DNA of 64,000 nucleotides, from contig JAJDAC010000041.1 of the NCBI GenBank assembly GCA_029262065.1, positions 1 through 64,000 of the forward strand, read 5' to 3'. A program made the position numbers and the translations under genes. Positions within the stretch are counted from its first letter, which is position 1, and every line of letters begins with the position of its first letter. Below the pieces are notes generated by a model. That model was given only the letters and a program-made list of their open reading frames with translations, made no database searches and was not told where the DNA came from. This DNA is from Candidatus Krumholzibacteriota bacterium. Its GTDB lineage: Bacteria > Krumholzibacteriota > Krumholzibacteriia > JAJRXK01. This document shows positions 1-64,000 of the stretch, in pieces.

Positions 1-150
1 CCCCACCCACTCCTCCCCCCCCGGGGGGGGGGTGTGGGGCCTCCCCCTCCCCCAACAATTCCCCCCCGCCCCGGCACTCCCACCGATCACCGGCCCCGGC
101 ACTCCCACCGATCACCGGCCCCGGCCTAGACCCTGACGAGCCCGCTCGAG
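1..150. other. low-complexity window edge
   Basis: This stretch is almost only C and G, with a run of ten G at about 23-32 and long C runs, and holds no gene. It probably marks a contig end or a poorly resolved assembly edge rather than a biological element. Confidence 0.5.
71..120. repeat. two tandem copies of a 25-bp unit
   Basis: Two exact head-to-tail copies of a 25-bp unit beginning CCGGCACTCCCACC lie at 71-95 and 96-120, followed by a short partial third copy. They sit in low-complexity DNA just after the end of the cysteine desulfurase gene. They may be real or an assembly artefact. Confidence 0.7.
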
Positions 151-1311
151 CTACCCCCGCCCCACCCCAGAAACCGCAACCACCCGAGCCACCACCCGCG
201 GCAACACCTCGAGTACGTGGTCGATCTCGGCCGCGGTAGTCTCGCGACTCAGCGAGAACCGCAGCGCTCCGTGCGCCCGGCTCGCATCGATTCCCATGGC
301 CGAGAGAACGTGGCTCGGCTCCAGGGCTCCGGTGCTGCACGCCGAACCCGCGGAACAGCAAATGCCTTCCTGGTCCAGACCGACCAGAACGGGTTCGGCT
401 TCCACCGGCAGGGTGAGATGAAGCGTGTTGGAGACACGGGGCGCGTCCGGAGCGGTGACCTGCAACCCGCCGACGTTGGCCAGGCCCGCTTGTAGACGAT
501 CGCGCAGGGCTGCGATGGCGCGGTCGTGGTTGGGCTGCTCCTGCACCGCCAGGTGGAGTGCCAAGGCCAGGCCCACGATGCCGGCGGGGTTTTCCGTGCC
601 CGACCGTCGGCCTCGTTCCTGGCCGCCGCCCGTTGTGGCTGGTGCGATCTTGGTTCCGCGGCGCACCAACAATCCACCTACACCCTTGGGTCCATGGAAT
701 TTGTGGGCCGAGAACGCGAGAAGGTCGATATGCTGAACCGTCGGCGAAAGCGGGAGTTTGCCCATGGCTTGGACGCCGTCCACATGAAGAAGCGCTTCGG
801 CGGCGTGGACCCGATCGGCAATTTCGGCGAGCGGAAACACCACCCCGGTTTCGTTGTTCGACCACATGACCGAAACCAGACACGTGCGTCCGGGCCGCAG
901 CGACGCCTGCAATTCATCCAGATCGAGACCGCCGTCGGCGTTCACCGGCAGCACCGTTAGTTCGCAGTCACCACGTTGCGCCAGTTCGCGGCAGGTTTCG
1001 AGCACGGCCGGGTGCTCAACCGCGGTGGTAACGACATGTCCACCCCGATTCGCGGCCACTACACCACGAATGGCCAGGTTGTCGGCTTCGGTACCGCTGG
1101 CCGTGAACACGACTTCGCCAGGAGTCGCCTCCAGGCAGTCGGCCACGGTGCGGCGCGCCTGAGCCACGGCCGCGGTCACACCGCGACCCACGCGATGCGC
1201 ACTGCTGGCGTTCCCCCAGTGCGTGGTGAAGAACGGCAGCATGGCGTCGACCACGCGCGGATCGATGCGGGTGGTGGCGTTGTTGTCGAGGTAGGTAGTG
1301 GTCTCGTTCAT
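151..1311 (-). CDS. cysteine desulfurase (IscS/NifS-like)
   Basis: Cytosolic PLP enzyme that withdraws sulfur from L-cysteine as a protein persulfide for Fe-S clusters and thio-cofactors. The 386-aa protein has the usual family length. The start is placed at the Met opening MNETTTYLDNNATT, because the family begins with this Y-x-D-N-x-A-T-T motif; an ATG six codons upstream adds nothing. The PLP lysine is in SAHKFHGPKG near residue 204 and the catalytic Cys in SAGSACSTGALEPSH near residue 325. The last ten or so residues are Val/Gly-rich and run into the low-complexity window edge, so the exact C-terminus is less certain. It lies 49 bp downstream of a membrane-protein gene on the same strand. 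No IscU or regulator gene is adjacent. Confidence 0.9.
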   Translation of the reverse strand: MNETTTYLDNNATTRIDPRVVDAMLPFFTTHWGNASSAHRVGRGVTAAVAQARRTVADCLEATPGEVVFTASGTEADNLAIRGVVAANRGGHVVTTAVEHPAVLETCRELAQRGDCELTVLPVNADGGLDLDELQASLRPGRTCLVSVMWSNNETGVVFPLAEIADRVHAAEALLHVDGVQAMGKLPLSPTVQHIDLLAFSAHKFHGPKGVGGLLVRRGTKIAPATTGGGQERGRRSGTENPAGIVGLALALHLAVQEQPNHDRAIAALRDRLQAGLANVGGLQVTAPDAPRVSNTLHLTLPVEAEPVLVGLDQEGICCSAGSACSTGALEPSHVLSAMGIDASRAHGALRFSLSRETTAAEIDHVLEVLPRVVARVVAVSGVGRG

Positions 1312-1360
1312 CGGCCAAGCATAGCGCATTGGTTCACGCGACGCTGACTCTGTGTTCGGC

Positions 1361-2638
1361 TCAGGGCTGTTGCAGGATCCAACCGGATGCGGTGTGTTCG
1401 ACCGTGAGCCAACCGGCAGCCGCGGAGTGACCCCACTGAACGGGCGTCTCGCGGCGCAACGCGCAGCTCACGACGTTCTCGGCATCGGCCGCAGAGGATT
1501 CCCATCCCATGGGCGGAGAATTCACCAGGCCAACACCCACGATCGGCGCCGATGAGTGCGGCCGAATGACGCGATAGAGAGCCGTTTCGGCCGCCGATCG
1601 AGCCTGTAGGTCAGCCGCGGTGGTGCCCATCCAGTGTGAGCCCGCTCCGGCCGCGGAAAATGCGAACGCCAAGGTGGCCACCAGAACCGCCAATTTGCCC
1701 GGTCCTCGCGCGACCGCAAACGCCACCAACATTCCCAAGCCCAACACAGGTACCAACAGGTAACGACCGGCCGGGGCCCAGGGCACCAGACACCCAGCCA
1801 TGACGGGAATGGCCACCAACAGCCAGGCGCCGCGCACGGCGCCGTCTTCGCGCTCGTGACCCGTGCGGCCCACGGCAATCCAAAGCAACAGGGGCGGAAC
1901 AATCATGCCCACACCACGGGCCAGGTCCGATGGCAGCGGCGACCCCCACGGAAGCCACAAACGGCGCATCAGGCGACCACCGTGCTCAGCGCGCCACCCC
2001 CACTCGCCACCGCCGGACTGCATGACCGCCAGTGCAACAAGGCCAAGAACCACCGCCACCAACCCCGTGGCCACGGACCGGCGGTTCACGCGGCGCCCAT
2101 CGGTAAGACTCCACGCCAGTAACGCCAGCGCGACCGCATCGGCCCGAGCCATGATGGCCAACACGAACAAGGCAATTGCCAGCTTCTGCGACCGCCCGCC
2201 CTTCAGGAACAGAACCAGCGCCCACACCCCCAAAGCGCCAGCCCAGAGACCATTGCTGGCGCTGGCCCACACCCGCAGTTCCAGTAGGGCCGCATGGGTG
2301 CCCACCACGGCCACGCCGGCCGCCACCGCCAAAGGTGATCGGGGCAGCAATACGCCGAACAGGCGTACCACGCCCATCAGCAGGAGCAGGGCGCCCAGCA
2401 ACATGAACGCGTGCATGGCGAACGGATCGTCACCGAACAACGTGGTGACCGACCGCCAGAGAAACGTGGCAAAAGGTCGGGCGAATACTCCGGTGGCTCC
2501 AGCGGGAGCCGAGGCCGGGTCCATGGCGTTCCAAAGGAACAGCCAGTCTTCGCGGGCATAGCCCATACGGAATGTGCTCGCCGCCGCCAGCAGCGATAGT
2601 ATCAGCGAAACGGCGAGCGAAGCGCGTTGGATGGGCAA
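1361..2638 (-). CDS. polytopic membrane protein, GT-C-like
   Basis: A 425-aa integral membrane protein with a signal-anchor start and roughly ten hydrophobic helices separated by short Arg-rich loops. An early acidic Arg-Glu-Asp-Trp stretch in the first periplasmic loop (about residues 29-32) resembles the layout of GT-C glycosyltransferases and related undecaprenyl-sugar-using enzymes, but no diagnostic motif is clear. The start is a TTG six bases after the stop of the BatA-like gene, so it is probably translated from the same message. Its C-terminal ~90 residues look soluble. Function is unknown; an envelope polymer or protein glycosylation role is only a guess. Confidence 0.7.
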   Translation of the reverse strand: MPIQRASLAVSLILSLLAAASTFRMGYAREDWLFLWNAMDPASAPAGATGVFARPFATFLWRSVTTLFGDDPFAMHAFMLLGALLLLMGVVRLFGVLLPRSPLAVAAGVAVVGTHAALLELRVWASASNGLWAGALGVWALVLFLKGGRSQKLAIALFVLAIMARADAVALALLAWSLTDGRRVNRRSVATGLVAVVLGLVALAVMQSGGGEWGWRAEHGGRLMRRLWLPWGSPLPSDLARGVGMIVPPLLLWIAVGRTGHEREDGAVRGAWLLVAIPVMAGCLVPWAPAGRYLLVPVLGLGMLVAFAVARGPGKLAVLVATLAFAFSAAGAGSHWMGTTAADLQARSAAETALYRVIRPHSSAPIVGVGLVNSPPMGWESSAADAENVVSCALRRETPVQWGHSAAAGWLTVEHTASGWILQQP

Positions 2639-2644
2639 CAGGGT

Positions 2645-4771
2645 TTAGGCCGGTTCGGGAGAATCGCCGCCCACGCGACGCGACACCAGGCTCTCTACCA
2701 CCAACAGGATTCCCGCCAACATCAGGAACAGCTGGTGGATACCTTTCCCCTGCCGGGCGTCCCGCAAGGAGTCGACGGTCGAGTCGCCCTCGAGGGCGCG
2801 AAACCGCGCGGTGCCGCTGGTAAAGCGATCGCCAAAGTCTTCCGCTCGCTCGAACTGTCGGATGGATTCGCTCGTCGAAACGTTGACCGCGCATTGCGAC
2901 CAGGTTTCTCCGTCCACCTCGAACGAGTACACGCCCGGTCGATCGGCGCCGTCCCATTCCAACCGGGCCGGAGTGGTCGATGCGTCGATGGTCGCCACGG
3001 CTACTGTTCCGTCGGGACGACGAACCTGTACCTGCGCTTCGGCCGAGGCCGCGTCGGGCGCCTCGACCACCAGTTGGGCGCCAACCTCGTAGTGTCGTCC
3101 AAAGCGCCCCCAGCCCGCGGTCGCCAGGTATCCGGTGAGGCGCTGCACGAGCGGCAGAAACATGGGCGAATACGGAAGCGTGCCGGCGGCCGCGGCGGTG
3201 TGGAAGCCGCATAGGATCAGCCGTCCCTTACCGGTTTCCACCTCGACTACCGCGGCACCCCGATCGGCGAAACGGATGAGCGGCCGTCCAATGTCGTCGG
3301 GCAGTCGGAAGAAGTTACGCAGTCGTGCCTCTTCCAGCGTCTGGATTTCCTCGTCTTCGAAGCCCGCAAACACCGGATGGTCACGATCGGCGACCACCAG
3401 CCTCTCGTGCACATCTGCTTCGCCACGGAACTCGCCCAGACGCAGGTTGGTCCAGGCCGGCAGTAGACGCTCGTTCAAATAGGCTCGCACGCGCGGATCT
3501 CCGGCGAACAGCAACATGGTTCCGCCGCCCTCGAGAAAATCGGTGATCGACGAAAGGCGCGCGGCGCCGAGATTGCGCAGATCAACCGCCACCACCACAT
3601 GGGTGGAGGGAAGCCGGTTTACATCGAAGGCGCTGGCGTTCTCGACCACCAGGTCGAAGTTGCCATCGCCACGACCGCCCGGGTCGAGCGCGGCCAGCAG
3701 GAACAACAACGGATCGCGCTCGCCCTCGGTGCCCACGACCCCCCGCAGAACCAGCGCCGGAACCTGCTCGCCCACCGACAACACGAAGAAACGTTCGTCG
3801 TCAGGGGGGTAGCGGTCGGGACGCAGTCGAATCGAGCCACCGAGATCGCCAGCCTGGGGCAAGGTGATGGGAAACACATGACGTCGGCTACCGCCGCCGG
3901 CCAGCTCCAGTTCGGTTTCGCCCACTGCGTTCCCCGCCACCTGTAGGAACAGTGGCAGCGGCAACGTGTCCGCCCCGTCCTGTCGCACGGTGGCCGCGAC
4001 CCGCGCCGTCTGGCCGCTACGCAAAAGAGTGGCCGGTCGCTCCACGTCGGCCACCGATCGGTTCACGAACGGATCCGATTGCACCCGGCGCAGAAAAATG
4101 TTGGTGGGCGGGGATTTCTCCAACCGCGCGCGGAAACGCGATAGCCGCAGACTATCGGCTTCGACCATCTGGAAGTCGCTGACCAGGTAGATCTCACGAT
4201 GATCGCGCGACGAACGACCGAGAAAATCGAGCGCGCCTTCCAATGCGTTGAAATAATCGGTGCTGCGATAGCTGGGGGTCGTCTCTTCCAGCTCGGCCAA
4301 CACCAGGTTGGGATCGCGCACGAATTCTTCGAACAGCGGCTGGAAACCGTCGGTGAACAATGCCACCGCTACTTCGTCTCCCGAACCCAGCTCGCCGGCA
4401 ATTTTCACGGCTTCCGAGCGCGCCAGATCGAATACGGTTCCGCCCGCCACCTGGCTGTGCATGCTGGCGCTCGCGTCCACGAGTATGACCGCGCTGACGC
4501 CTTCGCCGGCCGAGACCAGACTGGCCAGCCCTCCCGTCAAGGTGGGTCGGGCCATCGCCATGACCACGAAGGCAATGATGGCCACCCGCAGCAACAACAA
4601 CAGCAGTCGCCGCAGATTGAGCCGCCGATTCTGCTTTTCCTGCGTGGGAATGAGGAATCTCAACGGCGCAAACGGAATATCCTCCACGTTCCGACGACTA
4701 AGAAGGTGCAGCACGATGGGAATCGCGGCGGCCGACAATCCTATGAGATAGATGGGATTGAGAAATTGCAT
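2645..4771 (-). CDS. BatA-like membrane protein with vWA domain
   Basis: A 708-aa protein with the canonical BatA N-terminus (MQFLNPIYLIGL, then HLLSRRN), a second membrane helix near residue 60-75, and a von Willebrand factor A domain from about residue 90 whose metal-binding DASASM (MIDAS DxSxS) is intact. A glutamine-amidotransferase-like region follows (about 330-560), and a last membrane helix lies near the C-terminus. Known families of this architecture sit in the inner membrane and work with MoxR ATPases and DUF58 proteins, which are the two genes directly upstream here (19 and 14 bp gaps). The set is probably one operon running MoxR, DUF58, this gene, membrane protein. The exact substrate of such clusters is not known from sequence. 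Confidence 0.88.
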   Translation of the reverse strand: MQFLNPIYLIGLSAAAIPIVLHLLSRRNVEDIPFAPLRFLIPTQEKQNRRLNLRRLLLLLLRVAIIAFVVMAMARPTLTGGLASLVSAGEGVSAVILVDASASMHSQVAGGTVFDLARSEAVKIAGELGSGDEVAVALFTDGFQPLFEEFVRDPNLVLAELEETTPSYRSTDYFNALEGALDFLGRSSRDHREIYLVSDFQMVEADSLRLSRFRARLEKSPPTNIFLRRVQSDPFVNRSVADVERPATLLRSGQTARVAATVRQDGADTLPLPLFLQVAGNAVGETELELAGGGSRRHVFPITLPQAGDLGGSIRLRPDRYPPDDERFFVLSVGEQVPALVLRGVVGTEGERDPLLFLLAALDPGGRGDGNFDLVVENASAFDVNRLPSTHVVVAVDLRNLGAARLSSITDFLEGGGTMLLFAGDPRVRAYLNERLLPAWTNLRLGEFRGEADVHERLVVADRDHPVFAGFEDEEIQTLEEARLRNFFRLPDDIGRPLIRFADRGAAVVEVETGKGRLILCGFHTAAAAGTLPYSPMFLPLVQRLTGYLATAGWGRFGRHYEVGAQLVVEAPDAASAEAQVQVRRPDGTVAVATIDASTTPARLEWDGADRPGVYSFEVDGETWSQCAVNVSTSESIRQFERAEDFGDRFTSGTARFRALEGDSTVDSLRDARQGKGIHQLFLMLAGILLVVESLVSRRVGGDSPEPA

Positions 4772-4789
4772 GGGCCGACCTTCCTTCGC

Positions 4790-5698
4790 CTACTGCATGG
4801 CCGCGCGCTTGTTGAGATAGGCAAGCAGCGCACGCTCAAAGGGAGTATCGGTGGTCAGGGGCACGTAGTCGATCTGATGCTGGCCGCACTCGCGGTTCAA
4901 CCGATCGCGCCACTTGGCCACTTCGGCGGTGTAGGTTTCGCGCAGATGCCAGGGCTGCGCTTTTACCGGATCGAGTTCCTGCTCGGGGTCGATGAACCTG
5001 GCCTCTTTGGACAGGTTGAAGTCAACCTCGCGCGGATCGAGGACGTGAAAGACGATGACCTCGTGCTTGCGGTGACGGAAGTGCTTGATCCCCCGCAGTA
5101 CCGACTCAGGATCGTCGATGAGATCGCTGATGATGACGACCAGGCCACGTCGCCACATGCGATCGGCCAGCTCGTCGAGCACGCGACCCACGTCGGTCTT
5201 GGCGCCGGCCTTTGCCTCGTGCAACACCTTGAACAGGTGATTCAGTTGACGCCGACTGCTGCGGGGAGGAACGATCTGCCGCGGTCGTTCATCGAAGGTC
5301 ACCAGGCCCGCACCGTCGTTCTGCTTGATGAACAGATACGACAACGCGGCGGCCAACGTGCGGCCGTAGCTCAACTTGCTCAGCCGGTCCTTCTCCAGGG
5401 AGGTTTCCATGCTGGCCGATATGTCCAACAGGATGCGCGCGTGAAGGTTGGTTTCTTCGTGAAACAACCTCACGTAGTGGCGATCGGTCTTGGCGTAGAC
5501 CCGCCAATCGATGTTCTGCGTGGACTCACCCGGCAGGTACTGGCGGTACTCGGCGAACTCCACCGAGAAACCGTGGTAGGGACTGCGATGCAGGCCTACC
5601 AAAAAGCCCTCCACCAACGTGCGGGCGATGAAATCGAGCCCACCGAGGCGGCTGACCACCTCTGGCTCGAGCAGTCGCGTTGACTGCCGCGTTGCCAT
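4790..5698 (-). CDS. DUF58 domain protein
   Basis: A 302-aa soluble protein of the DUF58 family. The diagnostic block near residues 50-75, where YLPGESTQNIDWRVYAKT is read, matches the family signature, and a vWA-like DISASM metal site follows at about residue 93. It is encoded between MoxR (13-bp gap upstream) and the BatA-like vWA protein (18-bp gap downstream), the standard neighbourhood. In characterised systems DUF58 proteins are proposed clients or adaptors of MoxR chaperone-like ATPases. No membrane helix is seen, unlike some longer DUF58 proteins. Start at the ATG opening MATRQSTRLLEPEV. Confidence 0.92.
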   Translation of the reverse strand: MATRQSTRLLEPEVVSRLGGLDFIARTLVEGFLVGLHRSPYHGFSVEFAEYRQYLPGESTQNIDWRVYAKTDRHYVRLFHEETNLHARILLDISASMETSLEKDRLSKLSYGRTLAAALSYLFIKQNDGAGLVTFDERPRQIVPPRSSRRQLNHLFKVLHEAKAGAKTDVGRVLDELADRMWRRGLVVIISDLIDDPESVLRGIKHFRHRKHEVIVFHVLDPREVDFNLSKEARFIDPEQELDPVKAQPWHLRETYTAEVAKWRDRLNRECGQHQIDYVPLTTDTPFERALLAYLNKRAAMQ

Positions 5699-5711
5699 TA
5701 CAGACCGGCCA

Positions 5712-6695
<984 letters not shown>

Positions 6696-6790
6696 GGGAA
6701 CCTCACCTTGCATTTCGTTGACATTCGCGAATGTTGGGACCGCGTTCAAGGAACCTAGCCCAGAGCGACGCGTTGCACAAGCTGGCCGCG

Positions 6791-6819
6791 TTGTCGGACT
6801 CCTGGCCTTCTGCTATCGT
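6791..6819 (+). promoter_or_regulatory. possible sigma70-type promoter
   Basis: TTGTCG and TATCGT are separated by 17 bases in the 176-bp space between the divergent MoxR and lipoprotein genes. Both boxes match only four of six consensus positions, so this is a weak candidate for the promoter of the gene starting at 6872. Confidence 0.25.
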
Positions 6820-6871
6820 CGCGATCTCCGAGTAACCTCTCATCCAACGGGTCAGATACCCGTCGTGTTCC

Positions 6872-8203
6872 ATGTACAATTCGAAACTTCTTTTCTACGT
6901 CTCGTTCGCCCTTTGCCTCGCGGGCTGCGGCGGCCAGGAACGGCCGGGCCCGCCCGCCCAGGAAGGCACCCGACTCCCCAGCCGAATCTACCTTATCGGC
7001 GTGGACGGGCTGACCTGGAACCGGGTGGACCCCCTGCTCGAAGCGGGAGAACTACCCCACCTGGGCGGCCTGATCGATTCCGGGGTTCGCGCGACGGCCC
7101 GGGGCTCGGACCCGCTCACTGGCTCGAGCCTGTGGACCACGGCCCTGACCGGCAAACTCCCCGCCAAGCACCGGATCCTGTCGCACATGATCACTCTGCC
7201 CAACGGTCCCAGGGCCATGGCCCCCTCCTCGGCCCGGCCCACCAAGAACCTGTGGCAAATCCTGAGCGACGGAAACCACCTCGTGGCTTCCGTGGATTTT
7301 CCCGGCACCTGGCCCGCCGAGGTGATCAACGGATTCCTGGTGAGCCCGTACTATTCGAAGAGTCGTTGGACCGAGACCGAGGAACACACGTTCGACCCCA
7401 TCTACGGCTTCCGCGACACGTTCCCCAGTACGCTCTACGATGAGATCCAGCCACTCACGTTGGGCATGGCCGATTTTCGCCGCGAGTGGGCCGGCCGGTT
7501 CTTCACGTTGCGCGAGAACGAATATCAATTGCTGTACGACGAACCCCTGGGATCGGTGGCCAAGCTGGGAAACCCGCTCAAGGACTTCGCCCTGACCATG
7601 GTGCACGACCTCAGCAACGTGGAGATCGCGCGATACATAGATCGTGAGTACTCGCCCCGCGTGATCGGCGTTCACCTGGAGCTGCTGGACACTCTGCAAC
7701 CCGTCTACTGGCCGTTTACCTACGCGGCCATCTTCTCGCCCCCGGGCGAACACCACCGCCGCTTCAAGCGCAGCGTGGATGAGGGTTACCGCTGGATCGA
7801 CGAACAGATCGGCCGGCTTTTGGAGGGCGCCGACGACGGTGCCGCGGTGATCGTAGTGGGAAGCTACGGATTCAAGACCGGCGAATCGATCGCCACCGAT
7901 ACCAGGGCCGCCCTGCCGGTACCGCAGCGATCCGAGGAAACCGTGTTCATAGCCGCCGGACCCGGCCTGAAGTCGGGCCACGACCTGGGAACGGTAAACC
8001 TGACCGACGTCACCCCCACCGTGCTCCGAATGGTGAATCAGCCGATCGCCGACGACTTCGACGGCGTACCCCTGAAGGCCGCGTTCACCGATGACTTCAG
8101 CAAGGCATTCCCCGCCGCGGCCCGCGAGAGCTACGACACCGGCTGGGATCCTACCCAACGATTCCCGCAGGTGACCCCTCCTCCCGTCCAGGAGGATCGC
8201 TGA
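6872..8203 (+). CDS. lipoprotein, degenerate phosphodiesterase fold
   Basis: A 443-aa lipoprotein (lipobox LAGC, Cys19) with the alkaline-phosphatase/type I phosphodiesterase fold: GVDGLTW near 43-49, the GSSLWTTALTG nucleophile region at 84-94, and the late AAGPGLKSG strand. Several expected metal ligands are changed. The D-x-x-x-H element reads LLDTLQPVYW (D273, Pro at 277 instead of His), the usual DHG reads GSYG (331-333), and no His precedes the AAGPG strand. Asp45 and a Ser in the nucleophile loop remain. It may therefore bind phospho-ligands without hydrolysing them, or use an altered site. The stop is two bases from the start of the FAD gene, so the two are probably co-transcribed. 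Confidence 0.75.
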   Translation: MYNSKLLFYVSFALCLAGCGGQERPGPPAQEGTRLPSRIYLIGVDGLTWNRVDPLLEAGELPHLGGLIDSGVRATARGSDPLTGSSLWTTALTGKLPAKHRILSHMITLPNGPRAMAPSSARPTKNLWQILSDGNHLVASVDFPGTWPAEVINGFLVSPYYSKSRWTETEEHTFDPIYGFRDTFPSTLYDEIQPLTLGMADFRREWAGRFFTLRENEYQLLYDEPLGSVAKLGNPLKDFALTMVHDLSNVEIARYIDREYSPRVIGVHLELLDTLQPVYWPFTYAAIFSPPGEHHRRFKRSVDEGYRWIDEQIGRLLEGADDGAAVIVVGSYGFKTGESIATDTRAALPVPQRSEETVFIAAGPGLKSGHDLGTVNLTDVTPTVLRMVNQPIADDFDGVPLKAAFTDDFSKAFPAAARESYDTGWDPTQRFPQVTPPPVQEDR

Positions 8204-8205
8204 CG

Positions 8206-9381
8206 ATGACCCGCCGCGCCGACGTGCTTGTGGTAGGTGGTGGCGTCATGGGTGCATCCATCGCCATGCATCTGGGTTTGGCCAAGGCAGGACGGGTATG
8301 GTTGATCGAGCGAACCCATCCAGGGGCCGGATCATCGGGCAAGAGCGGCGCGATCTTGCGACAGCACTATTCCCACCGTGAAACGGTGCGCATGGCGAAG
8401 ACCAGCCTGGAATTCTTCGAGCACTTCGAATCAACGCACGGCATCGACATTGGATTCGAACGTCACGGAATGGTGTTCATTACCGACGCCACACAACGCG
8501 AACAACTGGCCGCGTTGGTGGCCATGCAGCGCGAAGAGGGCGTCCCCACGCGCATGGTCGACGCCACCGACCTCGCCGCAATCGAGCCGCGGGGCTTCTA
8601 CCCCGACGACGTAGCCGCCTGTTACGAAGAAAATGCCGCGACCGTCCAGCCGCTGGCCACCGTGTTCGGCCTCCTTGAGGTAGCTCACAACGCGGGCGTT
8701 TCCATTTCCACGGGCGAGGAACTCCTGAGCCTGAAGCGGGAGGGCTCGCGCGTAACCGGGGCCACCACGTCGCACGGCGACATCGAAGCCGACCACGTGG
8801 TGCTGGCCACCGGTCCGTGGTCGGTGCGCCTATTGAAGGAACTGGGCTGGTCGCTACCGCTGGAGGTGGTGCGCCCGGAAACCACGTACCTGCGCACGCC
8901 ACCCGCATTCGCCCCACCCTCGACCGTGTTCGCCGACCTTAGCCTGGGCACGTACTGGCGGCCCGAAATCGGCTGCACGCGGGTGGGGAGCGTCGATACC
9001 GACGCCGATGATCGGGTGGACGACCCCGCCAACTACGACGAGACCGCGAACCCCAACACCGCGCAACACCATCGCCGGCAAATCGCGCAGCGCATTCCGG
9101 GATTCGAGCACAGCGTGGTATGGGCGGCGGGTGGGGCGCTTTACACACTGACTCCCGATTCGCATCCTATCGTGGGCCCCCCGGCCGACGCGCAGGGAGT
9201 GACCCTGGTAACCGGATTCAGCGGGCACGGATTCAAGCTTTCTCCCGCTATCGGCGACGGAGTGGCCCGATGGATCATGCACGGCGACCCAGGCCGTTGG
9301 CCGGCGCCGTTCTTCTCCCCCGAGCGATTCACACGGGGCGAAATGCATGGCTCGGGCTACGGACGCGGGCTGCTGGGTTGA
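8206..9381 (+). CDS. FAD-dependent amine oxidoreductase (DAO family)
   Basis: A 391-aa flavoprotein of the DAO family, closest in layout to sarcosine oxidase beta/dimethylglycine-type enzymes. The Rossmann motif VVGGGVMGASIA is at residues 6-17, the family GSSGKSGAILRQHYSH block follows at about 45-60, and LVTGFSGHGFKLSPAIGDG near residue 340 is the conserved FAD-contacting C-terminal block. Enzymes of this kind oxidise secondary or N-methyl amines in the cytosol; the exact substrate cannot be told. A GGAGGA ribosome-binding site lies in the end of the upstream lipoprotein gene. The gene converges on the MscS channel gene with only 8 bp between stops. Confidence 0.85.
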   Translation: MTRRADVLVVGGGVMGASIAMHLGLAKAGRVWLIERTHPGAGSSGKSGAILRQHYSHRETVRMAKTSLEFFEHFESTHGIDIGFERHGMVFITDATQREQLAALVAMQREEGVPTRMVDATDLAAIEPRGFYPDDVAACYEENAATVQPLATVFGLLEVAHNAGVSISTGEELLSLKREGSRVTGATTSHGDIEADHVVLATGPWSVRLLKELGWSLPLEVVRPETTYLRTPPAFAPPSTVFADLSLGTYWRPEIGCTRVGSVDTDADDRVDDPANYDETANPNTAQHHRRQIAQRIPGFEHSVVWAAGGALYTLTPDSHPIVGPPADAQGVTLVTGFSGHGFKLSPAIGDGVARWIMHGDPGRWPAPFFSPERFTRGEMHGSGYGRGLLG

Positions 9382-9389
9382 GCCAACGA

Positions 9390-10676
9390 CTACGTCGATT
9401 CGGCTTGGCGTAGCTGCAGCTCGCCACTGCGCACATGAAGATCGCGCTGCGGAAACGGTATCTGCACGCCTTCCTCTTTCAGACCATCCCAGATGGAAAA
9501 GTAGAGTTCGCTACGCACGCGCGGCAAGAACCACGCATCGTCGATCCAGGCCCGCAGCTGAAAATCCAACGAGCTGTCACCGAAGTCCATGAACAAGACG
9601 GTTGGTCGCGGGTGTCGGAGAATGCGCGGGTTCTCTTCGGCGACCTTCAGGAGAATTTCTTCGATCTTGCGCGGCTCGCTCTCGTAGCTGACGCCCACGT
9701 CCACATCGACCCGCTTCAGTCGATCGCGAAAACTGTAGTTGGTGACCTGATTGCTCACCAGATCGCTGTTGGGAACAATGATGTCATCGCCGCCGCGGGT
9801 TCGAATGATGCTACTGCGCAGCCCCACGCTCATGACCCGACCATCGGTTCCCGCCACGGTGAGTACGTCGCCCTTCTTGACGGATCGTTCGAACAATAGA
9901 ATGAGACCGCTGGTGAAGTTGTTCACCACGTTCTGTAGGCCGAAACCAATACCGACACCCAACGCACCAAATGCGATCTTCACCGTGGTGAGATCGAAGC
10001 CCATGGTATCCAGGCTCACGACAATGCCGAGCACCACGAGCAGGTATCGGAGCACGGTGCCGATGGCCTCGGCCAACGACAGTTCGATTCCCACCCCCGG
10101 CAGGAACTTGCTGCCTACGAATCGAGCCAGAAGCCGGCCGCCCACCACGAACAACACCAACACACCCAAAGCGCTGGCGATGGAAAACAGTGATACCGGC
10201 ACCCGCCCCATGGGCCACAACGGTTGGCGCATCCACTCGATGAACGGGCCCAGGAAGTCGAGCTGCTCGGCCGCCGCCAGCACGAAGAACGATGGGATGA
10301 AAAGGCGCCGAACCTGTCGGCGCCGGTCGCCGCGCGGCACGAACTCGAGCGCCAGGACGTTGAGAACCCGGTAGGCCATGAGGAACAACAGCAGCGGCAG
10401 GACCCGGAACGCCTCGGTAGAGGCCTCGGGGTTGAATCGCGCGTAGATGCGACAGCCCAGCACGAACAGGCCCATGGCCAGCACCGGCCAGACCACGACC
10501 TCGAGCGCGTTGCGAAGGACCCGAAGATCGCGTGGCTCGTCTTCGTGGCGCTTCTGACGCAATGCATTGGTGACAAGACGCGCGGGAACCAGGGCTACCA
10601 GGGCGGCAGCCAGCAGAATTCCCACGTCCCGTACCCAGGGCGTGTTGAGTTCTTGAAGTAGCGATTCCACCGGCAC
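9390..10676 (-). CDS. MscS-family mechanosensitive channel
   Basis: A 428-aa small-conductance mechanosensitive channel. About five or six membrane helices fill residues 1-230; the pore-lining helix and beta domain follow (AFGALGVGIGFGLQNVVNNFTSGLILLFE is split here around residues 232-262), then the typical GTDGRVMSVGLRSSIIRTR and IIVPNSDLVSNQVTNYS blocks. The C-terminal alpha/beta vestibule is complete. In the family it opens on membrane tension to release solutes at hypo-osmotic shock. It lies 13 bp downstream of a nucleotide-transporter gene and is likely co-transcribed with it. Confidence 0.93.
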   Translation of the reverse strand: MPVESLLQELNTPWVRDVGILLAAALVALVPARLVTNALRQKRHEDEPRDLRVLRNALEVVVWPVLAMGLFVLGCRIYARFNPEASTEAFRVLPLLLFLMAYRVLNVLALEFVPRGDRRRQVRRLFIPSFFVLAAAEQLDFLGPFIEWMRQPLWPMGRVPVSLFSIASALGVLVLFVVGGRLLARFVGSKFLPGVGIELSLAEAIGTVLRYLLVVLGIVVSLDTMGFDLTTVKIAFGALGVGIGFGLQNVVNNFTSGLILLFERSVKKGDVLTVAGTDGRVMSVGLRSSIIRTRGGDDIIVPNSDLVSNQVTNYSFRDRLKRVDVDVGVSYESEPRKIEEILLKVAEENPRILRHPRPTVLFMDFGDSSLDFQLRAWIDDAWFLPRVRSELYFSIWDGLKEEGVQIPFPQRDLHVRSGELQLRQAEST

Positions 10677-10689
10677 CTCGGTGGCGGGG

Positions 10690-12030
10690 TCAGCTATCTG
10701 CGGTCAGTTGGCGATAGCGCACGCCAATGGCCACGGCCAGCGCAAGCCATACCACCACCAGGCCCAGGTTGAACAGGGCGAAGTGTTTGGTTTGGAACGC
10801 CAGCCAGTTCGTTCCGGCGTACACGAGGCCCGCGGAAAGCACGTCCCCCGCCCGCACGAACACGGTATCGATGGCCTGCTTGGCCTTGTATTTCTGTTCG
10901 CGCGTAGTGGGCAGGAACAGAACGTTTCGCACGGTATTGTTCAACGAATAGTCCGTGGAGTTCTCGGCGGTCTTGGCCCACCGCACGGCGGTGAGCACGG
11001 GGTAGAAGACGAGTAGTGCGTACCCACCCAGAGCGATTATGGGCAGTATGAGAAGCGCGACACGTACGCCCATGTACTTGATGATGCGTGATACCAGGAA
11101 CAGCTGGATGATCACCCCAGCCAGATTCACCACGCTGAAGAAGTCCGCGTAGAACTTTCCGATGTAGGCGCCCACGCCCAATCCACCGGCGGTGCCGGCC
11201 GCCACGGCGTCTTCGGCGGCCGCGGTGACCACGCGTCCCAGAATGTACTCGCCGGTGGTATTGACCCAGTTCAGGAACAACAACAGGAAGGCGATCAGCA
11301 ACAGATAACGGTTGTTCCATACCAGCCCAAAGGCGCTGCCCTCACCGAGGGGTTCTTCTTTGGCGGGCTTGGAATCGCCGGCCGCCAGCTGACGATTCGC
11401 CTGGGCCAAGGACTCTCGATGCTCCACCACATTGGTGACCCACAGACTCACGGCCAGAATGCCGCCGGCCACCAGAAGCATCTGGTACACGCCAAGTGGC
11501 TCGATCAGTCGACCCGTAACCCAACTTCCAAACACCGCGCCGATCGAAGCACCGAAGCCGACGATGGCGAAGAGCCTCTCGCCTTGCTCCTTGGTATACA
11601 CGTCGTTGGCGAACGACCAGAACTGGGCCACGACCATCAGGTTGAAGATGCCCACCCAAAGGAAGAAAACGACGCCCAGCGGCACCTTGATCTGCGCCAG
11701 CAGATAGAAAACCCCCAGGCAAGCAATGAAGAACAGCGTGACAAGGTTGATCAACCGACGCCGCGACAGGCTACTGGCCATCCGTGAGTACAGCGGCACC
11801 GTAATCATCAACAACGCCGCCTGCCCGACGGAGGCGTAGCTCTTCACTTCGGCCCCGCCGCCCGCCAGTATCAGCGCCTCGCGCACCGGCTTGATGACGT
11901 AGTACGCCGTCAGGATCAGGAACACATTCAGCGCCAGCAAGAGCGCGGTACCGCCTTCTCCCTGACGGACCTCGGTGAACAGTCCCAGGAAACGCTCGAG
12001 ACCGGTAGCCTCGGTCTTTGAGTTACTCAT
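10690..12030 (-). CDS. NTT-type (ATP/ADP translocase-like) transporter
   Basis: A 446-aa polytopic membrane protein with about 11-12 helices, resembling the Npt1/Npt2 (ATP/ADP antiporter) family also found in free-living bacteria. Near the N-terminus ALNVFLILTAYYVIKPVREA carries the family K-P-x-R-E signature, and WSFANDVYTKEQGERLFA in the middle is another typical block. In obligate intracellular bacteria such proteins exchange or import nucleotides; in free-living lineages the substrate is largely unknown. The gene precedes MscS in the same direction (13 bp) and follows the kinase-like gene on the same strand after 9 bp, so four genes from 15148 down to 9390 may form one transcript. Confidence 0.82.
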   Translation of the reverse strand: MSNSKTEATGLERFLGLFTEVRQGEGGTALLLALNVFLILTAYYVIKPVREALILAGGGAEVKSYASVGQAALLMITVPLYSRMASSLSRRRLINLVTLFFIACLGVFYLLAQIKVPLGVVFFLWVGIFNLMVVAQFWSFANDVYTKEQGERLFAIVGFGASIGAVFGSWVTGRLIEPLGVYQMLLVAGGILAVSLWVTNVVEHRESLAQANRQLAAGDSKPAKEEPLGEGSAFGLVWNNRYLLLIAFLLLFLNWVNTTGEYILGRVVTAAAEDAVAAGTAGGLGVGAYIGKFYADFFSVVNLAGVIIQLFLVSRIIKYMGVRVALLILPIIALGGYALLVFYPVLTAVRWAKTAENSTDYSLNNTVRNVLFLPTTREQKYKAKQAIDTVFVRAGDVLSAGLVYAGTNWLAFQTKHFALFNLGLVVVWLALAVAIGVRYRQLTADS

Positions 12031-12039
12031 CGAGTGGCG

Positions 12040-13725
12040 CTACTTTCGTTTCATGGCTACAACGCGGCCGCTGCCGCGCGCCACATAGGCGGTAACCGAG
12101 CTACTCCAGCCAGAGCCGCGATCGACCTGACATTCGACGGCCAGAAACGGATGACTCTCCGCTGCGTCACCGGAACTGGGGACCGCAACTTCGGTCCGCG
12201 TGCTTTCGTTCCAGTCGCTCCAATCCAATGCTCCCCGGTTCTCGTTCACAAAACTCATTCGGGTGCGATACCGCGCGGTCGTACCCGGGTACAGATTCCG
12301 CTCCTGCCCCAGGTCGTGATAGAGCAACGTGCCGTTGGCGTGCGTAAAGAAATCGAGCGGCGGAATCTGATCGAACCACGCCCGGGCGATCTTGTCCCGA
12401 CGTTCGCCAAGCGTACGCACCATGTAGGCGGCCGCTTCAGGCTCCTGATACTGAGCTTGTTCGACGATTGCCTCGAGCTGCTCGTTGGTGAACGCCGAAA
12501 CGATCTTCGCGCCCCAGTACCCGTCGCGATCGGTGATTTCGCTGAACCCCGGGTTCGGATAGTGCGGCGAGAATCCGCGCGGGCTGAACTGCTCGCTCTC
12601 GAAGTACCCAACTTCGTCGAAGTCGGGCCGTTGTTGCTGACGCCAATCGTCATCCCAGAAGCCGAGGTTTGCCGTCCGACGCACAACGGCCGCCGGATCG
12701 AACGTGTGCTCCCAACCAAACCTCTGGGAGGGTCCGCTGGCGCCCGCGCCGAGGGTACTGGCAAAATCGATGAGATAGTGGCGGACGTAACTCTTGCCGT
12801 CGTCTTCCACGAACATATCCAACGAGTTGTGCTGCTTGGTATCGAAGTGATTCAACCACGCCGCAAACACCTCGAGACCGCGAATTTCACGTCGCTCTTC
12901 GTGCTTGATGTGATCGTTGGGGTCGTCCTTGCGCCGGCCCTTGTAGTCAAACGGACCAATGGGCTTGCCCGAAAGAAACGAACTGGAGATCGCGCGCCAT
13001 TGCTCGCCCTTGCGCGCCACCGAACCCAGAATGTGGTCGATGTCCGCCTCGGTCATGTTGCGCTTGGTTCCATTGGGCTCGGACATGCGCACCCCCTCAC
13101 CCAACGTGAGATCACTGCGATCGAAGTACACGATGTTGTCATCGGGGACGTTGTAGCCCGCGAGATGGAGGATGCGCTGCGAAACGACCCCGGCCGCGGT
13201 GACCATGCCTTCGTGCTCGGGAGGATCGAATTTGATGAGGTAGCGACCTCCGCGCGCATCCTCGATGGTGAACCCCGGCGTGACACCCTCGGTCTTGGCG
13301 CCTACGACTGTCCATGTTCCACTCCGATCAGGGCCAACACCCTGCCCGGGTCCACGACGCACTTCTTCCATGGGAATCGGGAACATGCCGATGCGGTTGG
13401 TAAACCAGCTGGAGTTGACCGCTTCGTCCAACGAGTTCACGTTGGCCGCGGCCTTCACGTGGTCACCGCCAAAGAGCGTGCCCACGCGCCTGACGATGCG
13501 ATTGGGCCGGGTATAGCGACCCAGAGGTCGGGAAACCGACTCGTTGAGGTAGTCCCAGTAGAGGTTGGGCTCGCGCTCGGCTGGCGCCACGGTGACGTGA
13601 CGTTGGTCGTCATCGAACCAGTTGACCGGAGCGTCGACCAACGGCTCTGCCGCCAACGAAACCGCCGACGAAGCCAGCAACGCCGACAGAACAAGTCCGG
13701 CTTGTAACAGTAGAATGTTTTTCAT
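12040..13725 (-). CDS. secreted kinase-like protein of unknown family
   Basis: A 561-aa protein with a Sec signal peptide (about residues 1-26, ending SLAAE). The start is the ATG giving MKNILLLQAG; longer upstream readings cross into the neighbouring gene. The middle resembles a protein-kinase-like fold: a beta strand with Lys165 in GRYLIKFDPP, a following helix with acid residues, HFDTKQHN at 293-300 matching the H-x-D-x-K-x-x-N catalytic loop, and LIDFAST at 318-324 in place of the D-F-G loop. It is predicted to be periplasmic or surface-exposed. It follows an outer-membrane barrel gene by 4 bp. The kinase assignment is motif-based inference; CotH-, HipA- or Fam20-like relatives are alternatives, and activity is unproven. 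Confidence 0.7.
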   Translation of the reverse strand: MKNILLLQAGLVLSALLASSAVSLAAEPLVDAPVNWFDDDQRHVTVAPAEREPNLYWDYLNESVSRPLGRYTRPNRIVRRVGTLFGGDHVKAAANVNSLDEAVNSSWFTNRIGMFPIPMEEVRRGPGQGVGPDRSGTWTVVGAKTEGVTPGFTIEDARGGRYLIKFDPPEHEGMVTAAGVVSQRILHLAGYNVPDDNIVYFDRSDLTLGEGVRMSEPNGTKRNMTEADIDHILGSVARKGEQWRAISSSFLSGKPIGPFDYKGRRKDDPNDHIKHEERREIRGLEVFAAWLNHFDTKQHNSLDMFVEDDGKSYVRHYLIDFASTLGAGASGPSQRFGWEHTFDPAAVVRRTANLGFWDDDWRQQQRPDFDEVGYFESEQFSPRGFSPHYPNPGFSEITDRDGYWGAKIVSAFTNEQLEAIVEQAQYQEPEAAAYMVRTLGERRDKIARAWFDQIPPLDFFTHANGTLLYHDLGQERNLYPGTTARYRTRMSFVNENRGALDWSDWNESTRTEVAVPSSGDAAESHPFLAVECQVDRGSGWSSSVTAYVARGSGRVVAMKRK

Positions 13726-13729
13726 GTCG

Positions 13730-15148
13730 CTACCTCGCCGGAACCGGGTTGCGGCCGTGGTAGAGGCCCCGTTTGCCAAACTGGAACAGCTGGTCCCCGC
13801 GCAACCGGATGACCGTGTCCTCATCACTGAAGCCAATTTCGAGTCGACCGCTGAACCCGCGCCCTCCGGCCAGACGCACACCCAAACCATACGACTCGGT
13901 CAGATTCGTCAATGCGATCTGTTCACGTTGGCCAAAAACCTGGCCCCAATCGAAGAACAGGTAAGCATCGAGGCCGGTGCCGGTAGTCTCGCTGTAGGCC
14001 CAGATCGGGTAGCGATACTCAGCCGTGAATGCCAACATTCCTCGATCACGCCACCGGAAGTCGGAGTAGCCGCGAAGCACGTCGGGGTCGTCGTTCACCA
14101 TCAGTCGCTGGAAATTCACATCGGTGCGATCGGCGTCGAGCCACGACCAGTAGCCACGGACGGCCAATACGCGGTCGAACCACAGCGGCAAGAACTGCTG
14201 CACCTCGGCGCGGTACCGCGTGAATGAAGCATCGCCGGTGTTGGGTGAGAAGTGCGAAGCACCCAATCGTTGTACGCCCCCCGAGTTCGGGCGGCCGTCG
14301 GTCAGGGTGTTGTCCCGGACGAGCCCCAGCGATACCACCCACCCGTCCGAACGTTGGGTGTAACCCGAGGGTCGGTCCTCTTCTTCGTAGACCTCTTCCA
14401 ACGAAATGTCTTCTTCTGGCTCGCGTGGGCCGCGGCTGTCCACGACGCTGAAAACGGCCGAGCCCTCGATCGCCACCGGCCCGTTGATCGGAACGTGGTA
14501 GTTCAACCCGCCCCAGGTGGCCTCACTGGTAAAGTGACTCTCGCCGGACTCCAACGCTCCTGGACCGACCCCGTAGAACCTGGCGTTCGGTCGGCGGCGG
14601 TAGCCGCCCCCCAATTCGAGCCGGTGGTCGGGCGACCCAAGCTCGCGAATAAAACCCGCGGTTGCCCGGGTATGACGCTTGGAAGAATCCGAGAATCTGG
14701 CTTGGAACTTGTTGGATGGTCCGAATATCGAGTCGTGGTAGACACCGAGACTTCCGCCGATGCCCACGAGGTTGCCGGCCGCGCCGGTAACTGTGAATCC
14801 GTAGGGGAGATCCACCGGGCCCAACAGCCGTTGAATTCGGTAGAGGGTGCCGCTCTCGTCCAGAAAGCCTACCGTGCTTTTGAGGCCGAATCTAAGCACT
14901 TCGAACGGTACGGAAGCAACGACCCAGGGCGCCAGGAGCGGGTATTCCCAGGCCGACAATCCATTGGACTCGTAGGCGGCCTGGACCGGTTCGCCTGGCG
15001 AAGCTATCGTGCCCCAGTAGCTTTGCCCCGTACCATCGCTGACCTGCGCAGCGACCGTAGCGGAACCAGCCAACATCAGGACGGCCGCGATGAGTGTGGC
15101 GAGTTTCCAGGCGGTAAGCCAGCCTGCGCCGCCGGTTTCCATTTTCAT
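13730..15148 (-). CDS. outer-membrane barrel, Omp85/BamA C-terminal type
   Basis: A 472-aa protein starting MKMETGGAGWLTAWK with a signal peptide ending ATVAAQ. From about residue 75 it is made of alternating amphipathic strands with frequent aromatic ends, and YGLGVRLAGGRGFSGRLEIGFS, read around residues 425-446, fits the last strands of an Omp85/surface-antigen barrel; no POTRA repeats are visible. The RGY-type element (DVLRGYSDFRWRDRGML) near 340-360 matches the conserved R-G-Y/F lid of that family. It is 14 bp from a divergent metallophosphatase gene and directly upstream of the kinase-like gene, so the pair may form an envelope unit. Confidence 0.8.
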   Translation of the reverse strand: MKMETGGAGWLTAWKLATLIAAVLMLAGSATVAAQVSDGTGQSYWGTIASPGEPVQAAYESNGLSAWEYPLLAPWVVASVPFEVLRFGLKSTVGFLDESGTLYRIQRLLGPVDLPYGFTVTGAAGNLVGIGGSLGVYHDSIFGPSNKFQARFSDSSKRHTRATAGFIRELGSPDHRLELGGGYRRRPNARFYGVGPGALESGESHFTSEATWGGLNYHVPINGPVAIEGSAVFSVVDSRGPREPEEDISLEEVYEEEDRPSGYTQRSDGWVVSLGLVRDNTLTDGRPNSGGVQRLGASHFSPNTGDASFTRYRAEVQQFLPLWFDRVLAVRGYWSWLDADRTDVNFQRLMVNDDPDVLRGYSDFRWRDRGMLAFTAEYRYPIWAYSETTGTGLDAYLFFDWGQVFGQREQIALTNLTESYGLGVRLAGGRGFSGRLEIGFSDEDTVIRLRGDQLFQFGKRGLYHGRNPVPAR

Positions 15149-15162
15149 GAGCGTGATCACCA

Positions 15163-16332
15163 ATGGGTTATTGTTTGCCAAGGCTGCATGAGCGCGGCCT
15201 GCCTTTGTTTTGGGCCGTAGTACCCGCGATCTGTTGCCTGGCGTTGACGCCGAACGCGAGAGGCGGCACATGGCCTGACTCGTCGCAATTTCCAGTACAG
15301 ACACTCTCGCACCCCACGGTCGAGAGTCGCGTGGCCAATCTGGAGTATCAGCTTGAAAGCGGATACCGGTTTGCCGTATTCGGTGACCAACGAGCGTTGG
15401 CGAATGGTGAGTGGCAACTGTTGTTGAACGAAATCGCACAGCTCGAGACTCCGAGTTCCCGAGAACTGCCGCTCTTGTTCCTGCTGGACACAGGCGACAT
15501 TGTACAAGATGGCGCGCACTCCGACCAGTTTCGACTACTGCAGAACATCCTTCGCCCAGTGGAACACCTTCCCTACTTGATCGGCGTGGGCAATCACGAA
15601 ATCAGCAACAACGAGCCGGGGCCCGCGCGCGCGAATCTCGCCACATTCGCGGCCTATCTTGATCCGCAGTTCAGCGCCGAACGGATGTTCTATCGCAAGG
15701 ACCTGGGCGGTGTCGCCTACCTCTTTCTGAACACCAGCGATCTGGTGTACGACGTCCCCGAGGGGGCCAATGCCCGGGCTGATGGTCAGCTTGCTTGGCT
15801 GGTAGAGGAACTGGCCAACCCCCGCGGCACCAAGACGACGGTAATCGTCATGCACCACCCCTTCATCCAGACCTCGAAAAAGCACCGTCCGACCGCCAGA
15901 GACCTATGGAAGCTCGAATACCAGAACAAGACGTTGCCCAACATCCTGGCCGATGGCGGCGTGGATGTGGTTCTGACCGGGCATACGCACACGTACGAGC
16001 GATTCGAGCTTACTCGGCGTCACGATGGGCGCCGGATGCACGTAGTCAATGTGTCGGGACGACCCCGCAATGCGTTCCTGTGGTTCGGCGCGGGAAGCCG
16101 GCGCCCGAAGGATGTGCGCGGCAAGGAAGACAGCTGGTTCACCGATGAAGGCTGGGAAGACGCGAGCGATTGGGAGATTCGCCAACGCGAGTTCATGGAC
16201 AAGGACTCCGAGCGAAACCAGACGGTCGTGTTCACGGTGGACGATCGAGCGCAGCTATCGATCGAGGTCCACTATCTGACCGATCCTGAGGATGGCGGTC
16301 TCACACCAGGTGGACAGTTCGAACTTCACTAG
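15163..16332 (+). CDS. secreted calcineurin-like metallophosphoesterase
   Basis: A 389-aa exported phosphoesterase. An N-terminal hydrophobic segment (about residues 12-35) is a signal peptide. Metal-binding motifs run in order: FAVFGDQ near residue 70, LDTGDIVQDG near 110, GVGNHEISNNE near 143, VIVMHHPF near 230 and VVLTGHTHTYERF near 270. The first motif has Gln where His is usual (GDxH becomes GDQR), which occurs in purple-acid-type and other variants. It cleaves phosphomonoesters or diesters in the periplasm; the substrate is unknown. Its start is only 14 bp from the start of the divergent barrel gene. Confidence 0.87.
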   Translation: MGYCLPRLHERGLPLFWAVVPAICCLALTPNARGGTWPDSSQFPVQTLSHPTVESRVANLEYQLESGYRFAVFGDQRALANGEWQLLLNEIAQLETPSSRELPLLFLLDTGDIVQDGAHSDQFRLLQNILRPVEHLPYLIGVGNHEISNNEPGPARANLATFAAYLDPQFSAERMFYRKDLGGVAYLFLNTSDLVYDVPEGANARADGQLAWLVEELANPRGTKTTVIVMHHPFIQTSKKHRPTARDLWKLEYQNKTLPNILADGGVDVVLTGHTHTYERFELTRRHDGRRMHVVNVSGRPRNAFLWFGAGSRRPKDVRGKEDSWFTDEGWEDASDWEIRQREFMDKDSERNQTVVFTVDDRAQLSIEVHYLTDPEDGGLTPGGQFELH

Positions 16333-16412
16333 CCCCAAGCTTGTGCGACGGAGCCTGAACCGCTAGCCTCGCGGGACGCTTTTCCTTTCCCTTCGGACCG
16401 AGAAACTATTTC

Positions 16413-17444
16413 ATGACCAATCGCCGGCCTCTCGACCTCGGCATCTGGGCGTTCGCCTTCGGCTATTTCGCCTGCTATGTCCCGTACTCCGCGCTGACCA
16501 AGGCGCTGTCGCGCGGAATGCTCGAGAAGATGACCGAGGCCCCCAGCTCGGGCTTCGTCCTGCTCCCCGTTTCCGCATCGGCATCGTTGGTGGGCATGCT
16601 CACGTTCATCACGCTCATGGGATGGTGGAAGTACGCCGGACGACAAACGCTTTTCGGCTTCAACTTTCCGTTTCCAAACCGTTGGACGCTGTTCTCGGGA
16701 TTCTGCACGGCGTGCATCATCGGCACTACGACGCTGGCCTACACGTTCCAAGGCGTCTCCATCGTGTTCATGATGCTGCTCATGCGAGGCGGTGTCCTGA
16801 TCCTCGCGCCCGTGGTCGACGCGCTGAGCCATCGTAAAGTGCGCTGGTTTTCGTGGGTGGGGCTGGCCTTCAGCATGGCGGCGCTGATCGTGGCCTTCAT
16901 CGAACGGGCCGATGCAGGTCTGGCCTTGAAAACGGTAGCGGTGATCGATGTGGCCATCTACCTGGCCAGCTACTTCGTACGACTCCGATTCATGAGCCGG
17001 CTCGCGAAATCGGATGACCTGGAAGCACGCACACGCTACTTCGTGGAAGAACAGATGGTGGCCACGCCCATTGTAGTCATCACCCTGATCGTGTTGGCGC
17101 TCATCAACAACGGAGCCATAACGGCCGACGTCCGGGCCGGCTTCACCCAGATCCCGGGCAGCAATATCTTCTGGGAAGTGGTTCTGGTAGGCCTGTTTTC
17201 CCAAGGCACCGGCGTCTTCGGCGGGTTGGTGCTGTTGGATAAGAGCGAGAACACCTACGCAGTTCCAGTCAACCGAAGCTCAAGCATCATGGCCGGCGTG
17301 GTAGCCACCTACAGTCTTCATCTTCTGCTCGGTGCGCGGGTACCCAGCCGGTACGAAGGAGTCGGTGTGGTGCTGATCATCGTGGCGATCCTGTTTTTGA
17401 CGGTGCCCACTTTGATGGCCAGGAAGAACGCTTCAGCCTCCTAG
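16413..17444 (+). CDS. DMT-like polytopic membrane transporter
   Basis: A 343-aa protein with about ten hydrophobic helices and few charged loops, in the size range of drug/metabolite transporters, but without an obvious duplicated EamA signature. Helix-capping sequence MMLLMRGGVLILAPVVDAL near residue 125-143 and NRSSSIMAGVVATY near 287-300 are in the positions where DMT proteins have conserved helix 4 and 9 ends. The substrate is unknown. The TAG stop shares its last base with the first arm of repeat element A, so the repeat lies directly at the 3' end of the gene. Confidence 0.65.
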   Translation: MTNRRPLDLGIWAFAFGYFACYVPYSALTKALSRGMLEKMTEAPSSGFVLLPVSASASLVGMLTFITLMGWWKYAGRQTLFGFNFPFPNRWTLFSGFCTACIIGTTTLAYTFQGVSIVFMMLLMRGGVLILAPVVDALSHRKVRWFSWVGLAFSMAALIVAFIERADAGLALKTVAVIDVAIYLASYFVRLRFMSRLAKSDDLEARTRYFVEEQMVATPIVVITLIVLALINNGAITADVRAGFTQIPGSNIFWEVVLVGLFSQGTGVFGGLVLLDKSENTYAVPVNRSSSIMAGVVATYSLHLLLGARVPSRYEGVGVVLIIVAILFLTVPTLMARKNASAS

Positions 17445-17610
17445 GTTACGGCCGGCGCATGACACCAATAGGTTACGGGCCGGCGCATGACACCAATAGG
17501 TTACGGCCTCACTAAGCTTCCCCCGGCGGACTAGTTCAGCTCGCATTCAGGCATCGGGGCGCCGGGGTCCAGAATCGTTCGGCCGTAACCTATTGGTGTC
17601 ACGCGCCTGC
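17444..17610 (-). repeat. structured repeat element A
   Basis: Inverted copy of a three-member repeat family. Two tandem arms (17444-17470 and 17471-17498) and a third partial arm precede a ~75-bp conserved core; a matching inverted arm follows at 17581-17610. All arms carry the word ACACCAATAGGTTACGG or its complement. The core holds CCCCGGCG facing CGCCGGGG, giving an inner GC stem inside the outer arm stem. Relative to copies B and C the core is reversed. The first arm begins on the last base of the stop codon of the membrane-protein gene. Confidence 0.9.
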
Positions 17611-17773
17611 AGCTCGATGCATGGGAGCAGGACAGGCCAACTAGTCATCTCGATTTGTCCAGAACAGCTTGCTATCAACCCTGCAACGTCAGACAGGTCG
17701 CGAGCGAATGTCCAATGCCTTGTTGCCAGCCTTCACGGAACGCCCTACAAGATTGGCGACCGGGCTGCGCCTG
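17611..17773. other. spacer between repeat elements A and B
   Basis: No gene, terminator or recognisable mobile-element remnant was seen here. Base composition is more balanced than in flanking genes, and short open frames in it lack support. Confidence 0.5.
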
Positions 17774-17960
17774 AGCATCGCTGCAGGCGGGGTGACACCC
17801 AATGGTTAAGGCTGAACGATTCTGGACCCCGGCGCCCCGGTGCCTGAATGCCAATTCGGAACAGTCCGCCGGGGGAAGCTTAGTGAAGACGTATCCATTG
17901 GGTGTCACCCCGCCGGCACCGAAGCCCACGTATCCAGTGGGTGTCACCCCGCCGACACCG
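17774..17960 (+). repeat. structured repeat element B
   Basis: Second member of the repeat family. It has one left arm (17774-17815, GGCGGGGTGACACCCAATGG), the conserved core with CCCCGGCG / CGCCGGGG, and two tandem right arms (about 17889-17916 and 17930-17957). The element-specific word is CACCCAATGG in two arms and CACCCACTGG in the third. The element ends 17 bp before the ATG of the next gene, and AAGGA in that gap serves as its ribosome-binding site. Confidence 0.9.
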
Positions 17961-17977
17961 GAACCAAGGATGGTCGA

Positions 17978-19084
17978 ATGTTCTCGGGAATTGCACACGT
18001 CAGAACACGATGCATTGCCATTTGCTGCACGACCCTCGCACTCGCCGGGTGCGCCAAACCAGAACCGGTTCCACCACAACCACCCACCACACCGTCGGAA
18101 GTGCGAACGTACCTCGAGGGCTTTCTCGGGCAGGAGAAGTCGCCGCCATCGCTGTCCCTGGCCGTGGCTTTGGGCAGCGAACTCGAGCTACTCGAAACTG
18201 TGGGGCTACACAACCGCGACGGCGGTGACGCTACGCCGGAGACCCCGTATCGCGTGTACGCGTTGTCCATGGGTGTAACCGCAGTTGCCATCATGCAGCT
18301 CTGGGAAGCCGGCACCATAGAACTCACCGATCCCATCCGGCGCTACGTACGCGAACTTCCACCTAGCTACGAGCAGGTTCAAATCCAACACCTACTGACG
18401 CACACCGCCGGAGTACGTCATTACCGCGAGGGATCGGACGAAGCCGCCTCCAAGCGGCAATACACTTCCATCGGCGAAGCCAGCGCAGTGTTTCGCGACG
18501 ATCCGTTGTTGTTCGAACCGGGCACGCAGCACCATTTCTCGGCGTTCGGGTTCGCCTTGTTGGAAGGCGTTATCGAAAATGCCTCGGGCCAACCGTTCGA
18601 AGACTACCTTCGTGGCTACATCTGGGGTCCGGCACAAATGACCCAGACGCAACTTCACGCGCCCGGCCGTTCGATTCCAGGAATGGCGGTGGGCTACTCT
18701 TTTCAGGGATTCTGGTTCCTGAAGAAACAACACGCGGTGAGCGTACCTGGCGAAACCGGCCGCTACGCCGCGAGCGGAATGGTGAGTACGGCCCAAGACC
18801 TGGTTCGCCTGTTCATTGCCCTGCAGTCCGGCACGCTTCTCGAAAGAAACTCGATCGCCACGATGTTTGAGGCAGCGTTCCCCGACGTTGCCCCGACCCA
18901 GGCTCTGGGATGGACCGTCGAAGACGACGGTGCGTTGATCACGCTATCGACCGACGGCATCGGTTACACCGGTATAGTGATGCACTGGCCACGAGAAAAC
19001 CTGACGGGGGCTTTGCTGGTGAATCAAACGCCGTTCGACGAGCGAAGTGAAACGCTTCTTGGAGCTCTGGCAACAGTTCGATGA
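17978..19084 (+). CDS. beta-lactamase-fold lipoprotein, catalytic residues lost
   Basis: A 368-aa lipoprotein (lipobox LAGC, Cys25) of the class C beta-lactamase/serine hydrolase fold; HLLTHTAGV at 138-146 is the family hallmark. Key catalytic motifs are replaced: in the S-x-x-K position TPYRVYALSMGVTA gives Ala95-Leu-Ser-Met98, the Y-x-N motif reads Phe187-Ser-Ala189, and the H/K-x-G motif reads Tyr330-Thr-Gly332. It should therefore not acylate beta-lactams or peptides by the usual mechanism. The start was placed at the ATG preceded by AAGGA; upstream in-frame sequence is repeat element B. It may bind cell-wall or other ligands. It is followed after 99 bp by the beta-helix gene. Confidence 0.85.
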   Translation: MFSGIAHVRTRCIAICCTTLALAGCAKPEPVPPQPPTTPSEVRTYLEGFLGQEKSPPSLSLAVALGSELELLETVGLHNRDGGDATPETPYRVYALSMGVTAVAIMQLWEAGTIELTDPIRRYVRELPPSYEQVQIQHLLTHTAGVRHYREGSDEAASKRQYTSIGEASAVFRDDPLLFEPGTQHHFSAFGFALLEGVIENASGQPFEDYLRGYIWGPAQMTQTQLHAPGRSIPGMAVGYSFQGFWFLKKQHAVSVPGETGRYAASGMVSTAQDLVRLFIALQSGTLLERNSIATMFEAAFPDVAPTQALGWTVEDDGALITLSTDGIGYTGIVMHWPRENLTGALLVNQTPFDERSETLLGALATVR

Positions 19085-19183
19085 ACGCTCGTCCCTACGC
19101 GCTGATCGCAAACGGGTGCGGTCACCGTCCAGGACTCCAGCTGTGCTACAATGTGGTCGCACACCCTCCCAAGGTCGTGAGCC

Positions 19184-20719
19184 ATGATCGTTCTCTCCCG
19201 CTCGATCCCATTCCTACTGCTCGCCATCTGCACCAGTTGGCTCACGCCAGCCAATGCCACTGCTCGCATTTGGTACGTCAAGGTCGATGGAACCGGAGAC
19301 GTCCCGCGTTTTCAAGATGCGGTGGATGTTGCCCAACCGGGAGACGTCGTATTGGTGGGACCGGGGCGCTACACCTGGACCAACCAGGGTCCCGCCAGTG
19401 AACGCGGGCACGGCCTGATCGAACTGTGGATCGATCGTCCCCGTGGCGTCACCTACATTTCCGAAGAAGGACCAGAGAACACCATCCTGGACGCCGAGGG
19501 ACAGAATCGGGTGGTGTTTGCGAACGGCAACAACGATCCACGATTTCCCGTCGAGTTTGTCTTCTCGGGCTTTACCATTACCGGCGGCGTGGCACCCGAA
19601 GCGCCACCAGAACCGCTGACGCAAGGCGGCGGCCTGGTGTTGCACCTTACCTACCCCATTATCGAGAACTGCATCTTCATAGACAACGAAGCCGAAACCG
19701 GCGGCGGCGCCTTCGTGGGAGGAATAAACGCAGCCCTGTTCCGCGACTGCCAGTTCATCGACAACCGGGCCCTGGCCGGTGCGGGCATGCTCATCATGCA
19801 CAGCTTCGAAGAAACGGTAGTCGAGGACTGCACATTCATCGGTAACCTGGCCTTCGAGTACGACACCGGTCAGGGCGGCACGGGCGGCGGCCTTTTTTGC
19901 CTCAACAACAAATACCGAGTCGAGCGTTGCACATTCTACGGCAATCGCTCAGCCGACACTGGCGCCGCGTTCTACAGTTTCAATTCGAAGCCTGGCATAG
20001 TGCGTTACAACTCCTTCCGGGACAATCGGAACGAGGATTTCTCGGTGGGGGCCGCGGTCTACCACCGCGTGGATACCGACTACCTCGATGGAGCATCGCA
20101 GATCGAGTTCTCAAACAATCTCATCGCATCCAACAACCCCGCGAAGGCGATGGTATACGAGACCGCCGTGGTCATGGACATGGCCTGCAACAACATCTAC
20201 GGCAACTCCGGCGGAAACTGGATCGACAACCTGGCGTCGCACCTCGAACGAGACGGCAATATTCAAGAGAACCCGATGTTCTGCGTCGACGATGGCGGAT
20301 ACACGTGGACCGTCTCCGAATATTCTCCGATGCTGGCCGCGAACAACTCGTGCGCAACCAACATCGGCCGAATAGATGATGGCGGCGCCTGCGGCAACTT
20401 CGAACCACCGGAAATCGAACCCGAGATCCGAAACTTCCTGGTTCACACGCCCGCGCCCAATCCGTTTCTACCCAGCGCGAACAACGCGACGACGCTCAGC
20501 TTCGAACTACCGCTAAGCGGACCGGTAACCGTGGTCGTCTACGACATCAGTGGCCGCAAGGTAAAGGAACTGGAGTCCAGTTTCCGCGCGGCGGGAGCCA
20601 ACACGGTGGCGTGGTCGGGCCGGGACGAGTCTGGATCGGCCGTGGCCGCCGGCGTCTACCTGATGCGGGTTCAGAGCGAAGCGGGGACAGCAAGCGAGCG
20701 GGTTGTGGTGATTCGGTAG
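19184..20719 (+). CDS. secreted right-handed beta-helix protein with sorting domain
   Basis: A 511-aa secreted protein. Signal peptide about residues 1-27 (ending ANATA). Residues 28-400 hold short repeats of the pectate-lyase/NosD-like parallel beta-helix, recognisable from the FQDAVDVAQPGDVVLVGPG opening and repeated I-x-N-C-x-F-x-x-N turns. The last ~85 residues, starting at PAPNPFLPSANNATTLSFEL, form a FlgD-like Ig/type IX sorting-like domain ending in a beta strand. Such domains direct secretion or surface anchoring in FCB-group bacteria. No catalytic residues could be assigned, so ligand or polysaccharide binding is as likely as lyase activity. The stop codon abuts repeat element C. Confidence 0.85.
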   Translation: MIVLSRSIPFLLLAICTSWLTPANATARIWYVKVDGTGDVPRFQDAVDVAQPGDVVLVGPGRYTWTNQGPASERGHGLIELWIDRPRGVTYISEEGPENTILDAEGQNRVVFANGNNDPRFPVEFVFSGFTITGGVAPEAPPEPLTQGGGLVLHLTYPIIENCIFIDNEAETGGGAFVGGINAALFRDCQFIDNRALAGAGMLIMHSFEETVVEDCTFIGNLAFEYDTGQGGTGGGLFCLNNKYRVERCTFYGNRSADTGAAFYSFNSKPGIVRYNSFRDNRNEDFSVGAAVYHRVDTDYLDGASQIEFSNNLIASNNPAKAMVYETAVVMDMACNNIYGNSGGNWIDNLASHLERDGNIQENPMFCVDDGGYTWTVSEYSPMLAANNSCATNIGRIDDGGACGNFEPPEIEPEIRNFLVHTPAPNPFLPSANNATTLSFELPLSGPVTVVVYDISGRKVKELESSFRAAGANTVAWSGRDESGSAVAAGVYLMRVQSEAGTASERVVVIR

Positions 20720-20905
20720 CATCGCTGTAGGCGGGCTGACATCAAATGGTTAAGTCACTAGGCTTCGCTGCAGGCGGGGTGACATCAAATGGTTGCGGCT
20801 GAACGATTCTGGACCCCGGCGCCCCGGTGCTTGAATGCGAGTTTGAAACAGTTCGCCGGGGGAAGCTTAGTGAAGCCGTAACCATTTGATGTCACCCCGC
20901 CGGCC
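20720..20905 (+). repeat. structured repeat element C
   Basis: Third member of the family. Two tandem left arms (20720-20753, ending near TCAAATGGTTA, and 20763-20789) precede the core with CCCCGGCG / CGCCGGGG and one inverted right arm (20876-20904). All arms carry ACATCAAATGGTT or its complement. The left arm begins right after the beta-helix gene stop, and the right arm supplies the last codons and TGA stop of the NUDIX gene read on the other strand. Confidence 0.9.
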
Positions 20906-21521
20906 CAAAGCCAGAAATCGCCAACGACGCCCACTCTTCCCAAGCTCCACCTTCCGGCGCTTCCTCAAGCGAGTCGATGTTTCGCCAAGCCGATCGGTGC
21001 GGCTCGGCCTGGGCGTCAACGCGCTCGGTGATCTCTTCGCGAGATAGCCCCAGCAATGCCACGTTCACGGAGTAGAGAATTCCCACGTGCACACTGCTCA
21101 CATCGGTAGCGTCGCTGTTGATGAACCCGCGCATGGTGAATTGGCCCGGGGGAACCTCGAGGCCGGTTTCCTCATGCAGCTCGCGCAGCGCGCAGGCCAG
21201 AAATAGTCCCACTTCGCGCGCCTCGGGAGCGGTGCGATCGATCGGTTCGATATGACCGCCGAAACCAACGGTCCACAGTCCACCCAAGCGAGACTCGCTG
21301 TGCTTGACCTGTCGCTGATAGCAAAGAACTTCGTCACCAAGGGTCAGTACCAGGTAAGGGATGACCTGCTTGAAGTGGCTGCAGTGCTCCATGTATTCGC
21401 GCTCGGCGAAGAACGCGGCCTGTTCCACTTGCTCGAGGTCGATGGCCGACATGTCCAGCAGGCCCTGGGGAGACAGACGCGGAAACAACTGGCTGCGGGG
21501 CACGACCATTACGAATTTCAA
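20892..21521 (-). CDS. NUDIX hydrolase-like protein
   Basis: A 209-aa protein with a NUDIX domain in the middle: the box runs from GGHIEPID near residue 88 to ACALRELHEETGLEV near 110-124, with the R-E-x-x-E-E core intact but a longer than usual spacer between the Gly and the Arg-Glu part. NUDIX enzymes hydrolyse nucleoside diphosphate-linked compounds in the cytosol. It follows the epimerase gene by 21 bp, so the two may act on the same sugar nucleotide. The last residues, FGPAG and the TGA, are encoded by the arm of repeat element C, which suggests the element inserted into or replaced the original 3' end. Confidence 0.8.
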   Translation of the reverse strand: MKFVMVVPRSQLFPRLSPQGLLDMSAIDLEQVEQAAFFAEREYMEHCSHFKQVIPYLVLTLGDEVLCYQRQVKHSESRLGGLWTVGFGGHIEPIDRTAPEAREVGLFLACALRELHEETGLEVPPGQFTMRGFINSDATDVSSVHVGILYSVNVALLGLSREEITERVDAQAEPHRSAWRNIDSLEEAPEGGAWEEWASLAISGFGPAG

Positions 21522-21542
21522 AAGTAGACCTCGCTCAGGGCG

Positions 21543-22565
21543 CTACCAGTACAAGGACCGGTGCTCCTTGTAGAACTCCACCGTCTTGGCCAGACCCTCT
21601 TCCATGGTGGTCAGAGGCTTCCAACCGGTGGCCTTGGTGAATTTGGTGAAATCGGCCACGTAGTCGCCGGTTTCGATGACCTTGCGCTCTTCGGGCCAGG
21701 GAACCAGCTCGTACGAGCCGCTCCCGGCGTACTCGATGACCATTTCGGTGGCTTCGCGCAGGGTGCGCGGAACGCCGCTGCCCAGATTGAACGCCTCGCC
21801 GTCGCACGCATCTGGTCTCGAACCAGCACGAAGAAAGGCGTCGGTGGCGTCATCCACGTAGTTGTAATCGCGCTTCTGACCACCATCGCCATATAGCTTG
21901 ATGCTGCCACCGTCCATGGCCAGGCGAATGAACCAATTCAGGATTCCGTATTTGGCGTGGCGCATCTGATGGCGCGGACCATAGCAGTTGTTGACCCGTA
22001 GACTCGTGAACTTCATGCCGTACGCGCGGTGATACACCAAGCCGTAGCCTTCGGCCGCGACCTTGTTCACGCCGTAGATGTCGGTGGGCTGCATGCGGTG
22101 TGTCTCATCCACGGGAATGGTGTCGAGCACGCCGTATTGGCCGCGCGTGCCGGCGTACACTACATGGCAGTCGAGGTTGTTGTGACGCACTGCTTCGTAT
22201 ACGACCATGTTGCCACGACAGTTCACGTCGATGTCCCAGAATGGCTCGGTCATGGAATCCACGTGGCTTGTCTGCATGCCAATGTGGAACAGTACGTCCT
22301 TGCCCTGCACCAGGTGGTTCATGGCGTCCGCATCGCGGATGTCACACACGTTCACGTTGACGTCGTCGCGCACGGATTCCAGGTTGTTGTAGTTGGCGCC
22401 GAACAGAGGGTGGCAACTGTCGATCACCGTCACGTTGGCCCCCAGATGCACCAAATCGATGGCAACATGGCTGCCCAAGCACCCAAGTCCACCGGTAATG
22501 AGCACGTTCTTGCCCCGGTAGAAACCGGCGTAGTCGTTCTGGTTCGTGGTCAATGGAATCCCCAC
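21543..22565 (-). CDS. NAD-dependent nucleotide-sugar epimerase/dehydratase
   Basis: A 340-aa extended short-chain dehydrogenase/reductase. The Rossmann motif ITGGLGCLGSH is at about residues 23-33, and the catalytic Y-x-x-x-K reads YGVNK near residue 169-173; VYAGTRGQYG around 148 carries the usual Ser/Thr position. Members act on UDP-, GDP- or CDP-sugars as 4-epimerases or dehydratases; the exact sugar cannot be assigned, although the NNCYGPRH block near 210 resembles UDP-glucose 4-epimerase-like enzymes. It is co-directional with the NUDIX gene 21 bp downstream. No glycosyltransferase cluster is nearby. Confidence 0.85.
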   Translation of the reverse strand: MGIPLTTNQNDYAGFYRGKNVLITGGLGCLGSHVAIDLVHLGANVTVIDSCHPLFGANYNNLESVRDDVNVNVCDIRDADAMNHLVQGKDVLFHIGMQTSHVDSMTEPFWDIDVNCRGNMVVYEAVRHNNLDCHVVYAGTRGQYGVLDTIPVDETHRMQPTDIYGVNKVAAEGYGLVYHRAYGMKFTSLRVNNCYGPRHQMRHAKYGILNWFIRLAMDGGSIKLYGDGGQKRDYNYVDDATDAFLRAGSRPDACDGEAFNLGSGVPRTLREATEMVIEYAGSGSYELVPWPEERKVIETGDYVADFTKFTKATGWKPLTTMEEGLAKTVEFYKEHRSLYW

Positions 22566-22611
22566 CGCGTGTGACGCAACCTTGAGCGAGGGCGTAGTCT
22601 ACACCAAAGCG

Positions 22612-23169
22612 TCAGGGCTTACAGCAGGGACAGTCCTTGGCGTGGGTCCGGGGCCGGTAGTCCAGCACGTTGCCGCTGCCATCGCGCTCCAGTTCGCAAC
22701 ATTCCAACAGCATGGAGCGGAGTTGGTGCCGTCCTCGTTGCACACGGGACTTCAGGCCCGATGGCGAGAGACCCAGCTCCGCCGCCAATTCGCTCTGCTT
22801 TCGCCCCTGCAGATCGGCCAGCCGCACGGCCTGCGCCTGATCGGAGGGCATCTCGTTCAGGAAACCCTCAAACCAACCCCCCACCACCTCGTTCAGATTG
22901 CTCGCCGATTCGGGCTGGGCGACCGGCTCGTCTTGCAGCGGTGTCGTTGGCCGGGCGGCTTCGCGTCGCCCGTGATCGATCCAGACGTTGCGCGCGATCT
23001 GGAACACCCAGGCCGCCACGCGATCTTCGTCGCGCAGGCGGCCCAGGCCCTGATGGATGCGTAGGAACGTCTCCTGCGTGAGGTCGTCGGCCGTGGTCGA
23101 GTCGGTCCGGGTTCGGAACCACGCATGGATCCGAGCCTGGAACTCGTGCCACAGGCGCTCGCTGGTCAC
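22612..23169 (-). CDS. SigZ-type extracytoplasmic-function sigma factor
   Basis: A 185-aa sigma-70 family factor. Region 2 contains TTADDLTQETFLRIHQGL and RVAAWVFQIARNVWIDHGRR; region 4 contains QSELAAELGLSPSGLKSRVQRGR. The C-terminal tail with a CCELERDGSGNVLDYRPR-like segment and a final cluster of Cys (CPCC) is the mark of the SigZ subgroup. The start is a GTG (MTSERLWHEF when initiated) four bases after the ArsI-type gene; an ATG eleven codons upstream would overlap that gene. The Cys-rich end may sense metal or redox state (inference). It would direct RNA polymerase to stress genes. Confidence 0.85.
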   Translation of the reverse strand: MTSERLWHEFQARIHAWFRTRTDSTTADDLTQETFLRIHQGLGRLRDEDRVAAWVFQIARNVWIDHGRREAARPTTPLQDEPVAQPESASNLNEVVGGWFEGFLNEMPSDQAQAVRLADLQGRKQSELAAELGLSPSGLKSRVQRGRHQLRSMLLECCELERDGSGNVLDYRPRTHAKDCPCCKP

Positions 23170-23173
23170 GCCT

Positions 23174-23611
23174 TTACCCGCAGCAACCGGGCGCGTCGCC
23201 ACATGCCGTATCGGCCACGACGGGGTCGGACAGGATGGTGTAGATCTCCCACTCGTGTCCGTCGGGGTCGGTGACCCAGGCCTTGTCCTGCTTCGAATAG
23301 CAGCAGTCCGTGCCCAGCTCGAGTCTTGGCTCCAGGCCGCGTGACTTCAACCGATCGATAGCGGCGGCCACCTGGTCGGCATCGGCCAGTTGGACGCCCA
23401 TATGATGCACCGCGCTGCGTGCCAGCGGAGCATCGGTGACATTCAACGACAGCTGAAGGGGTGGGTTGGCCACCACGAAACGTGCGTAGTCGTGGTGCAC
23501 CGGATCGGGCGCCTGATCGAACAGGGCGCGGTAGAAGTCCATGCTGGCGTCCAGATCATTCGTGGCCAGGGCCAGATGCACGCGGGCCGTGGAAGCAAAG
23601 GTCGTAGTCAT
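23174..23611 (-). CDS. ArsI/CadI-type VOC metalloenzyme
   Basis: A 145-aa vicinal-oxygen-chelate (glyoxalase-fold) protein. The start MTTTFAS follows a perfect AGGAGG ribosome-binding site. The diagnostic ELGTDCCYSKQDKAWV and VTDPDGHEWEIY blocks near residues 80-105 match the ArsI/CadI group; in ArsI a cysteine pair at this place binds trivalent organoarsenicals and the enzyme breaks their C-As bond. A Cys-rich tail (CGDAPGCCG) is also seen in this group. It directly precedes the SigZ-type gene (4 bp), which suggests the two respond to arsenic or other soft metals together. Confidence 0.85.
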   Translation of the reverse strand: MTTTFASTARVHLALATNDLDASMDFYRALFDQAPDPVHHDYARFVVANPPLQLSLNVTDAPLARSAVHHMGVQLADADQVAAAIDRLKSRGLEPRLELGTDCCYSKQDKAWVTDPDGHEWEIYTILSDPVVADTACGDAPGCCG

Positions 23612-23749
23612 TCTCAAATCCTCCTGAAGGGACGGCTCGATTGGCCGGGCTCGCTGTATGGGAAGAGACGCAGCGGGTCCCAAAAGGACGCAGCTTTTGT
23701 TCATCCAAGCGAATTAGGCGCGGGGCCGCCAGGAGAAAGAACGCCTGGT

Positions 23750-24871
23750 TCACGGGTTACGCAGCCGGAACATCTGTTCGGCCGCCAGCAGCACGGCGCC
23801 CGCGCCGTACTCCATGGAAGTGTCCAGCCGCGCGGGCCTGGGTTGATCGCTGGGCAACTGGACCCACGCCACGCGACCGTCGGGCTGAATCGCCGACACC
23901 ACTCCGCTCCAGGCACGATCGAGGACCGGCCCAAATTCGGCGGCTGACAACAGTTCGTGCCGAATCCCCCAGGCGATGGCGGCACAAAACAGAGCCGACG
24001 CGCTTGTTTCGGGCGTGTTCCACGTATCCGGCTCGAGCAGGCTGACGCCCCAGCGTCCATCAACCTGGGCCAGGCTCGCGATCCGCGTGCACATATCGAC
24101 AAGCAACGCCTCGTAGCGCTCCCGAGACTCGAATCCAGCCGGTACCGCATCGAGAATGCGCGTGATCGCAACCGCAACCCACCCGTTACCCCGCCCCCAG
24201 AACACCGGTCCACCGGCGCGTTGTTCGGGAAGATAACGCGCGTCGCGATAGAACAGATGCTGGCCGGCGTCGTAGAGGTGGTCAACCACATCCCAGAAAC
24301 GATCGTCCATGGAGTCGAGATACTCCGGCTCGCCGGTCGCGTGCGACAGCTTCGCCCAGGCTGGCGGTTCCATGAACAGGGCATCGCACCACGACCACTC
24401 ATCACGCCCCGGTCGCGGTTGCTCCCGAACCGCATCGAACCGCGCACGCAGCGGTTCGATGTCGACACGGGCATCTACACGATCAGCGGCGCCGGTCGCG
24501 AACTTGCCGTGCAGCTCCAGGTAGACCTGGGCCGCGCAATGGTCATCGGCATGACGACGCGGGCCCAGGGCCCATTGGTTCGCCCGCCCCCACTCCATCG
24601 CGGCCAAGCGGTAGCGTTCATCACCGGTGACCCGATACGTGGCCATGACCCCGGTGAAGAAAACGGCCCGAATCCAGCTGGTGTTTTCCAGGGGAACCTC
24701 GCGGCCGCGCAGGGTAGTCCAGGTGGCCTGCCGATTCGCAAGCTGCCAATCGCAGACGCGGCGCATGACCTCCTCGATCGGCGCCGCCGCCGTCAGTTGT
24801 CCGGTACCCTGTCCGTGACAAGCCGCCGACATGGTCAGCAGAAACAAGGCGATGGAGACTCGTTTGGTCAT
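23750..24871 (-). CDS. glycoside hydrolase family 105-like lipoprotein
   Basis: A 373-aa lipoprotein (MSAAC lipobox, Cys18). It has the alpha/alpha-barrel features of GH105/GH88 unsaturated glycuronyl hydrolases: WSWCDALFMEPPAWAKL near residues 168-184 with the catalytic-type Asp, a PVFWGRGNGWVAVA block near 227-240 and HADDHCAAQVYLEL near 107-120. Such enzymes remove the unsaturated uronic acid left by pectin or glycan lyases. The preceding genes are not obviously related. Signal and fold support envelope-side carbohydrate turnover. Confidence 0.83.
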   Translation of the reverse strand: MTKRVSIALFLLTMSAACHGQGTGQLTAAAPIEEVMRRVCDWQLANRQATWTTLRGREVPLENTSWIRAVFFTGVMATYRVTGDERYRLAAMEWGRANQWALGPRRHADDHCAAQVYLELHGKFATGAADRVDARVDIEPLRARFDAVREQPRPGRDEWSWCDALFMEPPAWAKLSHATGEPEYLDSMDDRFWDVVDHLYDAGQHLFYRDARYLPEQRAGGPVFWGRGNGWVAVAITRILDAVPAGFESRERYEALLVDMCTRIASLAQVDGRWGVSLLEPDTWNTPETSASALFCAAIAWGIRHELLSAAEFGPVLDRAWSGVVSAIQPDGRVAWVQLPSDQPRPARLDTSMEYGAGAVLLAAEQMFRLRNP

Positions 24872-24987
24872 TCTGATTGATCCTGTGGCTATTCAGGCCG
24901 AAGCGTCGATGGTAGCATCACGCGCCTGGCTCGCGGAGAAGGTCGCACATCGAACAATAGCTGACTACGGCAGGAAGAGAGTGGCCC

Positions 24988-25434
24988 ATGTACATCATGG
25001 AAACCGACAACCGGATACTGCTCAAACTGGAACGCGGCGAGCCCGTGATCCACACCATCGAGAACTTCGCGGCCACGCGCCAGATTCCCAACGCCATGGT
25101 CTTTGGTATTGGCGCCGTTGACAATGTGGAGATTGGCGCGTACGACCTGGCTAGCCGGACCTACACACGCAAACAGTTCGACGGGGCCTACGAACTCACC
25201 AATCTCACGGGCAACATAGGCTACAAGGAAACGACTCCCGTGTTCCACGCACACGTAACCCTCAGCGATCACGACTGCCGCGCGTACGGCGGCCACCTCT
25301 TCGAAATGAGCGTGTACGCCACGGTGGAATTGGTACTATGGCCGGGCAACAATCGGCTACGACGTACCATGGACGACGACATTGGTTTGGCGCTGTGGAA
25401 TCTGCCGCACTGTGTGACCGAATCGGAATTCTGA
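24988..25434 (+). CDS. PPC/DUF296 domain protein
   Basis: A 148-aa protein consisting of one PPC (DUF296) domain, recognisable from AMVFGIGAVDNVEIGAYDL near residues 34-52, HAHVTLSDHDCRAYGGHLFE near 88-107 and TVELVL. The His/His/Asp pattern is the usual metal site of the prokaryotic PPC group. In plants the domain accompanies AT-hooks, but bacterial versions lack them and their role is unclear; no DNA-binding motif is visible here. An AGGAAGAGAG ribosome-binding site precedes the ATG. It is followed after 7 bp by the Cys-rich gene. Confidence 0.88.
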   Translation: MYIMETDNRILLKLERGEPVIHTIENFAATRQIPNAMVFGIGAVDNVEIGAYDLASRTYTRKQFDGAYELTNLTGNIGYKETTPVFHAHVTLSDHDCRAYGGHLFEMSVYATVELVLWPGNNRLRRTMDDDIGLALWNLPHCVTESEF

Positions 25435-25441
25435 GGAGACC

Positions 25442-26056
25442 ATGAGCCACCCTCGCAACAACACCAAACACGCGGCCGAACTTCTCAACATCTTGACCGC
25501 GCCGGTTACCGATTTCGACTGCGGCACGCTCTGCGCGCCGGGAAACGGTGGGGTGCCGGTGTGCTGCCACGCGGAAAGCGTGGTGCCCGTGCTCTACAAA
25601 TCCGAATTCGAGGTCCTGAAACGACGCACCAAACTGTGGCGTAAGTATCAGCCTCGGACCGCACACCAGCGGGGACTGAACAAGGACATGCGTTCGTGCG
25701 ACATGCTGGCGGTGTGCAAGGGCGCGGAGTTCTGCGAACGCGACAACCGATCGATCGTCTGCCGTACGTTTCCTTTCGAACCGTATCTGGATCACGACGG
25801 AGTACTGGCCGGCCTGGTCTACAACTTCGAGTACCTGGGAACCTGTCCGCTGGTGGGCAGCAAACACAAGGTCCTACCGGAGTTCGTCGACCAGAGCATG
25901 CAGTTGTGGGATCGGATGTTCGACCTGTGGCCGACCGAGCAGGACTTCTATTTCCTGATCTCCCAGACCATTCGCCGCTCGTTCGGACAGAGGCGAAAGA
26001 CCATCCCCGTACACACGCGCACCGGTATTCGGCAGTTTCGTACGACTCGCGCCTAG
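25442..26056 (+). CDS. Cys-rich YkgJ-like protein
   Basis: A 204-aa soluble protein with Cys residues in the order of the YkgJ/UPF0153 metal-chelating family: FDCGTLCAPGNGGVPVCCH at about 23-41, SCDMLAVCKGAEFCERDNR at about 84-102, then IVCRTFPFEPYLD at 104-116. The second part matches the family C-R-x-F-P-F ending. Members are proposed to bind iron, zinc or a Fe-S cluster; the first part is longer than usual. It is likely co-transcribed with the PPC gene (7 bp). The end overlaps the convergent gluzincin gene by 4 bp. Confidence 0.72.
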   Translation: MSHPRNNTKHAAELLNILTAPVTDFDCGTLCAPGNGGVPVCCHAESVVPVLYKSEFEVLKRRTKLWRKYQPRTAHQRGLNKDMRSCDMLAVCKGAEFCERDNRSIVCRTFPFEPYLDHDGVLAGLVYNFEYLGTCPLVGSKHKVLPEFVDQSMQLWDRMFDLWPTEQDFYFLISQTIRRSFGQRRKTIPVHTRTGIRQFRTTRA

Positions 26057-27072
26057 GGCTCGAAGAACAGCAGCTTCTCTTCTTCTTCCATCTGGGCCAG
26101 GCGTCGATGTTTGCGCCAGTAGGCCCTGGCCGCGCCCAGCAGGAACAGAAACGTCATGGCCGTGAACAACGAGCCGGCGCTGCCGACCGCGGCAATCCAG
26201 CCGTAGCGTACGCGCACACTCTTGTCGAACTCTGTCGCGAACTGCTGCATCGAAACGCCCGTGACCTCGCGAAACGCCGTGTCGAAGCGTCCGGTTTCGG
26301 CCGCGCGATCCACCACGGCCCGCCATCCGCCTTTTTCCTGTAGTTGCTTCTCCAACTCACTGACCGCGCGCATGCTGATCTGATACGCCAACCCGGCGGC
26401 ATGACCGCCCGCGGGAAAAGCACGGCTGAGTTGAGACAACGGTCTGAGATCCTGGGTGCCAGCCGCCCTCACCATGGCAAACGAGTCCAGCAGACGCCAC
26501 TCGCCCGATTGCCACTGCGCCACACCCTCCACGAACCAACGCGGCACACCCGCGCCACCTAGTCGCTGGCCCAGGTACACGTGGGACAATTCGTGTCGCA
26601 ACACCTCGTCCAGGCTCTTGCGACCGCGGGCAATGGCCTCGACGTTCAAGACGATGGGACCGCCGGGCCAACTGGCGAAGCCAACTCCCCACTCGGGAAG
26701 AAAACCGGCGCGCGCCCAACCCGAAAACGTGCGTTCACTCAGCAACACCACTTCCACCGGCGCCGGATCCGACACGCCCAGCTGGGTAGCGATTTCGGCG
26801 GACGCACGAGGCCACAGCTGGGCCACGGCACCTACCGCACCCGCCAGCGATTCCTCGGCGCGGATGCTACCGGGAGGATCCTGGAGTGCGCGATGCAGGG
26901 GCGTGCGGTCGGTCTGCGCCGCCGCGGCCGCGGCCGCGACGAGCAGGAGCACCGACACCAGGCCCGCCTTGATGGCGCGCCCAAAGGGCAGGTGGCGCAG
27001 CCGGGTCAGCCGCGTCCCAGATCGACGGATGGTTCCAGGGAATCGTCCAGAAACCGGAGAATGTCGTTCCAC
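26053..27072 (-). CDS. membrane-anchored gluzincin (peptidase MA-like)
   Basis: A 339-aa predicted metallopeptidase with one membrane segment near residues 33-50, ending in a stretch of Ala, and a C-terminal helix near residue 305-322. The zinc motif RHELSHVYLGQRL near residue 170 (HExxH) and the downstream EGVAQWQSGEW, supplying the third Glu ligand, mark the gluzincin family. The active part lies outside the cytosol. Only one ATG fits; it overlaps the end of the upstream hydrolase gene by 67 bp, so the true start may be an alternative codon closer to the hydrophobic segment. The substrate is unknown. Confidence 0.78.
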   Translation of the reverse strand: MERHSPVSGRFPGTIRRSGTRLTRLRHLPFGRAIKAGLVSVLLLVAAAAAAAQTDRTPLHRALQDPPGSIRAEESLAGAVGAVAQLWPRASAEIATQLGVSDPAPVEVVLLSERTFSGWARAGFLPEWGVGFASWPGGPIVLNVEAIARGRKSLDEVLRHELSHVYLGQRLGGAGVPRWFVEGVAQWQSGEWRLLDSFAMVRAAGTQDLRPLSQLSRAFPAGGHAAGLAYQISMRAVSELEKQLQEKGGWRAVVDRAAETGRFDTAFREVTGVSMQQFATEFDKSVRVRYGWIAAVGSAGSLFTAMTFLFLLGAARAYWRKHRRLAQMEEEEKLLFFEP

Positions 27073-27995
27073 GCTTCTTTTGCCGCCTCGAGACGCTCCG
27101 GCGTATGACGCTCGGGGTCGTCCCAGAAGATGAATCCGTGGGCTCCGTGCTCGTAGACTCGACAGACGTCCTGGGTGCGACCGGCGGCCTTGAGGGCCTC
27201 GATCATGGTCAACGCCTGTTGCTTGGGGACAACTTCGTCCAGGGCGCCTTGCACCAGAAAGATAGGTGCATCGCTCAATTTGCCCACCAGATCCACGGCA
27301 TTGCGGCTGGCAAACGCTTCGGGCTTGTCCTTGGGGCCATGGCCGTAGATGCGACGGCTGAGGTCGTCGCTTACGTCAAATTCGTTGTCCAGCAAGTACT
27401 GGTACCAGTCATAGATCTCCATGACGCCGTAGGCGGCAACCACGGCGCGTACCAGATTCCTGGCTTCGGGGCGGGCGAGCGCCTTCACCGAAATCAGGGC
27501 GCCGTGGCTGGTACCCATGAGAGCGAACTGTCCAGGCACGATACCGGGGTGGTTTTCCAGCAGTTTCATGGCCGCCAGAACGTCATCGACCTCCCCGGCC
27601 GCCACTTCGATTTCACCCTCGCTGTCGTCTTCGCCCCGGTAGCTGGGCGCGAAGACAATGTAGCCTTGCTTGGCCAGCCATCGGCACTTCTCGCGCGTGC
27701 CTTCGGACACACCGCCAACGCCACCATGATTGAAGATGACGCAGGGCTCGACGTCGGCCTCGCTGAACGGGTTCACAAACAACCAACCGGTGACCTTGAG
27801 ATCACCCGAGGGATAGCTCACGTACGCCTGTTCTATGTCATCGACCAACCCCCGGTCGAGGATCTCGAATCCGGGCTCCTCGGCCTGGCAGGCCGACGTC
27901 CAAGAACCAAGGACCAGCACCACCACCATGCTCAGCCACGAACTGGATCCTTGTAGCCGCAATCCATGGCGCGCTAGTTTGTAGTCGTGATGCAT
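27006..27995 (-). CDS. secreted alpha/beta hydrolase (DLH/prolyl oligopeptidase type)
   Basis: A 329-aa exported alpha/beta hydrolase. The start was placed at MHHDYKLARHG, which gives a signal peptide (about 20-36) ending SACQAEE; longer readings cross the divergent sirtuin gene. Nucleophile Ser is in ALMGTSHGALIS (GxSxG) near residue 168, the acid Asp in VQGALDEVVPKQ near 265 and the His in YEHGAHGFIFWDD near 295. NHGGVGGVSEGTR near 90 gives the oxyanion HGG. It probably hydrolyses esters or small peptides in the periplasm. The gene is divergent from the sirtuin gene with only 12 bp between starts. Confidence 0.85.
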   Translation of the reverse strand: MHHDYKLARHGLRLQGSSSWLSMVVVLVLGSWTSACQAEEPGFEILDRGLVDDIEQAYVSYPSGDLKVTGWLFVNPFSEADVEPCVIFNHGGVGGVSEGTREKCRWLAKQGYIVFAPSYRGEDDSEGEIEVAAGEVDDVLAAMKLLENHPGIVPGQFALMGTSHGALISVKALARPEARNLVRAVVAAYGVMEIYDWYQYLLDNEFDVSDDLSRRIYGHGPKDKPEAFASRNAVDLVGKLSDAPIFLVQGALDEVVPKQQALTMIEALKAAGRTQDVCRVYEHGAHGFIFWDDPERHTPERLEAAKEAWNDILRFLDDSLEPSVDLGRG

Positions 27996-28007
27996 GAATC
28001 GACCTCG

Positions 28008-28754
28008 ATGATTCCGGAAGAACTGATCGCGCGCCTGGACGAACGCGCGTGCGTCGTGGTGCTCACTGGTGCCGGCATCTCGGCCGCGAGTGGTGTACCC
28101 ACGTTCCGAGGAACCGACGGCCTCTGGAAGAATTACCGCGCCACCGACCTGGCCACTCCCGAGGCTTTCGCCCAGGACCCCGCGCTGGTATGGGAATGGT
28201 ACGGCTGGCGCCGTGATCTCGTGCGCGCCTGCCAGCCCAACCCCGCCCACCGGGCGTTGGTTGACCTGGCACCAATGGTCGCACGATTAGCCATAGTAAC
28301 CCAAAACGTAGACGGCCTCCACGAGCGCGCTTCGGCCGAGGTCCCGGTCCTACGCCTCCACGGCAGCCTGTGGCAGATGCGGTGCGTGGCATGCGGGCGC
28401 GAAATCGAGAACCATGAACCAGGCCCAGCCCCCGGCGAATTGCCTCGGTGCACGAGTTGTGGCGAATTGCTGCGTCCCTCCGTGGTCTGGTTCGGCGAAG
28501 CCCTGGACGATTGGGTGCTGGGCCAAGCCGGACAACTGACCAGTGAAGCCACCGTATTCATGGTCGTGGGAACCAGCGGGGTGGTGTACCCGGCCGCCTC
28601 GTTCGCGGCCCTGGCCGCCCAGGCCGGCGCGTACGTGGTCAGCTTCAACGTAGACGACGGCGCGCGCTCGGACTCGGCCCACGATCATGTCAATTCGCCC
28701 TGCGAGGTCTCAATGCCACTCCTCGTGCGGGAAGTAGCCGCCAGGCGCCCATGA
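28008..28754 (+). CDS. NAD-dependent sirtuin deacylase (CobB/SIRT5-like)
   Basis: A 248-aa Sir2-family enzyme that removes acyl groups from lysine with NAD. GAGISAASGVPTFRG near 21-35 and TQNVDGLHERA near 97-107 are NAD and catalytic blocks, with the His of RLHGSLW as general base; four zinc Cys (MRCVACGRE and RCTSCGELL) are present. WYGWRR near 64-69 provides Y-x-x-R, the pair that in class III sirtuins recognises succinyl/malonyl groups. A GTG seven codons upstream is also possible; the ATG at 28008 was preferred because MIPEELIARL fits the family. Its stop overlaps the next gene by 4 bp. Confidence 0.93.
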   Translation: MIPEELIARLDERACVVVLTGAGISAASGVPTFRGTDGLWKNYRATDLATPEAFAQDPALVWEWYGWRRDLVRACQPNPAHRALVDLAPMVARLAIVTQNVDGLHERASAEVPVLRLHGSLWQMRCVACGREIENHEPGPAPGELPRCTSCGELLRPSVVWFGEALDDWVLGQAGQLTSEATVFMVVGTSGVVYPAASFAALAAQAGAYVVSFNVDDGARSDSAHDHVNSPCEVSMPLLVREVAARRP

Positions 28755-30109
28755 AATCCACGCTCTACTTCATCGTGCTGACCCTCGTTCTAACGTCGCC
28801 GTCTCCAGATGCGCGGGCGCAGCTGCTGGACGCGCGATCGGTCGGACTGGGCGGAGCGCTGGCGCCTGACACGCGGAGCGCGGACCGAATCAACCCCGCC
28901 ATGCGGGGACTGCCGGGCGAAGCCCGACGACGGTATTCGATACGCGTACCGTTTTTTCTCCTGCAACAGCTCGACGACCGGCCCACGCTGAACGGGGGCG
29001 ACAACGACTTCGACCTGAGCCACGTGGCCCAATGGATGGTCAAGATACCAGCCGGTCTACAATGGCAGCGCCAGAAACCACTTTCGGAAAGCACGGAACT
29101 GGTTGACTCCGGCAGCCAATGGCAGGCGACGAGATCCGATCTCCAACGCGACCTTCCTCCCACCAGTTTCACGCGGGGCGAGACGATCGACGCTTTCGAC
29201 CTGGGCTACGAGCTCGACCTTGGCGAACGCCACGGCGTGGTGTATCTGAGCGCCGTACAGGGTTTCGCGGTGAGCGAAGTCGATGTGGAAGTGTCCGGCG
29301 GGTACGAAAGCCTGCTCGCCAACGGCGCCGGACAGGCGACGGCGACGACCCGAGGGTTTCTGGCCACGGGTTTCAGCTACGGCCTTACGTACGCACGAGA
29401 GGTAGCGCTGGGAAACGGAGCCGGTGCGGGCGATTTCGATGACTACTTCGACCAGGCCGATGCCCGCCCCCGACTGTGGATTGGTCTTGGACTACGTCGC
29501 TTGAACGGACTCGCTTACGCCCGCACGCAGGGCAACACCACCCTGTCATCGGTGACCGGTGACGCGGCTTCGATCGCCGTGGATACCGTCATGGACTACG
29601 AGTCCGCGGCGGCCGAGGGCTTGTCTCGCTGGGGTGGCGGTTTCGCGGCCGACCTCGGCGCGGTTCTGCGATGGCGCGGATTCGAGTGGCGGGCCGGCGT
29701 GGCCGACCTGGGTGCGTCTCTCAAATGGTCTGACGCCGACCGCGCCACGATCTCGCAAGATCCTGCATCCTCTGTAACTCGTTCGCGCGAAGCCAGGTCC
29801 CTCGACCTGCCTACGCGTTGGCGGGTGCACCTACGCAAGCTTGCAGCGACGAACGAAACCATGGCGTTGATCGAAGCAGGAGAAGACGCGGGTGGTTTCA
29901 GTGCCCGATCCGCGATCGAAACCACACGAGGTCGCCTTGGTGCCCGTGTGGGGGTCGAGTTCGACACGCGCGAAACCTGGCAATTCGCCGGCGGCCTTTC
30001 GGTGAATCGTGAGAAACTGCGAGTCGATGTGGGGCTGCGTACGCACAGTGGCAACCTCAACCAGACACGCGGGGTCGCCTTGACCATGGGCCTATCGTGG
30101 TTGCGCTAG
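28751..30109 (+). CDS. secreted outer-membrane barrel-like protein
   Basis: A 452-aa exported protein with a signal peptide (about 1-23, ending ARAQ). It begins with LDARSVGLGGALAPDTRSADRINPAMRGLP, split around residues 26-55, a pattern like the TraF_2/PorV-type barrel start (A-R-x-x-G-x-G-G-A and N-P-A). The rest has alternating polar/hydrophobic strands and ends in GLSWLR, with an aromatic close to the C-terminus as in barrel proteins. A role in lipid or solute transport is possible but not shown. The start overlaps the sirtuin stop by 4 bp (ATGA), which suggests translational coupling. Confidence 0.7.
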   Translation: MKSTLYFIVLTLVLTSPSPDARAQLLDARSVGLGGALAPDTRSADRINPAMRGLPGEARRRYSIRVPFFLLQQLDDRPTLNGGDNDFDLSHVAQWMVKIPAGLQWQRQKPLSESTELVDSGSQWQATRSDLQRDLPPTSFTRGETIDAFDLGYELDLGERHGVVYLSAVQGFAVSEVDVEVSGGYESLLANGAGQATATTRGFLATGFSYGLTYAREVALGNGAGAGDFDDYFDQADARPRLWIGLGLRRLNGLAYARTQGNTTLSSVTGDAASIAVDTVMDYESAAAEGLSRWGGGFAADLGAVLRWRGFEWRAGVADLGASLKWSDADRATISQDPASSVTRSREARSLDLPTRWRVHLRKLAATNETMALIEAGEDAGGFSARSAIETTRGRLGARVGVEFDTRETWQFAGGLSVNREKLRVDVGLRTHSGNLNQTRGVALTMGLSWLR

Positions 30110-31299
30110 GGGGCGAGGATCCGAGCCGCGTGCACCGTCTCGTCCACGCCGACTTCCACATCCGGCGTGGCCGACACCTTCACACCCGTTCGCATGGGCA
30201 GGATGAGATAGAACGCCATCCCTTCGTCACCCACCGGTCGCACCACGATGGTTCCACCGTGGAATTCCAGAACGTACATGGCAATCGGCAACGATAGGCC
30301 GCTGCCGCGTTGGTGATTTTCTATTTCGTAGGTGAGCTCGAACCGCTGGAACAAACCGGTCAGCTTCGACTCAGGAATAATCGGGCCCGTGTTGAAAATG
30401 CGAAGCGCCTTCCACCACCCGCCCGACGTCGAAGCCGCCTCCATGAACTCCGAGACGGGGACCGCGTCTTCCCTCACATGGTCCACGACCTCGAGTTCGA
30501 CGCGACCGCCCGCGCCGTTGTGCCGCACTGCGTTGTCGAAGATCTTCTCGAGAGCCACCTGGAGTAGGGTCCAATCGCCGTCGGCGAACAACTCCCGTTC
30601 GACCTCCAAATTGTTCTGCAGGAAGACACCGCATTTTTCGGCGAACTCAGCCTGCTCCTGCAATTTGGTTCCCACCAGTTTGGAAAACGAAAACTCTTCA
30701 AAATTCGAACGGCTGTGACTGGATTGTAGTGAGGCCATGAGAATGGCGTCGTTCATGAAGCCGGCGAGTCGCTGCCCACTTTCGTACACGATCTTCATGA
30801 ATTCGGTCTCCACATCGGTGCGCTCGAACGAGTCGTCACACAGAAACTCGATGCCGCCCATGATTGAAGTCAGCGGTGTACGCACCTCGTGACTGACCAG
30901 CGCCAGGAAGCTGTCTTTCATCGACTCGACGCTCTCGACCTCGGCCAATGCGTCTTGCAACCGTTGGCTCTGCCGTGTCAGGGCCACGTTCGTGGTGTGC
31001 AGATCAGCGACCATCGAATTGAACGATCGGGCCAAGCGCGCGAACTCGTCGTTGCCCTGCACGGGAATTCGCCGCGCCAGATCACCCTGGGAAACCTGAT
31101 CGATTACCTCGCTCATTTCCGCTACTCGTCGACGAACCCCACGAGCCACGAAGAGCGCGGCCAGAAAGGCCACCATTCCACCGGCCACCAGACCCCACAC
31201 GGCTCCCAGGCGCAGGGTCGCGAGAGGGCCCGCACACGCCAGCAAGGCGATGATCGGAATGACCCGGGGGGCCAAAGAGAGGCGCTGGGACAATCTCAA
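30106..31299 (-). CDS. HAMP-type sensor histidine kinase
   Basis: A sensor kinase of about 397 aa. Two membrane helices (around residues 15-55) precede a HAMP domain (SQGDLARRIPVQGNDEFARLARSFN), then the HisKA domain with an intact H-box (ALVSHEVRTPLTS) and the ATPase with N-box EKIFDNAVRHNGAGG. The G1 box reads FNTGPII, a variant that occurs in functional kinases, and RGSGLSLPIA provides the G2 box. The start is uncertain: a TTG at 31299 was chosen because upstream sequence looks non-coding. No cognate regulator is adjacent. It overlaps the convergent barrel gene by 4 bp. Confidence 0.85.
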   Translation of the reverse strand: MRLSQRLSLAPRVIPIIALLACAGPLATLRLGAVWGLVAGGMVAFLAALFVARGVRRRVAEMSEVIDQVSQGDLARRIPVQGNDEFARLARSFNSMVADLHTTNVALTRQSQRLQDALAEVESVESMKDSFLALVSHEVRTPLTSIMGGIEFLCDDSFERTDVETEFMKIVYESGQRLAGFMNDAILMASLQSSHSRSNFEEFSFSKLVGTKLQEQAEFAEKCGVFLQNNLEVERELFADGDWTLLQVALEKIFDNAVRHNGAGGRVELEVVDHVREDAVPVSEFMEAASTSGGWWKALRIFNTGPIIPESKLTGLFQRFELTYEIENHQRGSGLSLPIAMYVLEFHGGTIVVRPVGDEGMAFYLILPMRTGVKVSATPDVEVGVDETVHAARILAP

Positions 31300-31598
31300 C
31301 GTGGTTGAACCCTGGAAACTGGGTGGATTTCGGCTCCATCCAGATTTCGGCGGACCGGCCGCCAGTCTGAAGGGGCACTTTCGGCGTCCTCGCAGACAGA
31401 TCAACCTATCGCGTAACACATTATAATATATCCACTTATCAACCAACCCGGTTATCCCTGACGGCGGGGTCCGGGGCTTTTCGCCCCTGACCGCAGCCGC
31501 GGGGCGAGGTGGAACAACTGCACCCGCCCAAGCGTTGAACAGGACAAGGAGACCCGCCAGTTTCCTGGTCGTCGGACTCACCCTGAAGGAGAACTGAA
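31300..31598. other. intergenic region with an AT-rich patch
   Basis: No gene is supported between the sensor kinase and the divergent PDZ gene. The patch 31418-31442 is strikingly AT-rich for this genome; on the minus strand it contains TATAAT at 31425-31420 with TTGGTT 15 bases upstream, a possible promoter for the kinase. A short GGGGC/GCCCC hairpin lies near 31473-31487. Confidence 0.4.
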
Positions 31599-32588
31599 AT
31601 GCGATTGAGAACATTCCTGACCGCGACCGGCGTGGCATGCGCCCTGGCGATCACGACGTCAGCCGGCTGGGCCGGCGGATACCTGGGAATCCAGATGCAG
31701 GAACTCACTCCGGCTCTGGTGGAAGCCCTGGATCTGGACGACGACGCCACTGGTGTGTTGGTGTCCGAGGTCGTGGCCGACAGCCCGGCCGAAGCAGCGG
31801 GTCTGCGCAACGGGGACATCATCCTGGGCTTCGATGGCCGCGATGTGAGCTCGACTGGCGAACTACGAAGATGGGTCTCGCGCGCCGACGGCGGCGAGGC
31901 CATCAACCTGGAAATCATTCGCCGCGGCCAGAGACAAACATTGAGCGTGGTGATGGGCGACACCGCCAAGCTCGAACGCCGTCGGGATAGAAACCGCCGC
32001 GCGCCCCGTACCTGGACGCTCGACGGCGACGACGGCGACCAGAACTCCTGGAGGTTCGACGGCGACGATGGCAAGGGACTGGCTCGGTTCTTTGTCGGCC
32101 GCGGCCAACGCCTCGGTATACGGGTCGAGCCCGTGAGCGACGATCTGGGTCGTTATTTCGGGGCCGAAAAGGGCCTGCTGGTGCTTGAGGTTTTCGACGA
32201 CACGGCCGCGGCCACCGCGGGCATGCAGGTAGGCGACGTAATCGTCAGCGTCGCCGGCGACGCCGTGGAAAACGCCGGTGATATCCACGAGATCCTGGCC
32301 GACTATTCCGAAGGCGATGAAGTCGCGGTGGGAATCATTCGCGACCGTAACGCCACGGAATTGGCGGTCACGGTCGAAGAGTCGAGGGGCCTGAACCTGG
32401 GCCAGTTCTTCGAGGGTGATGGTCCCAGCATGTTCCGGTTCGACGGTCGCGACGGAAACGATTTTCGAGTCGACCTGCCACGGCGGATGCAGAGGCACCA
32501 CGAAGACGAGGAGTCCCTGGACGAGCTGCGCGAGGAACTGCGCGACCTCCGCAAGCGACTCAGAAAATTGGAAGAGAACGACGGCTGA
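31599..32588 (+). CDS. secreted protein with two PDZ domains
   Basis: A 329-aa exported protein. The signal peptide ends near residue 26 (SAGWAGG). PDZ domain 1 spans about 27-125 (GYLGIQMQELT opening, DSPAEAAGLRNGDIILGFDG) and PDZ domain 2 about 170-270 (DTAAATAGMQVGDVIVSVAG). A Glu/Arg-rich coiled coil near residues 300-325 ends the protein. There is no HtrA-type protease domain, so it is an adaptor or scaffold rather than an enzyme. A GAAGGAGAA ribosome-binding site lies upstream of the ATG. It is convergent with the hybrid kinase-like gene. Confidence 0.88.
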   Translation: MRLRTFLTATGVACALAITTSAGWAGGYLGIQMQELTPALVEALDLDDDATGVLVSEVVADSPAEAAGLRNGDIILGFDGRDVSSTGELRRWVSRADGGEAINLEIIRRGQRQTLSVVMGDTAKLERRRDRNRRAPRTWTLDGDDGDQNSWRFDGDDGKGLARFFVGRGQRLGIRVEPVSDDLGRYFGAEKGLLVLEVFDDTAAATAGMQVGDVIVSVAGDAVENAGDIHEILADYSEGDEVAVGIIRDRNATELAVTVEESRGLNLGQFFEGDGPSMFRFDGRDGNDFRVDLPRRMQRHHEDEESLDELREELRDLRKRLRKLEENDG

Positions 32589-32608
32589 TTGACCGTATGC
32601 GGGGCGGG

Positions 32609-35197
32609 TCAGCGTATCCGCTGGCTCGCCCTGGACTCCAACACGCTGTGCAGCACGGCCTGAAGCTGCTCCGACCGGAGTGGCTTTCCAATGCAATCGT
32701 CCATGCCCGCGGCGATGCACTGCTCCCGCAAATCACGCGTAGCTCGAGCCACTACGCCGACCAGGGGAGTTCTGCTGTCGGCGCCTTCGCGACGGCGGAT
32801 CTGCTCGGCCGCCCGATAGCCATCGGCCCCGGGCATCATGCAGTCCAGGAGAACAACATCGTAGCTATCGTGGGCAAGTAACTCGAGCGCCTCGGTGCCA
32901 CTGCCCGCAACCTCAACGCGACATCCCAGCCGCTCCAGAGTCAGGCTGGCTACCCGTTGATCCACCCGGTTGTCCTCAACCACCAGTACGCGCGCTGAGA
33001 TCGGCTGGCTGACCCGCGTGGACCTTGCATTATCGCGCCCCCGTCCGTGGGCAAGCACGTGATCGAGGCCCTGACGCAGGGCAGTGGCACGAACCGGTTT
33101 GGTAACTACCCCATCCACTCCGTGGGCGGCGAGTTGACCGGTCGGGCGCGGCATTCCGAAAGGCGGCATCAGCAATACCCGCGTGGATTCGAGCGCGGGA
33201 TCACGCTTGACCAGCTGAGCCAACTGAACTCCCCCCACGGGCTCGATAGCGTCGTCGACAATGACCACCTGGTAGGGCCAACCATCGCCATCGGCTTCTC
33301 GCAACATCTCCAGCGCCTGATCTCCGCGCGAGCAGAGATCGGCATGTACGCGCATGTCGGTAAGTTGCCGGTGGAGAATCTGGCTGAGGGCCAGGGTCGA
33401 CTCGACCACAAGCACCCGCACGCCTCGATGATCATGCTGCGACGGAGCAAACTCAGCCTCGGCGAGCGGCTGCTCGAAGGGCAGTGTGCACCAGAACGTG
33501 CTACCAGCTCCCGGCTGACTGTCTACCCCCATCTTGCCCCCCATCAACTCCACCAATCGGTGTGCGATGGCCAAGCCAAATCGTGAGTCTCCGGAGTTGT
33601 TTTCGGCAAGAGCCCGCTCGGGGTCGAAAATACCATCCAGGGAATGTGCGTCGATGCCGGCGCCATTGTCCCGCACTTCGAATCGAACTTCCCAGGCGCT
33701 GGATGCCGCCATGACCGTCTTGCCCAGGATCACAACTTCGCCGGCTTCGGTGCTTCGCAACGCGTTGGCCACCAGGTTGACCAGGATCTGTCGCAGTCGA
33801 CCAGCGTCTCCCGCGACGAGGGTGGGAACCGAGGGCTCGATGTAGGAGGCCAACTGCACGCTCTTTCGATGCGCGGATTGCGACATGAGGTCCAGGACGT
33901 CCTCGACCATTCGACCTGGATCGAAGTCACTGACCTCGACGCTCAAGTTGCCGGCTTCGATTTTCGAGAAGTCCAGAACGTCGTTGATCAACGTGAGCAA
34001 CGCGTCGGTGGAGGTACGAACCGTCTCGGTGAACTCACGTTGTTCGCGGCTGAGTTCGGTATCCAGCAGGCGTCCCAACGTGGCCATGACCGAATTCATG
34101 GGACCACGAATTTCGCCACCCACCATCGCCAGGTAGTGCACCTTCACCCTATTGGCGCGGTCTTCGGCCTCGCGCGAGGCCTGCCAACGCTGGTCCTGCC
34201 CTACGCGCGACGAACAGGGCACACCCAGCATGATCACGCCTTCGACCGCTCCGGCCTCGGAGCGGTAGGGATATTTCGTGATCTCCAAGGAAATCGTTTC
34301 GCTACCCCGGGCTCGGTATTGACGCACCGAGCTCTCCATCGTCCGACCGGTAGCCAGCACATCCAGGTCTTCCTGGTAGCATCGCGCGGCGTTTTCGGGA
34401 TCGATTTCCCAGAGGTACTGGCCTTCCATGTCGCGTTGGTCGACGCCGAAAATACTGGACGCCTGGGAGTTGGCCCGAAGAATTCTATTTTCACCGTCCT
34501 TCAACCAGACCACCGCGCCCATGTTGTCCAACACGGCGCGATCAGTGGAAAAGGCCTGGTCTTGAGGACGCGCCGGCCCGGTACTGAAACTGGTCGCGGG
34601 GGATTGTCGATCGTAGGCGGTCAACACAATGGCGAGCAACTCGGCAAGGCCCTCGGTCACTGGAAGCACGTGAGACACGAACAACGCATCGGGCTCAACC
34701 TGCGCCAAGCCCAACACCCCCAATACGTGATCGCCGGATGTAATGGGAACCGCGAGCATGGCCGTACATTCGTGGCCCAGCGCATCGATACCGCGGCCAC
34801 TCCAGGCCTGGTAGTCGTCCACGACCACCGCCTCGTTGCGGTCCCAAACGCGACCGGGCAAGCCGTGTTTGGGTTCGCACGCCACGCCCAGGTGGGTCTC
34901 GAAGACACCCTGCGCGGCTCGCAAACGCATGTACGCGGCACCTTCTTCGACCAGATACACAAACCCGTGTTCGACTCCGGCCGCTCCCGTGGCATGCAAA
35001 ACGATGGTATGGAGGAACTCGTCGACGCTCAGACCGTGCGAAAGAGCAAGGTTGCCCTCATGGAGAGCCGAGGCGTATAGGTTGGCGGAGACCCCCGCCT
35101 GGGGCGAACCGTGGGGTTCACCCGTAGAAGATGGTACTTCAGCACCACCCGAATCGGCCGAAATGGGCCGTCGTTCAGATTCGTTTGTAGGATTCAT
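32609..35197 (-). CDS. hybrid histidine-kinase-like protein lacking the acceptor His
   Basis: An 862-aa cytosolic protein: GAF domain (about 45-200), PAS domain (about 220-330), HisKA dimer region (350-415), HATPase (430-575), receiver 1 (593-715) and receiver 2 (735-855). The H-box reads AMVGGEIRGPMN instead of the usual S-H-E-I-R-T-P, so Gly361 replaces the phospho-acceptor His (codon GGC at 34115-34117). The N-box (Asn475-Leu-Val) and DNGAGI are present. Receiver 1 has Glu599-Ser600 for the acidic pair, while receiver 2 keeps Glu741-Asp742, Asp785 and Lys838. Autophosphorylation at the normal place should be impossible; it may act as a sensor scaffold or receive phosphate on receiver 2. 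Confidence 0.9.
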   Translation of the reverse strand: MNPTNESERRPISADSGGAEVPSSTGEPHGSPQAGVSANLYASALHEGNLALSHGLSVDEFLHTIVLHATGAAGVEHGFVYLVEEGAAYMRLRAAQGVFETHLGVACEPKHGLPGRVWDRNEAVVVDDYQAWSGRGIDALGHECTAMLAVPITSGDHVLGVLGLAQVEPDALFVSHVLPVTEGLAELLAIVLTAYDRQSPATSFSTGPARPQDQAFSTDRAVLDNMGAVVWLKDGENRILRANSQASSIFGVDQRDMEGQYLWEIDPENAARCYQEDLDVLATGRTMESSVRQYRARGSETISLEITKYPYRSEAGAVEGVIMLGVPCSSRVGQDQRWQASREAEDRANRVKVHYLAMVGGEIRGPMNSVMATLGRLLDTELSREQREFTETVRTSTDALLTLINDVLDFSKIEAGNLSVEVSDFDPGRMVEDVLDLMSQSAHRKSVQLASYIEPSVPTLVAGDAGRLRQILVNLVANALRSTEAGEVVILGKTVMAASSAWEVRFEVRDNGAGIDAHSLDGIFDPERALAENNSGDSRFGLAIAHRLVELMGGKMGVDSQPGAGSTFWCTLPFEQPLAEAEFAPSQHDHRGVRVLVVESTLALSQILHRQLTDMRVHADLCSRGDQALEMLREADGDGWPYQVVIVDDAIEPVGGVQLAQLVKRDPALESTRVLLMPPFGMPRPTGQLAAHGVDGVVTKPVRATALRQGLDHVLAHGRGRDNARSTRVSQPISARVLVVEDNRVDQRVASLTLERLGCRVEVAGSGTEALELLAHDSYDVVLLDCMMPGADGYRAAEQIRRREGADSRTPLVGVVARATRDLREQCIAAGMDDCIGKPLRSEQLQAVLHSVLESRASQRIR

Positions 35198-35272
35198 GAC
35201 TTTTGCAACGTTCCGAGTAAAGCTCCGGACGAAGATTGAGCAAATCCCGGGCCGTCACACGCAACGTTCGGG

Positions 35273-35302
35273 TTGAGGACAGCCGGAAGATTGCGCCACA
35301 AT
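35273..35302 (+). promoter_or_regulatory. possible sigma70-type promoter
   Basis: TTGAGG and CACAAT are 18 bases apart, upstream of the oligoendopeptidase gene and downstream of the divergent kinase start. The match is partial, so this is only a candidate. Confidence 0.25.
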
Positions 35303-35357
35303 GGGGCTAGCTGGTCCCGACCCTCAGCCCAACCCGCAGACGAAGGATGACCGAGCC

Positions 35358-37187
35358 ATGACCGTTGCCGCTCCCCGCACTCTTGACCGCCAGGAGATTG
35401 CCGACGAGTTCAAGTGGGAGCTTTCCCACATCTATCCCAACTGGGAGGCCTGGGAGGAAGGATTTTCCCGGCTGGCCACACTCATCGACGAAATTGCGGA
35501 GTTGAGGGGAACGCTGAGCGATGCCGCGGCCGTTCTGCGCGCGTTCCAGCAAAGCGATGATATGGAACAGCTTGCCCACCGCGTGTACTGGTATCCGTCG
35601 CTCATGCACGATCAGGACATGCGGGACAATCAAATCGAGGCCCGACGGCAACGGGTTTCACTTCTGCTTTCCAGGAGCGCAACCGCGGTGGCTTGGCTGA
35701 AGCCCGAGCTTCTGACCATTCCGATTCAGACCATGCAGCAGTGGCTGCGGGACAACGAAGATCTGGCGCTGTACGCCTTCTCCATCCAAGACCTCTACCG
35801 CCAACAGGAGCACGTACTCGACGAGACCAACGAACGGATTCTGTCGTTCTCTTCGCAGCTACAAGGTACGCCCAGCGACGCGTACGCCATGCTCACTACG
35901 GCCGACGCCCACTTTCCCACCGTGGAGCTTGTATCGGGCGAGAAGGTCAAGGTCACGCACGCACGCTACCACACGCTACTGAACACTTCGGTGGAACAAG
36001 CCGATCGTGCTGCGGCTTTCGGGGGCCTGTACGACATGTACGGTCGCCGTGCCAATACATTCGCGGCGATCTACAACGGTGTGTGCCAGCGCGATTGGTT
36101 CATTGCTCGCTCGCGCAATTACCCCAGCACGCTCGACGCCGCCCTCCACGGCAACGACATTCCGCCTACTGTCGTCGAAAACCTCCTGGCCACGACGCGC
36201 GCGGGGACCGAACCGTTGCGGCGGTACTTCCGCCTGAGAAAGCGGATACTGGGCCTCGAGAAAATCCACTTGTACGACGGCACCGTACCGCTGGTGAAGA
36301 CCCTCACGCGCTATTCGTATCAGGATGCCATGGATCGCACGCTGGAAAGCGTGACACCCCTGGGCCATTCGTACCGCACCACCATGGAACAGGGATTCCG
36401 GAGCGGCTGGGTTGACGTATACGAGAACGAAGGAAAACGTAGCGGCGCCTATTCGGCTCCGGTCTACGGCGTGCATCCGTACATGCTGATGAACTACGAC
36501 GATACTCTGGAGAACATGTTCACGCTGGCCCACGAAATGGGTCATTCAATGCACACGGTCCTATCGCATGAGCATCAACCATTTGTGTATTCGGGATACA
36601 CGATATTCGTAGCCGAGGTAGCTTCCACGCTGAACGAATCCCTTCTACTGAACCATCTGCTGGACCAGACCGACGATCCCAAAGAACGCATGCGCCTGCT
36701 ACAGCATGCCATCGACAGCATCGTCGGAACGTTCTACACGCAGGTACTGTTCGCCGATTTCGAACTACAAGCGCACCAGTTGGTTGAACGCGGTGAGCCG
36801 GTCACGGCCGATGCGCTCAACACCATCTACTTCGATCTCCTGAAAGCCTACTACGGCGACTCGATCGATCACGACGAGCGGTATCGCTTCACGTGGATGC
36901 GCATTCCGCATTTCTTCCGATCACCGTACTACGTGTATCAGTACGCTACGTGCTTCGCCTCGGCGGCTCAGATTCAGCGCAACATGGCCGATGCCACCGG
37001 AAGTGACCGGGAGGAAGTGGTCGAACGCTACCTGAACCTGCTTCGCTCGGGTGGCGACGATCATCCCATGCGCCAGTTGAAAAAGGCCGGGGTCGACCTT
37101 ACCCAACCGCACACCGTGCAAGCCGTGGTCGAACAACTGGCGTCCTTGGTCGAGCGGCTCGAACGAGAGACCGACGCAAGCGCCTAG
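35358..37187 (+). CDS. pepF: M3-family oligoendopeptidase F
   Basis: A 609-aa cytosolic zinc peptidase that degrades short peptides. The start is MTVAAPRTLDRQEIADEFKWEL, following an AAGGA-type site; the upstream ATG is less likely. The zinc motif LAHEMGHSMHTVLS is near residue 395 and the third ligand Glu is in FVAEVASTLNES about 25 residues later; PHFFRSPYYVYQYATCFA near 535 is the family substrate-binding block. Length and layout are those of PepF. No related genes are adjacent; it stands alone between two other transcription units. Confidence 0.93.
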   Translation: MTVAAPRTLDRQEIADEFKWELSHIYPNWEAWEEGFSRLATLIDEIAELRGTLSDAAAVLRAFQQSDDMEQLAHRVYWYPSLMHDQDMRDNQIEARRQRVSLLLSRSATAVAWLKPELLTIPIQTMQQWLRDNEDLALYAFSIQDLYRQQEHVLDETNERILSFSSQLQGTPSDAYAMLTTADAHFPTVELVSGEKVKVTHARYHTLLNTSVEQADRAAAFGGLYDMYGRRANTFAAIYNGVCQRDWFIARSRNYPSTLDAALHGNDIPPTVVENLLATTRAGTEPLRRYFRLRKRILGLEKIHLYDGTVPLVKTLTRYSYQDAMDRTLESVTPLGHSYRTTMEQGFRSGWVDVYENEGKRSGAYSAPVYGVHPYMLMNYDDTLENMFTLAHEMGHSMHTVLSHEHQPFVYSGYTIFVAEVASTLNESLLLNHLLDQTDDPKERMRLLQHAIDSIVGTFYTQVLFADFELQAHQLVERGEPVTADALNTIYFDLLKAYYGDSIDHDERYRFTWMRIPHFFRSPYYVYQYATCFASAAQIQRNMADATGSDREEVVERYLNLLRSGGDDHPMRQLKKAGVDLTQPHTVQAVVEQLASLVERLERETDASA

Positions 37188-37209
37188 GTCCAACCAACGC
37201 CGGCCGGGA

Positions 37210-38052
37210 CTACGGGCCTTGGCCGGACTCTCCCTCCAACCAACTCAGGGTGGCCCGCTTCAACTGCTTGAAGTCGGCGGCCACGAACAGCAGCGGCTGA
37301 AAATCCGTGGGGTCGTAGGGCGTGGTGGCCGCCACCTCGGCGTCGAAGGCTTTCAGCGTGGCCTGTGATTCGAACCTCTCCATTTCGCCGGCCGACGAGA
37401 GAATCCCCGCGCCCACGACCTTCACATCTCCGGCTTCGCGTACCAGTCCGTACTCCAGCGTAAACCAGTACAAGCGAGCAATTCGATCGATCTGAGCGTC
37501 TTCGGTTGCCACCTGCGCGGCTTGCCCGAAGGCCCGACTCAGCTCCACGAAGTCATCGTGCGCCAACGTGGGAGCATGCCCCACCAGCTCGTGCACCACA
37601 TCGGGTTCGGGGGTGTAGGAAGGTCGGCTGGTATGTCGGATGTACTGGGTTGAAAGGAATACGCCGTCACCCAGCCGCTCCAGAAACGCCCGCTGCGTCA
37701 CGAGCCCCGCCACCGGTTCCATCTGAAAGCCCGTGAGCCGCGCCAGATGTGTGTTCACGTCGCACAGCTGGGGAACCGCTGAGGCCGCCAGGGGGAGCCG
37801 CGCGTAGGCCTCGAGGACCTGGCGACAGGCGAAGCGCGAATGCGATTGTTGAAGCCGGGAAAGAAGCTGTCCCCAAAGGACATCTTCCTCGGGCGTGTAG
37901 GCAATTCGGGGAACCGGCTGACCGCGGCGAAACTCGCGAGCCACCCGCGCGATTTCGTTGCGCCGGGCGCGGTACGAAGCGTCGCGGAACCCGGGGTGAT
38001 CGGCGTCGAGATCGACCAGGTGCTCGGGTCCATGTCCGTGGGAAAGATCCAT
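37210..38052 (-). CDS. phhA: phenylalanine-4-hydroxylase
   Basis: A 280-aa monomeric aromatic amino acid hydroxylase: pterin- and iron-dependent conversion of phenylalanine to tyrosine. The start is the ATG of MDLSHGHGPEHL; upstream ATG extension would overlap the divergent glucanotransferase start region. Iron ligands are in PDVVHELVGHAPTL (two His) and YWFTLEYGLV (Glu), and the pterin/substrate loop IRHTSRPSYTPEPD precedes them. Length matches bacterial PhhA, which lacks the eukaryotic ACT domain. No pterin carbinolamine dehydratase (PhhB) gene is adjacent. The start is 69 bp from that of the divergent MalQ-like gene. Confidence 0.95.
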   Translation of the reverse strand: MDLSHGHGPEHLVDLDADHPGFRDASYRARRNEIARVAREFRRGQPVPRIAYTPEEDVLWGQLLSRLQQSHSRFACRQVLEAYARLPLAASAVPQLCDVNTHLARLTGFQMEPVAGLVTQRAFLERLGDGVFLSTQYIRHTSRPSYTPEPDVVHELVGHAPTLAHDDFVELSRAFGQAAQVATEDAQIDRIARLYWFTLEYGLVREAGDVKVVGAGILSSAGEMERFESQATLKAFDAEVAATTPYDPTDFQPLLFVAADFKQLKRATLSWLEGESGQGP

Positions 38053-38121
38053 GGTCCTGTTCCGTCCGGGGTTGCGAAGGGTCCGTTGGTGGGATCCTAC
38101 CAGTGCAGTACCATCGGCCCC

Positions 38122-39915
38122 ATGGAATACGGACCCATAGAACATTTTCAGACCGGCGTGGCGGCGGCGGTCTCAGCGCTGCGCACGCGTGACAGCCTCG
38201 GCTGCGGCGAATTCCTCGATCTGGTCGAGCTGGGCCGCTGGTGCAAATCGGTGGGCATGGACCTCATTCAGATTCTGCCGGTGAACGATAGCGGCTCCGA
38301 TGCCTCTCCGTACGCCGCCCTCAGCGCCTTCGCCCTGCATCCCATCTACGTTCGCCTCACGGCCGTTGCGGGGGCTGAAGACATGGCGACTGAATTCCAG
38401 GCCGCTCTCGAACCTCTTGAGAATACAGACAGACTCGAGTACGAGGCCGTGCTCGAAACCAAGCTCCGATTGTTGAGAATCGTATTCGACCGGGGTCACG
38501 AACCCCACGCGATCGACGAATGGATGCGACAGCGTGCGTGGGGCCGGACATATTGCGTTTTCCGAACACTCAGCCAGGTCCACCACGGACGGGCGTTCTG
38601 GGACTGGCCGCAGACGGACCTCTCGGCCGCGTTGGTCGAGGAGACCATGTCGAGCCATGCCGCCGATGTGCGCTTCTTCGCCTGGGTCCAGATCCAACTC
38701 GAAAACCAGCTGTTGGCCGCGTCACGATCCCTGATGGAAATGGGGGTTCGGCTGAAGGGTGACCTGCCCATTCTCCTGAACGAGAACAGCGCCGACGTGT
38801 GGGAACATCCCGAACTCTTCGACCGCGAATGGAAGGCCGGGGCGCCGCCGGACATGTTTGCCCACGACGGACAGAACTGGGGTTTTCCTTCCTATCGTTG
38901 GGACAAGCTGGCTCGCGACGACTACCGATGGTGGCGCGAGCGATTGCAGCACGCCGACCGTTTCTACCATGCGTTCCGGCTCGACCATGTACTGGGGTTC
39001 TTTCGCCTTTGGAGAATTCCCAAAGGCGAAGAGACCGGGCTGATGGGACAGTTTCACCCGAGCGTCCCCCTGCAAGTCGAGCATTTCACAGACCAAGGGT
39101 TCAGCGCCGAGCAGGTCCACGAATTCGCGCAGGCACGCGAGGATGCGTACGACCGATTGTTGCTGCCCCACGCGTCCCACGCCGACGGATTTCGACCGTT
39201 CTGGCACTTTTCCGAGGCGCGCCGTTTCCAGGATATGGAGGAATCGCAGCAAAACGCTTTCCGCCGCGTAATCGAGCAGGACGAGGCACGCCAGCAGGAA
39301 TCGTGGGCCAATCACGGCCGCGAGATCCTGACCATGGTCACCGGCACGACCAACATGCTCGTCTGTGCGGAAGATCTGGGCGCGGTGCCCAATTGTGTTC
39401 CCGAGGTACTCAACGAATTGAACATCCTGGGCTTGCGCGTGGAACGTTGGCAACGTAGATGGGACGACACGGGATCGCCGTTCAAGCCGCCCGAGGACTA
39501 CGAGCGACTGACGGTGTGTTCGCCGTCGGGGCACGATACGTCCACGCTGCGCGGATGGTGGCAGGAGAACGAAGACGAGCGTCGAGCCTACATCGAAGCC
39601 GCGGGTCTGGACCACGACGCCCATGGCCGTGAGACCCTGGATCGTGAGACCCTGGGCAGGATCATCCAACGCAATCTGGCCAGCAATTCGCTGCTGTGCA
39701 TATTCGCGTTGCAAGACCTACTGAATCTGGTGGACGGACTGGGCCACGACGACCCCGCCGCGGAACGGGTCAATGTTCCGGGCACCCCCAGCAACGGGAA
39801 CTGGCGCTATCGCATGCGAGTGCCGGTGCACGAAGTGTCCGCGCACGAAACATTGCGGAAAAAACTGAACAAATGGTTGGGTCGGCGACGCGAGCGATCC
39901 ATCGAGCCGGCCTAG
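38122..39915 (+). CDS. malQ: 4-alpha-glucanotransferase
   Basis: A 597-aa GH77 enzyme (amylomaltase) that transfers glucan segments between maltodextrins in glycogen or maltose metabolism. The start is MEYGPIEHFQTG. Active-site blocks are LPVNDSGSDASPYAALSAFA near 53-72, FRLDHVLGFFRLW near 290-302 (nucleophile Asp), CAEDLGAVPNCVPEVL near 416-431 (acid/base) and CSPSGHDTSTLRGWW near 471-485. Length is within the family range, with the compact plant-like core. It converges on bacterioferritin with a 4-bp overlap. No other glycogen gene is in the window. Confidence 0.93.
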   Translation: MEYGPIEHFQTGVAAAVSALRTRDSLGCGEFLDLVELGRWCKSVGMDLIQILPVNDSGSDASPYAALSAFALHPIYVRLTAVAGAEDMATEFQAALEPLENTDRLEYEAVLETKLRLLRIVFDRGHEPHAIDEWMRQRAWGRTYCVFRTLSQVHHGRAFWDWPQTDLSAALVEETMSSHAADVRFFAWVQIQLENQLLAASRSLMEMGVRLKGDLPILLNENSADVWEHPELFDREWKAGAPPDMFAHDGQNWGFPSYRWDKLARDDYRWWRERLQHADRFYHAFRLDHVLGFFRLWRIPKGEETGLMGQFHPSVPLQVEHFTDQGFSAEQVHEFAQAREDAYDRLLLPHASHADGFRPFWHFSEARRFQDMEESQQNAFRRVIEQDEARQQESWANHGREILTMVTGTTNMLVCAEDLGAVPNCVPEVLNELNILGLRVERWQRRWDDTGSPFKPPEDYERLTVCSPSGHDTSTLRGWWQENEDERRAYIEAAGLDHDAHGRETLDRETLGRIIQRNLASNSLLCIFALQDLLNLVDGLGHDDPAAERVNVPGTPSNGNWRYRMRVPVHEVSAHETLRKKLNKWLGRRRERSIEPA

Positions 39916-40394
39916 GCCTTACCGTTGTCCTGGATTTGTTCGGTCAGGAAGTTGTCGAGTCCCACTTCTTCGATCAGGCCCAACTGCGTTTCCAGCCAAT
40001 CCACGTGCTCTTCGCTGTCCACCAGGATGCGCTCGATCAGGTCTCGCGAAACCGCGTCGCCACGGGATAGGCACTTTTCAACGGCCCCGCGGTACAGCAT
40101 TACGCCACCGGTTTCCATGGCCAGGTCGTGCTGAAACATCAGCGGAACGGTGCTACCCACATGGATCTGGTTGTAGCGGGAGATCGCCGGCACCCCTTCC
40201 AGAAACAGAATTCGCTGAATGAGCTGATCGGCGTGGCGCATCTCTCCGATCGATTCCTCGTAGACCTTCTTGCCCAACCCCAGATAGCCCCAGTCCTGCA
40301 ACATCCGCGCGTGGATGAAGTATTGGTTGATGGCGGTCAACTCGACGGAGAGACCGTCGTTCAGCACCTTGATGATTTCCTGGTCACCCTTCAT
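39912..40394 (-). CDS. bfr: bacterioferritin
   Basis: A 160-aa ferritin-like iron store. The start MKGDQEIIKVLND matches bacterioferritin. Di-iron ligands are Glu18-type in LSVELTAINQYF, Glu-x-x-His in IGEMRHADQ, and Glu/His in SEEHVDWLE; the Met of the GEMRH block is the axial heme ligand, so it can bind heme between subunits. RILFLEGVP is the usual signature. It forms 24-subunit shells that oxidise Fe(II) and store it as mineral. No bacterioferritin-associated ferredoxin gene is adjacent. It overlaps the convergent malQ end by 4 bp. Confidence 0.96.
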   Translation of the reverse strand: MKGDQEIIKVLNDGLSVELTAINQYFIHARMLQDWGYLGLGKKVYEESIGEMRHADQLIQRILFLEGVPAISRYNQIHVGSTVPLMFQHDLAMETGGVMLYRGAVEKCLSRGDAVSRDLIERILVDSEEHVDWLETQLGLIEEVGLDNFLTEQIQDNGKA

Positions 40395-40554
40395 CACACA
40401 CTCCCCGGGTGGAATCCTGCAACTTACAACGCCCAGGTATGGTAGGTCTCCAATCACCCTCGCGTCCAGTAGCGCGGTGGACCCTTGTCAGCCGCGGCGC
40501 CGTGTGCGAGCCTGGTTGGCCCTCCGCATGCTCTTCCACCCTCAGGATCATCCC

Positions 40555-41787
40555 ATGTCCCAACCCATGGCCGTCGACAAACTGCGGGAACGCTTTCCCG
40601 CCCTGGCCACGGAATGGGCCTACCTCGACAACGCCGGCGGCTCACAGATGCTGGGCGCGGCGGCCGAACGATTTGCTGAGTATGCGTTCAGCTCCATGGT
40701 CTCCTACGGAGGTCCGTACGAAGCCTCGGTCCTGGGACGCGAGCGGCTGACGCAGGCGGGCGAATCGTTGGCTCACCTGGTCAATGCGGCCCATGGCGAA
40801 GAGATCATTCTGGGTTCATCGGCCACGCAACTGCTCACCAACCTTACGTTATCGCTCGAGCAGCGGATGCAGCCCGGCGACGAGATCATCGTGAGCCAGG
40901 CCGAGCACCAGGCCAACGTGAGTCCCTGGGAGCGATTGAAATCGCGGGGAGTGGGGCTGAAGACCTGGCCCATGAACACCGATTCGGGTCGCTTGGAGTT
41001 CGTCGACCTGGCTCCCCTGCTTACTCCGCGCACGCGAATGGTGAGTTTCACGCACTGCTCGAACATTCTTGGTGCCATCCACGACGTCCCTGGTCTGACG
41101 CGCCAACTACGAGAGACGTACGACGGGTGGATCTGTGTCGACGGCGTGGCCTACTCGCCGCATCGGGCGGTGGACGTGCAGGCCGCCGGCGTCGATTTCT
41201 ACGTGGTCAGCCTATATAAGGTGTTCGGTCCGCACGTGGGACTGCTGTACGGCCGGCGCGAAGTGCTTTTGGACCTCCCGGGCATCAACCACCCTTTTTT
41301 GCCAGCCGACGCCATTCCCTACAAGTTCCAACCCGGCAACGCGAACCCCGAGCTGGCCCACGCCTGTACCGCCATCGTGGACTATCTGGATGATGTGGGC
41401 AGCACCGGCGCACCAAAGGCCACGAAACGAGAAAACATCGAGCGCGCGTACCAGGCGTTCGCGACTCATGAAGCAGAGCTCGCCGAGCAGTTCCTTGACT
41501 TTCTCCAATCGAAACCTCGAGTGCGCCTTCTGGGCCCAGCCACGTCCGACGCGAACGAACGCGTGGCCACCATTTCGTTTCAGGCCGAGGGTCTCGACGC
41601 CTCTACTGTTCCAGCCCACCTTGCGCTTCGCAAGGTGGGCGTGCGAGCGGGCAATTTCTACGCGATGGGCTTGGCCCGCAGCATGGGGTTCGATGACCCT
41701 GGCGGCGTGGTTCGTATTTCCATTGCCCATTACAACACCGCCAGTGAGATCGAGCGGACCATCCACGGATTGGATGAACTCCTGTGA
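40555..41787 (+). CDS. class V aminotransferase, SufS-like (VC1184 type)
   Basis: A 410-aa PLP enzyme of aminotransferase class V. The start MSQPMAVDKLRERFPAL is preceded by an AGGA-type site. YLDNAGGSQMLG near residue 22, GSSATQLLTNL near 87 and DFYVVSLYKVFGPHVGLLYG near 215, with the PLP lysine in SLYK, fit the VC1184-like cysteine-desulfurase-related group. No clear catalytic Cys loop like that of IscS/SufS is seen, so desulfurase activity is uncertain. Its stop lies just before the tricorn gene start, so the two are likely co-transcribed. Confidence 0.85.
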   Translation: MSQPMAVDKLRERFPALATEWAYLDNAGGSQMLGAAAERFAEYAFSSMVSYGGPYEASVLGRERLTQAGESLAHLVNAAHGEEIILGSSATQLLTNLTLSLEQRMQPGDEIIVSQAEHQANVSPWERLKSRGVGLKTWPMNTDSGRLEFVDLAPLLTPRTRMVSFTHCSNILGAIHDVPGLTRQLRETYDGWICVDGVAYSPHRAVDVQAAGVDFYVVSLYKVFGPHVGLLYGRREVLLDLPGINHPFLPADAIPYKFQPGNANPELAHACTAIVDYLDDVGSTGAPKATKRENIERAYQAFATHEAELAEQFLDFLQSKPRVRLLGPATSDANERVATISFQAEGLDASTVPAHLALRKVGVRAGNFYAMGLARSMGFDDPGGVVRISIAHYNTASEIERTIHGLDELL

Positions 41788-41813
41788 TCCAAACCAAACG
41801 CAAGGAGACTGAC

Positions 41814-44800
41814 GTGCGACGGCTAGGAATTCTGATCTGCATCCTATGGGGGGCCGGGTTCGCTTGGCCTGGACAACCGGTTGCGCAAACCCAAGACTCT
41901 GCGCCCGAAACCAGATTGCTGCGTTTCCCCGACTGTCACGAAACCTTCGTGGCGTTCGTCTACGCCGGAGACATCTGGCGCGCCCCCATTGAAGGTGGCA
42001 CCGCCCGACGCCTGACCTCGCACGAAGGCTTCGAACTGGTTCCGAAAATCTCCCCCGACGGCAGTCAGATTGCGTTCACGGCCGAGTACTCGGGTACGCG
42101 TCAGGTCTACGTAATGCCCTCCAACGGTGGCACCCCCAAACAGCTGACGTACTACAACGATGTGGGTGTACTTCCCAACCGCGGCGGTTTCGACAACTGG
42201 ATTCAGGACTGGACACCGGACGGAAAGATCCTGGTACGCATGAACCGCACTCCCATGAGCCCGCGCTACGGGCGATATTTTCTGGTGGATCCCAACGGCG
42301 GCCTCGAGACCCCTCTGGATCTTCCCCACGGAGGCTCGGCCTCGCTCTCTCCCGACGGCAACACCCTGGCCTACACGCCCTACGACCGCGAGTTCCGCAC
42401 GTGGAAACGTGCTCGGGGCGGCCGAGCGCAGGACCTGTGGACCTACGACCTGAAGGCCCACAAGTCGACCCAGCTGACGACGTTCACGGGTACCGACAAT
42501 TTCCCCATGTGGGTCGAAGACGATACGATCTACTTCACCAGCGATCGCGAATACACGCTGAATCTGTTTCGGTACACACCCTCCACCAAACAGATCGCCA
42601 AGGTTACCCAGTTCGACGACTACGACGTCCTGTGGCCCGGCTTTGGGCCCAAGAACATCGTCTTCCTGAACGGCGGTTACCTGTACACGTACGATCTGGC
42701 CGACGGAAATACGAAACGCTTGTCGATCAGCATCGAAAGTGAACTTCCCTACACGCTTCCCTACTTCAAGGATGTCAGCGACGACGTGCGGGCGGGGAGC
42801 ATCTCTCCCAGCGGCGCGCGGGCGGTGCTGGAAGCTCGGGGCGATCTGTTTTCCGTGCCTGCGTCCGATGGCGCCATCCGCAATCTCACGCTTACCCAGG
42901 GGGTACGGGAACGGGACCCGGCCTGGTCGCCCGACGGCAAACACATTGCCTACCTGTCCGACGAGAGCGGTGAGTACCAGTTGTACGTCCGCAGCCAGGA
43001 CGGCCGCGAAGCCGCCAGACGCGTAGGAGACATTGGCGCCAACTGGCCATCACAACCGGTCTGGAGTCCCGATTCGTCCAAACTGGTTTTCTTCGATGGC
43101 GCCATGCGCCTGCGCATGCTCGACGTCGCCAGTGGGCGCCTTACCGAAGTGGACACCGGCAGTGCACAGGGCGACCTGAACGGAATCAAATGGTCACCCG
43201 ACAGCAAGTGGTTGGCCTACGACAAGACCCGGGATGCGCGCTTGTCGGGCATCAGTCTGTATTCGCTCGAGCAGAGCAAGGTGTTCGACCTGGGCGATGG
43301 CCTGACGACCGACGTGAGCCCGGCCTTCAGCCACGACGGTCGGACGCTGTTCTTCCTGAGCAATCGTGACTACCAGATCAACTTCTCCGATTTCGAATTC
43401 AATTACGTCTACGATCGCTCGACGCGCGTATACGCAGTGGCCTTGGATGCCAGCGAACCCGCCCTGTTCGCCCCCAAGTCCGATGAAGAGGCTGGTAACA
43501 CCGACGAAGATGGCGACTCCGAAGACTCAGACGAAAAGGGTGACAAGGAGGACAAACCAGCCTTCAAACTCGATATCCCAGGAATCCCAGCCCGCACCAT
43601 CGCCCTCCCCGGCCTGCCCGCGGGCGACTACTCACAGGTCACAGCCACCGAAGGCGCCGTCTACTACGTACGCAGCGACGATGACGGCAACGCTCTGTAT
43701 CGCTTCGATCTCGAGGAGCGTGAAGAAGCCAAGGTCATGGATGGCGTAGGCGGCTACGAGATCTCGGCCGACGGCAAGAAACTTCTCTACACCTCACGAG
43801 GTCAATTCGGCATCGCCGATGCCAAGGCCGGGGCGGAAGGCGAGCCGCTGGACCTGAGCACGATGTCCATGAAGATCGACCCGCGCCGCGAATGGCAGCA
43901 GATCTTCGACGAGACGTGGCGTGTGGGTCGTGACTACTTCTACGACTCCAACATGCACGGCCTGGATTGGGAAGCCATGCGCACGCGCTACGGACAACTT
44001 GTCCCTCACGTGGCCCACCGTACCGACCTGGACTTCATTCTGGGAGAACTCGCCGGCGAACTCATGGCCGGACACGCGTACGTGATCGGTGGCGACCACC
44101 CGCGCGTGGAGCGCATCGAGGGCGGCATGCTGGGCTGCGAGTTCGAAGCCCACAGTTCCGGATACTTTCGCTTCGCGAAGATCTTCCCCGGTGAAAATTG
44201 GGACGCCGCGTATCGTTCGCCGTTGACCGAACCCGGCGTGGACGTGGACGAAGGGGACTACCTGTTGGCCATCGATGGCGTGGAACTCAAGACCACCGAC
44301 AATCCGTACCGGCTGCTCGAGGGCAAGGGCAACGCCACCGTCACCATTACGGTGAGTTCCAAGCCCAGCTCGAGCGACTCGCGCGACGTCATGGTGCGTC
44401 CGGTTACCAGTGAGCTGAATCTCCGGTACCTGGACTGGGTGCGCACACGCATGGCCATGACCGAGAAGCTCTCTGGTGGGCGCGTGGGCTACATGCACTT
44501 GCCCAACACTGCCATCGCCGGTAACCGCATGCTGCAGAAACTGTGGTACAGCCAATCGCAGAAGGAAGCGTTGATCGTCGACGATCGCTACAACGGCGGC
44601 GGCTTCATTCCCGATCGCATGATCGAGTACCTCACCCGCCGCACATGGTCGTACTGGGACCGCCGCGACAGAATGACCATGCGTACTCCAGGCTTTGCCC
44701 ACGATGGCCCCAAAGCCATGCTCATCAACGGGTACGCGGCTTCCGGTGGCGACGCGCTACCCTACTACTTCCGCCTGAACCGCCTGGGCAAGCTCATCGG

Positions 44801-45092
44801 CACGCGCACCTGGGGCGGCCTCATTGGTATTTCGGGTAACCCCACCGGCGTGGACGGAGGCGGGATTCTCTACCCGGTCTTCCGTTTCTACGACACCCAG
44901 GGCAATTGGGCGGTCGAGAACGAAGGCGTGGCACCCGACATCGAAGTGCTCGACCTACCCGAAGAACTTCGCCAGGGGCGGGACCCCAGCCTCATGCGGG
45001 CGGTCGACGAGTTGTTGAAGGAGCTGAAAGAGCGACCGTGGACGCATCCGAAACCGCCGACGCCGCCGAATCTGGTGGAGGAGCTGAAGTAG
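41814..45092 (+). CDS. secreted tricorn-like S41 protease
   Basis: A 1092-aa exported peptidase of the tricorn/S41 type. The start is a GTG with AAGGAG seven bases upstream; residues 1-25 form a signal peptide (ending PVAQTQ). Six-bladed and seven-bladed beta-propellers (about 30-650, with repeats such as S-P-D-G-K and S-x-D-S-K-W) lead to a PDZ domain near 780-860 and the S41 domain, whose nucleophile is the Ser in NGYAASGGDALPYYF near residue 983. A strongly acidic linker of Glu/Asp repeats lies around 555-580. It degrades peptides in the periplasm. It is tightly linked to the class V aminotransferase gene upstream. Confidence 0.92.
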   Translation: MRRLGILICILWGAGFAWPGQPVAQTQDSAPETRLLRFPDCHETFVAFVYAGDIWRAPIEGGTARRLTSHEGFELVPKISPDGSQIAFTAEYSGTRQVYVMPSNGGTPKQLTYYNDVGVLPNRGGFDNWIQDWTPDGKILVRMNRTPMSPRYGRYFLVDPNGGLETPLDLPHGGSASLSPDGNTLAYTPYDREFRTWKRARGGRAQDLWTYDLKAHKSTQLTTFTGTDNFPMWVEDDTIYFTSDREYTLNLFRYTPSTKQIAKVTQFDDYDVLWPGFGPKNIVFLNGGYLYTYDLADGNTKRLSISIESELPYTLPYFKDVSDDVRAGSISPSGARAVLEARGDLFSVPASDGAIRNLTLTQGVRERDPAWSPDGKHIAYLSDESGEYQLYVRSQDGREAARRVGDIGANWPSQPVWSPDSSKLVFFDGAMRLRMLDVASGRLTEVDTGSAQGDLNGIKWSPDSKWLAYDKTRDARLSGISLYSLEQSKVFDLGDGLTTDVSPAFSHDGRTLFFLSNRDYQINFSDFEFNYVYDRSTRVYAVALDASEPALFAPKSDEEAGNTDEDGDSEDSDEKGDKEDKPAFKLDIPGIPARTIALPGLPAGDYSQVTATEGAVYYVRSDDDGNALYRFDLEEREEAKVMDGVGGYEISADGKKLLYTSRGQFGIADAKAGAEGEPLDLSTMSMKIDPRREWQQIFDETWRVGRDYFYDSNMHGLDWEAMRTRYGQLVPHVAHRTDLDFILGELAGELMAGHAYVIGGDHPRVERIEGGMLGCEFEAHSSGYFRFAKIFPGENWDAAYRSPLTEPGVDVDEGDYLLAIDGVELKTTDNPYRLLEGKGNATVTITVSSKPSSSDSRDVMVRPVTSELNLRYLDWVRTRMAMTEKLSGGRVGYMHLPNTAIAGNRMLQKLWYSQSQKEALIVDDRYNGGGFIPDRMIEYLTRRTWSYWDRRDRMTMRTPGFAHDGPKAMLINGYAASGGDALPYYFRLNRLGKLIGTRTWGGLIGISGNPTGVDGGGILYPVFRFYDTQGNWAVENEGVAPDIEVLDLPEELRQGRDPSLMRAVDELLKELKERPWTHPKPPTPPNLVEELK

Positions 45093-45137
45093 GCGGGGTC
45101 GCGACTAGGTATTCGGGTTGAACCTACTCGTCCCAGG

Positions 45138-45172
45138 CGGAGGCCGCCCGGGACCTAATAGTCCGGCCTCCG
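45138..45172. terminator. intergenic hairpin between convergent genes
   Basis: CGGAGGCC (45138-45145) pairs with GGCCTCCG (45165-45172), with an inner GGAC/GTCC stem. It lies between the tricorn stop and the opposite small gene and may stop transcription from both sides, but there is no U-tract. Confidence 0.4.
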
Positions 45173-45178
45173 GCCGTC

Positions 45179-45445
45179 CTATTGGCACTCCACGCTGGTT
45201 GGGGGGACTCGATCACACTCGATCCTCTCGGCCATGCTTGAAGTAGGAAGCGATCCGCAGGCCGACTCGGTGGCCGAGCGGATCGCATCTTCCTTGGTGC
45301 GTCCGCTGCCGGTGCGGCAGACGGTCTGGTTCTTGTAGGTCATGCACACTTCACAGGTGGCGTCGCTCACGCCGGTCAACGAACTGTAGACGAGCAAACC
45401 CACCAGCAGAATTACCACGAGCGACAGAATGGCGGACTTGGACAT
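45179..45445 (-). CDS. small Cys-rich exported protein
   Basis: An 88-aa protein starting MSKSAILSLVVILLVGLLVYSS, a signal-anchor or uncleaved signal peptide, followed by a 60-residue soluble part with six Cys residues, including CEVCMTYKNQTVCRTG and a final ECQ. The spacing suggests disulfide bonds outside the cytosol. No family was recognised. The start is divergent from the DUF1579-like gene, whose leader overlaps it. TAG stop lies in the hairpin region between convergent genes. Confidence 0.65.
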   Translation of the reverse strand: MSKSAILSLVVILLVGLLVYSSLTGVSDATCEVCMTYKNQTVCRTGSGRTKEDAIRSATESACGSLPTSSMAERIECDRVPPTSVECQ

Positions 45446-45539
45446 TTCGAAACCCCGCGTTGGGACGAGAGACAAGGAACTGACTTCCCATATGGTGTAC
45501 CCTGATGGCACCCCGGCCAAGTGTGGAAAGATGATTCGA

Positions 45540-46103
45540 ATGAATTCCTTGCGCCAATGGCTCCCCGCCCTTGCCCTGGTTCTGGTGTGGACGGCCTTCT
45601 CGGCACCCGCAACCGCTCAATCCGGTGACGAAACCGCGGCCCCCGCGGCGCCAACCCCCTGCTCATCACCCGAGGCCAGTCAGTTCGATTTCTGGCTTGG
45701 CGACTGGTACCTGACCTGGGGCAAAGGTGGCGAGGGCACCAACACGATCACCGAACTCTTCGGTGACTGCGGGGTCCAGGAAGACTTCGCCGGCCAGATG
45801 CCCACGGGCATGTACTTCGGACACAGCGTCTCTATGTACGACGTCCCGGCCGGAAAATGGAAACAGACCTGGGTCGATAGCCAGGGTGGCTATCTTCAGT
45901 TCGAAGGCGGGATAGAAGGCGATACCATGGTGCTATACGGTGCCGGTACCCAACCCGATGGCACGCCTTTCCGTACCCGCATGACGTTCATGAACATCAC
46001 CGACGACAACTTCGACTGGCACTGGGAACGCTCGACCGACGACGGTACGACCTGGACGCTGCAGTGGAACATCCACTACGAGCGCATCGTCAACGGTCGC
46101 TAG
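45540..46103 (+). CDS. secreted DUF1579-like protein
   Basis: A 187-aa exported protein. The start MNSLRQWLPALAL follows GGAAAG by eight bases and gives a signal peptide ending ATAQ near residue 25. The conserved block FDFWLGDWYLTWGKGG near 47-62, followed by alternating beta strands with conserved Trp, is typical of DUF1579 and related lipocalin-like calycin proteins. Function is unknown; small hydrophobic ligand binding is plausible for the fold. Its end overlaps the convergent barrel gene by 4 bp. Confidence 0.78.
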   Translation: MNSLRQWLPALALVLVWTAFSAPATAQSGDETAAPAAPTPCSSPEASQFDFWLGDWYLTWGKGGEGTNTITELFGDCGVQEDFAGQMPTGMYFGHSVSMYDVPAGKWKQTWVDSQGGYLQFEGGIEGDTMVLYGAGTQPDGTPFRTRMTFMNITDDNFDWHWERSTDDGTTWTLQWNIHYERIVNGR

Positions 46104-46756
46104 AAGCGTAGACCACCGGTGATCAGAATCGTGCGGTGGTGCACACTGCGCGGCAGGTCTTCGGAGGTCTGCTCAATGGCGTCGGTAAACTCGGTGTTGA
46201 AACGCACTTCGACCACGCCCGAAATACGCGCGGCCAACGGAAACTCCACGCCGATGGAGGCGTTGCCGTTGATCGTCCAGGAGTTGTACGAATTCAGGAC
46301 TTCGTCGTCGTCGTTGGACAACAACAATTCCAGACTGGGACCAAACAACACGTAGAGTATGGTTTCGTCGCCGGCGACTTCGCTGCGCAGCATGATGGGA
46401 ATTGACAGGTAATCGGCGCTCACCGAACGCTCGGTGTTCACGTCGTCTACCGTAACGTCGGCCTTGTAGCCGCGTCGCATGAAGCCAACCTCGGGTTGCA
46501 GGCGCAGCCGGGCCTTGCGACTCCACTCCAGGATGAGAAACCCGTAGCCGCCGGGCCGGGTACTGGTGCTGGGATCGAGCAGCGGATTGGACGTGTATTG
46601 GAAGTCGCCCTGGACGAAACCCACGCCCCCTTTCGCTCCGCCTCCCAACAGCCGCCACGCCGCGCGGGCCTCGGAGTCGGGGCCTGCCCCAAGAGCCAGT
46701 GTCAGCAAGCTCATCAAGCTCAGGGTCAATGCGGTACGGGACATTCGGGGAATCAC
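46100..46756 (-). CDS. outer-membrane beta-barrel protein
   Basis: A 218-aa exported protein with a signal peptide (about 1-32, ending ARAAW) and about eight amphipathic strands, closing with TILITGGLRF, whose final Phe is the typical outer-membrane insertion signal. The pattern resembles the PF13568/porin-family small barrels of FCB-group bacteria. A second possible start (Met5) would give the same signal peptide. No ligand can be assigned. It is convergent with the DUF1579-like gene. Confidence 0.75.
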   Translation of the reverse strand: MIPRMSRTALTLSLMSLLTLALGAGPDSEARAAWRLLGGGAKGGVGFVQGDFQYTSNPLLDPSTSTRPGGYGFLILEWSRKARLRLQPEVGFMRRGYKADVTVDDVNTERSVSADYLSIPIMLRSEVAGDETILYVLFGPSLELLLSNDDDEVLNSYNSWTINGNASIGVEFPLAARISGVVEVRFNTEFTDAIEQTSEDLPRSVHHRTILITGGLRF

Positions 46757-46930
46757 GGGGGTTCCTTTCGGCGAACTATCTTCGGGGTGGCTTCTGGCTG
46801 GCGCAGGGCCGGGTTCGCAATCAAGCTAGCCTGGCGCGGGAAGACCATCAAGCCCAGTCGACCACGAGGCTATGGTATACTCTCCAGACCTCGCACCTAC
46901 AGCGGGTTTTGCCCATCCCCTACCTAATCC

Positions 46931-48160
46931 ATGACCATTCTGTTTCTGCCCCATCGCCTCTCATCAAACCGCCGTTCGGCCCCGGACCGGTGCTGGTTGC
47001 CATGCCCAACATCGGGCCCAGTATTGAACCCAGCGTTGAAATTGTTTCTGGGCCTGGTATTGGTCTCGTCGTGGACAAACGTCGGCGCGGAAGCGGCCGA
47101 CGTGGCGTTCGATCTGGAGACCGTGGACAGCACGGACCGCGTGGGTGAGTACCTGTGGATGGCGATCGACGCCAACGCCAAGGTCCATCTGAGCTACTAC
47201 GACCGGACCGCCGGTAATCTGAAATACGCGGAACAGAACGGCGATAGTTGGGACATCAAAGTCGTCGACGGCGAAACGCCCGGCGACGACGTGGGCGGCT
47301 ACACCTACATGACGTTCGATGACATGGGGCAGCCCCACATAACGTACTTCGACTGGGCCGGTGCACTGAAGCACGCGTGGCGCGTGGGTACGGTGTGGCA
47401 GAACGAGCCGGTGGACCCGGGTCCCGGCGTCGGCCGCTACAGCAACCTCATGTTCGACAGCGCCGGCACCATGCACGTGGTGTACTTCGACGAAGGCCAG
47501 GACGATCTGAAGTACGCTTTCCACAACGGCACCATATGGGTGCTCGACACCATCGACTCGGTGGGCCAGGTCGGGATAAAGGCGCGCGCGGTAATCGACG
47601 CCCAGGACCGCATCCACGCGGCGTATTACGACCAGACCAACGGCGCACTGAAGTACGCGTTGCTCGACGGAAACTGGACCGTGACCACCCCCGACGATGG
47701 CACCGGCGACGATGTCGGCTCCTACGCATCGATCGCCCTGGACTCGGCCGGGTGGCCGCACATCAGCTACTGGAACGCGACCAAGGGCGACCTCGAATAC
47801 GCCCGATTCGACGGAGCCAACTGGGCCGGCGAGCCCGCCGAAGAGAACGCCGCCATCCAGACCGGTCTGTTTACCTCTCTACAGCTCGACTCGCAGGACC
47901 ACGCATCTATCGCATACTTCGATCTGACCAACGGCGACCTGCGACTGGCCCGCAAGACGAGTAGCCAATGGGACCGCCAGACCGTGGACGCTCCGTTCGC
48001 GGTGGGCCGCCACGCGGCGTTGCTGGTGGTCAATAATTCGGTGTTTCACGTTGCGTATTGGAACGAAACTCGCGAATCTCTGCGGTACGGCATGGGCATG
48101 ACCCCGGTGGCCACCACCCGCACGAGCTTCGGTGAGTTTCGTGCCCGCTTCGCTCCCTGA
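46931..48160 (+). CDS. secreted repeat protein, likely beta-propeller
   Basis: A 409-aa protein with a hydrophobic signal segment near residues 37-55 (LFLGLVLVSSW). The start is uncertain: the first ATG gives a long basic N-region without a ribosome-binding site, and a TTG at 47024 would give a normal signal peptide. The mature part is made of seven or so repeats of about 45 residues with the pattern x-G-x-Y-x-S-L-x-x-D-S-x-x-x-x-H-I-x-Y-x-D-x-T-N-G-x-L-x-Y-A, which suits a beta-propeller. No catalytic motif is seen. It is probably surface or periplasmic. Confidence 0.7.
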   Translation: MTILFLPHRLSSNRRSAPDRCWLPCPTSGPVLNPALKLFLGLVLVSSWTNVGAEAADVAFDLETVDSTDRVGEYLWMAIDANAKVHLSYYDRTAGNLKYAEQNGDSWDIKVVDGETPGDDVGGYTYMTFDDMGQPHITYFDWAGALKHAWRVGTVWQNEPVDPGPGVGRYSNLMFDSAGTMHVVYFDEGQDDLKYAFHNGTIWVLDTIDSVGQVGIKARAVIDAQDRIHAAYYDQTNGALKYALLDGNWTVTTPDDGTGDDVGSYASIALDSAGWPHISYWNATKGDLEYARFDGANWAGEPAEENAAIQTGLFTSLQLDSQDHASIAYFDLTNGDLRLARKTSSQWDRQTVDAPFAVGRHAALLVVNNSVFHVAYWNETRESLRYGMGMTPVATTRTSFGEFRARFAP

Positions 48161-48195
48161 TCAAATTCACCCGTTTTGTCCCAGGGAGCCAATCC

Positions 48196-48747
48196 GTGGC
48201 CTGGATCCGGCAGATTGACGAGGACGACGCCGAAGGCGAAGTCAAACGCCTGTACGACGCATTGCTGGTGCCCGAATCGGGCAAGGTCGACCACATCCTG
48301 AAGATCCACGGACTCCACCCCGCCGGATTGCGCGGACACCTCGCTCTCTACCGGGCGGTCATGACGGGAAGCGACACGCTGCCCAAGGCCGAACGGGAGC
48401 TGGTGGCCTACACGGTCAGCCGCATCAACGAGTGCCACTACTGAACGAATCACCATCGACGCGGTCTGCGTCGCGAATTGCAGAACGACACCGAAATGGC
48501 CTTCCTGGAAGCCAATCTGTTCTCGCCCGAAATCGGCGCCAAGCGGGCGGCCATGGTCGAGTACGCTCGCAAGCTGACGGTTGAACCCGCCAAGATGACC
48601 AAAGTCGACGTGGATCGTCTGCGTGAAGTAGGATTCAGCGATCGCGATATCCTGGAGATCGCCGAGGTCGCCTCGTATTTCGCGTTCGTCAATCGCCTGG
48701 CCGACGGCTTGGGCGTACAACTGGAGTCCTGGTTCTCCGAAGACTGA
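48196..48747 (+). CDS. AhpD-like selenoprotein with in-frame TGA
   Basis: A 183-aa carboxymuconolactone decarboxylase/AhpD-fold protein. A GTG start follows AGGGAG by seven bases. TGA at 48442-48444 lies in frame at codon 83, in the motif C80-H-Y-(TGA)-T-N-H-H, exactly where the second Cys of the AhpD CxxCxxxH site belongs. The reading continues without break to a TGA at 48745 with good family sequence (AKRAAMVEYARKLTVEPAKM). A hairpin with loop GGTCT follows the TGA. It is therefore read as selenocysteine. AhpD-like proteins reduce peroxides with the CxxC pair. A sequencing error or pseudogene is the alternative, but the hairpin position argues against it. Confidence 0.88.
48457..48473 (+). 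promoter_or_regulatory. predicted bacterial SECIS element
   Basis: CGACGC (48457-48462) and GCGTCG (48468-48473) form a perfect six-base stem with loop GGTCT, starting 18 bases after the in-frame TGA. In the E. coli fdhF element the GGUCU loop sits at the same distance, with G23 and U24 contacting SelB. The stem lacks the bulged U of fdhF. Confidence 0.85.
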
Positions 48748-48765
48748 TCGCCCGAGGCCTCTCCC

Positions 48766-49488
48766 ATGCTTTGGTTCGTACTGGCCATCCCCGTGGTGTT
48801 GGCATTGGCGTCGGCCTGGCGCTCACCGCGAGGGCCGCGCCCGCTACGCGAGACACCATCGCAGTGGAAGAACCTGCACACGCGACGCAACTTTCTGCGG
48901 CTGGGCTTCGGAGTGGTGGGATCCACCGCGTTGGTATACTCCGGAGTCGATGAGAGCGTGGAGGCGTGGCACGCTGCCGAGGTGAAGAACGAAGCCACCG
49001 ACGCCGCTTCGCACTGGCTGCATGAAGGTGGCGAGCGCTTCTGGTTCGCGTATTGGCTGGCCTTCGCCGTCATTGACGGGTCGGTGGGAAGCAGCGGGCT
49101 GACGCGATTCGGTCGGCGGTGCTTTCAGTCGATGCTTGTGGGACTGCCCATGCTGTGGATCACGCAGCGCGTATTAGGCGGCAGCCGCCCGCAAGAAGAA
49201 CCACACGGCCCCGACTATCGCCCCCTGGCCGACGACAACGCGGCCTCGGGACATTCGTTCATCTCTTCCGTTCCGTGCTTCGTGGCCGCGCGAACCGTGG
49301 AATCCAAGGCCGGGTCGACCGCCGCCTATGCGCTCGCGCCCTGGGTAGGTTGGTCGCGGCTGAATGATCGCAAGCACTACCCGTCGCAGATCCTGTTGGG
49401 TTGGTTGATCGGGTATATGGCCGCCGAAGGCGCGGTGCTTGGTGAGCCGGGCACGAAGGTGCCGGCGAAAGCAGGTGATTCAACGTGA
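48766..49488 (+). CDS. PAP2-superfamily membrane protein
   Basis: A 240-aa protein with an N-terminal hydrophobic helix (3-19), then THTRRNFLRLGFGVVG-like sequence near 43-60 resembling a twin-arginine signal, and a PAP2 region near 130-225. The SGHSF motif is near residue 165 and SRLNDRKHYPSQILLGW near 200; the first K-x6-R-P motif is weak (Lys replaced by Gln) and the final Asp of the third motif is Gln. Such changes cast doubt on phosphatase activity. PAP2 proteins act on phospholipid or undecaprenyl phosphates at the membrane. It ends with a 4-bp overlap on the MATE gene. Confidence 0.75.
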   Translation: MLWFVLAIPVVLALASAWRSPRGPRPLRETPSQWKNLHTRRNFLRLGFGVVGSTALVYSGVDESVEAWHAAEVKNEATDAASHWLHEGGERFWFAYWLAFAVIDGSVGSSGLTRFGRRCFQSMLVGLPMLWITQRVLGGSRPQEEPHGPDYRPLADDNAASGHSFISSVPCFVAARTVESKAGSTAAYALAPWVGWSRLNDRKHYPSQILLGWLIGYMAAEGAVLGEPGTKVPAKAGDST

Positions 49489-50846
49489 GTGATCCCCATC
49501 CCCTGCCTCCGCTGAAGTGGGAAGTACGACGCCTGCTCACGTTGGCCGCGCCGGTGGTGGTAACCCAGCTGGCTACCATGATGCTGGGCGTGGTCGACAC
49601 TCTCATGGTTGGTCATCACAGCGTCGAAACCCTGGCGGCCGCGTCGTTGGGACACGTGTGGACCTTCGGAACCCTGATATTCGCCATGGGCGTGGTGTAC
49701 GGCATGGACCCCATCGTGACCCAGGCCTTTGGCGCCGGCGATCGCGAACGCATGGCCCTCGCGCTCCAGCGCGGCATCGTCGTGGGTCTGTTGGTGAGCA
49801 TTCCGGTATCCGCCCTCTGGCTGGTAACCGCGCCGGTCATGCGTTTTCTCGGCCAGGACCCGGAACTGGCCGCGCAGGCCCAGACCTACGCCGTGCTCCA
49901 GATCCCCAGCGTGCCGTTTTTTCTGGCGTTCACGGCGCTGCGTCAGTACCTGCAGGGGCGCGGTATCGTCAAGCCCGTGATGATCATTGCGATCGTGGCC
50001 AACGGCGTAAACGTCGCGCTGAACTGGGGACTCATCTTCGGAAACCTGGGATTGCCGGCCCTCGAGCTACGCGGCGCCGGCATCGCTACCGCCTCGACCC
50101 GCATATTCATGTTGGTGGCCACGCTGCTCCTGGTGCGGTTTCTTCAACTGCATCGCGACGCTTGGATTCCATGGAGCAGCCGCAGCTTCCGACCTCGAGC
50201 CGTAAGCGAACTGTTGCACTACGGCGTGCCCATTGGCGTGACCTTCAGCCTCGAGGTCTGGGCGTTCCAGATCACCACGTTGTTGGCGGGACGGCTCGGA
50301 CAAAACGAGTTGGCCGCCCATACCATCGTGCTCAACCTTGCTTCGCTCTCGTTCATGCTGCCGTTGGGCATTTCACTGGCCGCTGTGACCCGCGTCGGCA
50401 ATCAGATCGGCGAAGGCAACTACCACGGTGCACGACGTTCGGCGTGGGTGGCGTTTGCCGTCGGCGCCGCGGTGCAGACGTTTTCGGCTACGCTGTTCGT
50501 GCTGCTGCGCCACGAGCTCCCTGCCCTGTTCACTCCCGACCTGACCCTCGTAACGCTGGCGGCGGGGATTCTTCCGATCGCCGCTGCCTTCCAATTGTTC
50601 GACGGCACCCAGGTCGTGGGCGCGGGCGTGTTACGAGGCGCGGGATCCACCAAGCCGGCCGCGCTGTTCAACCTGGTGGGCTACTACGCGGTGGCGCTAC
50701 CACTGGCGTGGTACATGACGTTCCGAGCGGGAATGGGCTTGAAGGGGCTTTGGTGGGGACTGGCGCTGGGGCTGGCCCTGGTCGCCATTGCGTTGCTGGC
50801 CTGGATCTACCGGCGCGGGCCAGGCCGCCGGCTGGCCACGGCCTGA
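49485..50846 (+). CDS. MATE-family efflux transporter
   Basis: A 453-aa transporter with twelve hydrophobic helices in two related halves. WEVRRLLTLAAPVVVTQLATMMLG opens the first half (split around residues 11-35), and the N-terminal MVGHHSVETLAAASLGH and C-terminal FDGTQVVGAGVLRGAGSTKPAA blocks are typical of the NorM/DinF-like MATE family. They export cationic drugs or metabolites with H+ or Na+. The GTG start overlaps the PAP2 stop (GTGA). The following methyltransferase starts 5 bp after its stop, so PAP2, MATE and methyltransferase probably form one operon. Confidence 0.93.
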   Translation: MSDPHPLPPLKWEVRRLLTLAAPVVVTQLATMMLGVVDTLMVGHHSVETLAAASLGHVWTFGTLIFAMGVVYGMDPIVTQAFGAGDRERMALALQRGIVVGLLVSIPVSALWLVTAPVMRFLGQDPELAAQAQTYAVLQIPSVPFFLAFTALRQYLQGRGIVKPVMIIAIVANGVNVALNWGLIFGNLGLPALELRGAGIATASTRIFMLVATLLLVRFLQLHRDAWIPWSSRSFRPRAVSELLHYGVPIGVTFSLEVWAFQITTLLAGRLGQNELAAHTIVLNLASLSFMLPLGISLAAVTRVGNQIGEGNYHGARRSAWVAFAVGAAVQTFSATLFVLLRHELPALFTPDLTLVTLAAGILPIAAAFQLFDGTQVVGAGVLRGAGSTKPAALFNLVGYYAVALPLAWYMTFRAGMGLKGLWWGLALGLALVAIALLAWIYRRGPGRRLATA

Positions 50847-50851
50847 TTGCA

Positions 50852-51646
50852 GTGAGCGAGTACGAACGGCTCGACTGGTACGATCTGCCCCACTACTACG
50901 ACGTGGTGTACGACGAAGACACGCCGCAGGAAGCCGACTTTCTGCAGGCGGTACACAAGCGCTACGCAAATGCACTACCCGGACCCTGGCTCGAGCCCGC
51001 GTGTGGCACTGGGCGGTTGTTGCGCGAGCTGGCTCGACGTGGTGAAGCCGTTTATGGATTCGATGGCAACCAGGCCATGGTCGAGTACGCACGCGAACAC
51101 GCCCCTGCCATCGCGGGAAGCACCGGGGTCTACCGGGTCGAAAAAGGCGACCTCGCCGATTTCTTCCTGGGCACGGGCTTCGCCATGGCTTTCTGTTTGG
51201 TGAGCACGTTCAAATACATCCTGCGAGAAGCCGATGCAGTTTCGCACCTGCGCGCGGTGGCCCGCTCGCTCAGCGTCGGTGGCGTGTACGCCCTGGGCCT
51301 ACACCTGACCGACTACGCCGATCGCCAAGCCGACCGCGAGCGGTGGACCGGCGAGCGGGACGGCACTTTTGTCCGGGTCACCCTCAACATGTCAGCGGCC
51401 GACGTGCGACGCCGCCGCGAGAAGGTCCTTTGCCACGTTGACGTGCGAAATCCTGACGGCACCGAACGCCGTCTGGAAAGCTCTTGGGAATTCAGAACTT
51501 ACGACGCGGCCCAGCTGCGCCGGGTCTTGCGGGCGGTCCCCGAGTTGGAATTGATAGCCGTACACGACTTCGGCTTTGACCTGGACCGGGCCAACCAACT
51601 GGAAGATGACCAGCTCGACTCGGTGTTGGTGCTTCGGCGTCGGTAA
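50852..51646 (+). CDS. class I SAM-dependent methyltransferase
   Basis: A 264-aa methyltransferase beginning at a GTG (MSEYERLDWYDLPHYYD when initiated) five bases after the MATE stop. Motif I is LEPACGTGRLLREL near 47-60, an acidic residue follows in GFDGNQ, and LVSTFKYILRE near 113-123 is the motif IV region. The fold is that of small-molecule methyltransferases. Substrate is unknown. In-frame sequence upstream of the GTG lies within the MATE gene in another frame and was not used. It is probably in one operon with PAP2 and MATE. Confidence 0.85.
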   Translation: MSEYERLDWYDLPHYYDVVYDEDTPQEADFLQAVHKRYANALPGPWLEPACGTGRLLRELARRGEAVYGFDGNQAMVEYAREHAPAIAGSTGVYRVEKGDLADFFLGTGFAMAFCLVSTFKYILREADAVSHLRAVARSLSVGGVYALGLHLTDYADRQADRERWTGERDGTFVRVTLNMSAADVRRRREKVLCHVDVRNPDGTERRLESSWEFRTYDAAQLRRVLRAVPELELIAVHDFGFDLDRANQLEDDQLDSVLVLRRR

Positions 51647-51750
51647 CTTCCTGCGCGGGCAACCGGTTGCCGCCCGTCTTCACGGCCCGCTTCCTGCTTC
51701 CTGCCAGGCCACACTCGCTCACCGCACGTTGGCTACCAGGAAGGCCCCCC

Positions 51751-53328
51751 TTGCACCCTCAGAACTACGATCTCGTCGTCATCGGCAGTGGACCCGCCGG
51801 GCAGAAGGCAGCCATCGGCGCAGCCAAGATGGGCAAGCGCGTGGCCATCATCGAACGCGAACCACGGCTGGGCGGCGTGTGCCTGCAAACGGGTACCGTG
51901 CCCAGCAAGAGCCTGCGCGAAGCCGTGCTGTACCTCTCGGGTTACCGGCAGAAGGCCTTCTACGGCAAAGCCTACAGCGTGAAAGACCACATCTGTTTGG
52001 ACGACCTGTCCAGTCGCACGTCTTCGGTAGTGCGCCTGGGGACCGAAGTGGTTACGGCCCAACTCAAACGCAACGGCATCACCCTGATCGAAGGAACCGC
52101 GTCGTTCGGAGACGCCAACACACTGGCCGTACGCACCGAGAACGGCGCCATGGCCGTGCGCGGCGACCACATTCTCATTGCCTGTGGCACACGCCCCGCC
52201 CACAACCCCAACATCCCCCTCGACGGTCGCGTGGTATTCGACTCCGATCAGATCCAGCAACTGGATGAAGTACCGCACGAACTCATCGTGGTGGGCGGCG
52301 GCGTAATCGGGCTGGAGTACGCCGCCATGTTCGGCGCCATGGGACGCAAGGTCACCGTCATCGAAGCTCGCCCCACCCTGTTGGACTTCGTGGATCGTGA
52401 AATCGTGGAGTCGTTGAAGTACCACATGCGACGAACCGGCGTGACGTTTCGATTGGGAGAAACCGTCCAAAGCGTCGATCGCGTCGGCGAAGACTGGGTG
52501 GAGGCGCACCTGGCCAGCGGCAAGACAGTTCGCGCACGCGGGCTTCTCTATGCCGTGGGACGCCAGGCCAACACCGATCTGTTGAATCTACACGCCGCCG
52601 GAATCGAAGTAGACAGTCGTGGACGGGTGAAGGTGAACGAGTCCTACCAGACGACCACGCCCCACATCTACGCGGCCGGCGACGTCATTGGCTTCCCTTC
52701 ACTTGCTTCTTCTTCCATGGAGCAAGGTCGGTTGGCCATCTGCGCCATGTTTGCCAAGTCGTGCAAGAGTTCTCCGCATCTCTTCCCCTACGGCATCTAC
52801 ACCATTCCGGAAATTTCGATGGTGGGTAAGACCGAACAGGAACTCACCGACAACCACATCCCATACGAATTCGGCGTGGCCAAGTACGAAGAACTGGTAC
52901 GCGGTCAGATGCTGGGCGACGAAATCGGCATGTTGAAGATCCTGTTCGATCCCGTTTCACTGAAGCTGCTGGGCGTGCACGCCATTGGCGAAAACGTCAC
53001 CGAGCTGATCCACATCGGTCAGGCCGTCCTGGCCCTGGGCGGCACAGTCGAGTACTTCCGCGACAACGTGTTCAACTACCCCACGCTGGCCGAAGCGTAC
53101 AAGGTGGCCGCACTGGACGGTTTGAATAGATTGGGGCCGCAAAATCAACCCACGCGACATCAGGCCACAGGCATCACCACGGACGAAATCGCCGACTTGA
53201 TCATGGACGATACCAACGGAACCACCGATGAAACTGACGACTCCACCATGGACACGGTAGAGGCCGAACGAATCGTGGACGAGATCTGCCGCGAATCCGA
53301 AGAGCCTTTGGTAGGGCTTCCCAGCTGA
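51751..53328 (+). CDS. sthA: SthA-like soluble pyridine nucleotide transhydrogenase
   Basis: A 525-aa flavoprotein that transfers reducing equivalents between NADPH and NAD. A TTG start follows AGGAAGG by six bases; earlier readings lack a family N-terminus. FAD motif VVIGSGPAGQKAAIGAA, NAD motif VVGGGVIGLEYAAMF and a redox region GGVCLQTGTVPSKSLRE are in order. As in SthA, only one Cys is left where disulfide reductases have C-x4-C, so disulfide reduction is not expected. The C-terminus carries an extra acidic tail of about 55 residues (after NRLGPQNQ), absent from E. coli SthA. Confidence 0.88.
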   Translation: MHPQNYDLVVIGSGPAGQKAAIGAAKMGKRVAIIEREPRLGGVCLQTGTVPSKSLREAVLYLSGYRQKAFYGKAYSVKDHICLDDLSSRTSSVVRLGTEVVTAQLKRNGITLIEGTASFGDANTLAVRTENGAMAVRGDHILIACGTRPAHNPNIPLDGRVVFDSDQIQQLDEVPHELIVVGGGVIGLEYAAMFGAMGRKVTVIEARPTLLDFVDREIVESLKYHMRRTGVTFRLGETVQSVDRVGEDWVEAHLASGKTVRARGLLYAVGRQANTDLLNLHAAGIEVDSRGRVKVNESYQTTTPHIYAAGDVIGFPSLASSSMEQGRLAICAMFAKSCKSSPHLFPYGIYTIPEISMVGKTEQELTDNHIPYEFGVAKYEELVRGQMLGDEIGMLKILFDPVSLKLLGVHAIGENVTELIHIGQAVLALGGTVEYFRDNVFNYPTLAEAYKVAALDGLNRLGPQNQPTRHQATGITTDEIADLIMDDTNGTTDETDDSTMDTVEAERIVDEICRESEEPLVGLPS

Positions 53329-53349
53329 GATCGAGTCGGCGTATGACGA

Positions 53350-53379
53350 AGCGGGCCCGAACCTGAGTTCGGACCCGCT
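53350..53379. terminator. hairpin between convergent genes
   Basis: AGCGGGCCCGAA (53350-53361) and TTCGGACCCGCT (53368-53379) form a long stem with one mismatch and loop CCTGAG, located between the SthA-like gene and the large convergent gene. It probably acts as a bidirectional stop, though no U-tract follows. Confidence 0.5.
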
Positions 53380-53394
53380 CCGAGGGCCGCTCCG

Positions 53395-56300
53395 TCACTT
53401 CAACAGCGTGACCTTCCGAACCTGTTGCTGGCCACTGGAGCCAAGCAATCGCACGAAGTACACACCGCTAGCCAACGATCTGCCGCTTGCGTCATGCCCG
53501 TCGAAGGTGAGCACATGGCGACCGCTTGCAAGCTCGCCCGTGTGCAGCGTCGTGACGCGCGAACCACGTTGGTTCAACACCTCGACCCGGACATCCTCGC
53601 GCCTCGGCAACTCGAACGCCACTTCGGTCCGTGGGTTGAACGGATTCGGACTGACCTCGAGCTGGGTCCAGGTGGCACCGGGCAACTGATCATCGACCGC
53701 GGTGACTGTCCCCGAGAACACCAACTCATAGTCGCCGCTCTTGGCCAGCTCACTGTCCTTGGTCTTCCACACCGCGATACAGTGATACCCAGCACCACCC
53801 TGCGGTACGCTGAACGAAGCGTTTTCGTCGCCACCGGCGGGCGCGAACCACGAGGCGGCTTCGGCCAGCGTGTCGCTCTTACCCATCCACGGGCGGTCAT
53901 CGCCGACGAACGGCGGATGCACGCTGAGGCCCCAGTCTACGGTACCGGTCACGTTCACGAGAGCCAGGTTCCACGACCCCTCGTCCAGCCACACCTCGTG
54001 CAATCGAACGATGCGGTTGGCTGGCATGGAATAGGGTCCGAAATTGCCGAAGGGCGCATCGCTCAAGAAATCGGAACTGGTGCTATGCACCGAGTAGGTC
54101 TCCTGACCCGCGCCTTCCCTCAATACTCCCACGTCGAACGGACGGGGCGTCTGCCCCCGCTGGTTGATTAGCACGAAGTCCGACTGGGCTTCGCCCCAGG
54201 TGGAGTTGGTCAGACTTTCGGCAAATCCGTTTTCAGGCCCCGTCGACGCCTCGTGGAGCAGAAGCTCGGCGTTGCTCTTCTCGTTCGACATGGCCGCAAC
54301 GGCCAGCCATTGGTTGTCGTTGCCAACCGGCGTGACCGTCGGCAGACGTACGCCATCGCAGTTGGGAAACACCGGTGTGATCACATCGCCGCCGCCCTCG
54401 GCCGTGCCGTCGCCCGGTGTAATCGTAACCGTCACATCGAACAATCCTCCCAGCGGTTCCGGTGGTGCCGCACGCAGCAGCGTGACATTGGGCACCAGAC
54501 TCGCAGGTTGGAACACCCATTGAGCCCCGTACGAGTTGTCATCTTCCCGCGCCTCTTCGATCAGCCCAGTTGGATCCAACTTCGCCACCAGTGTATGGCG
54601 GCCCCCGCGCACCACGAAGGGGCTTCCACCGTTGAACGCGGCGGAACCAAACGCGCCAAGGTCGGGCACCGCCAGCGTGGTCATGGGATTGCCGTCCAGG
54701 GTGATCGCAGCCGACGACGCGGGGCTGGCGATGCTTCGGTCGTTGATCGACGCCAGGTTCAGGTACGTACTCGCTACGTCACCGTTCAAGACGGTGGGAG
54801 CGGGCACGCTGTTCGGCGTGCCATCGGCAGCAGCTCGTGGCACCAACGGAGCCGCCCACGAGGTCAGGCCATCATCGGGACGCAAGTTCGGGGGTGTCGT
54901 GCCCGTGCTCAGCGCAATGTCCATGGCCGCGCTGGCCTTGGCCGGGACGTGCGAACCCTCGCGGTAGATTACCAGGCAGTAGTAGTTGGACGTCGCGACG
55001 TTCACGTCGAGTTGAGCGAAACCATCTGCGTCGGTGGTAACCGCCGCTACGTAGTCGAGGATATCACCCGTGGTGAACGCAGCGTCCAGCCACAACAGCG
55101 TCACCGGATCGTCCGTGGGCTCAATCGATACTCGAGCACTGAACGGTCCCACATTGGCCGCGGGTACCCAGATCTCGCGCATTGCGAGGTGCTCTTCGGT
55201 GCCCAGAGAAACCGTCACGTCGCTGTCATACGCCAGCCCCGTGGCGCCTACCGTAGACAATCGCATGGACGAGCCCAGATCGAGTACGCCGACATTCATC
55301 ACGCCGACGTCATAGTTTGTCGTGCCAACGTTGTTGCGATTGGTGAACAGGGCCTCCAAGCGCCCCGACGGACGGGCCGAGAAACCCACGTTGCCAGCGA
55401 ACCCGTCCTGCGGACCCGTTGAGGCCGCATGCATCCGCAGCTCGAAATTGTCGTCGTTGTTCGGCGGGAGAAGCACGACCGCGTGCCACCAATGGCCACC
55501 GGCGCCGGTGTTCATGCGGTAGCCATCCACGTTGAACCAGTTCGTTGAGCCAGAAGGAATGTCGTTCCAGCCCGCCGTGCGCTCGCGTGGAATGGTTATG
55601 TTCAAGAAACTCCCAGGGGCCGCGACGTCGCGTGGCGACCAGATCCATTGGCGGCCATATCGATTGTTCAACTCGCTGGATTCGCCCACGGACTCGGTCG
55701 AATCGAGCACGAGCGACAGCGTGTGCCTGCCGCCTCGCACGTACGTGCCGCCGTTCGAGTTCCACAAGTACTCCTGACCCGCGGCAACAACTCCACCACT
55801 ATGGGCGAAGTTGTTCAGGTATACATTGTCCACGCGGAACTCAACGTTCCAGTTGGGAACGATCAGCGAGGAAACACTGGAGTTTCGGTACGCTGCATTG
55901 AGGTAGGTGGCATTCGAATAACCCGTCAGCGCGGTAGGCAGGAACACCTGCCCGGGGTTGCCACCGGTATCGTTGCGTGGCACGGCAATGTCTTCCCAGA
56001 ACTCAGGGATCATTCCCACGAAGTCGGTCGCCTGAGGCGAGAGAATGACAATGGGACCGAACGACCGATAGCCCGGGTTCCAACGCCCCGCACGATCGAC
56101 GGTTCGCAGGTTGAAGTAGTAGCTTCCGGCGTTCAGGGGGCTCTGGGTGCGGTAGGTGTTGACCTTACCAATGTTCTGGACCGCCGAGGGCAACCCCGGT
56201 CCTCCACTTGTAATCGAGATCGCGTAACCCGAGATGCCACTGGCATCGTCACTGGGCGTGCTCCACGAAAACTGAGGCCAGTTGGCGCGCGTAGAGACAC

Positions 56301-57948
56301 CCGCGGAATGGGTGGAACACTGGATGAAGCCGGGGTTGTTCGGAACCGCGGCGTCGAGTTCGTATCCGTTCTGGCGCGCGGTTTCCCACACGTCCTCCAG
56401 GGTCGCGGTGGAAGTTCCCAGCACCTTGAGTCGCGTATAGAAATCGTCCACGAACTCCTGCGCGGTCAAGGTTCCCAGAACGTTGGCCGCTTCCATCAGC
56501 AGCATCGGGTCGAGCTGGGTGCGATCCTGCCAGGTGCCCTCGAGGGCCGTGTCATTCTCGTCGTTGGTGTCGACCAGATCGACCAGGTAGGCCGCGAAGA
56601 TACCTTCGGTCATGGTGGGGTCGTCGACGCCACCGCCGGCTGGGCCCTGACCACAGGTACCCAACGATTCGAAGTTATAGGCGCTGGCGGGGCCCACTGC
56701 ATACGTGTTGAAGGTCCGGGGTATAAAGTCGCCCAGTGCATCAGGAAATCCCTCGCTCCACGCGGTTCCCGTGGTTTCCTGACACCACAGGCAGTGGAAA
56801 CAGCGAGGCATGTCGGAATTGCAGATCCCGTTGCAGTAGTTCGGGTCGTTCTGTTGGGCGAACACACGAACCCAGCGGTGTCCGTGCTCGTGAACCACGA
56901 CTTCGTCCGAGAACTGATCGCCCTGACCTATGTAGATCACTCCGTCAAGCGGGCGGAAGAAGGAGCTCCCATCGGCATTGGGGAAACGGAAGGTTGTCGT
57001 TGGCACCGAGAACCCCATGCTGTCGTGCCAACGCCATGCACGAGCGACGGTGGTCATCACGTACATCGCATCGTTCAAGGCCGGGTCGACAATTGAGAAG
57101 GTCCCCACGTCAATATCGGTACCCGTGAAGTCGTCGATTCGGTTGAACCGAAACGATGTGTTGCCAGACGTGATGTCGGTCGTACGCATCTGCACCCAGC
57201 TATTGGCCATCTCCACTTCCAGGACGATGTCGGGCTGCGGATCAAAGGGGTCGCCATCGTCCCAGGGGAATGTCATGTCGAAGTAGCCGTCGACATTGGT
57301 AAAATCTTCTATCTGGGTACTGACGAAGGATCCTTCGTCGTCGTGAACCTTGATCTTCACGTTGTCGACACCCAGCGTGGTGATTCCGGTGCTGTCCATG
57401 CGACGGCATACGATGCGACCGTGCACCCGGATGTTGCGTGTCGTCTTGGCAACGGCCGCCACGAACGGCTTGTCAGCCCCCTCGGGTCGCGCTAGTTCAG
57501 CGATGCGCTGCGCCGACAAGCTGGGCACCGGTTCTTGCACCGTTTCGATCTCGACCATGGGCACGGTTGGATTTCCCAGACGAAACTCCTCTTCCACGAA
57601 CTGGCCGTCGGCGTAGTAGCTCAGCACCAGTGGTTCGGAAGGGTTCCCGGCCTGAATCGATAGCTCGAAGCTCTGAGCAACAAGATCGTCGATCTTGGCG
57701 TTGGCGTGGTTGGGCACGGAGCTCAGCCGTTGCTTGCTCCAGCCTCGTGGCGTCGATATCGCAACGTCTTCGATTACGACGTCGGGGCGGCTGTGAATTT
57801 CTATGGTTGCGCGCGCGACGTCACCGGACTTCGCGGCGGTCGTGATCGGTACGACGCGGGCAATCGCGCCGTCGTCGCGAACGGTGGCCCCCGCCGCGGC
57901 CGGCAGCAGGGCTAGAAAGACGAATGCAAGAAAACAACAACGGAGCAT
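53395..57948 (-). CDS. giant secreted metalloprotease-like protein with sorting domain
   Basis: A 1517-aa exported protein with signal peptide ending AAAGAT near residue 22. A transthyretin-like region near 170-260 is followed by a zinc site: VVVHEHGHRWVRVF near residue 350 (HEHGH), a six-Cys insertion (CNGICNSDMPRCFHCLWC) and TAWSEGFPDALGDF near 400, whose Glu is the likely third ligand, as in gluzincins. Fibronectin-like and CARDB-like domains (repeats near 650-760 and 1080-1180) fill the rest. The last ~85 residues (VSPNPFNPRTEVAFEL onward) form a FlgD-like/type IX sorting-type domain. It probably acts on extracellular proteins; peptidase activity is inferred only. Confidence 0.82.
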   Translation of the reverse strand: MLRCCFLAFVFLALLPAAAGATVRDDGAIARVVPITTAAKSGDVARATIEIHSRPDVVIEDVAISTPRGWSKQRLSSVPNHANAKIDDLVAQSFELSIQAGNPSEPLVLSYYADGQFVEEEFRLGNPTVPMVEIETVQEPVPSLSAQRIAELARPEGADKPFVAAVAKTTRNIRVHGRIVCRRMDSTGITTLGVDNVKIKVHDDEGSFVSTQIEDFTNVDGYFDMTFPWDDGDPFDPQPDIVLEVEMANSWVQMRTTDITSGNTSFRFNRIDDFTGTDIDVGTFSIVDPALNDAMYVMTTVARAWRWHDSMGFSVPTTTFRFPNADGSSFFRPLDGVIYIGQGDQFSDEVVVHEHGHRWVRVFAQQNDPNYCNGICNSDMPRCFHCLWCQETTGTAWSEGFPDALGDFIPRTFNTYAVGPASAYNFESLGTCGQGPAGGGVDDPTMTEGIFAAYLVDLVDTNDENDTALEGTWQDRTQLDPMLLMEAANVLGTLTAQEFVDDFYTRLKVLGTSTATLEDVWETARQNGYELDAAVPNNPGFIQCSTHSAGVSTRANWPQFSWSTPSDDASGISGYAISITSGGPGLPSAVQNIGKVNTYRTQSPLNAGSYYFNLRTVDRAGRWNPGYRSFGPIVILSPQATDFVGMIPEFWEDIAVPRNDTGGNPGQVFLPTALTGYSNATYLNAAYRNSSVSSLIVPNWNVEFRVDNVYLNNFAHSGGVVAAGQEYLWNSNGGTYVRGGRHTLSLVLDSTESVGESSELNNRYGRQWIWSPRDVAAPGSFLNITIPRERTAGWNDIPSGSTNWFNVDGYRMNTGAGGHWWHAVVLLPPNNDDNFELRMHAASTGPQDGFAGNVGFSARPSGRLEALFTNRNNVGTTNYDVGVMNVGVLDLGSSMRLSTVGATGLAYDSDVTVSLGTEEHLAMREIWVPAANVGPFSARVSIEPTDDPVTLLWLDAAFTTGDILDYVAAVTTDADGFAQLDVNVATSNYYCLVIYREGSHVPAKASAAMDIALSTGTTPPNLRPDDGLTSWAAPLVPRAAADGTPNSVPAPTVLNGDVASTYLNLASINDRSIASPASSAAITLDGNPMTTLAVPDLGAFGSAAFNGGSPFVVRGGRHTLVAKLDPTGLIEEAREDDNSYGAQWVFQPASLVPNVTLLRAAPPEPLGGLFDVTVTITPGDGTAEGGGDVITPVFPNCDGVRLPTVTPVGNDNQWLAVAAMSNEKSNAELLLHEASTGPENGFAESLTNSTWGEAQSDFVLINQRGQTPRPFDVGVLREGAGQETYSVHSTSSDFLSDAPFGNFGPYSMPANRIVRLHEVWLDEGSWNLALVNVTGTVDWGLSVHPPFVGDDRPWMGKSDTLAEAASWFAPAGGDENASFSVPQGGAGYHCIAVWKTKDSELAKSGDYELVFSGTVTAVDDQLPGATWTQLEVSPNPFNPRTEVAFELPRREDVRVEVLNQRGSRVTTLHTGELASGRHVLTFDGHDASGRSLASGVYFVRLLGSSGQQQVRKVTLLK

Positions 57949-57980
57949 GACATTGACCTCGTCGAGAGATGGGGTTGCGC

Positions 57981-58460
57981 TTAGTGCTGGGGCTTGGGAG
58001 CAGGGCGGTCCGACGGAACAATGTGGACGACCGGATTCAGGATGAGTTGAATAGCAACGTCGATCGCGTCGGCCTGGGCGCGAAGGCCCTGGTCCCGGGC
58101 GCTTTGCGCCTGGGCCCGCAGCAGAGAGATCTCGGTCGCCTGCTTCACGTCGGCCATCTCGCGCTCGATCGTGCGAATCGTGGTGGGGTCGGTTGCCTGC
58201 TTGAGCGTCACGGCCATTTGTCGAAGTAGTTCGGCTTCCTTGGCCAGGATCTCGCGCATTTCGAGCTGGAGCGGCGTGAGATCGGTCGCCGGTGCGTCCT
58301 TCCCCGTCCCTTCGAAGTGCAGCTGCTGTTCGACCGCTTCCTCACGGTTGATATCGAGCTGGTCTATCGAAACCGGGGGAGGATCCTGGGCTCGTACGGC
58401 CAGGGGAAAAACAAGAAGCATCCCGAGTAGGGTCGGGATGCGCCACATGGGAGAGAGCAT
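57981..58460 (-). CDS. exported coiled-coil protein
   Basis: A 159-aa exported protein. The start is the ATG giving MLSPMWRIPTLLGM, with AAGGAG six bases upstream; the signal peptide ends VRAQ. The mature part is rich in Glu, Gln, Ala and Arg with regular heptads from about residue 60 to 130, so a long helix or coiled coil is likely. No family was recognised. It is upstream of, and probably co-transcribed with, the giant secreted protein (32-bp gap), so it could assist its folding or secretion. Confidence 0.7.
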   Translation of the reverse strand: MLSPMWRIPTLLGMLLVFPLAVRAQDPPPVSIDQLDINREEAVEQQLHFEGTGKDAPATDLTPLQLEMREILAKEAELLRQMAVTLKQATDPTTIRTIEREMADVKQATEISLLRAQAQSARDQGLRAQADAIDVAIQLILNPVVHIVPSDRPAPKPQH

Positions 58461-58578
58461 GAGGTACTCCTTGCGAAGCGGGGTCGGTTGGGTGGTTTCC
58501 TCCTCGGGTCGGAAGTGCGGGTGGATTGTGACCAACAAGATGCCCGGATCGGGACCGCGTCACAGCCGGTCGCCCAGC

Positions 58579-58629
58579 GCGACCTGATCAGCAACAGAGA
58601 CCCTTGTTCCCTTGCTCGGACGGAAACCA
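58579..58629 (+). promoter_or_regulatory. conserved leader of lipoprotein gene, copy 1
   Basis: About 50 bases before the start are nearly identical to 61011-61059 upstream of the paralogue. The shared words include TCAGCAACAGAGAC and TTGTTCCCTTGCTCGGAC, and AGCAA can pair with TTGCT. The leader is better conserved than the coding sequences. Confidence 0.6.
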
Positions 58630-59121
58630 ATGAAACTGAACAACCTCACGATCAACTCCATACTCGTCGCCCTGCTTCTCGCCGTGGTCGGTTGCAACAG
58701 CTCGAGCCCCACTGGTCCTGGCCCCGCTGGCGGTGGCAGCACCGGAACCGGTACTTTCTCCGGCCCACAGGGCTACCTCGAAGTCTCAGGCAGCAGCGTG
58801 TTCGGCAGCCGCTTTGAGCCCGACGGCGTTCAGATCAGCGAGATCGGCGTAGCACGGGTTGCCCAGTTCGTATTCGACGACGAAAGCGTCGTAGGCGTGG
58901 CCTTCAACGTTCAGCGAATGGTGACCAAGGTCGGTGCGGTACACGCCAATCCCAACGAGAACTGGAATCTCGACGCCGGAATCGGCGTACCGGTGTCAGG
59001 CGTAACCGTGATCCCCGACGGCGACGCCTGGATCCTGCAGTTCAATCACGTGGAGCTGCCCGGCGCGTTGGGCACCTCGAGTACGCTGACCCTCTACGGT
59101 GAGCTGCGAACAGACCTCTAG
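58630..59121 (+). CDS. small lipoprotein, paralogue 1
   Basis: A 163-aa lipoprotein starting MKLNNLTINSIL with lipobox VVGC (Cys22), then a Ser/Pro/Gly-rich linker and a beta-rich domain opening TGTFSGPQGYLEVSG and closing in a LTLYGELRTDL strand. It is the same length as the gene at 61060 and matches it over its whole length, so the two arose by duplication. No wider family was recognised. The start follows a conserved leader with no strong ribosome-binding site. A strong intrinsic terminator follows. Confidence 0.8.
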   Translation: MKLNNLTINSILVALLLAVVGCNSSSPTGPGPAGGGSTGTGTFSGPQGYLEVSGSSVFGSRFEPDGVQISEIGVARVAQFVFDDESVVGVAFNVQRMVTKVGAVHANPNENWNLDAGIGVPVSGVTVIPDGDAWILQFNHVELPGALGTSSTLTLYGELRTDL

Positions 59122-59150
59122 TAGCGCCCTCGTGCGATTGGGCCCGTCGA

Positions 59151-59180
59151 AACCTCCCGCCGGCAAGCGGGAGGTTTTCT
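59151..59180 (+). terminator. intrinsic terminator
   Basis: AACCTCCCGC (59151-59160) pairs with GCGGGAGGTT (59167-59176), loop CGGCAA, then TTTTC. It ends the transcript of lipoprotein paralogue 1. Confidence 0.9.
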
Positions 59181-59401
59181 GCGTGGTACGAAAGTCCGGG
59201 CTCCAGGGGCGTCTATCGCGCACCGCCGACAGCCTTCCTTGCCAGTACCCCAGAACTGCCGTCTAAATTGCTTATTTTCAATACTTTACGAGTCGTTTCG
59301 TGTTTTCTTGTCTTCCCGTGAGGGGTTCGCGATCTCGAGGACGGCTGTTGGGGTGAAGGCGCCACGGGCGCACACCAACAGACCCGAAAAGGAGACCCAC
59401 G

Positions 59402-60871
59402 ATGTCGAACTCAACCGCTACCGCCGCCAACCACAAGCAGACCATCGCCATTCCGAACGCGCTCGATCGCCTCGTACGATCGGCTCGTACGATGGGCCTG
59501 GTGGCCGTCACCCTCACCCTGCTGTTCGTGGGTGCGGGGTGCAGTGATGATAACCCCCTGGCCCCCGATGCTCCCGCGCCAACGCCCGAGGTCCACTCGG
59601 TAGAAATCCAGAACGCTCCCTTCGCCCTCGAATCCGGCGCTTCCGTCCAGCTCACCGCTGCGGTACAGGCTGACGATGGAGTCGAAGATCACGGCGTGCT
59701 GTGGAGTAGTTCTTCGCCGGAATTGTTGCACGTGGCCGACAACGGCATGCTGACCGCGGTCGCGCCGGGGAACGTGGAAGTAACCGCGCGCTCGCGCGCC
59801 GACGAAAGCACCTTCGACCAGGTACGGGTCACGGTCACGTCGCCCGACGCGACCATCATTGGGGTCTCGATCGATCCGGTGAGCGAGGAGTTGTACTTCG
59901 GCAACCACCTCGCGCTTTCCGCCACCGTGAGTGGAACGGGATCTTTCGCCCCGGGCGTGAGTTGGCGCAGTAACCGCCCGCACATCGCATCGGTCGACGC
60001 GCAGGGGCTCGTCACGGCCGAAGCCGTGGGAACGGTCGAGATTACCGCCGAGAGCAATAGCGACCCCACGAAGTCCGAGCAGTTGACTCTCGAAGTTCGG
60101 CCCGCCCGCATCACCGAGGTTCTCTTGGACGCCACGCAGAACGAGATGCTTACCGAAACCACGCAATCCTTGAGCTTGACCGTCAACAGCCTCGGTCAGA
60201 TCGACACCTCGGTATACTGGGCGACGAGCGATGCCGCGGTAGCCACCGTCGATGACAGCGGCAACGTGAGCGGGCACACCATCGGTTCGGTGACGATCAC
60301 GGCCACCTCGAATGCGGATCCCAACCGCTGGGGTTCTGTCAGCATCTTCGTCGACACGCCCGACCTGAGCGGTCTCGTGAAACTGATGAACGTGGAGACG
60401 AACCGTCTGCTCTTCTCGGCCGGCGATCCGGCCCAGGGTGAGGGTAACGAGGGCGGCTGGCTGCAGAGCCCGACCGTCGTGGGCGCCGACGCCAACTACT
60501 ACAACCGCGCACTCTGGCAACTGACCAAACTCGCGGACGGCACCTACCTCCTGAAGAACAGCGAAACCCAACGCTACGTCTTCGATCCCAGCGACGCGCT
60601 CGAGGGTCCCGACGGCAGCGAGGGTGGCTGGTTGGAGAGCCAGACGATCCTGGGCGCTGACGCCAACTACTACGGCCGCGCAGTCTGGAATCTGGTAGAG
60701 ACTGGTTCGGGAACCTACTTCCTCCGAAACGCAGTCACGAACCGCTACCTGCTCTCGACTGGCAATCCGGCCGAAGGCGAGGGCAACGAAGGTGGCTGGT
60801 TGGAGAGCCCCACCATGGTGGGAGCCGACGCCAACTACTACAACCGGGCCATGTGGGAGATTGTCCGCTAA
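59402..60871 (+). CDS. lipoprotein with BIG2 domains and C-terminal trefoil repeats
   Basis: A 489-aa lipoprotein with an unusually long N-region before the lipobox (GAGC, Cys near 47); the ATG is supported by AGGAG. Three Ig-like BIG2 domains span about 60-320, with alternating V-x-A-T/V-T-I-T-A repeats. The last ~165 residues hold three repeats of about 50 residues, each with GGWLxSxTxxGADANYYxRAxW, which suits a beta-trefoil lectin-like fold. It is probably surface-anchored and carbohydrate- or protein-binding. No enzyme motif is seen. A strong terminator follows. Confidence 0.85.
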   Translation: MSNSTATAANHKQTIAIPNALDRLVRSARTMGLVAVTLTLLFVGAGCSDDNPLAPDAPAPTPEVHSVEIQNAPFALESGASVQLTAAVQADDGVEDHGVLWSSSSPELLHVADNGMLTAVAPGNVEVTARSRADESTFDQVRVTVTSPDATIIGVSIDPVSEELYFGNHLALSATVSGTGSFAPGVSWRSNRPHIASVDAQGLVTAEAVGTVEITAESNSDPTKSEQLTLEVRPARITEVLLDATQNEMLTETTQSLSLTVNSLGQIDTSVYWATSDAAVATVDDSGNVSGHTIGSVTITATSNADPNRWGSVSIFVDTPDLSGLVKLMNVETNRLLFSAGDPAQGEGNEGGWLQSPTVVGADANYYNRALWQLTKLADGTYLLKNSETQRYVFDPSDALEGPDGSEGGWLESQTILGADANYYGRAVWNLVETGSGTYFLRNAVTNRYLLSTGNPAEGEGNEGGWLESPTMVGADANYYNRAMWEIVR

Positions 60872-60910
60872 GGCACCCCGACTACCGCGTGCGTTCTGCA
60901 GCAGAAGACG

Positions 60911-60944
60911 AGGCCGCTCCACACATGTGGGGCGGCCTTGTTTT
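60911..60944 (+). terminator. intrinsic terminator
   Basis: AGGCCGCTCCACA (60911-60923) pairs with TGTGGGGCGGCCT (60926-60938), with a two-base loop and a TTGTTTT tail. It ends the trefoil lipoprotein transcript. Confidence 0.9.
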
Positions 60945-61010
60945 GCAACGGGTTACCCGGACGCAGGGCCCTTTTCTTGGCCGGGATCCGGTCACACCCA
61001 GGTCCCTGGT

Positions 61011-61059
61011 GCGACCTGGTCAGCAACAGAGACTTGTTCCCTTGCTCGGACGGAAACCA
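61011..61059 (+). promoter_or_regulatory. conserved leader of lipoprotein gene, copy 2
   Basis: Matches 58579-58629 with two or three substitutions and a two-base deletion near GACTTG. See copy 1. Confidence 0.6.
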
Positions 61060-61551
61060 ATGAAACTGCACAAATTCACAATCAACTTTCTGATCGTTGC
61101 CTTGCTCCTGACCACAGCCGGCTGTTTCGGCTCCAGCCCCACCGGCCCCTCTGGCCCCGGCGGCAGCACTGGAACCACCACGTTTTCCGGCCCCCAGGGA
61201 TATCTGGAAGTATCGGGAAGCTCGGCATTCGGCACCCGTTTCGAGCCCGACACGGTAATGGTGCAAGAGACCGGAGTCGCTCGTGGCGTTCAGTTCATCG
61301 CCGGTGAAGATCGCCTGGTTGGCTTGTTCTTCAACACTGTGAACCTGCTGGTCACGCAGATTGGTGCCGTCGAATTCGACGCCGACAAACAGTGGCATCT
61401 GGATGACGGCGTGGGCGTACCGGTTTCTGGTGTAACCGTGCTCCGCGATGGCGACGTGTGGGTACTGCAGTTCAATCACGCCGAATTGCCCGGCGCCCTG
61501 GGCACCGTCGGCGGCCTGACCCTTTACGGCGAATTGCGCACCGACATGTAG
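61060..61551 (+). CDS. small lipoprotein, paralogue 2
   Basis: A 163-aa lipoprotein starting MKLHKFTINFLI with lipobox TAGC (Cys22), followed by a linker rich in Ser, Gly and Pro and a domain opening TTTFSGPQGYLEVSG. It is co-linear with the paralogue at 58630, including the SGTRFEP/RFEPD segment and closing LTLYGELRTDM. Many third-codon and some amino-acid changes separate them, so the duplication is not recent. A strong terminator follows, shared with the flavoprotein gene on the other strand. Confidence 0.8.
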   Translation: MKLHKFTINFLIVALLLTTAGCFGSSPTGPSGPGGSTGTTTFSGPQGYLEVSGSSAFGTRFEPDTVMVQETGVARGVQFIAGEDRLVGLFFNTVNLLVTQIGAVEFDADKQWHLDDGVGVPVSGVTVLRDGDVWVLQFNHAELPGALGTVGGLTLYGELRTDM

Positions 61552-61578
61552 GTCGGCGCCAGAAACAGTTGCTTGATT

Positions 61579-61610
61579 CAGCCTCCCGTTAGTCGCGGGA
61601 GGCTGTTTTC
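61579..61610. terminator. intrinsic terminator, probably bidirectional
   Basis: CAGCCTCCCG (61579-61588) pairs with CGGGAGGCTG (61596-61605), followed by TTTTC on the plus strand. The minus-strand flavoprotein gene ends inside the hairpin. Confidence 0.88.
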
Positions 61611-62812
61611 GTTTGGAGTCGCTGCTCTAGGTGCCCGACTACTCCGGCCACCTGCTCCTGGATTCTCTGCATCAGGAACTGATTGTTCCGCCCGTAGCTC
61701 TTCGCCCCAAGAATGAAGAATCCCGGCTCGGGGTTCACCAGCAACTCCGGCCCGCCCGACTCGATCGTCAAGCAGTCCCCACCCGATTGCGCCAACAACG
61801 AGGCCGCCATTTTCATGGGCCCCGAGGTAGCCCAACACTCGTGGACCTGCAGCTCCGCGTAGAGATCCCGATCGGGGACGTAGCCGATCATGGCAAACAC
61901 ATGACCCACTTCGATCGTGGAATCGATCTTCCCCTTACGGGCAAGGTGCACAGCCAGGGTGTTGCCGTCTTCGTCAATGCGATCGATCTTGGCAACGGTG
62001 GCCTCTGGGTGGAACCGCATCCACGCGGGCGGTTCGGTCGCCAATCGGTTGGCCAATCGGCCCAGTTCTTCTCGATACGGCAGCGGATCGTCGTCCGCCA
62101 CGGCCACGGGCGGCGGGGAAGTCGACACGACCCAGTCCACGGTGAGCGGTGTACCCGCGTCGGCCAGGCGCTGGCACTGCTCGAGCATGGTGCAGGCGGA
62201 ATAGCCAGCCCCCACGATCAGAAGCCGCTGGTCCTGCCAATGCTCGGCCTGGTCGGTCAGATCGATGGGATGGTAGTGGATGTGTTCGGATGCTCTGCGT
62301 TCGCCAACCGCTGGCGTCCCGCCAGGGCCCATCCACCGGTGCCGACCGTACGCGCCCGATGCATCGACCACGCTTCTGGCAAAAAACTCGATCTCGGCGC
62401 GCTTGCCATCTTCCACCAGCAGGCGGAATCGTAGATCGGCGCGCCGCGCGTCGCCAATCAGCCGATTCTTGTAGGAACCTTCGCGACCAATTCCAACGAC
62501 GGTTCGAAACGGAAGGATACGATCCCCCAACGTTTCCGCGATGGGCTGCAAATAGGTGTCGGCCAACTCGCGGCCCGTCATGAGTTTCTCGAGCGCCACG
62601 CCCGCGGTATCTGAAGCCTTCCGCCCCAACTCCGAAGTGTTCATCGACCAGGGCGAGAACAACTCCACGAAACCCCACTCGCGCACGTGAGCCGCCACCG
62701 CACCCTTCTCCAAAATGAGAAAGTCCAGGCCGCGCTCCTGCGCCACCAGGCCCATTTCCAGTCCAGCGGGGCCGGCGCCGACGATGATCAAGTCATAGGT
62801 TCGCTCACTCAC
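61589..62812 (-). CDS. FAD/NAD(P)-dependent flavoprotein oxidoreductase
   Basis: A 407-aa flavoprotein with two nucleotide-binding motifs: IVGAGPAGLEMGLVAQE at about 9-25 for FAD and LLIVGAGYSACTMLEQ near 195-210 for NAD(P). The GYVPDRDLYAELQVHECWATSGP block near 330 is the late FAD-contact region. Layout matches the flavoprotein monooxygenase/thioredoxin reductase-related group, but no CxxC pair is seen, so disulfide reductase activity is unlikely. It begins one base after the ArsM-like gene ends, so the two are probably one operon and may act on arsenicals (inference). Confidence 0.83.
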   Translation of the reverse strand: MSERTYDLIIVGAGPAGLEMGLVAQERGLDFLILEKGAVAAHVREWGFVELFSPWSMNTSELGRKASDTAGVALEKLMTGRELADTYLQPIAETLGDRILPFRTVVGIGREGSYKNRLIGDARRADLRFRLLVEDGKRAEIEFFARSVVDASGAYGRHRWMGPGGTPAVGERRASEHIHYHPIDLTDQAEHWQDQRLLIVGAGYSACTMLEQCQRLADAGTPLTVDWVVSTSPPPVAVADDDPLPYREELGRLANRLATEPPAWMRFHPEATVAKIDRIDEDGNTLAVHLARKGKIDSTIEVGHVFAMIGYVPDRDLYAELQVHECWATSGPMKMAASLLAQSGGDCLTIESGGPELLVNPEPGFFILGAKSYGRNNQFLMQRIQEQVAGVVGHLEQRLQTKTASRD

Positions 62813-63781
62813 CTAGCAACAACCTCCGCCGTCGTAGAAATAGGTGGAATCGGTCACGAGAATATCGCCACGCTCCAACGCTTCGAACTGGCCGGCCGTC
62901 TTGTCACACACCGACAGGGGAATGTCCCGCTGCATGATGTGCCCGGCGCCATCATCGAAGTGTTCGTCTTCACCAAAGTAGATGGCCGTTTTTCCGGTGA
63001 ACACACAGGGACCGTCGGCGGGCGTGGGATCCTTGATGGCCGCAACCTCCAAAGATTCGAGCAGCAGGGGCTCGTCCAGACCGTGCCGCTTGGGATCCAG
63101 ATACCGATACGGCCGCCGCGCGCGGATTTCGATGGTACCAAAGCCAGCGTCGGTCAGCGCGTCGACGTAGTCCTGGTACGTTTGTGATCCCGAGACACAC
63201 ATGGCGCGCAGAATCTCGTTCTTGCGCAAAGCCTCAGGCATGGGTCGCGGCGTGATGGGGTCAGACAGGACCAAGCGCCCGTGGGGGCGCAGAACCCGGT
63301 ACATCTCGGCAATCGCGGTTCGCAGATCGTCCATCTCGAAGATGTTGAACAGGCAGTTCTGGGCGGCTACGTCGACCGAACTGTCTTCCACCGGAAGGTG
63401 CAGGGCATCGCCGGCTCGAAGTTCGACGAAGTCGGGCGAGAACCAGTCGTTGGTGGCCGCCGCCTCCACGAAGTTGTCGCGACAGGCATCTATCATCTCG
63501 GGCACCGCGTCGATTCCAATGACTCCGCCCGGTTTACGCGAGAAGTACGAGAACTGCAGCAACTCCATGCCACCACCAACTCCTACATATAGAACGGTGG
63601 GGCTGTTGGTAAGATCGCGATGATGCACCGTGGACCCACACCCGTAGTTCATTTCCAGCATGCGGTCGGGAATGGTGAGACCGGGAAATTTCCAGATGGG
63701 TGAGGTGGTGCAACAAAGGCCCACATCGGGGACTTCGGCCGCTTTGCGGTAGAAATCGTGGGTGGTTTCGAGGTAACTCAA
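62813..63781 (-). CDS. arsM: ArsM-like arsenite S-adenosylmethionine methyltransferase
   Basis: A 322-aa class I methyltransferase. The chosen TTG start (MSYLETTHDFYRKAAEVP when initiated) has GGAG upstream; a longer TTG start at 63844 is possible. The block VGLCCTTSPIWKFPGL near 19-34, MNYGCGSTV near 43-51 and the SAM motif LYVGVGGGMELLQF near 64-77 fit the arsenosugar-associated ArsM group; QNCLFN near 140, MCVSGS near 201 and the C-terminal GGGCC provide further Cys residues for As(III). It methylates arsenite with SAM. An adjacent flavoprotein gene may process the product. Confidence 0.88.
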   Translation of the reverse strand: MSYLETTHDFYRKAAEVPDVGLCCTTSPIWKFPGLTIPDRMLEMNYGCGSTVHHRDLTNSPTVLYVGVGGGMELLQFSYFSRKPGGVIGIDAVPEMIDACRDNFVEAAATNDWFSPDFVELRAGDALHLPVEDSSVDVAAQNCLFNIFEMDDLRTAIAEMYRVLRPHGRLVLSDPITPRPMPEALRKNEILRAMCVSGSQTYQDYVDALTDAGFGTIEIRARRPYRYLDPKRHGLDEPLLLESLEVAAIKDPTPADGPCVFTGKTAIYFGEDEHFDDGAGHIMQRDIPLSVCDKTAGQFEALERGDILVTDSTYFYDGGGCC

Positions 63782-63962
63782 GCGATGCTCCGAGTCAGGA
63801 GGGCGGGGGATAGCTGTGGCGATTGTACGATACCCATCGGCCAAGCGTGACCCCTACTCACCGCAGGTGGAACCCAGAACCGACCCCTGGTGTACCAGCC
63901 CGACCGGGGTGGGGCTAACCCCCGAAGCGCCCCCTGACCCCATATCTCAGGAGAGAGCGAAC

Positions 63963-64000
63963 ATGCGATTTGCCAAGGTACCCAACCCCCTGGGCCCTAT
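63963..64000 (+). CDS. start of an unidentified gene (partial)
   Basis: An ATG at 63963 preceded by AGGAGAGAG reads MRFAKVPNPLGP and runs off the window. It is the only supported start in the last 160 bases and is divergent from the ArsM-like gene. Too little is present to name it. Confidence 0.6.
   Translation, partial: MRFAKVPNPLGP

What the first reader, a model, noticed from the sequence alone, without database searches (positions are those of the whole stretch)
17444..20905. Three structured repeats whose inverted arms share an element-specific six-base word
Seen: elements A, B and C share a ~75-bp core with CCCCGGCG facing CGCCGGGG, flanked by ~27-bp inverted arms. Between conserved GTGACA and GGTTA flanks the middle six bases are CCAATA in A, CCCAAT in B and TCAAAT in C, and nearly every arm of one element carries the same word (one arm in B differs by one base). 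The word varies between elements but agrees between arms within one element. Known families (REP, MITE, BIME) usually vary without such agreement between arms. Inference: the arms may be recognised as matched pairs, for example by a recombinase that needs identical crossover bases, or the fold may be selected as RNA or single-stranded DNA.
Basis: partly seen in the sequence, partly recalled or inferred. Interest (0 to 1): 0.88.

Follow-up and report, generated by a model that had tools for sequence, protein, structure and literature searches.

The report
Hairpin repeats that mirror gene ends
A family of long DNA hairpins sits just after bacterial genes; its middle is conserved, but each copy's two arms match only each other, and in several cases one arm is a mirror copy of the end of the neighbouring gene, so the second arm appears to be rewritten from the first.

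Summary
A, B and C belong to a dispersed hairpin family: 21 copies in this genome and about 45 more found in other families of the same class. A short core is conserved (TCACTAAGC…GAATCGTTC in the window; GTCCTCGC…GCTGCGGA most widely). Arms differ between copies but match within each copy: permuting arms between elements never reached the observed match in four of five groups (0/2000). The six-base word is only part of this; in other copies whole arms of 15-45 bp differ. In one relative the left arm is the coding 3' end of purA, and the right arm is its inverted copy. In 28 relatives the purA–tRNA-Lys gap lacks core and copy. hslU, topoisomerase VI-A, an HDOD gene and others show the same. 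Copying always ran from the core's left flank to its right, perfect near the core and decayed further out. Best explanation: snap-back template switching at a REP-like hairpin writes and re-homogenises the arms, possibly helped by selection for the fold. Matched recombinase crossover words are not supported. Core function, mobility and any enzyme remain unknown; no Y1 (RAYT-type) transposase was found. New variant of a known kind.

The parts
17442..17478 (+). Extra left-arm copies of element A: a partial copy (17442-17450), then a full 28-bp copy identical to 17478-17505
17479..17508 (+). Element A, left arm (word CCAATA)
17509..17580 (+). Element A, conserved core TCACTAAGCTTC-CCCCGGCG...CGCCGGGG-TCCAGAATCGTTC (core strand +)
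17581..17610 (+). Element A, right arm, reverse complement of the left arm (28 of 30 pairs)
17783..17813 (-). Element B, right arm in core orientation (word CCCAAT)
17814..17886 (-). Element B, conserved core (core strand -)
17887..17917 (-). Element B, left arm in core orientation (word CCCAAT)
17926..17960 (-). Extra arm copy of element B (word CCCACT, one base different)
20718..20767 (+). Extra half-unit at element C: arm with word TCAAAT followed by the core motif TCACTAGGCTTC, in opposite orientation to C
20770..20800 (-). Element C, right arm in core orientation (word TCAAAT)
20801..20873 (-). Element C, conserved core (core strand -)
20874..20904 (-). Element C, left arm in core orientation; contains the stop codon and 13 nt of the NUDIX gene's coding end (...GFGPAG*)
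20892..21521 (-). NUDIX-domain gene whose 3' end lies inside element C
16413..17444 (+). 343-aa gene (no Pfam match) ending just before element A

Best explanation
A, B and C are copies of a dispersed, REP-like hairpin repeat with a conserved core and locus-specific arms. SHOWN: the core is conserved across at least three families of one bacterial class; the arms match within but not between elements; at purA, hslU, topoisomerase VI-A and an HDOD gene the left arm is the gene's own 3' end and the right arm an inverted copy; at purA the core plus inverted copy are absent from 28 relatives; copying polarity is always left flank to right flank of the core; identity is perfect next to the core and decays outward. 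INFERRED: when DNA is copied across the core, the core strand's 3' end snaps back on the core's own pairing (GTCC...GGA) and is extended with the left flank as template, then returns to the downstream template. This snap-back template switching first writes the right arm and later re-copies the stretch next to the core, so a base change in one arm spreads to the other. That makes the element-specific words. Slippage at the stalled hairpin gives the tandem extra arms. The hairpins accumulate at gene 3' ends, where they harm least or may act on transcript ends. How the core spreads is not known.
For: Own-arm versus other-element arm match: 0 of 2000 permutations in G000, G015, G030 and f3, 25/2000 in the five-element G061/62 set. 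Covariation in type 2/3: 24 pairs changed on both sides, 0/500 shuffles, but only 3 one-side (wobble) cells in the 18-pair arm helix, as expected from copying rather than stepwise drift. PurA: 57 nt inverted copy, 52 identical, 48 nt of it CDS with conserved C-terminus; empty site in 28 relatives, with purA stop to TTGAC usually 0-48 nt against 125 in G061. HDOD 78/85 and HslU 52/61; topoisomerase VI-A 77-nt aligned arm. Real gene stops lie in the left arm in seven cases and in the right arm in none, the right-arm hits being short spurious frames. Copying of this kind is documented: PMC8794818; PMC7202029 and PMC8604942 (abstracts seen).
Against: In G000 and G015 the arms look like diverged relatives of each other rather than fresh host copies, so re-homogenisation there is inferred from matching alone and selection for pairing could do the same. 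The A.C/G.T strand asymmetry of arm mismatches (51:14; collapsed 34:13, p=0.003) hints at selection on the complementary strand, or at strand-biased deamination. No real core without arms was seen, so the order core-then-arms is not shown. Template switching alone does not explain how the core spread.
Confidence: 0.62

Rival explanations
1. The hairpin is selected as an RNA (or single-stranded DNA) structure at transcript ends: the internal motifs are a binding or processing site and the arms are a covarying closing helix kept paired by compensatory substitutions.
For: Conserved internal loops with freely covarying helices is the classic RNA-family pattern; folding z -6 to -10; location at gene 3' ends; strand asymmetry in mismatch type.
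Against: Very few wobble pairs; A-D arms differ by matched changes also shared by direct tandem copies that need not pair; whole gene ends copied in inverted form; no clear preference for sense over antisense among co-directional genes (11 against 7); no Rfam family.
Confidence: 0.25
2. The whole unit is a non-autonomous mobile element that, at each insertion, makes its right arm by fold-back copying of the target's flank (single-stranded or RNA intermediate of fixed polarity).
For: Empty site at purA; left-to-right polarity in every case where an arm enters a gene; arms present at nearly every real core seen.
Against: In G000 and G015 elements share parts of their arms and an outer GGGCCGG edge, so arms can be inherited; no Y1_Tnp in the genome; no enzyme linked to the repeats; no target duplication defined.
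Confidence: 0.2
3. Site-specific recombination sites whose six central bases must be identical between arms.
For: A-D keep GTGACA and GGTTA flanks around the variable six bases.
Against: Elements E, F and all type 2/3 copies lack those flanks and vary along the whole arm; arms can be host coding sequence.
Confidence: 0.03
4. Integron attC-like single-stranded recombination sites.
For: Long imperfect hairpin with conserved internal bulges.
Against: No facing AAC/GTT boxes common to the family; the conserved part is the core, not the ends.
Confidence: 0.02

Closest known systems
REP / BIME / REPIN palindromic repeats (PMC3116915, PMC2817692, PMC3733652; abstracts only)
   Same: Dispersed extragenic palindromes, often in inverted pairs, mostly at gene 3' ends
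   Different: REPs are 20-40 bp and, in two large super-families, tagged GTAG or CGTC; they are associated with RAYT transposases. Here the core is conserved and the arms are locus-specific, and no Y1_Tnp was found in the genome
Template-switch-made hairpins (Monttinen & Loytynoja 2022, PMC8794818; abstract and introduction read)
   Same: Reverse-complement copying creates stems and restores pairing in existing ones
   Different: Described for RNA genes; here it is tied to a repeated conserved core in many loci and has a fixed polarity
Quasipalindrome template switching in E. coli (PMC7202029, abstract only)
   Same: Imperfect inverted repeats are corrected by snap-back synthesis
   Different: Mutational hotspots, not a repeat family; no inverted copies of gene ends
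Coding palindromes of Nematomorpha mitochondria (PMC6649704, abstract only)
   Same: Perfect inverted repeats in which the arms include coding sequence
   Different: Mitochondrial; no shared conserved core known to me

Membership tests
REP/BIME | Dispersed extragenic palindrome at gene 3' ends | tested here: met
   convergent 14, co-directional 18, divergent 4 among the 43 elements outside the own genome
REP/BIME | Fixed palindrome sequence with a tag such as GTAG or CGTC | tested here: not met
   arms differ between copies; the core has no such tag at its ends
REP/BIME | RAYT (Y1_Tnp) transposase in the genome | tested here: not met
   no PF01797 match in the own genome (95.6% complete); positive in 5 control genomes
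MITE with terminal inverted repeats | Same terminal repeat in all copies, with target duplication | tested here: not met
   arms differ between copies; target duplications were not resolved in composites
Template-switch hairpin | Reverse-complement copy of adjacent ancestral sequence absent from relatives | tested here: met
   (purA)
Template-switch hairpin | Dependence on replication or repair polymerase and exonuclease genes | not testable with these tools
   needs an experiment
Known structured RNA (Rfam 15) | Match to a curated family | tested here: not met
Site-specific recombination site | Conserved binding boxes around a matched crossover | tested here: not met
Integron attC | Facing GTT/AAC boxes at the hairpin base | tested here: not met
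   by inspection; no integrase search was made

The most novel reading that the evidence does not exclude
A mobile hairpin that writes its own second arm by copying the 3' end of the gene it lands beside, so that each copy becomes a locus-specific mirror of its host gene and keeps that mirror up to date. This would be an insertion mechanism giving inverted instead of direct target duplications, with fixed polarity.
Probability: 0.22. Interest if true: 0.88.

Novelty: new variant of a known kind. Interest (0 to 1): 0.68.

Why it matters
Stems kept perfect while their sequence changes are usually read as proof of RNA function. Here is a natural family of some 65 hairpins in which, in several members, one arm is demonstrably a copy of the other, including conserved coding sequence, so copying can be told apart from compensatory selection. 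It offers a direct test of how long palindromes arise and persist in bacteria, and a possible new insertion mechanism.

Tried and rejected
Recombinase crossover word: rejected because whole arms vary. Rfam families: none. RAYT/REP: no Y1_Tnp. Spread in viruses or plasmids: the viral pattern scans gave one chance match, an unspecific list (the 16-base pattern is too short) and none for a stricter pattern; a distant blastn against plasmids gave only short chance pieces. The genome-contig scan with the type-1 motif gave 16 matches, all chance by their flanks. Blastn with element C found no copy in 57 relatives because only the core is shared; the core pattern later found it in several families. 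Conserved TGGGCCGG left edge: frequent at these elements but not enriched in the sample as a whole. My idea that the core strand is always sense to the upstream gene was not upheld beyond cases where the arm enters the gene. Orientation against replication could not be tested because GC skew is too weak in the stretches held. Motif strings found no relevant paper.

Full report
OBSERVATION. Each folds into one long hairpin with 28-31-nt arms, two short internal loops and a GC-rich inner stem (z -6.2 to -9.9). The words are 1-2 substitutions away from the arm of a fourth copy, D (CACCAAATGG). The extra arms in A, B and C are part-duplications.

FAMILY IN THIS GENOME. A pattern from the two internal-loop strands, TCACTNAGCT...AGAATCGTTC, found six copies (A-F) and none of the reversed control. 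A covariance model R1 added two more with a different motif version. From these I recognised type 2 (CTCGCTAGTCCTCGC / CGCTGCGGAAACGCTC) and type 3 (TGCGCTAAGCCGCA / TTGCGGAACCGCGCC). A second model R2 brought the total to 21 counted copies; one of these, N2, was read by eye. In 863 kb sampled, all strong long-range inverted repeats are of this family. Arms of E, F and types 2/3 have nothing in common with GTGACA-word-GGTTA, yet 388 of 429 aligned arm positions in 17 elements are Watson-Crick. In type 2/3, 24 of 32 pairs show changes on both sides (0/500 shuffles) while one-side changes are very rare. The copies often form pairs with cores facing each other (nine pairs); three pairs of the same type combination have conserved cores but unrelated spacers.

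FAMILY IN RELATIVES. R2 found copies in G061 and G015. The pattern GTCCTCGCN{28,58}GCTGCGGA found 18 in G015 (control 0) and 8 in G030 (control 2), and smaller numbers elsewhere, several of them chance. With flanks read, true members have matched arms in G015, G030, G061, G062, G031, G037, G033, G016, G060, G045 and G025, more weakly in G020; chance matches (for example L346, L348, L349, L351) have none. Each left arm matches the right arm of its own element far better than those of other elements of the same genome.

ARMS CAN BE GENE ENDS. In G061 the left arm at C730:12007-12181 is the end of purA: 48 nt of coding sequence with the stop codon, encoding the C-terminus that is conserved in relatives. 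The right arm is its inverted copy, 52 of 57 identical, the 39 next to the core perfect. In 28 relatives with the full gene, purA is followed by a tRNA-Lys gene, mostly with a TTGAC box 0-48 nt after the stop. In G061 that box lies at 125 nt, and the insert is core plus inverted copy. None of the 28 has the core, and the only hairpin there belongs to an unrelated insertion. The same holds at an HDOD gene (78 of 85 aligned bases), hslU (52 of 61, ending in DLSRYIL*, which I recognise as the conserved HslU end from memory), a gene I recognise from memory as topoisomerase VI subunit A (77 columns, not checked by a family search), and a 667-aa gene in G062 (27 of 27). In the window, element C's left arm holds the stop and 13 nt of the NUDIX gene, and D's outer arm the end of another gene. 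Seven real gene ends lie in left arms and none in right arms. Identity is perfect near the core and decays outward.

MECHANISM. A reverse-complement copy of ancestral flanking sequence around a hairpin core, always copied from the core's 5' side, is what snap-back synthesis from the core's 3' end would give. Repeated events limited to the core-proximal 30-45 bp would keep that part perfect while the outer part decays, and would carry any base change to the other arm. Template switching that creates and repairs stems is established (PMC8794818, read; PMC7202029 and PMC8604942, abstracts). Shown here are the copy, its polarity, the empty site and the decay. The polymerase event, its repetition and the order of steps are inferred. 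Selection for the hairpin may act as well: mismatches in the arms are A.C far more often than G.T on the core strand (51:14; 34:13 after collapsing shared columns, p=0.003), so on the complementary strand they would be wobble pairs. Strand-biased deamination would look the same, and G061/62 shows the reverse.

PLACE AND FUNCTION. Among 43 elements outside the own genome (36 with both neighbours called), 14 lie between convergent genes, 18 between co-directional genes (11 core-sense, 7 antisense) and 4 between divergent genes. They are therefore a 3'-end repeat without clear orientation. A role at transcript ends is plausible but untested. No mobility enzyme was linked to them; Y1_Tnp is absent, and other recombinases and reverse transcriptases were not searched for.

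LIMITS. Gene calls are from a simple codon model. The empty-site proof exists for one locus. Copy counts are lower bounds because the first look of the genome search keeps few candidates.

Noticed in passing
about 55 elements in all genomes examined: Arm mismatches are A.C rather than G.T on the core strand (51:14; collapsed 34:13, p=0.003): strand-specific constraint or strand-biased deamination
   Followed up: partly
L151 (G024), downstream of purA: A different insertion between purA and tRNA-Lys with terminal inverted repeats CAGGCTGTTGAAAAACT...GTTTTTCAACAGCCTG, like a MITE or short IS
   Followed up: no
L149 (G076), downstream of purA: About 80 extra bases between purA and tRNA-Lys without the core
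   Followed up: no
own genome, nine pairs (for example 17479-17917): Elements stand in pairs with cores facing each other even where the genes are not convergent; the spacer is not conserved
   Followed up: partly
C35:18268-18527 (L068): Nested element D: an outer hairpin with its own matched arms (CCCATCA) encloses an inner one with other arms (CCAAAT)
   Followed up: partly
window 68-125: 25-bp perfect tandem repeat, 2.3 copies, GCCCCGGCACTCCCACCGATCACCG
   Followed up: no
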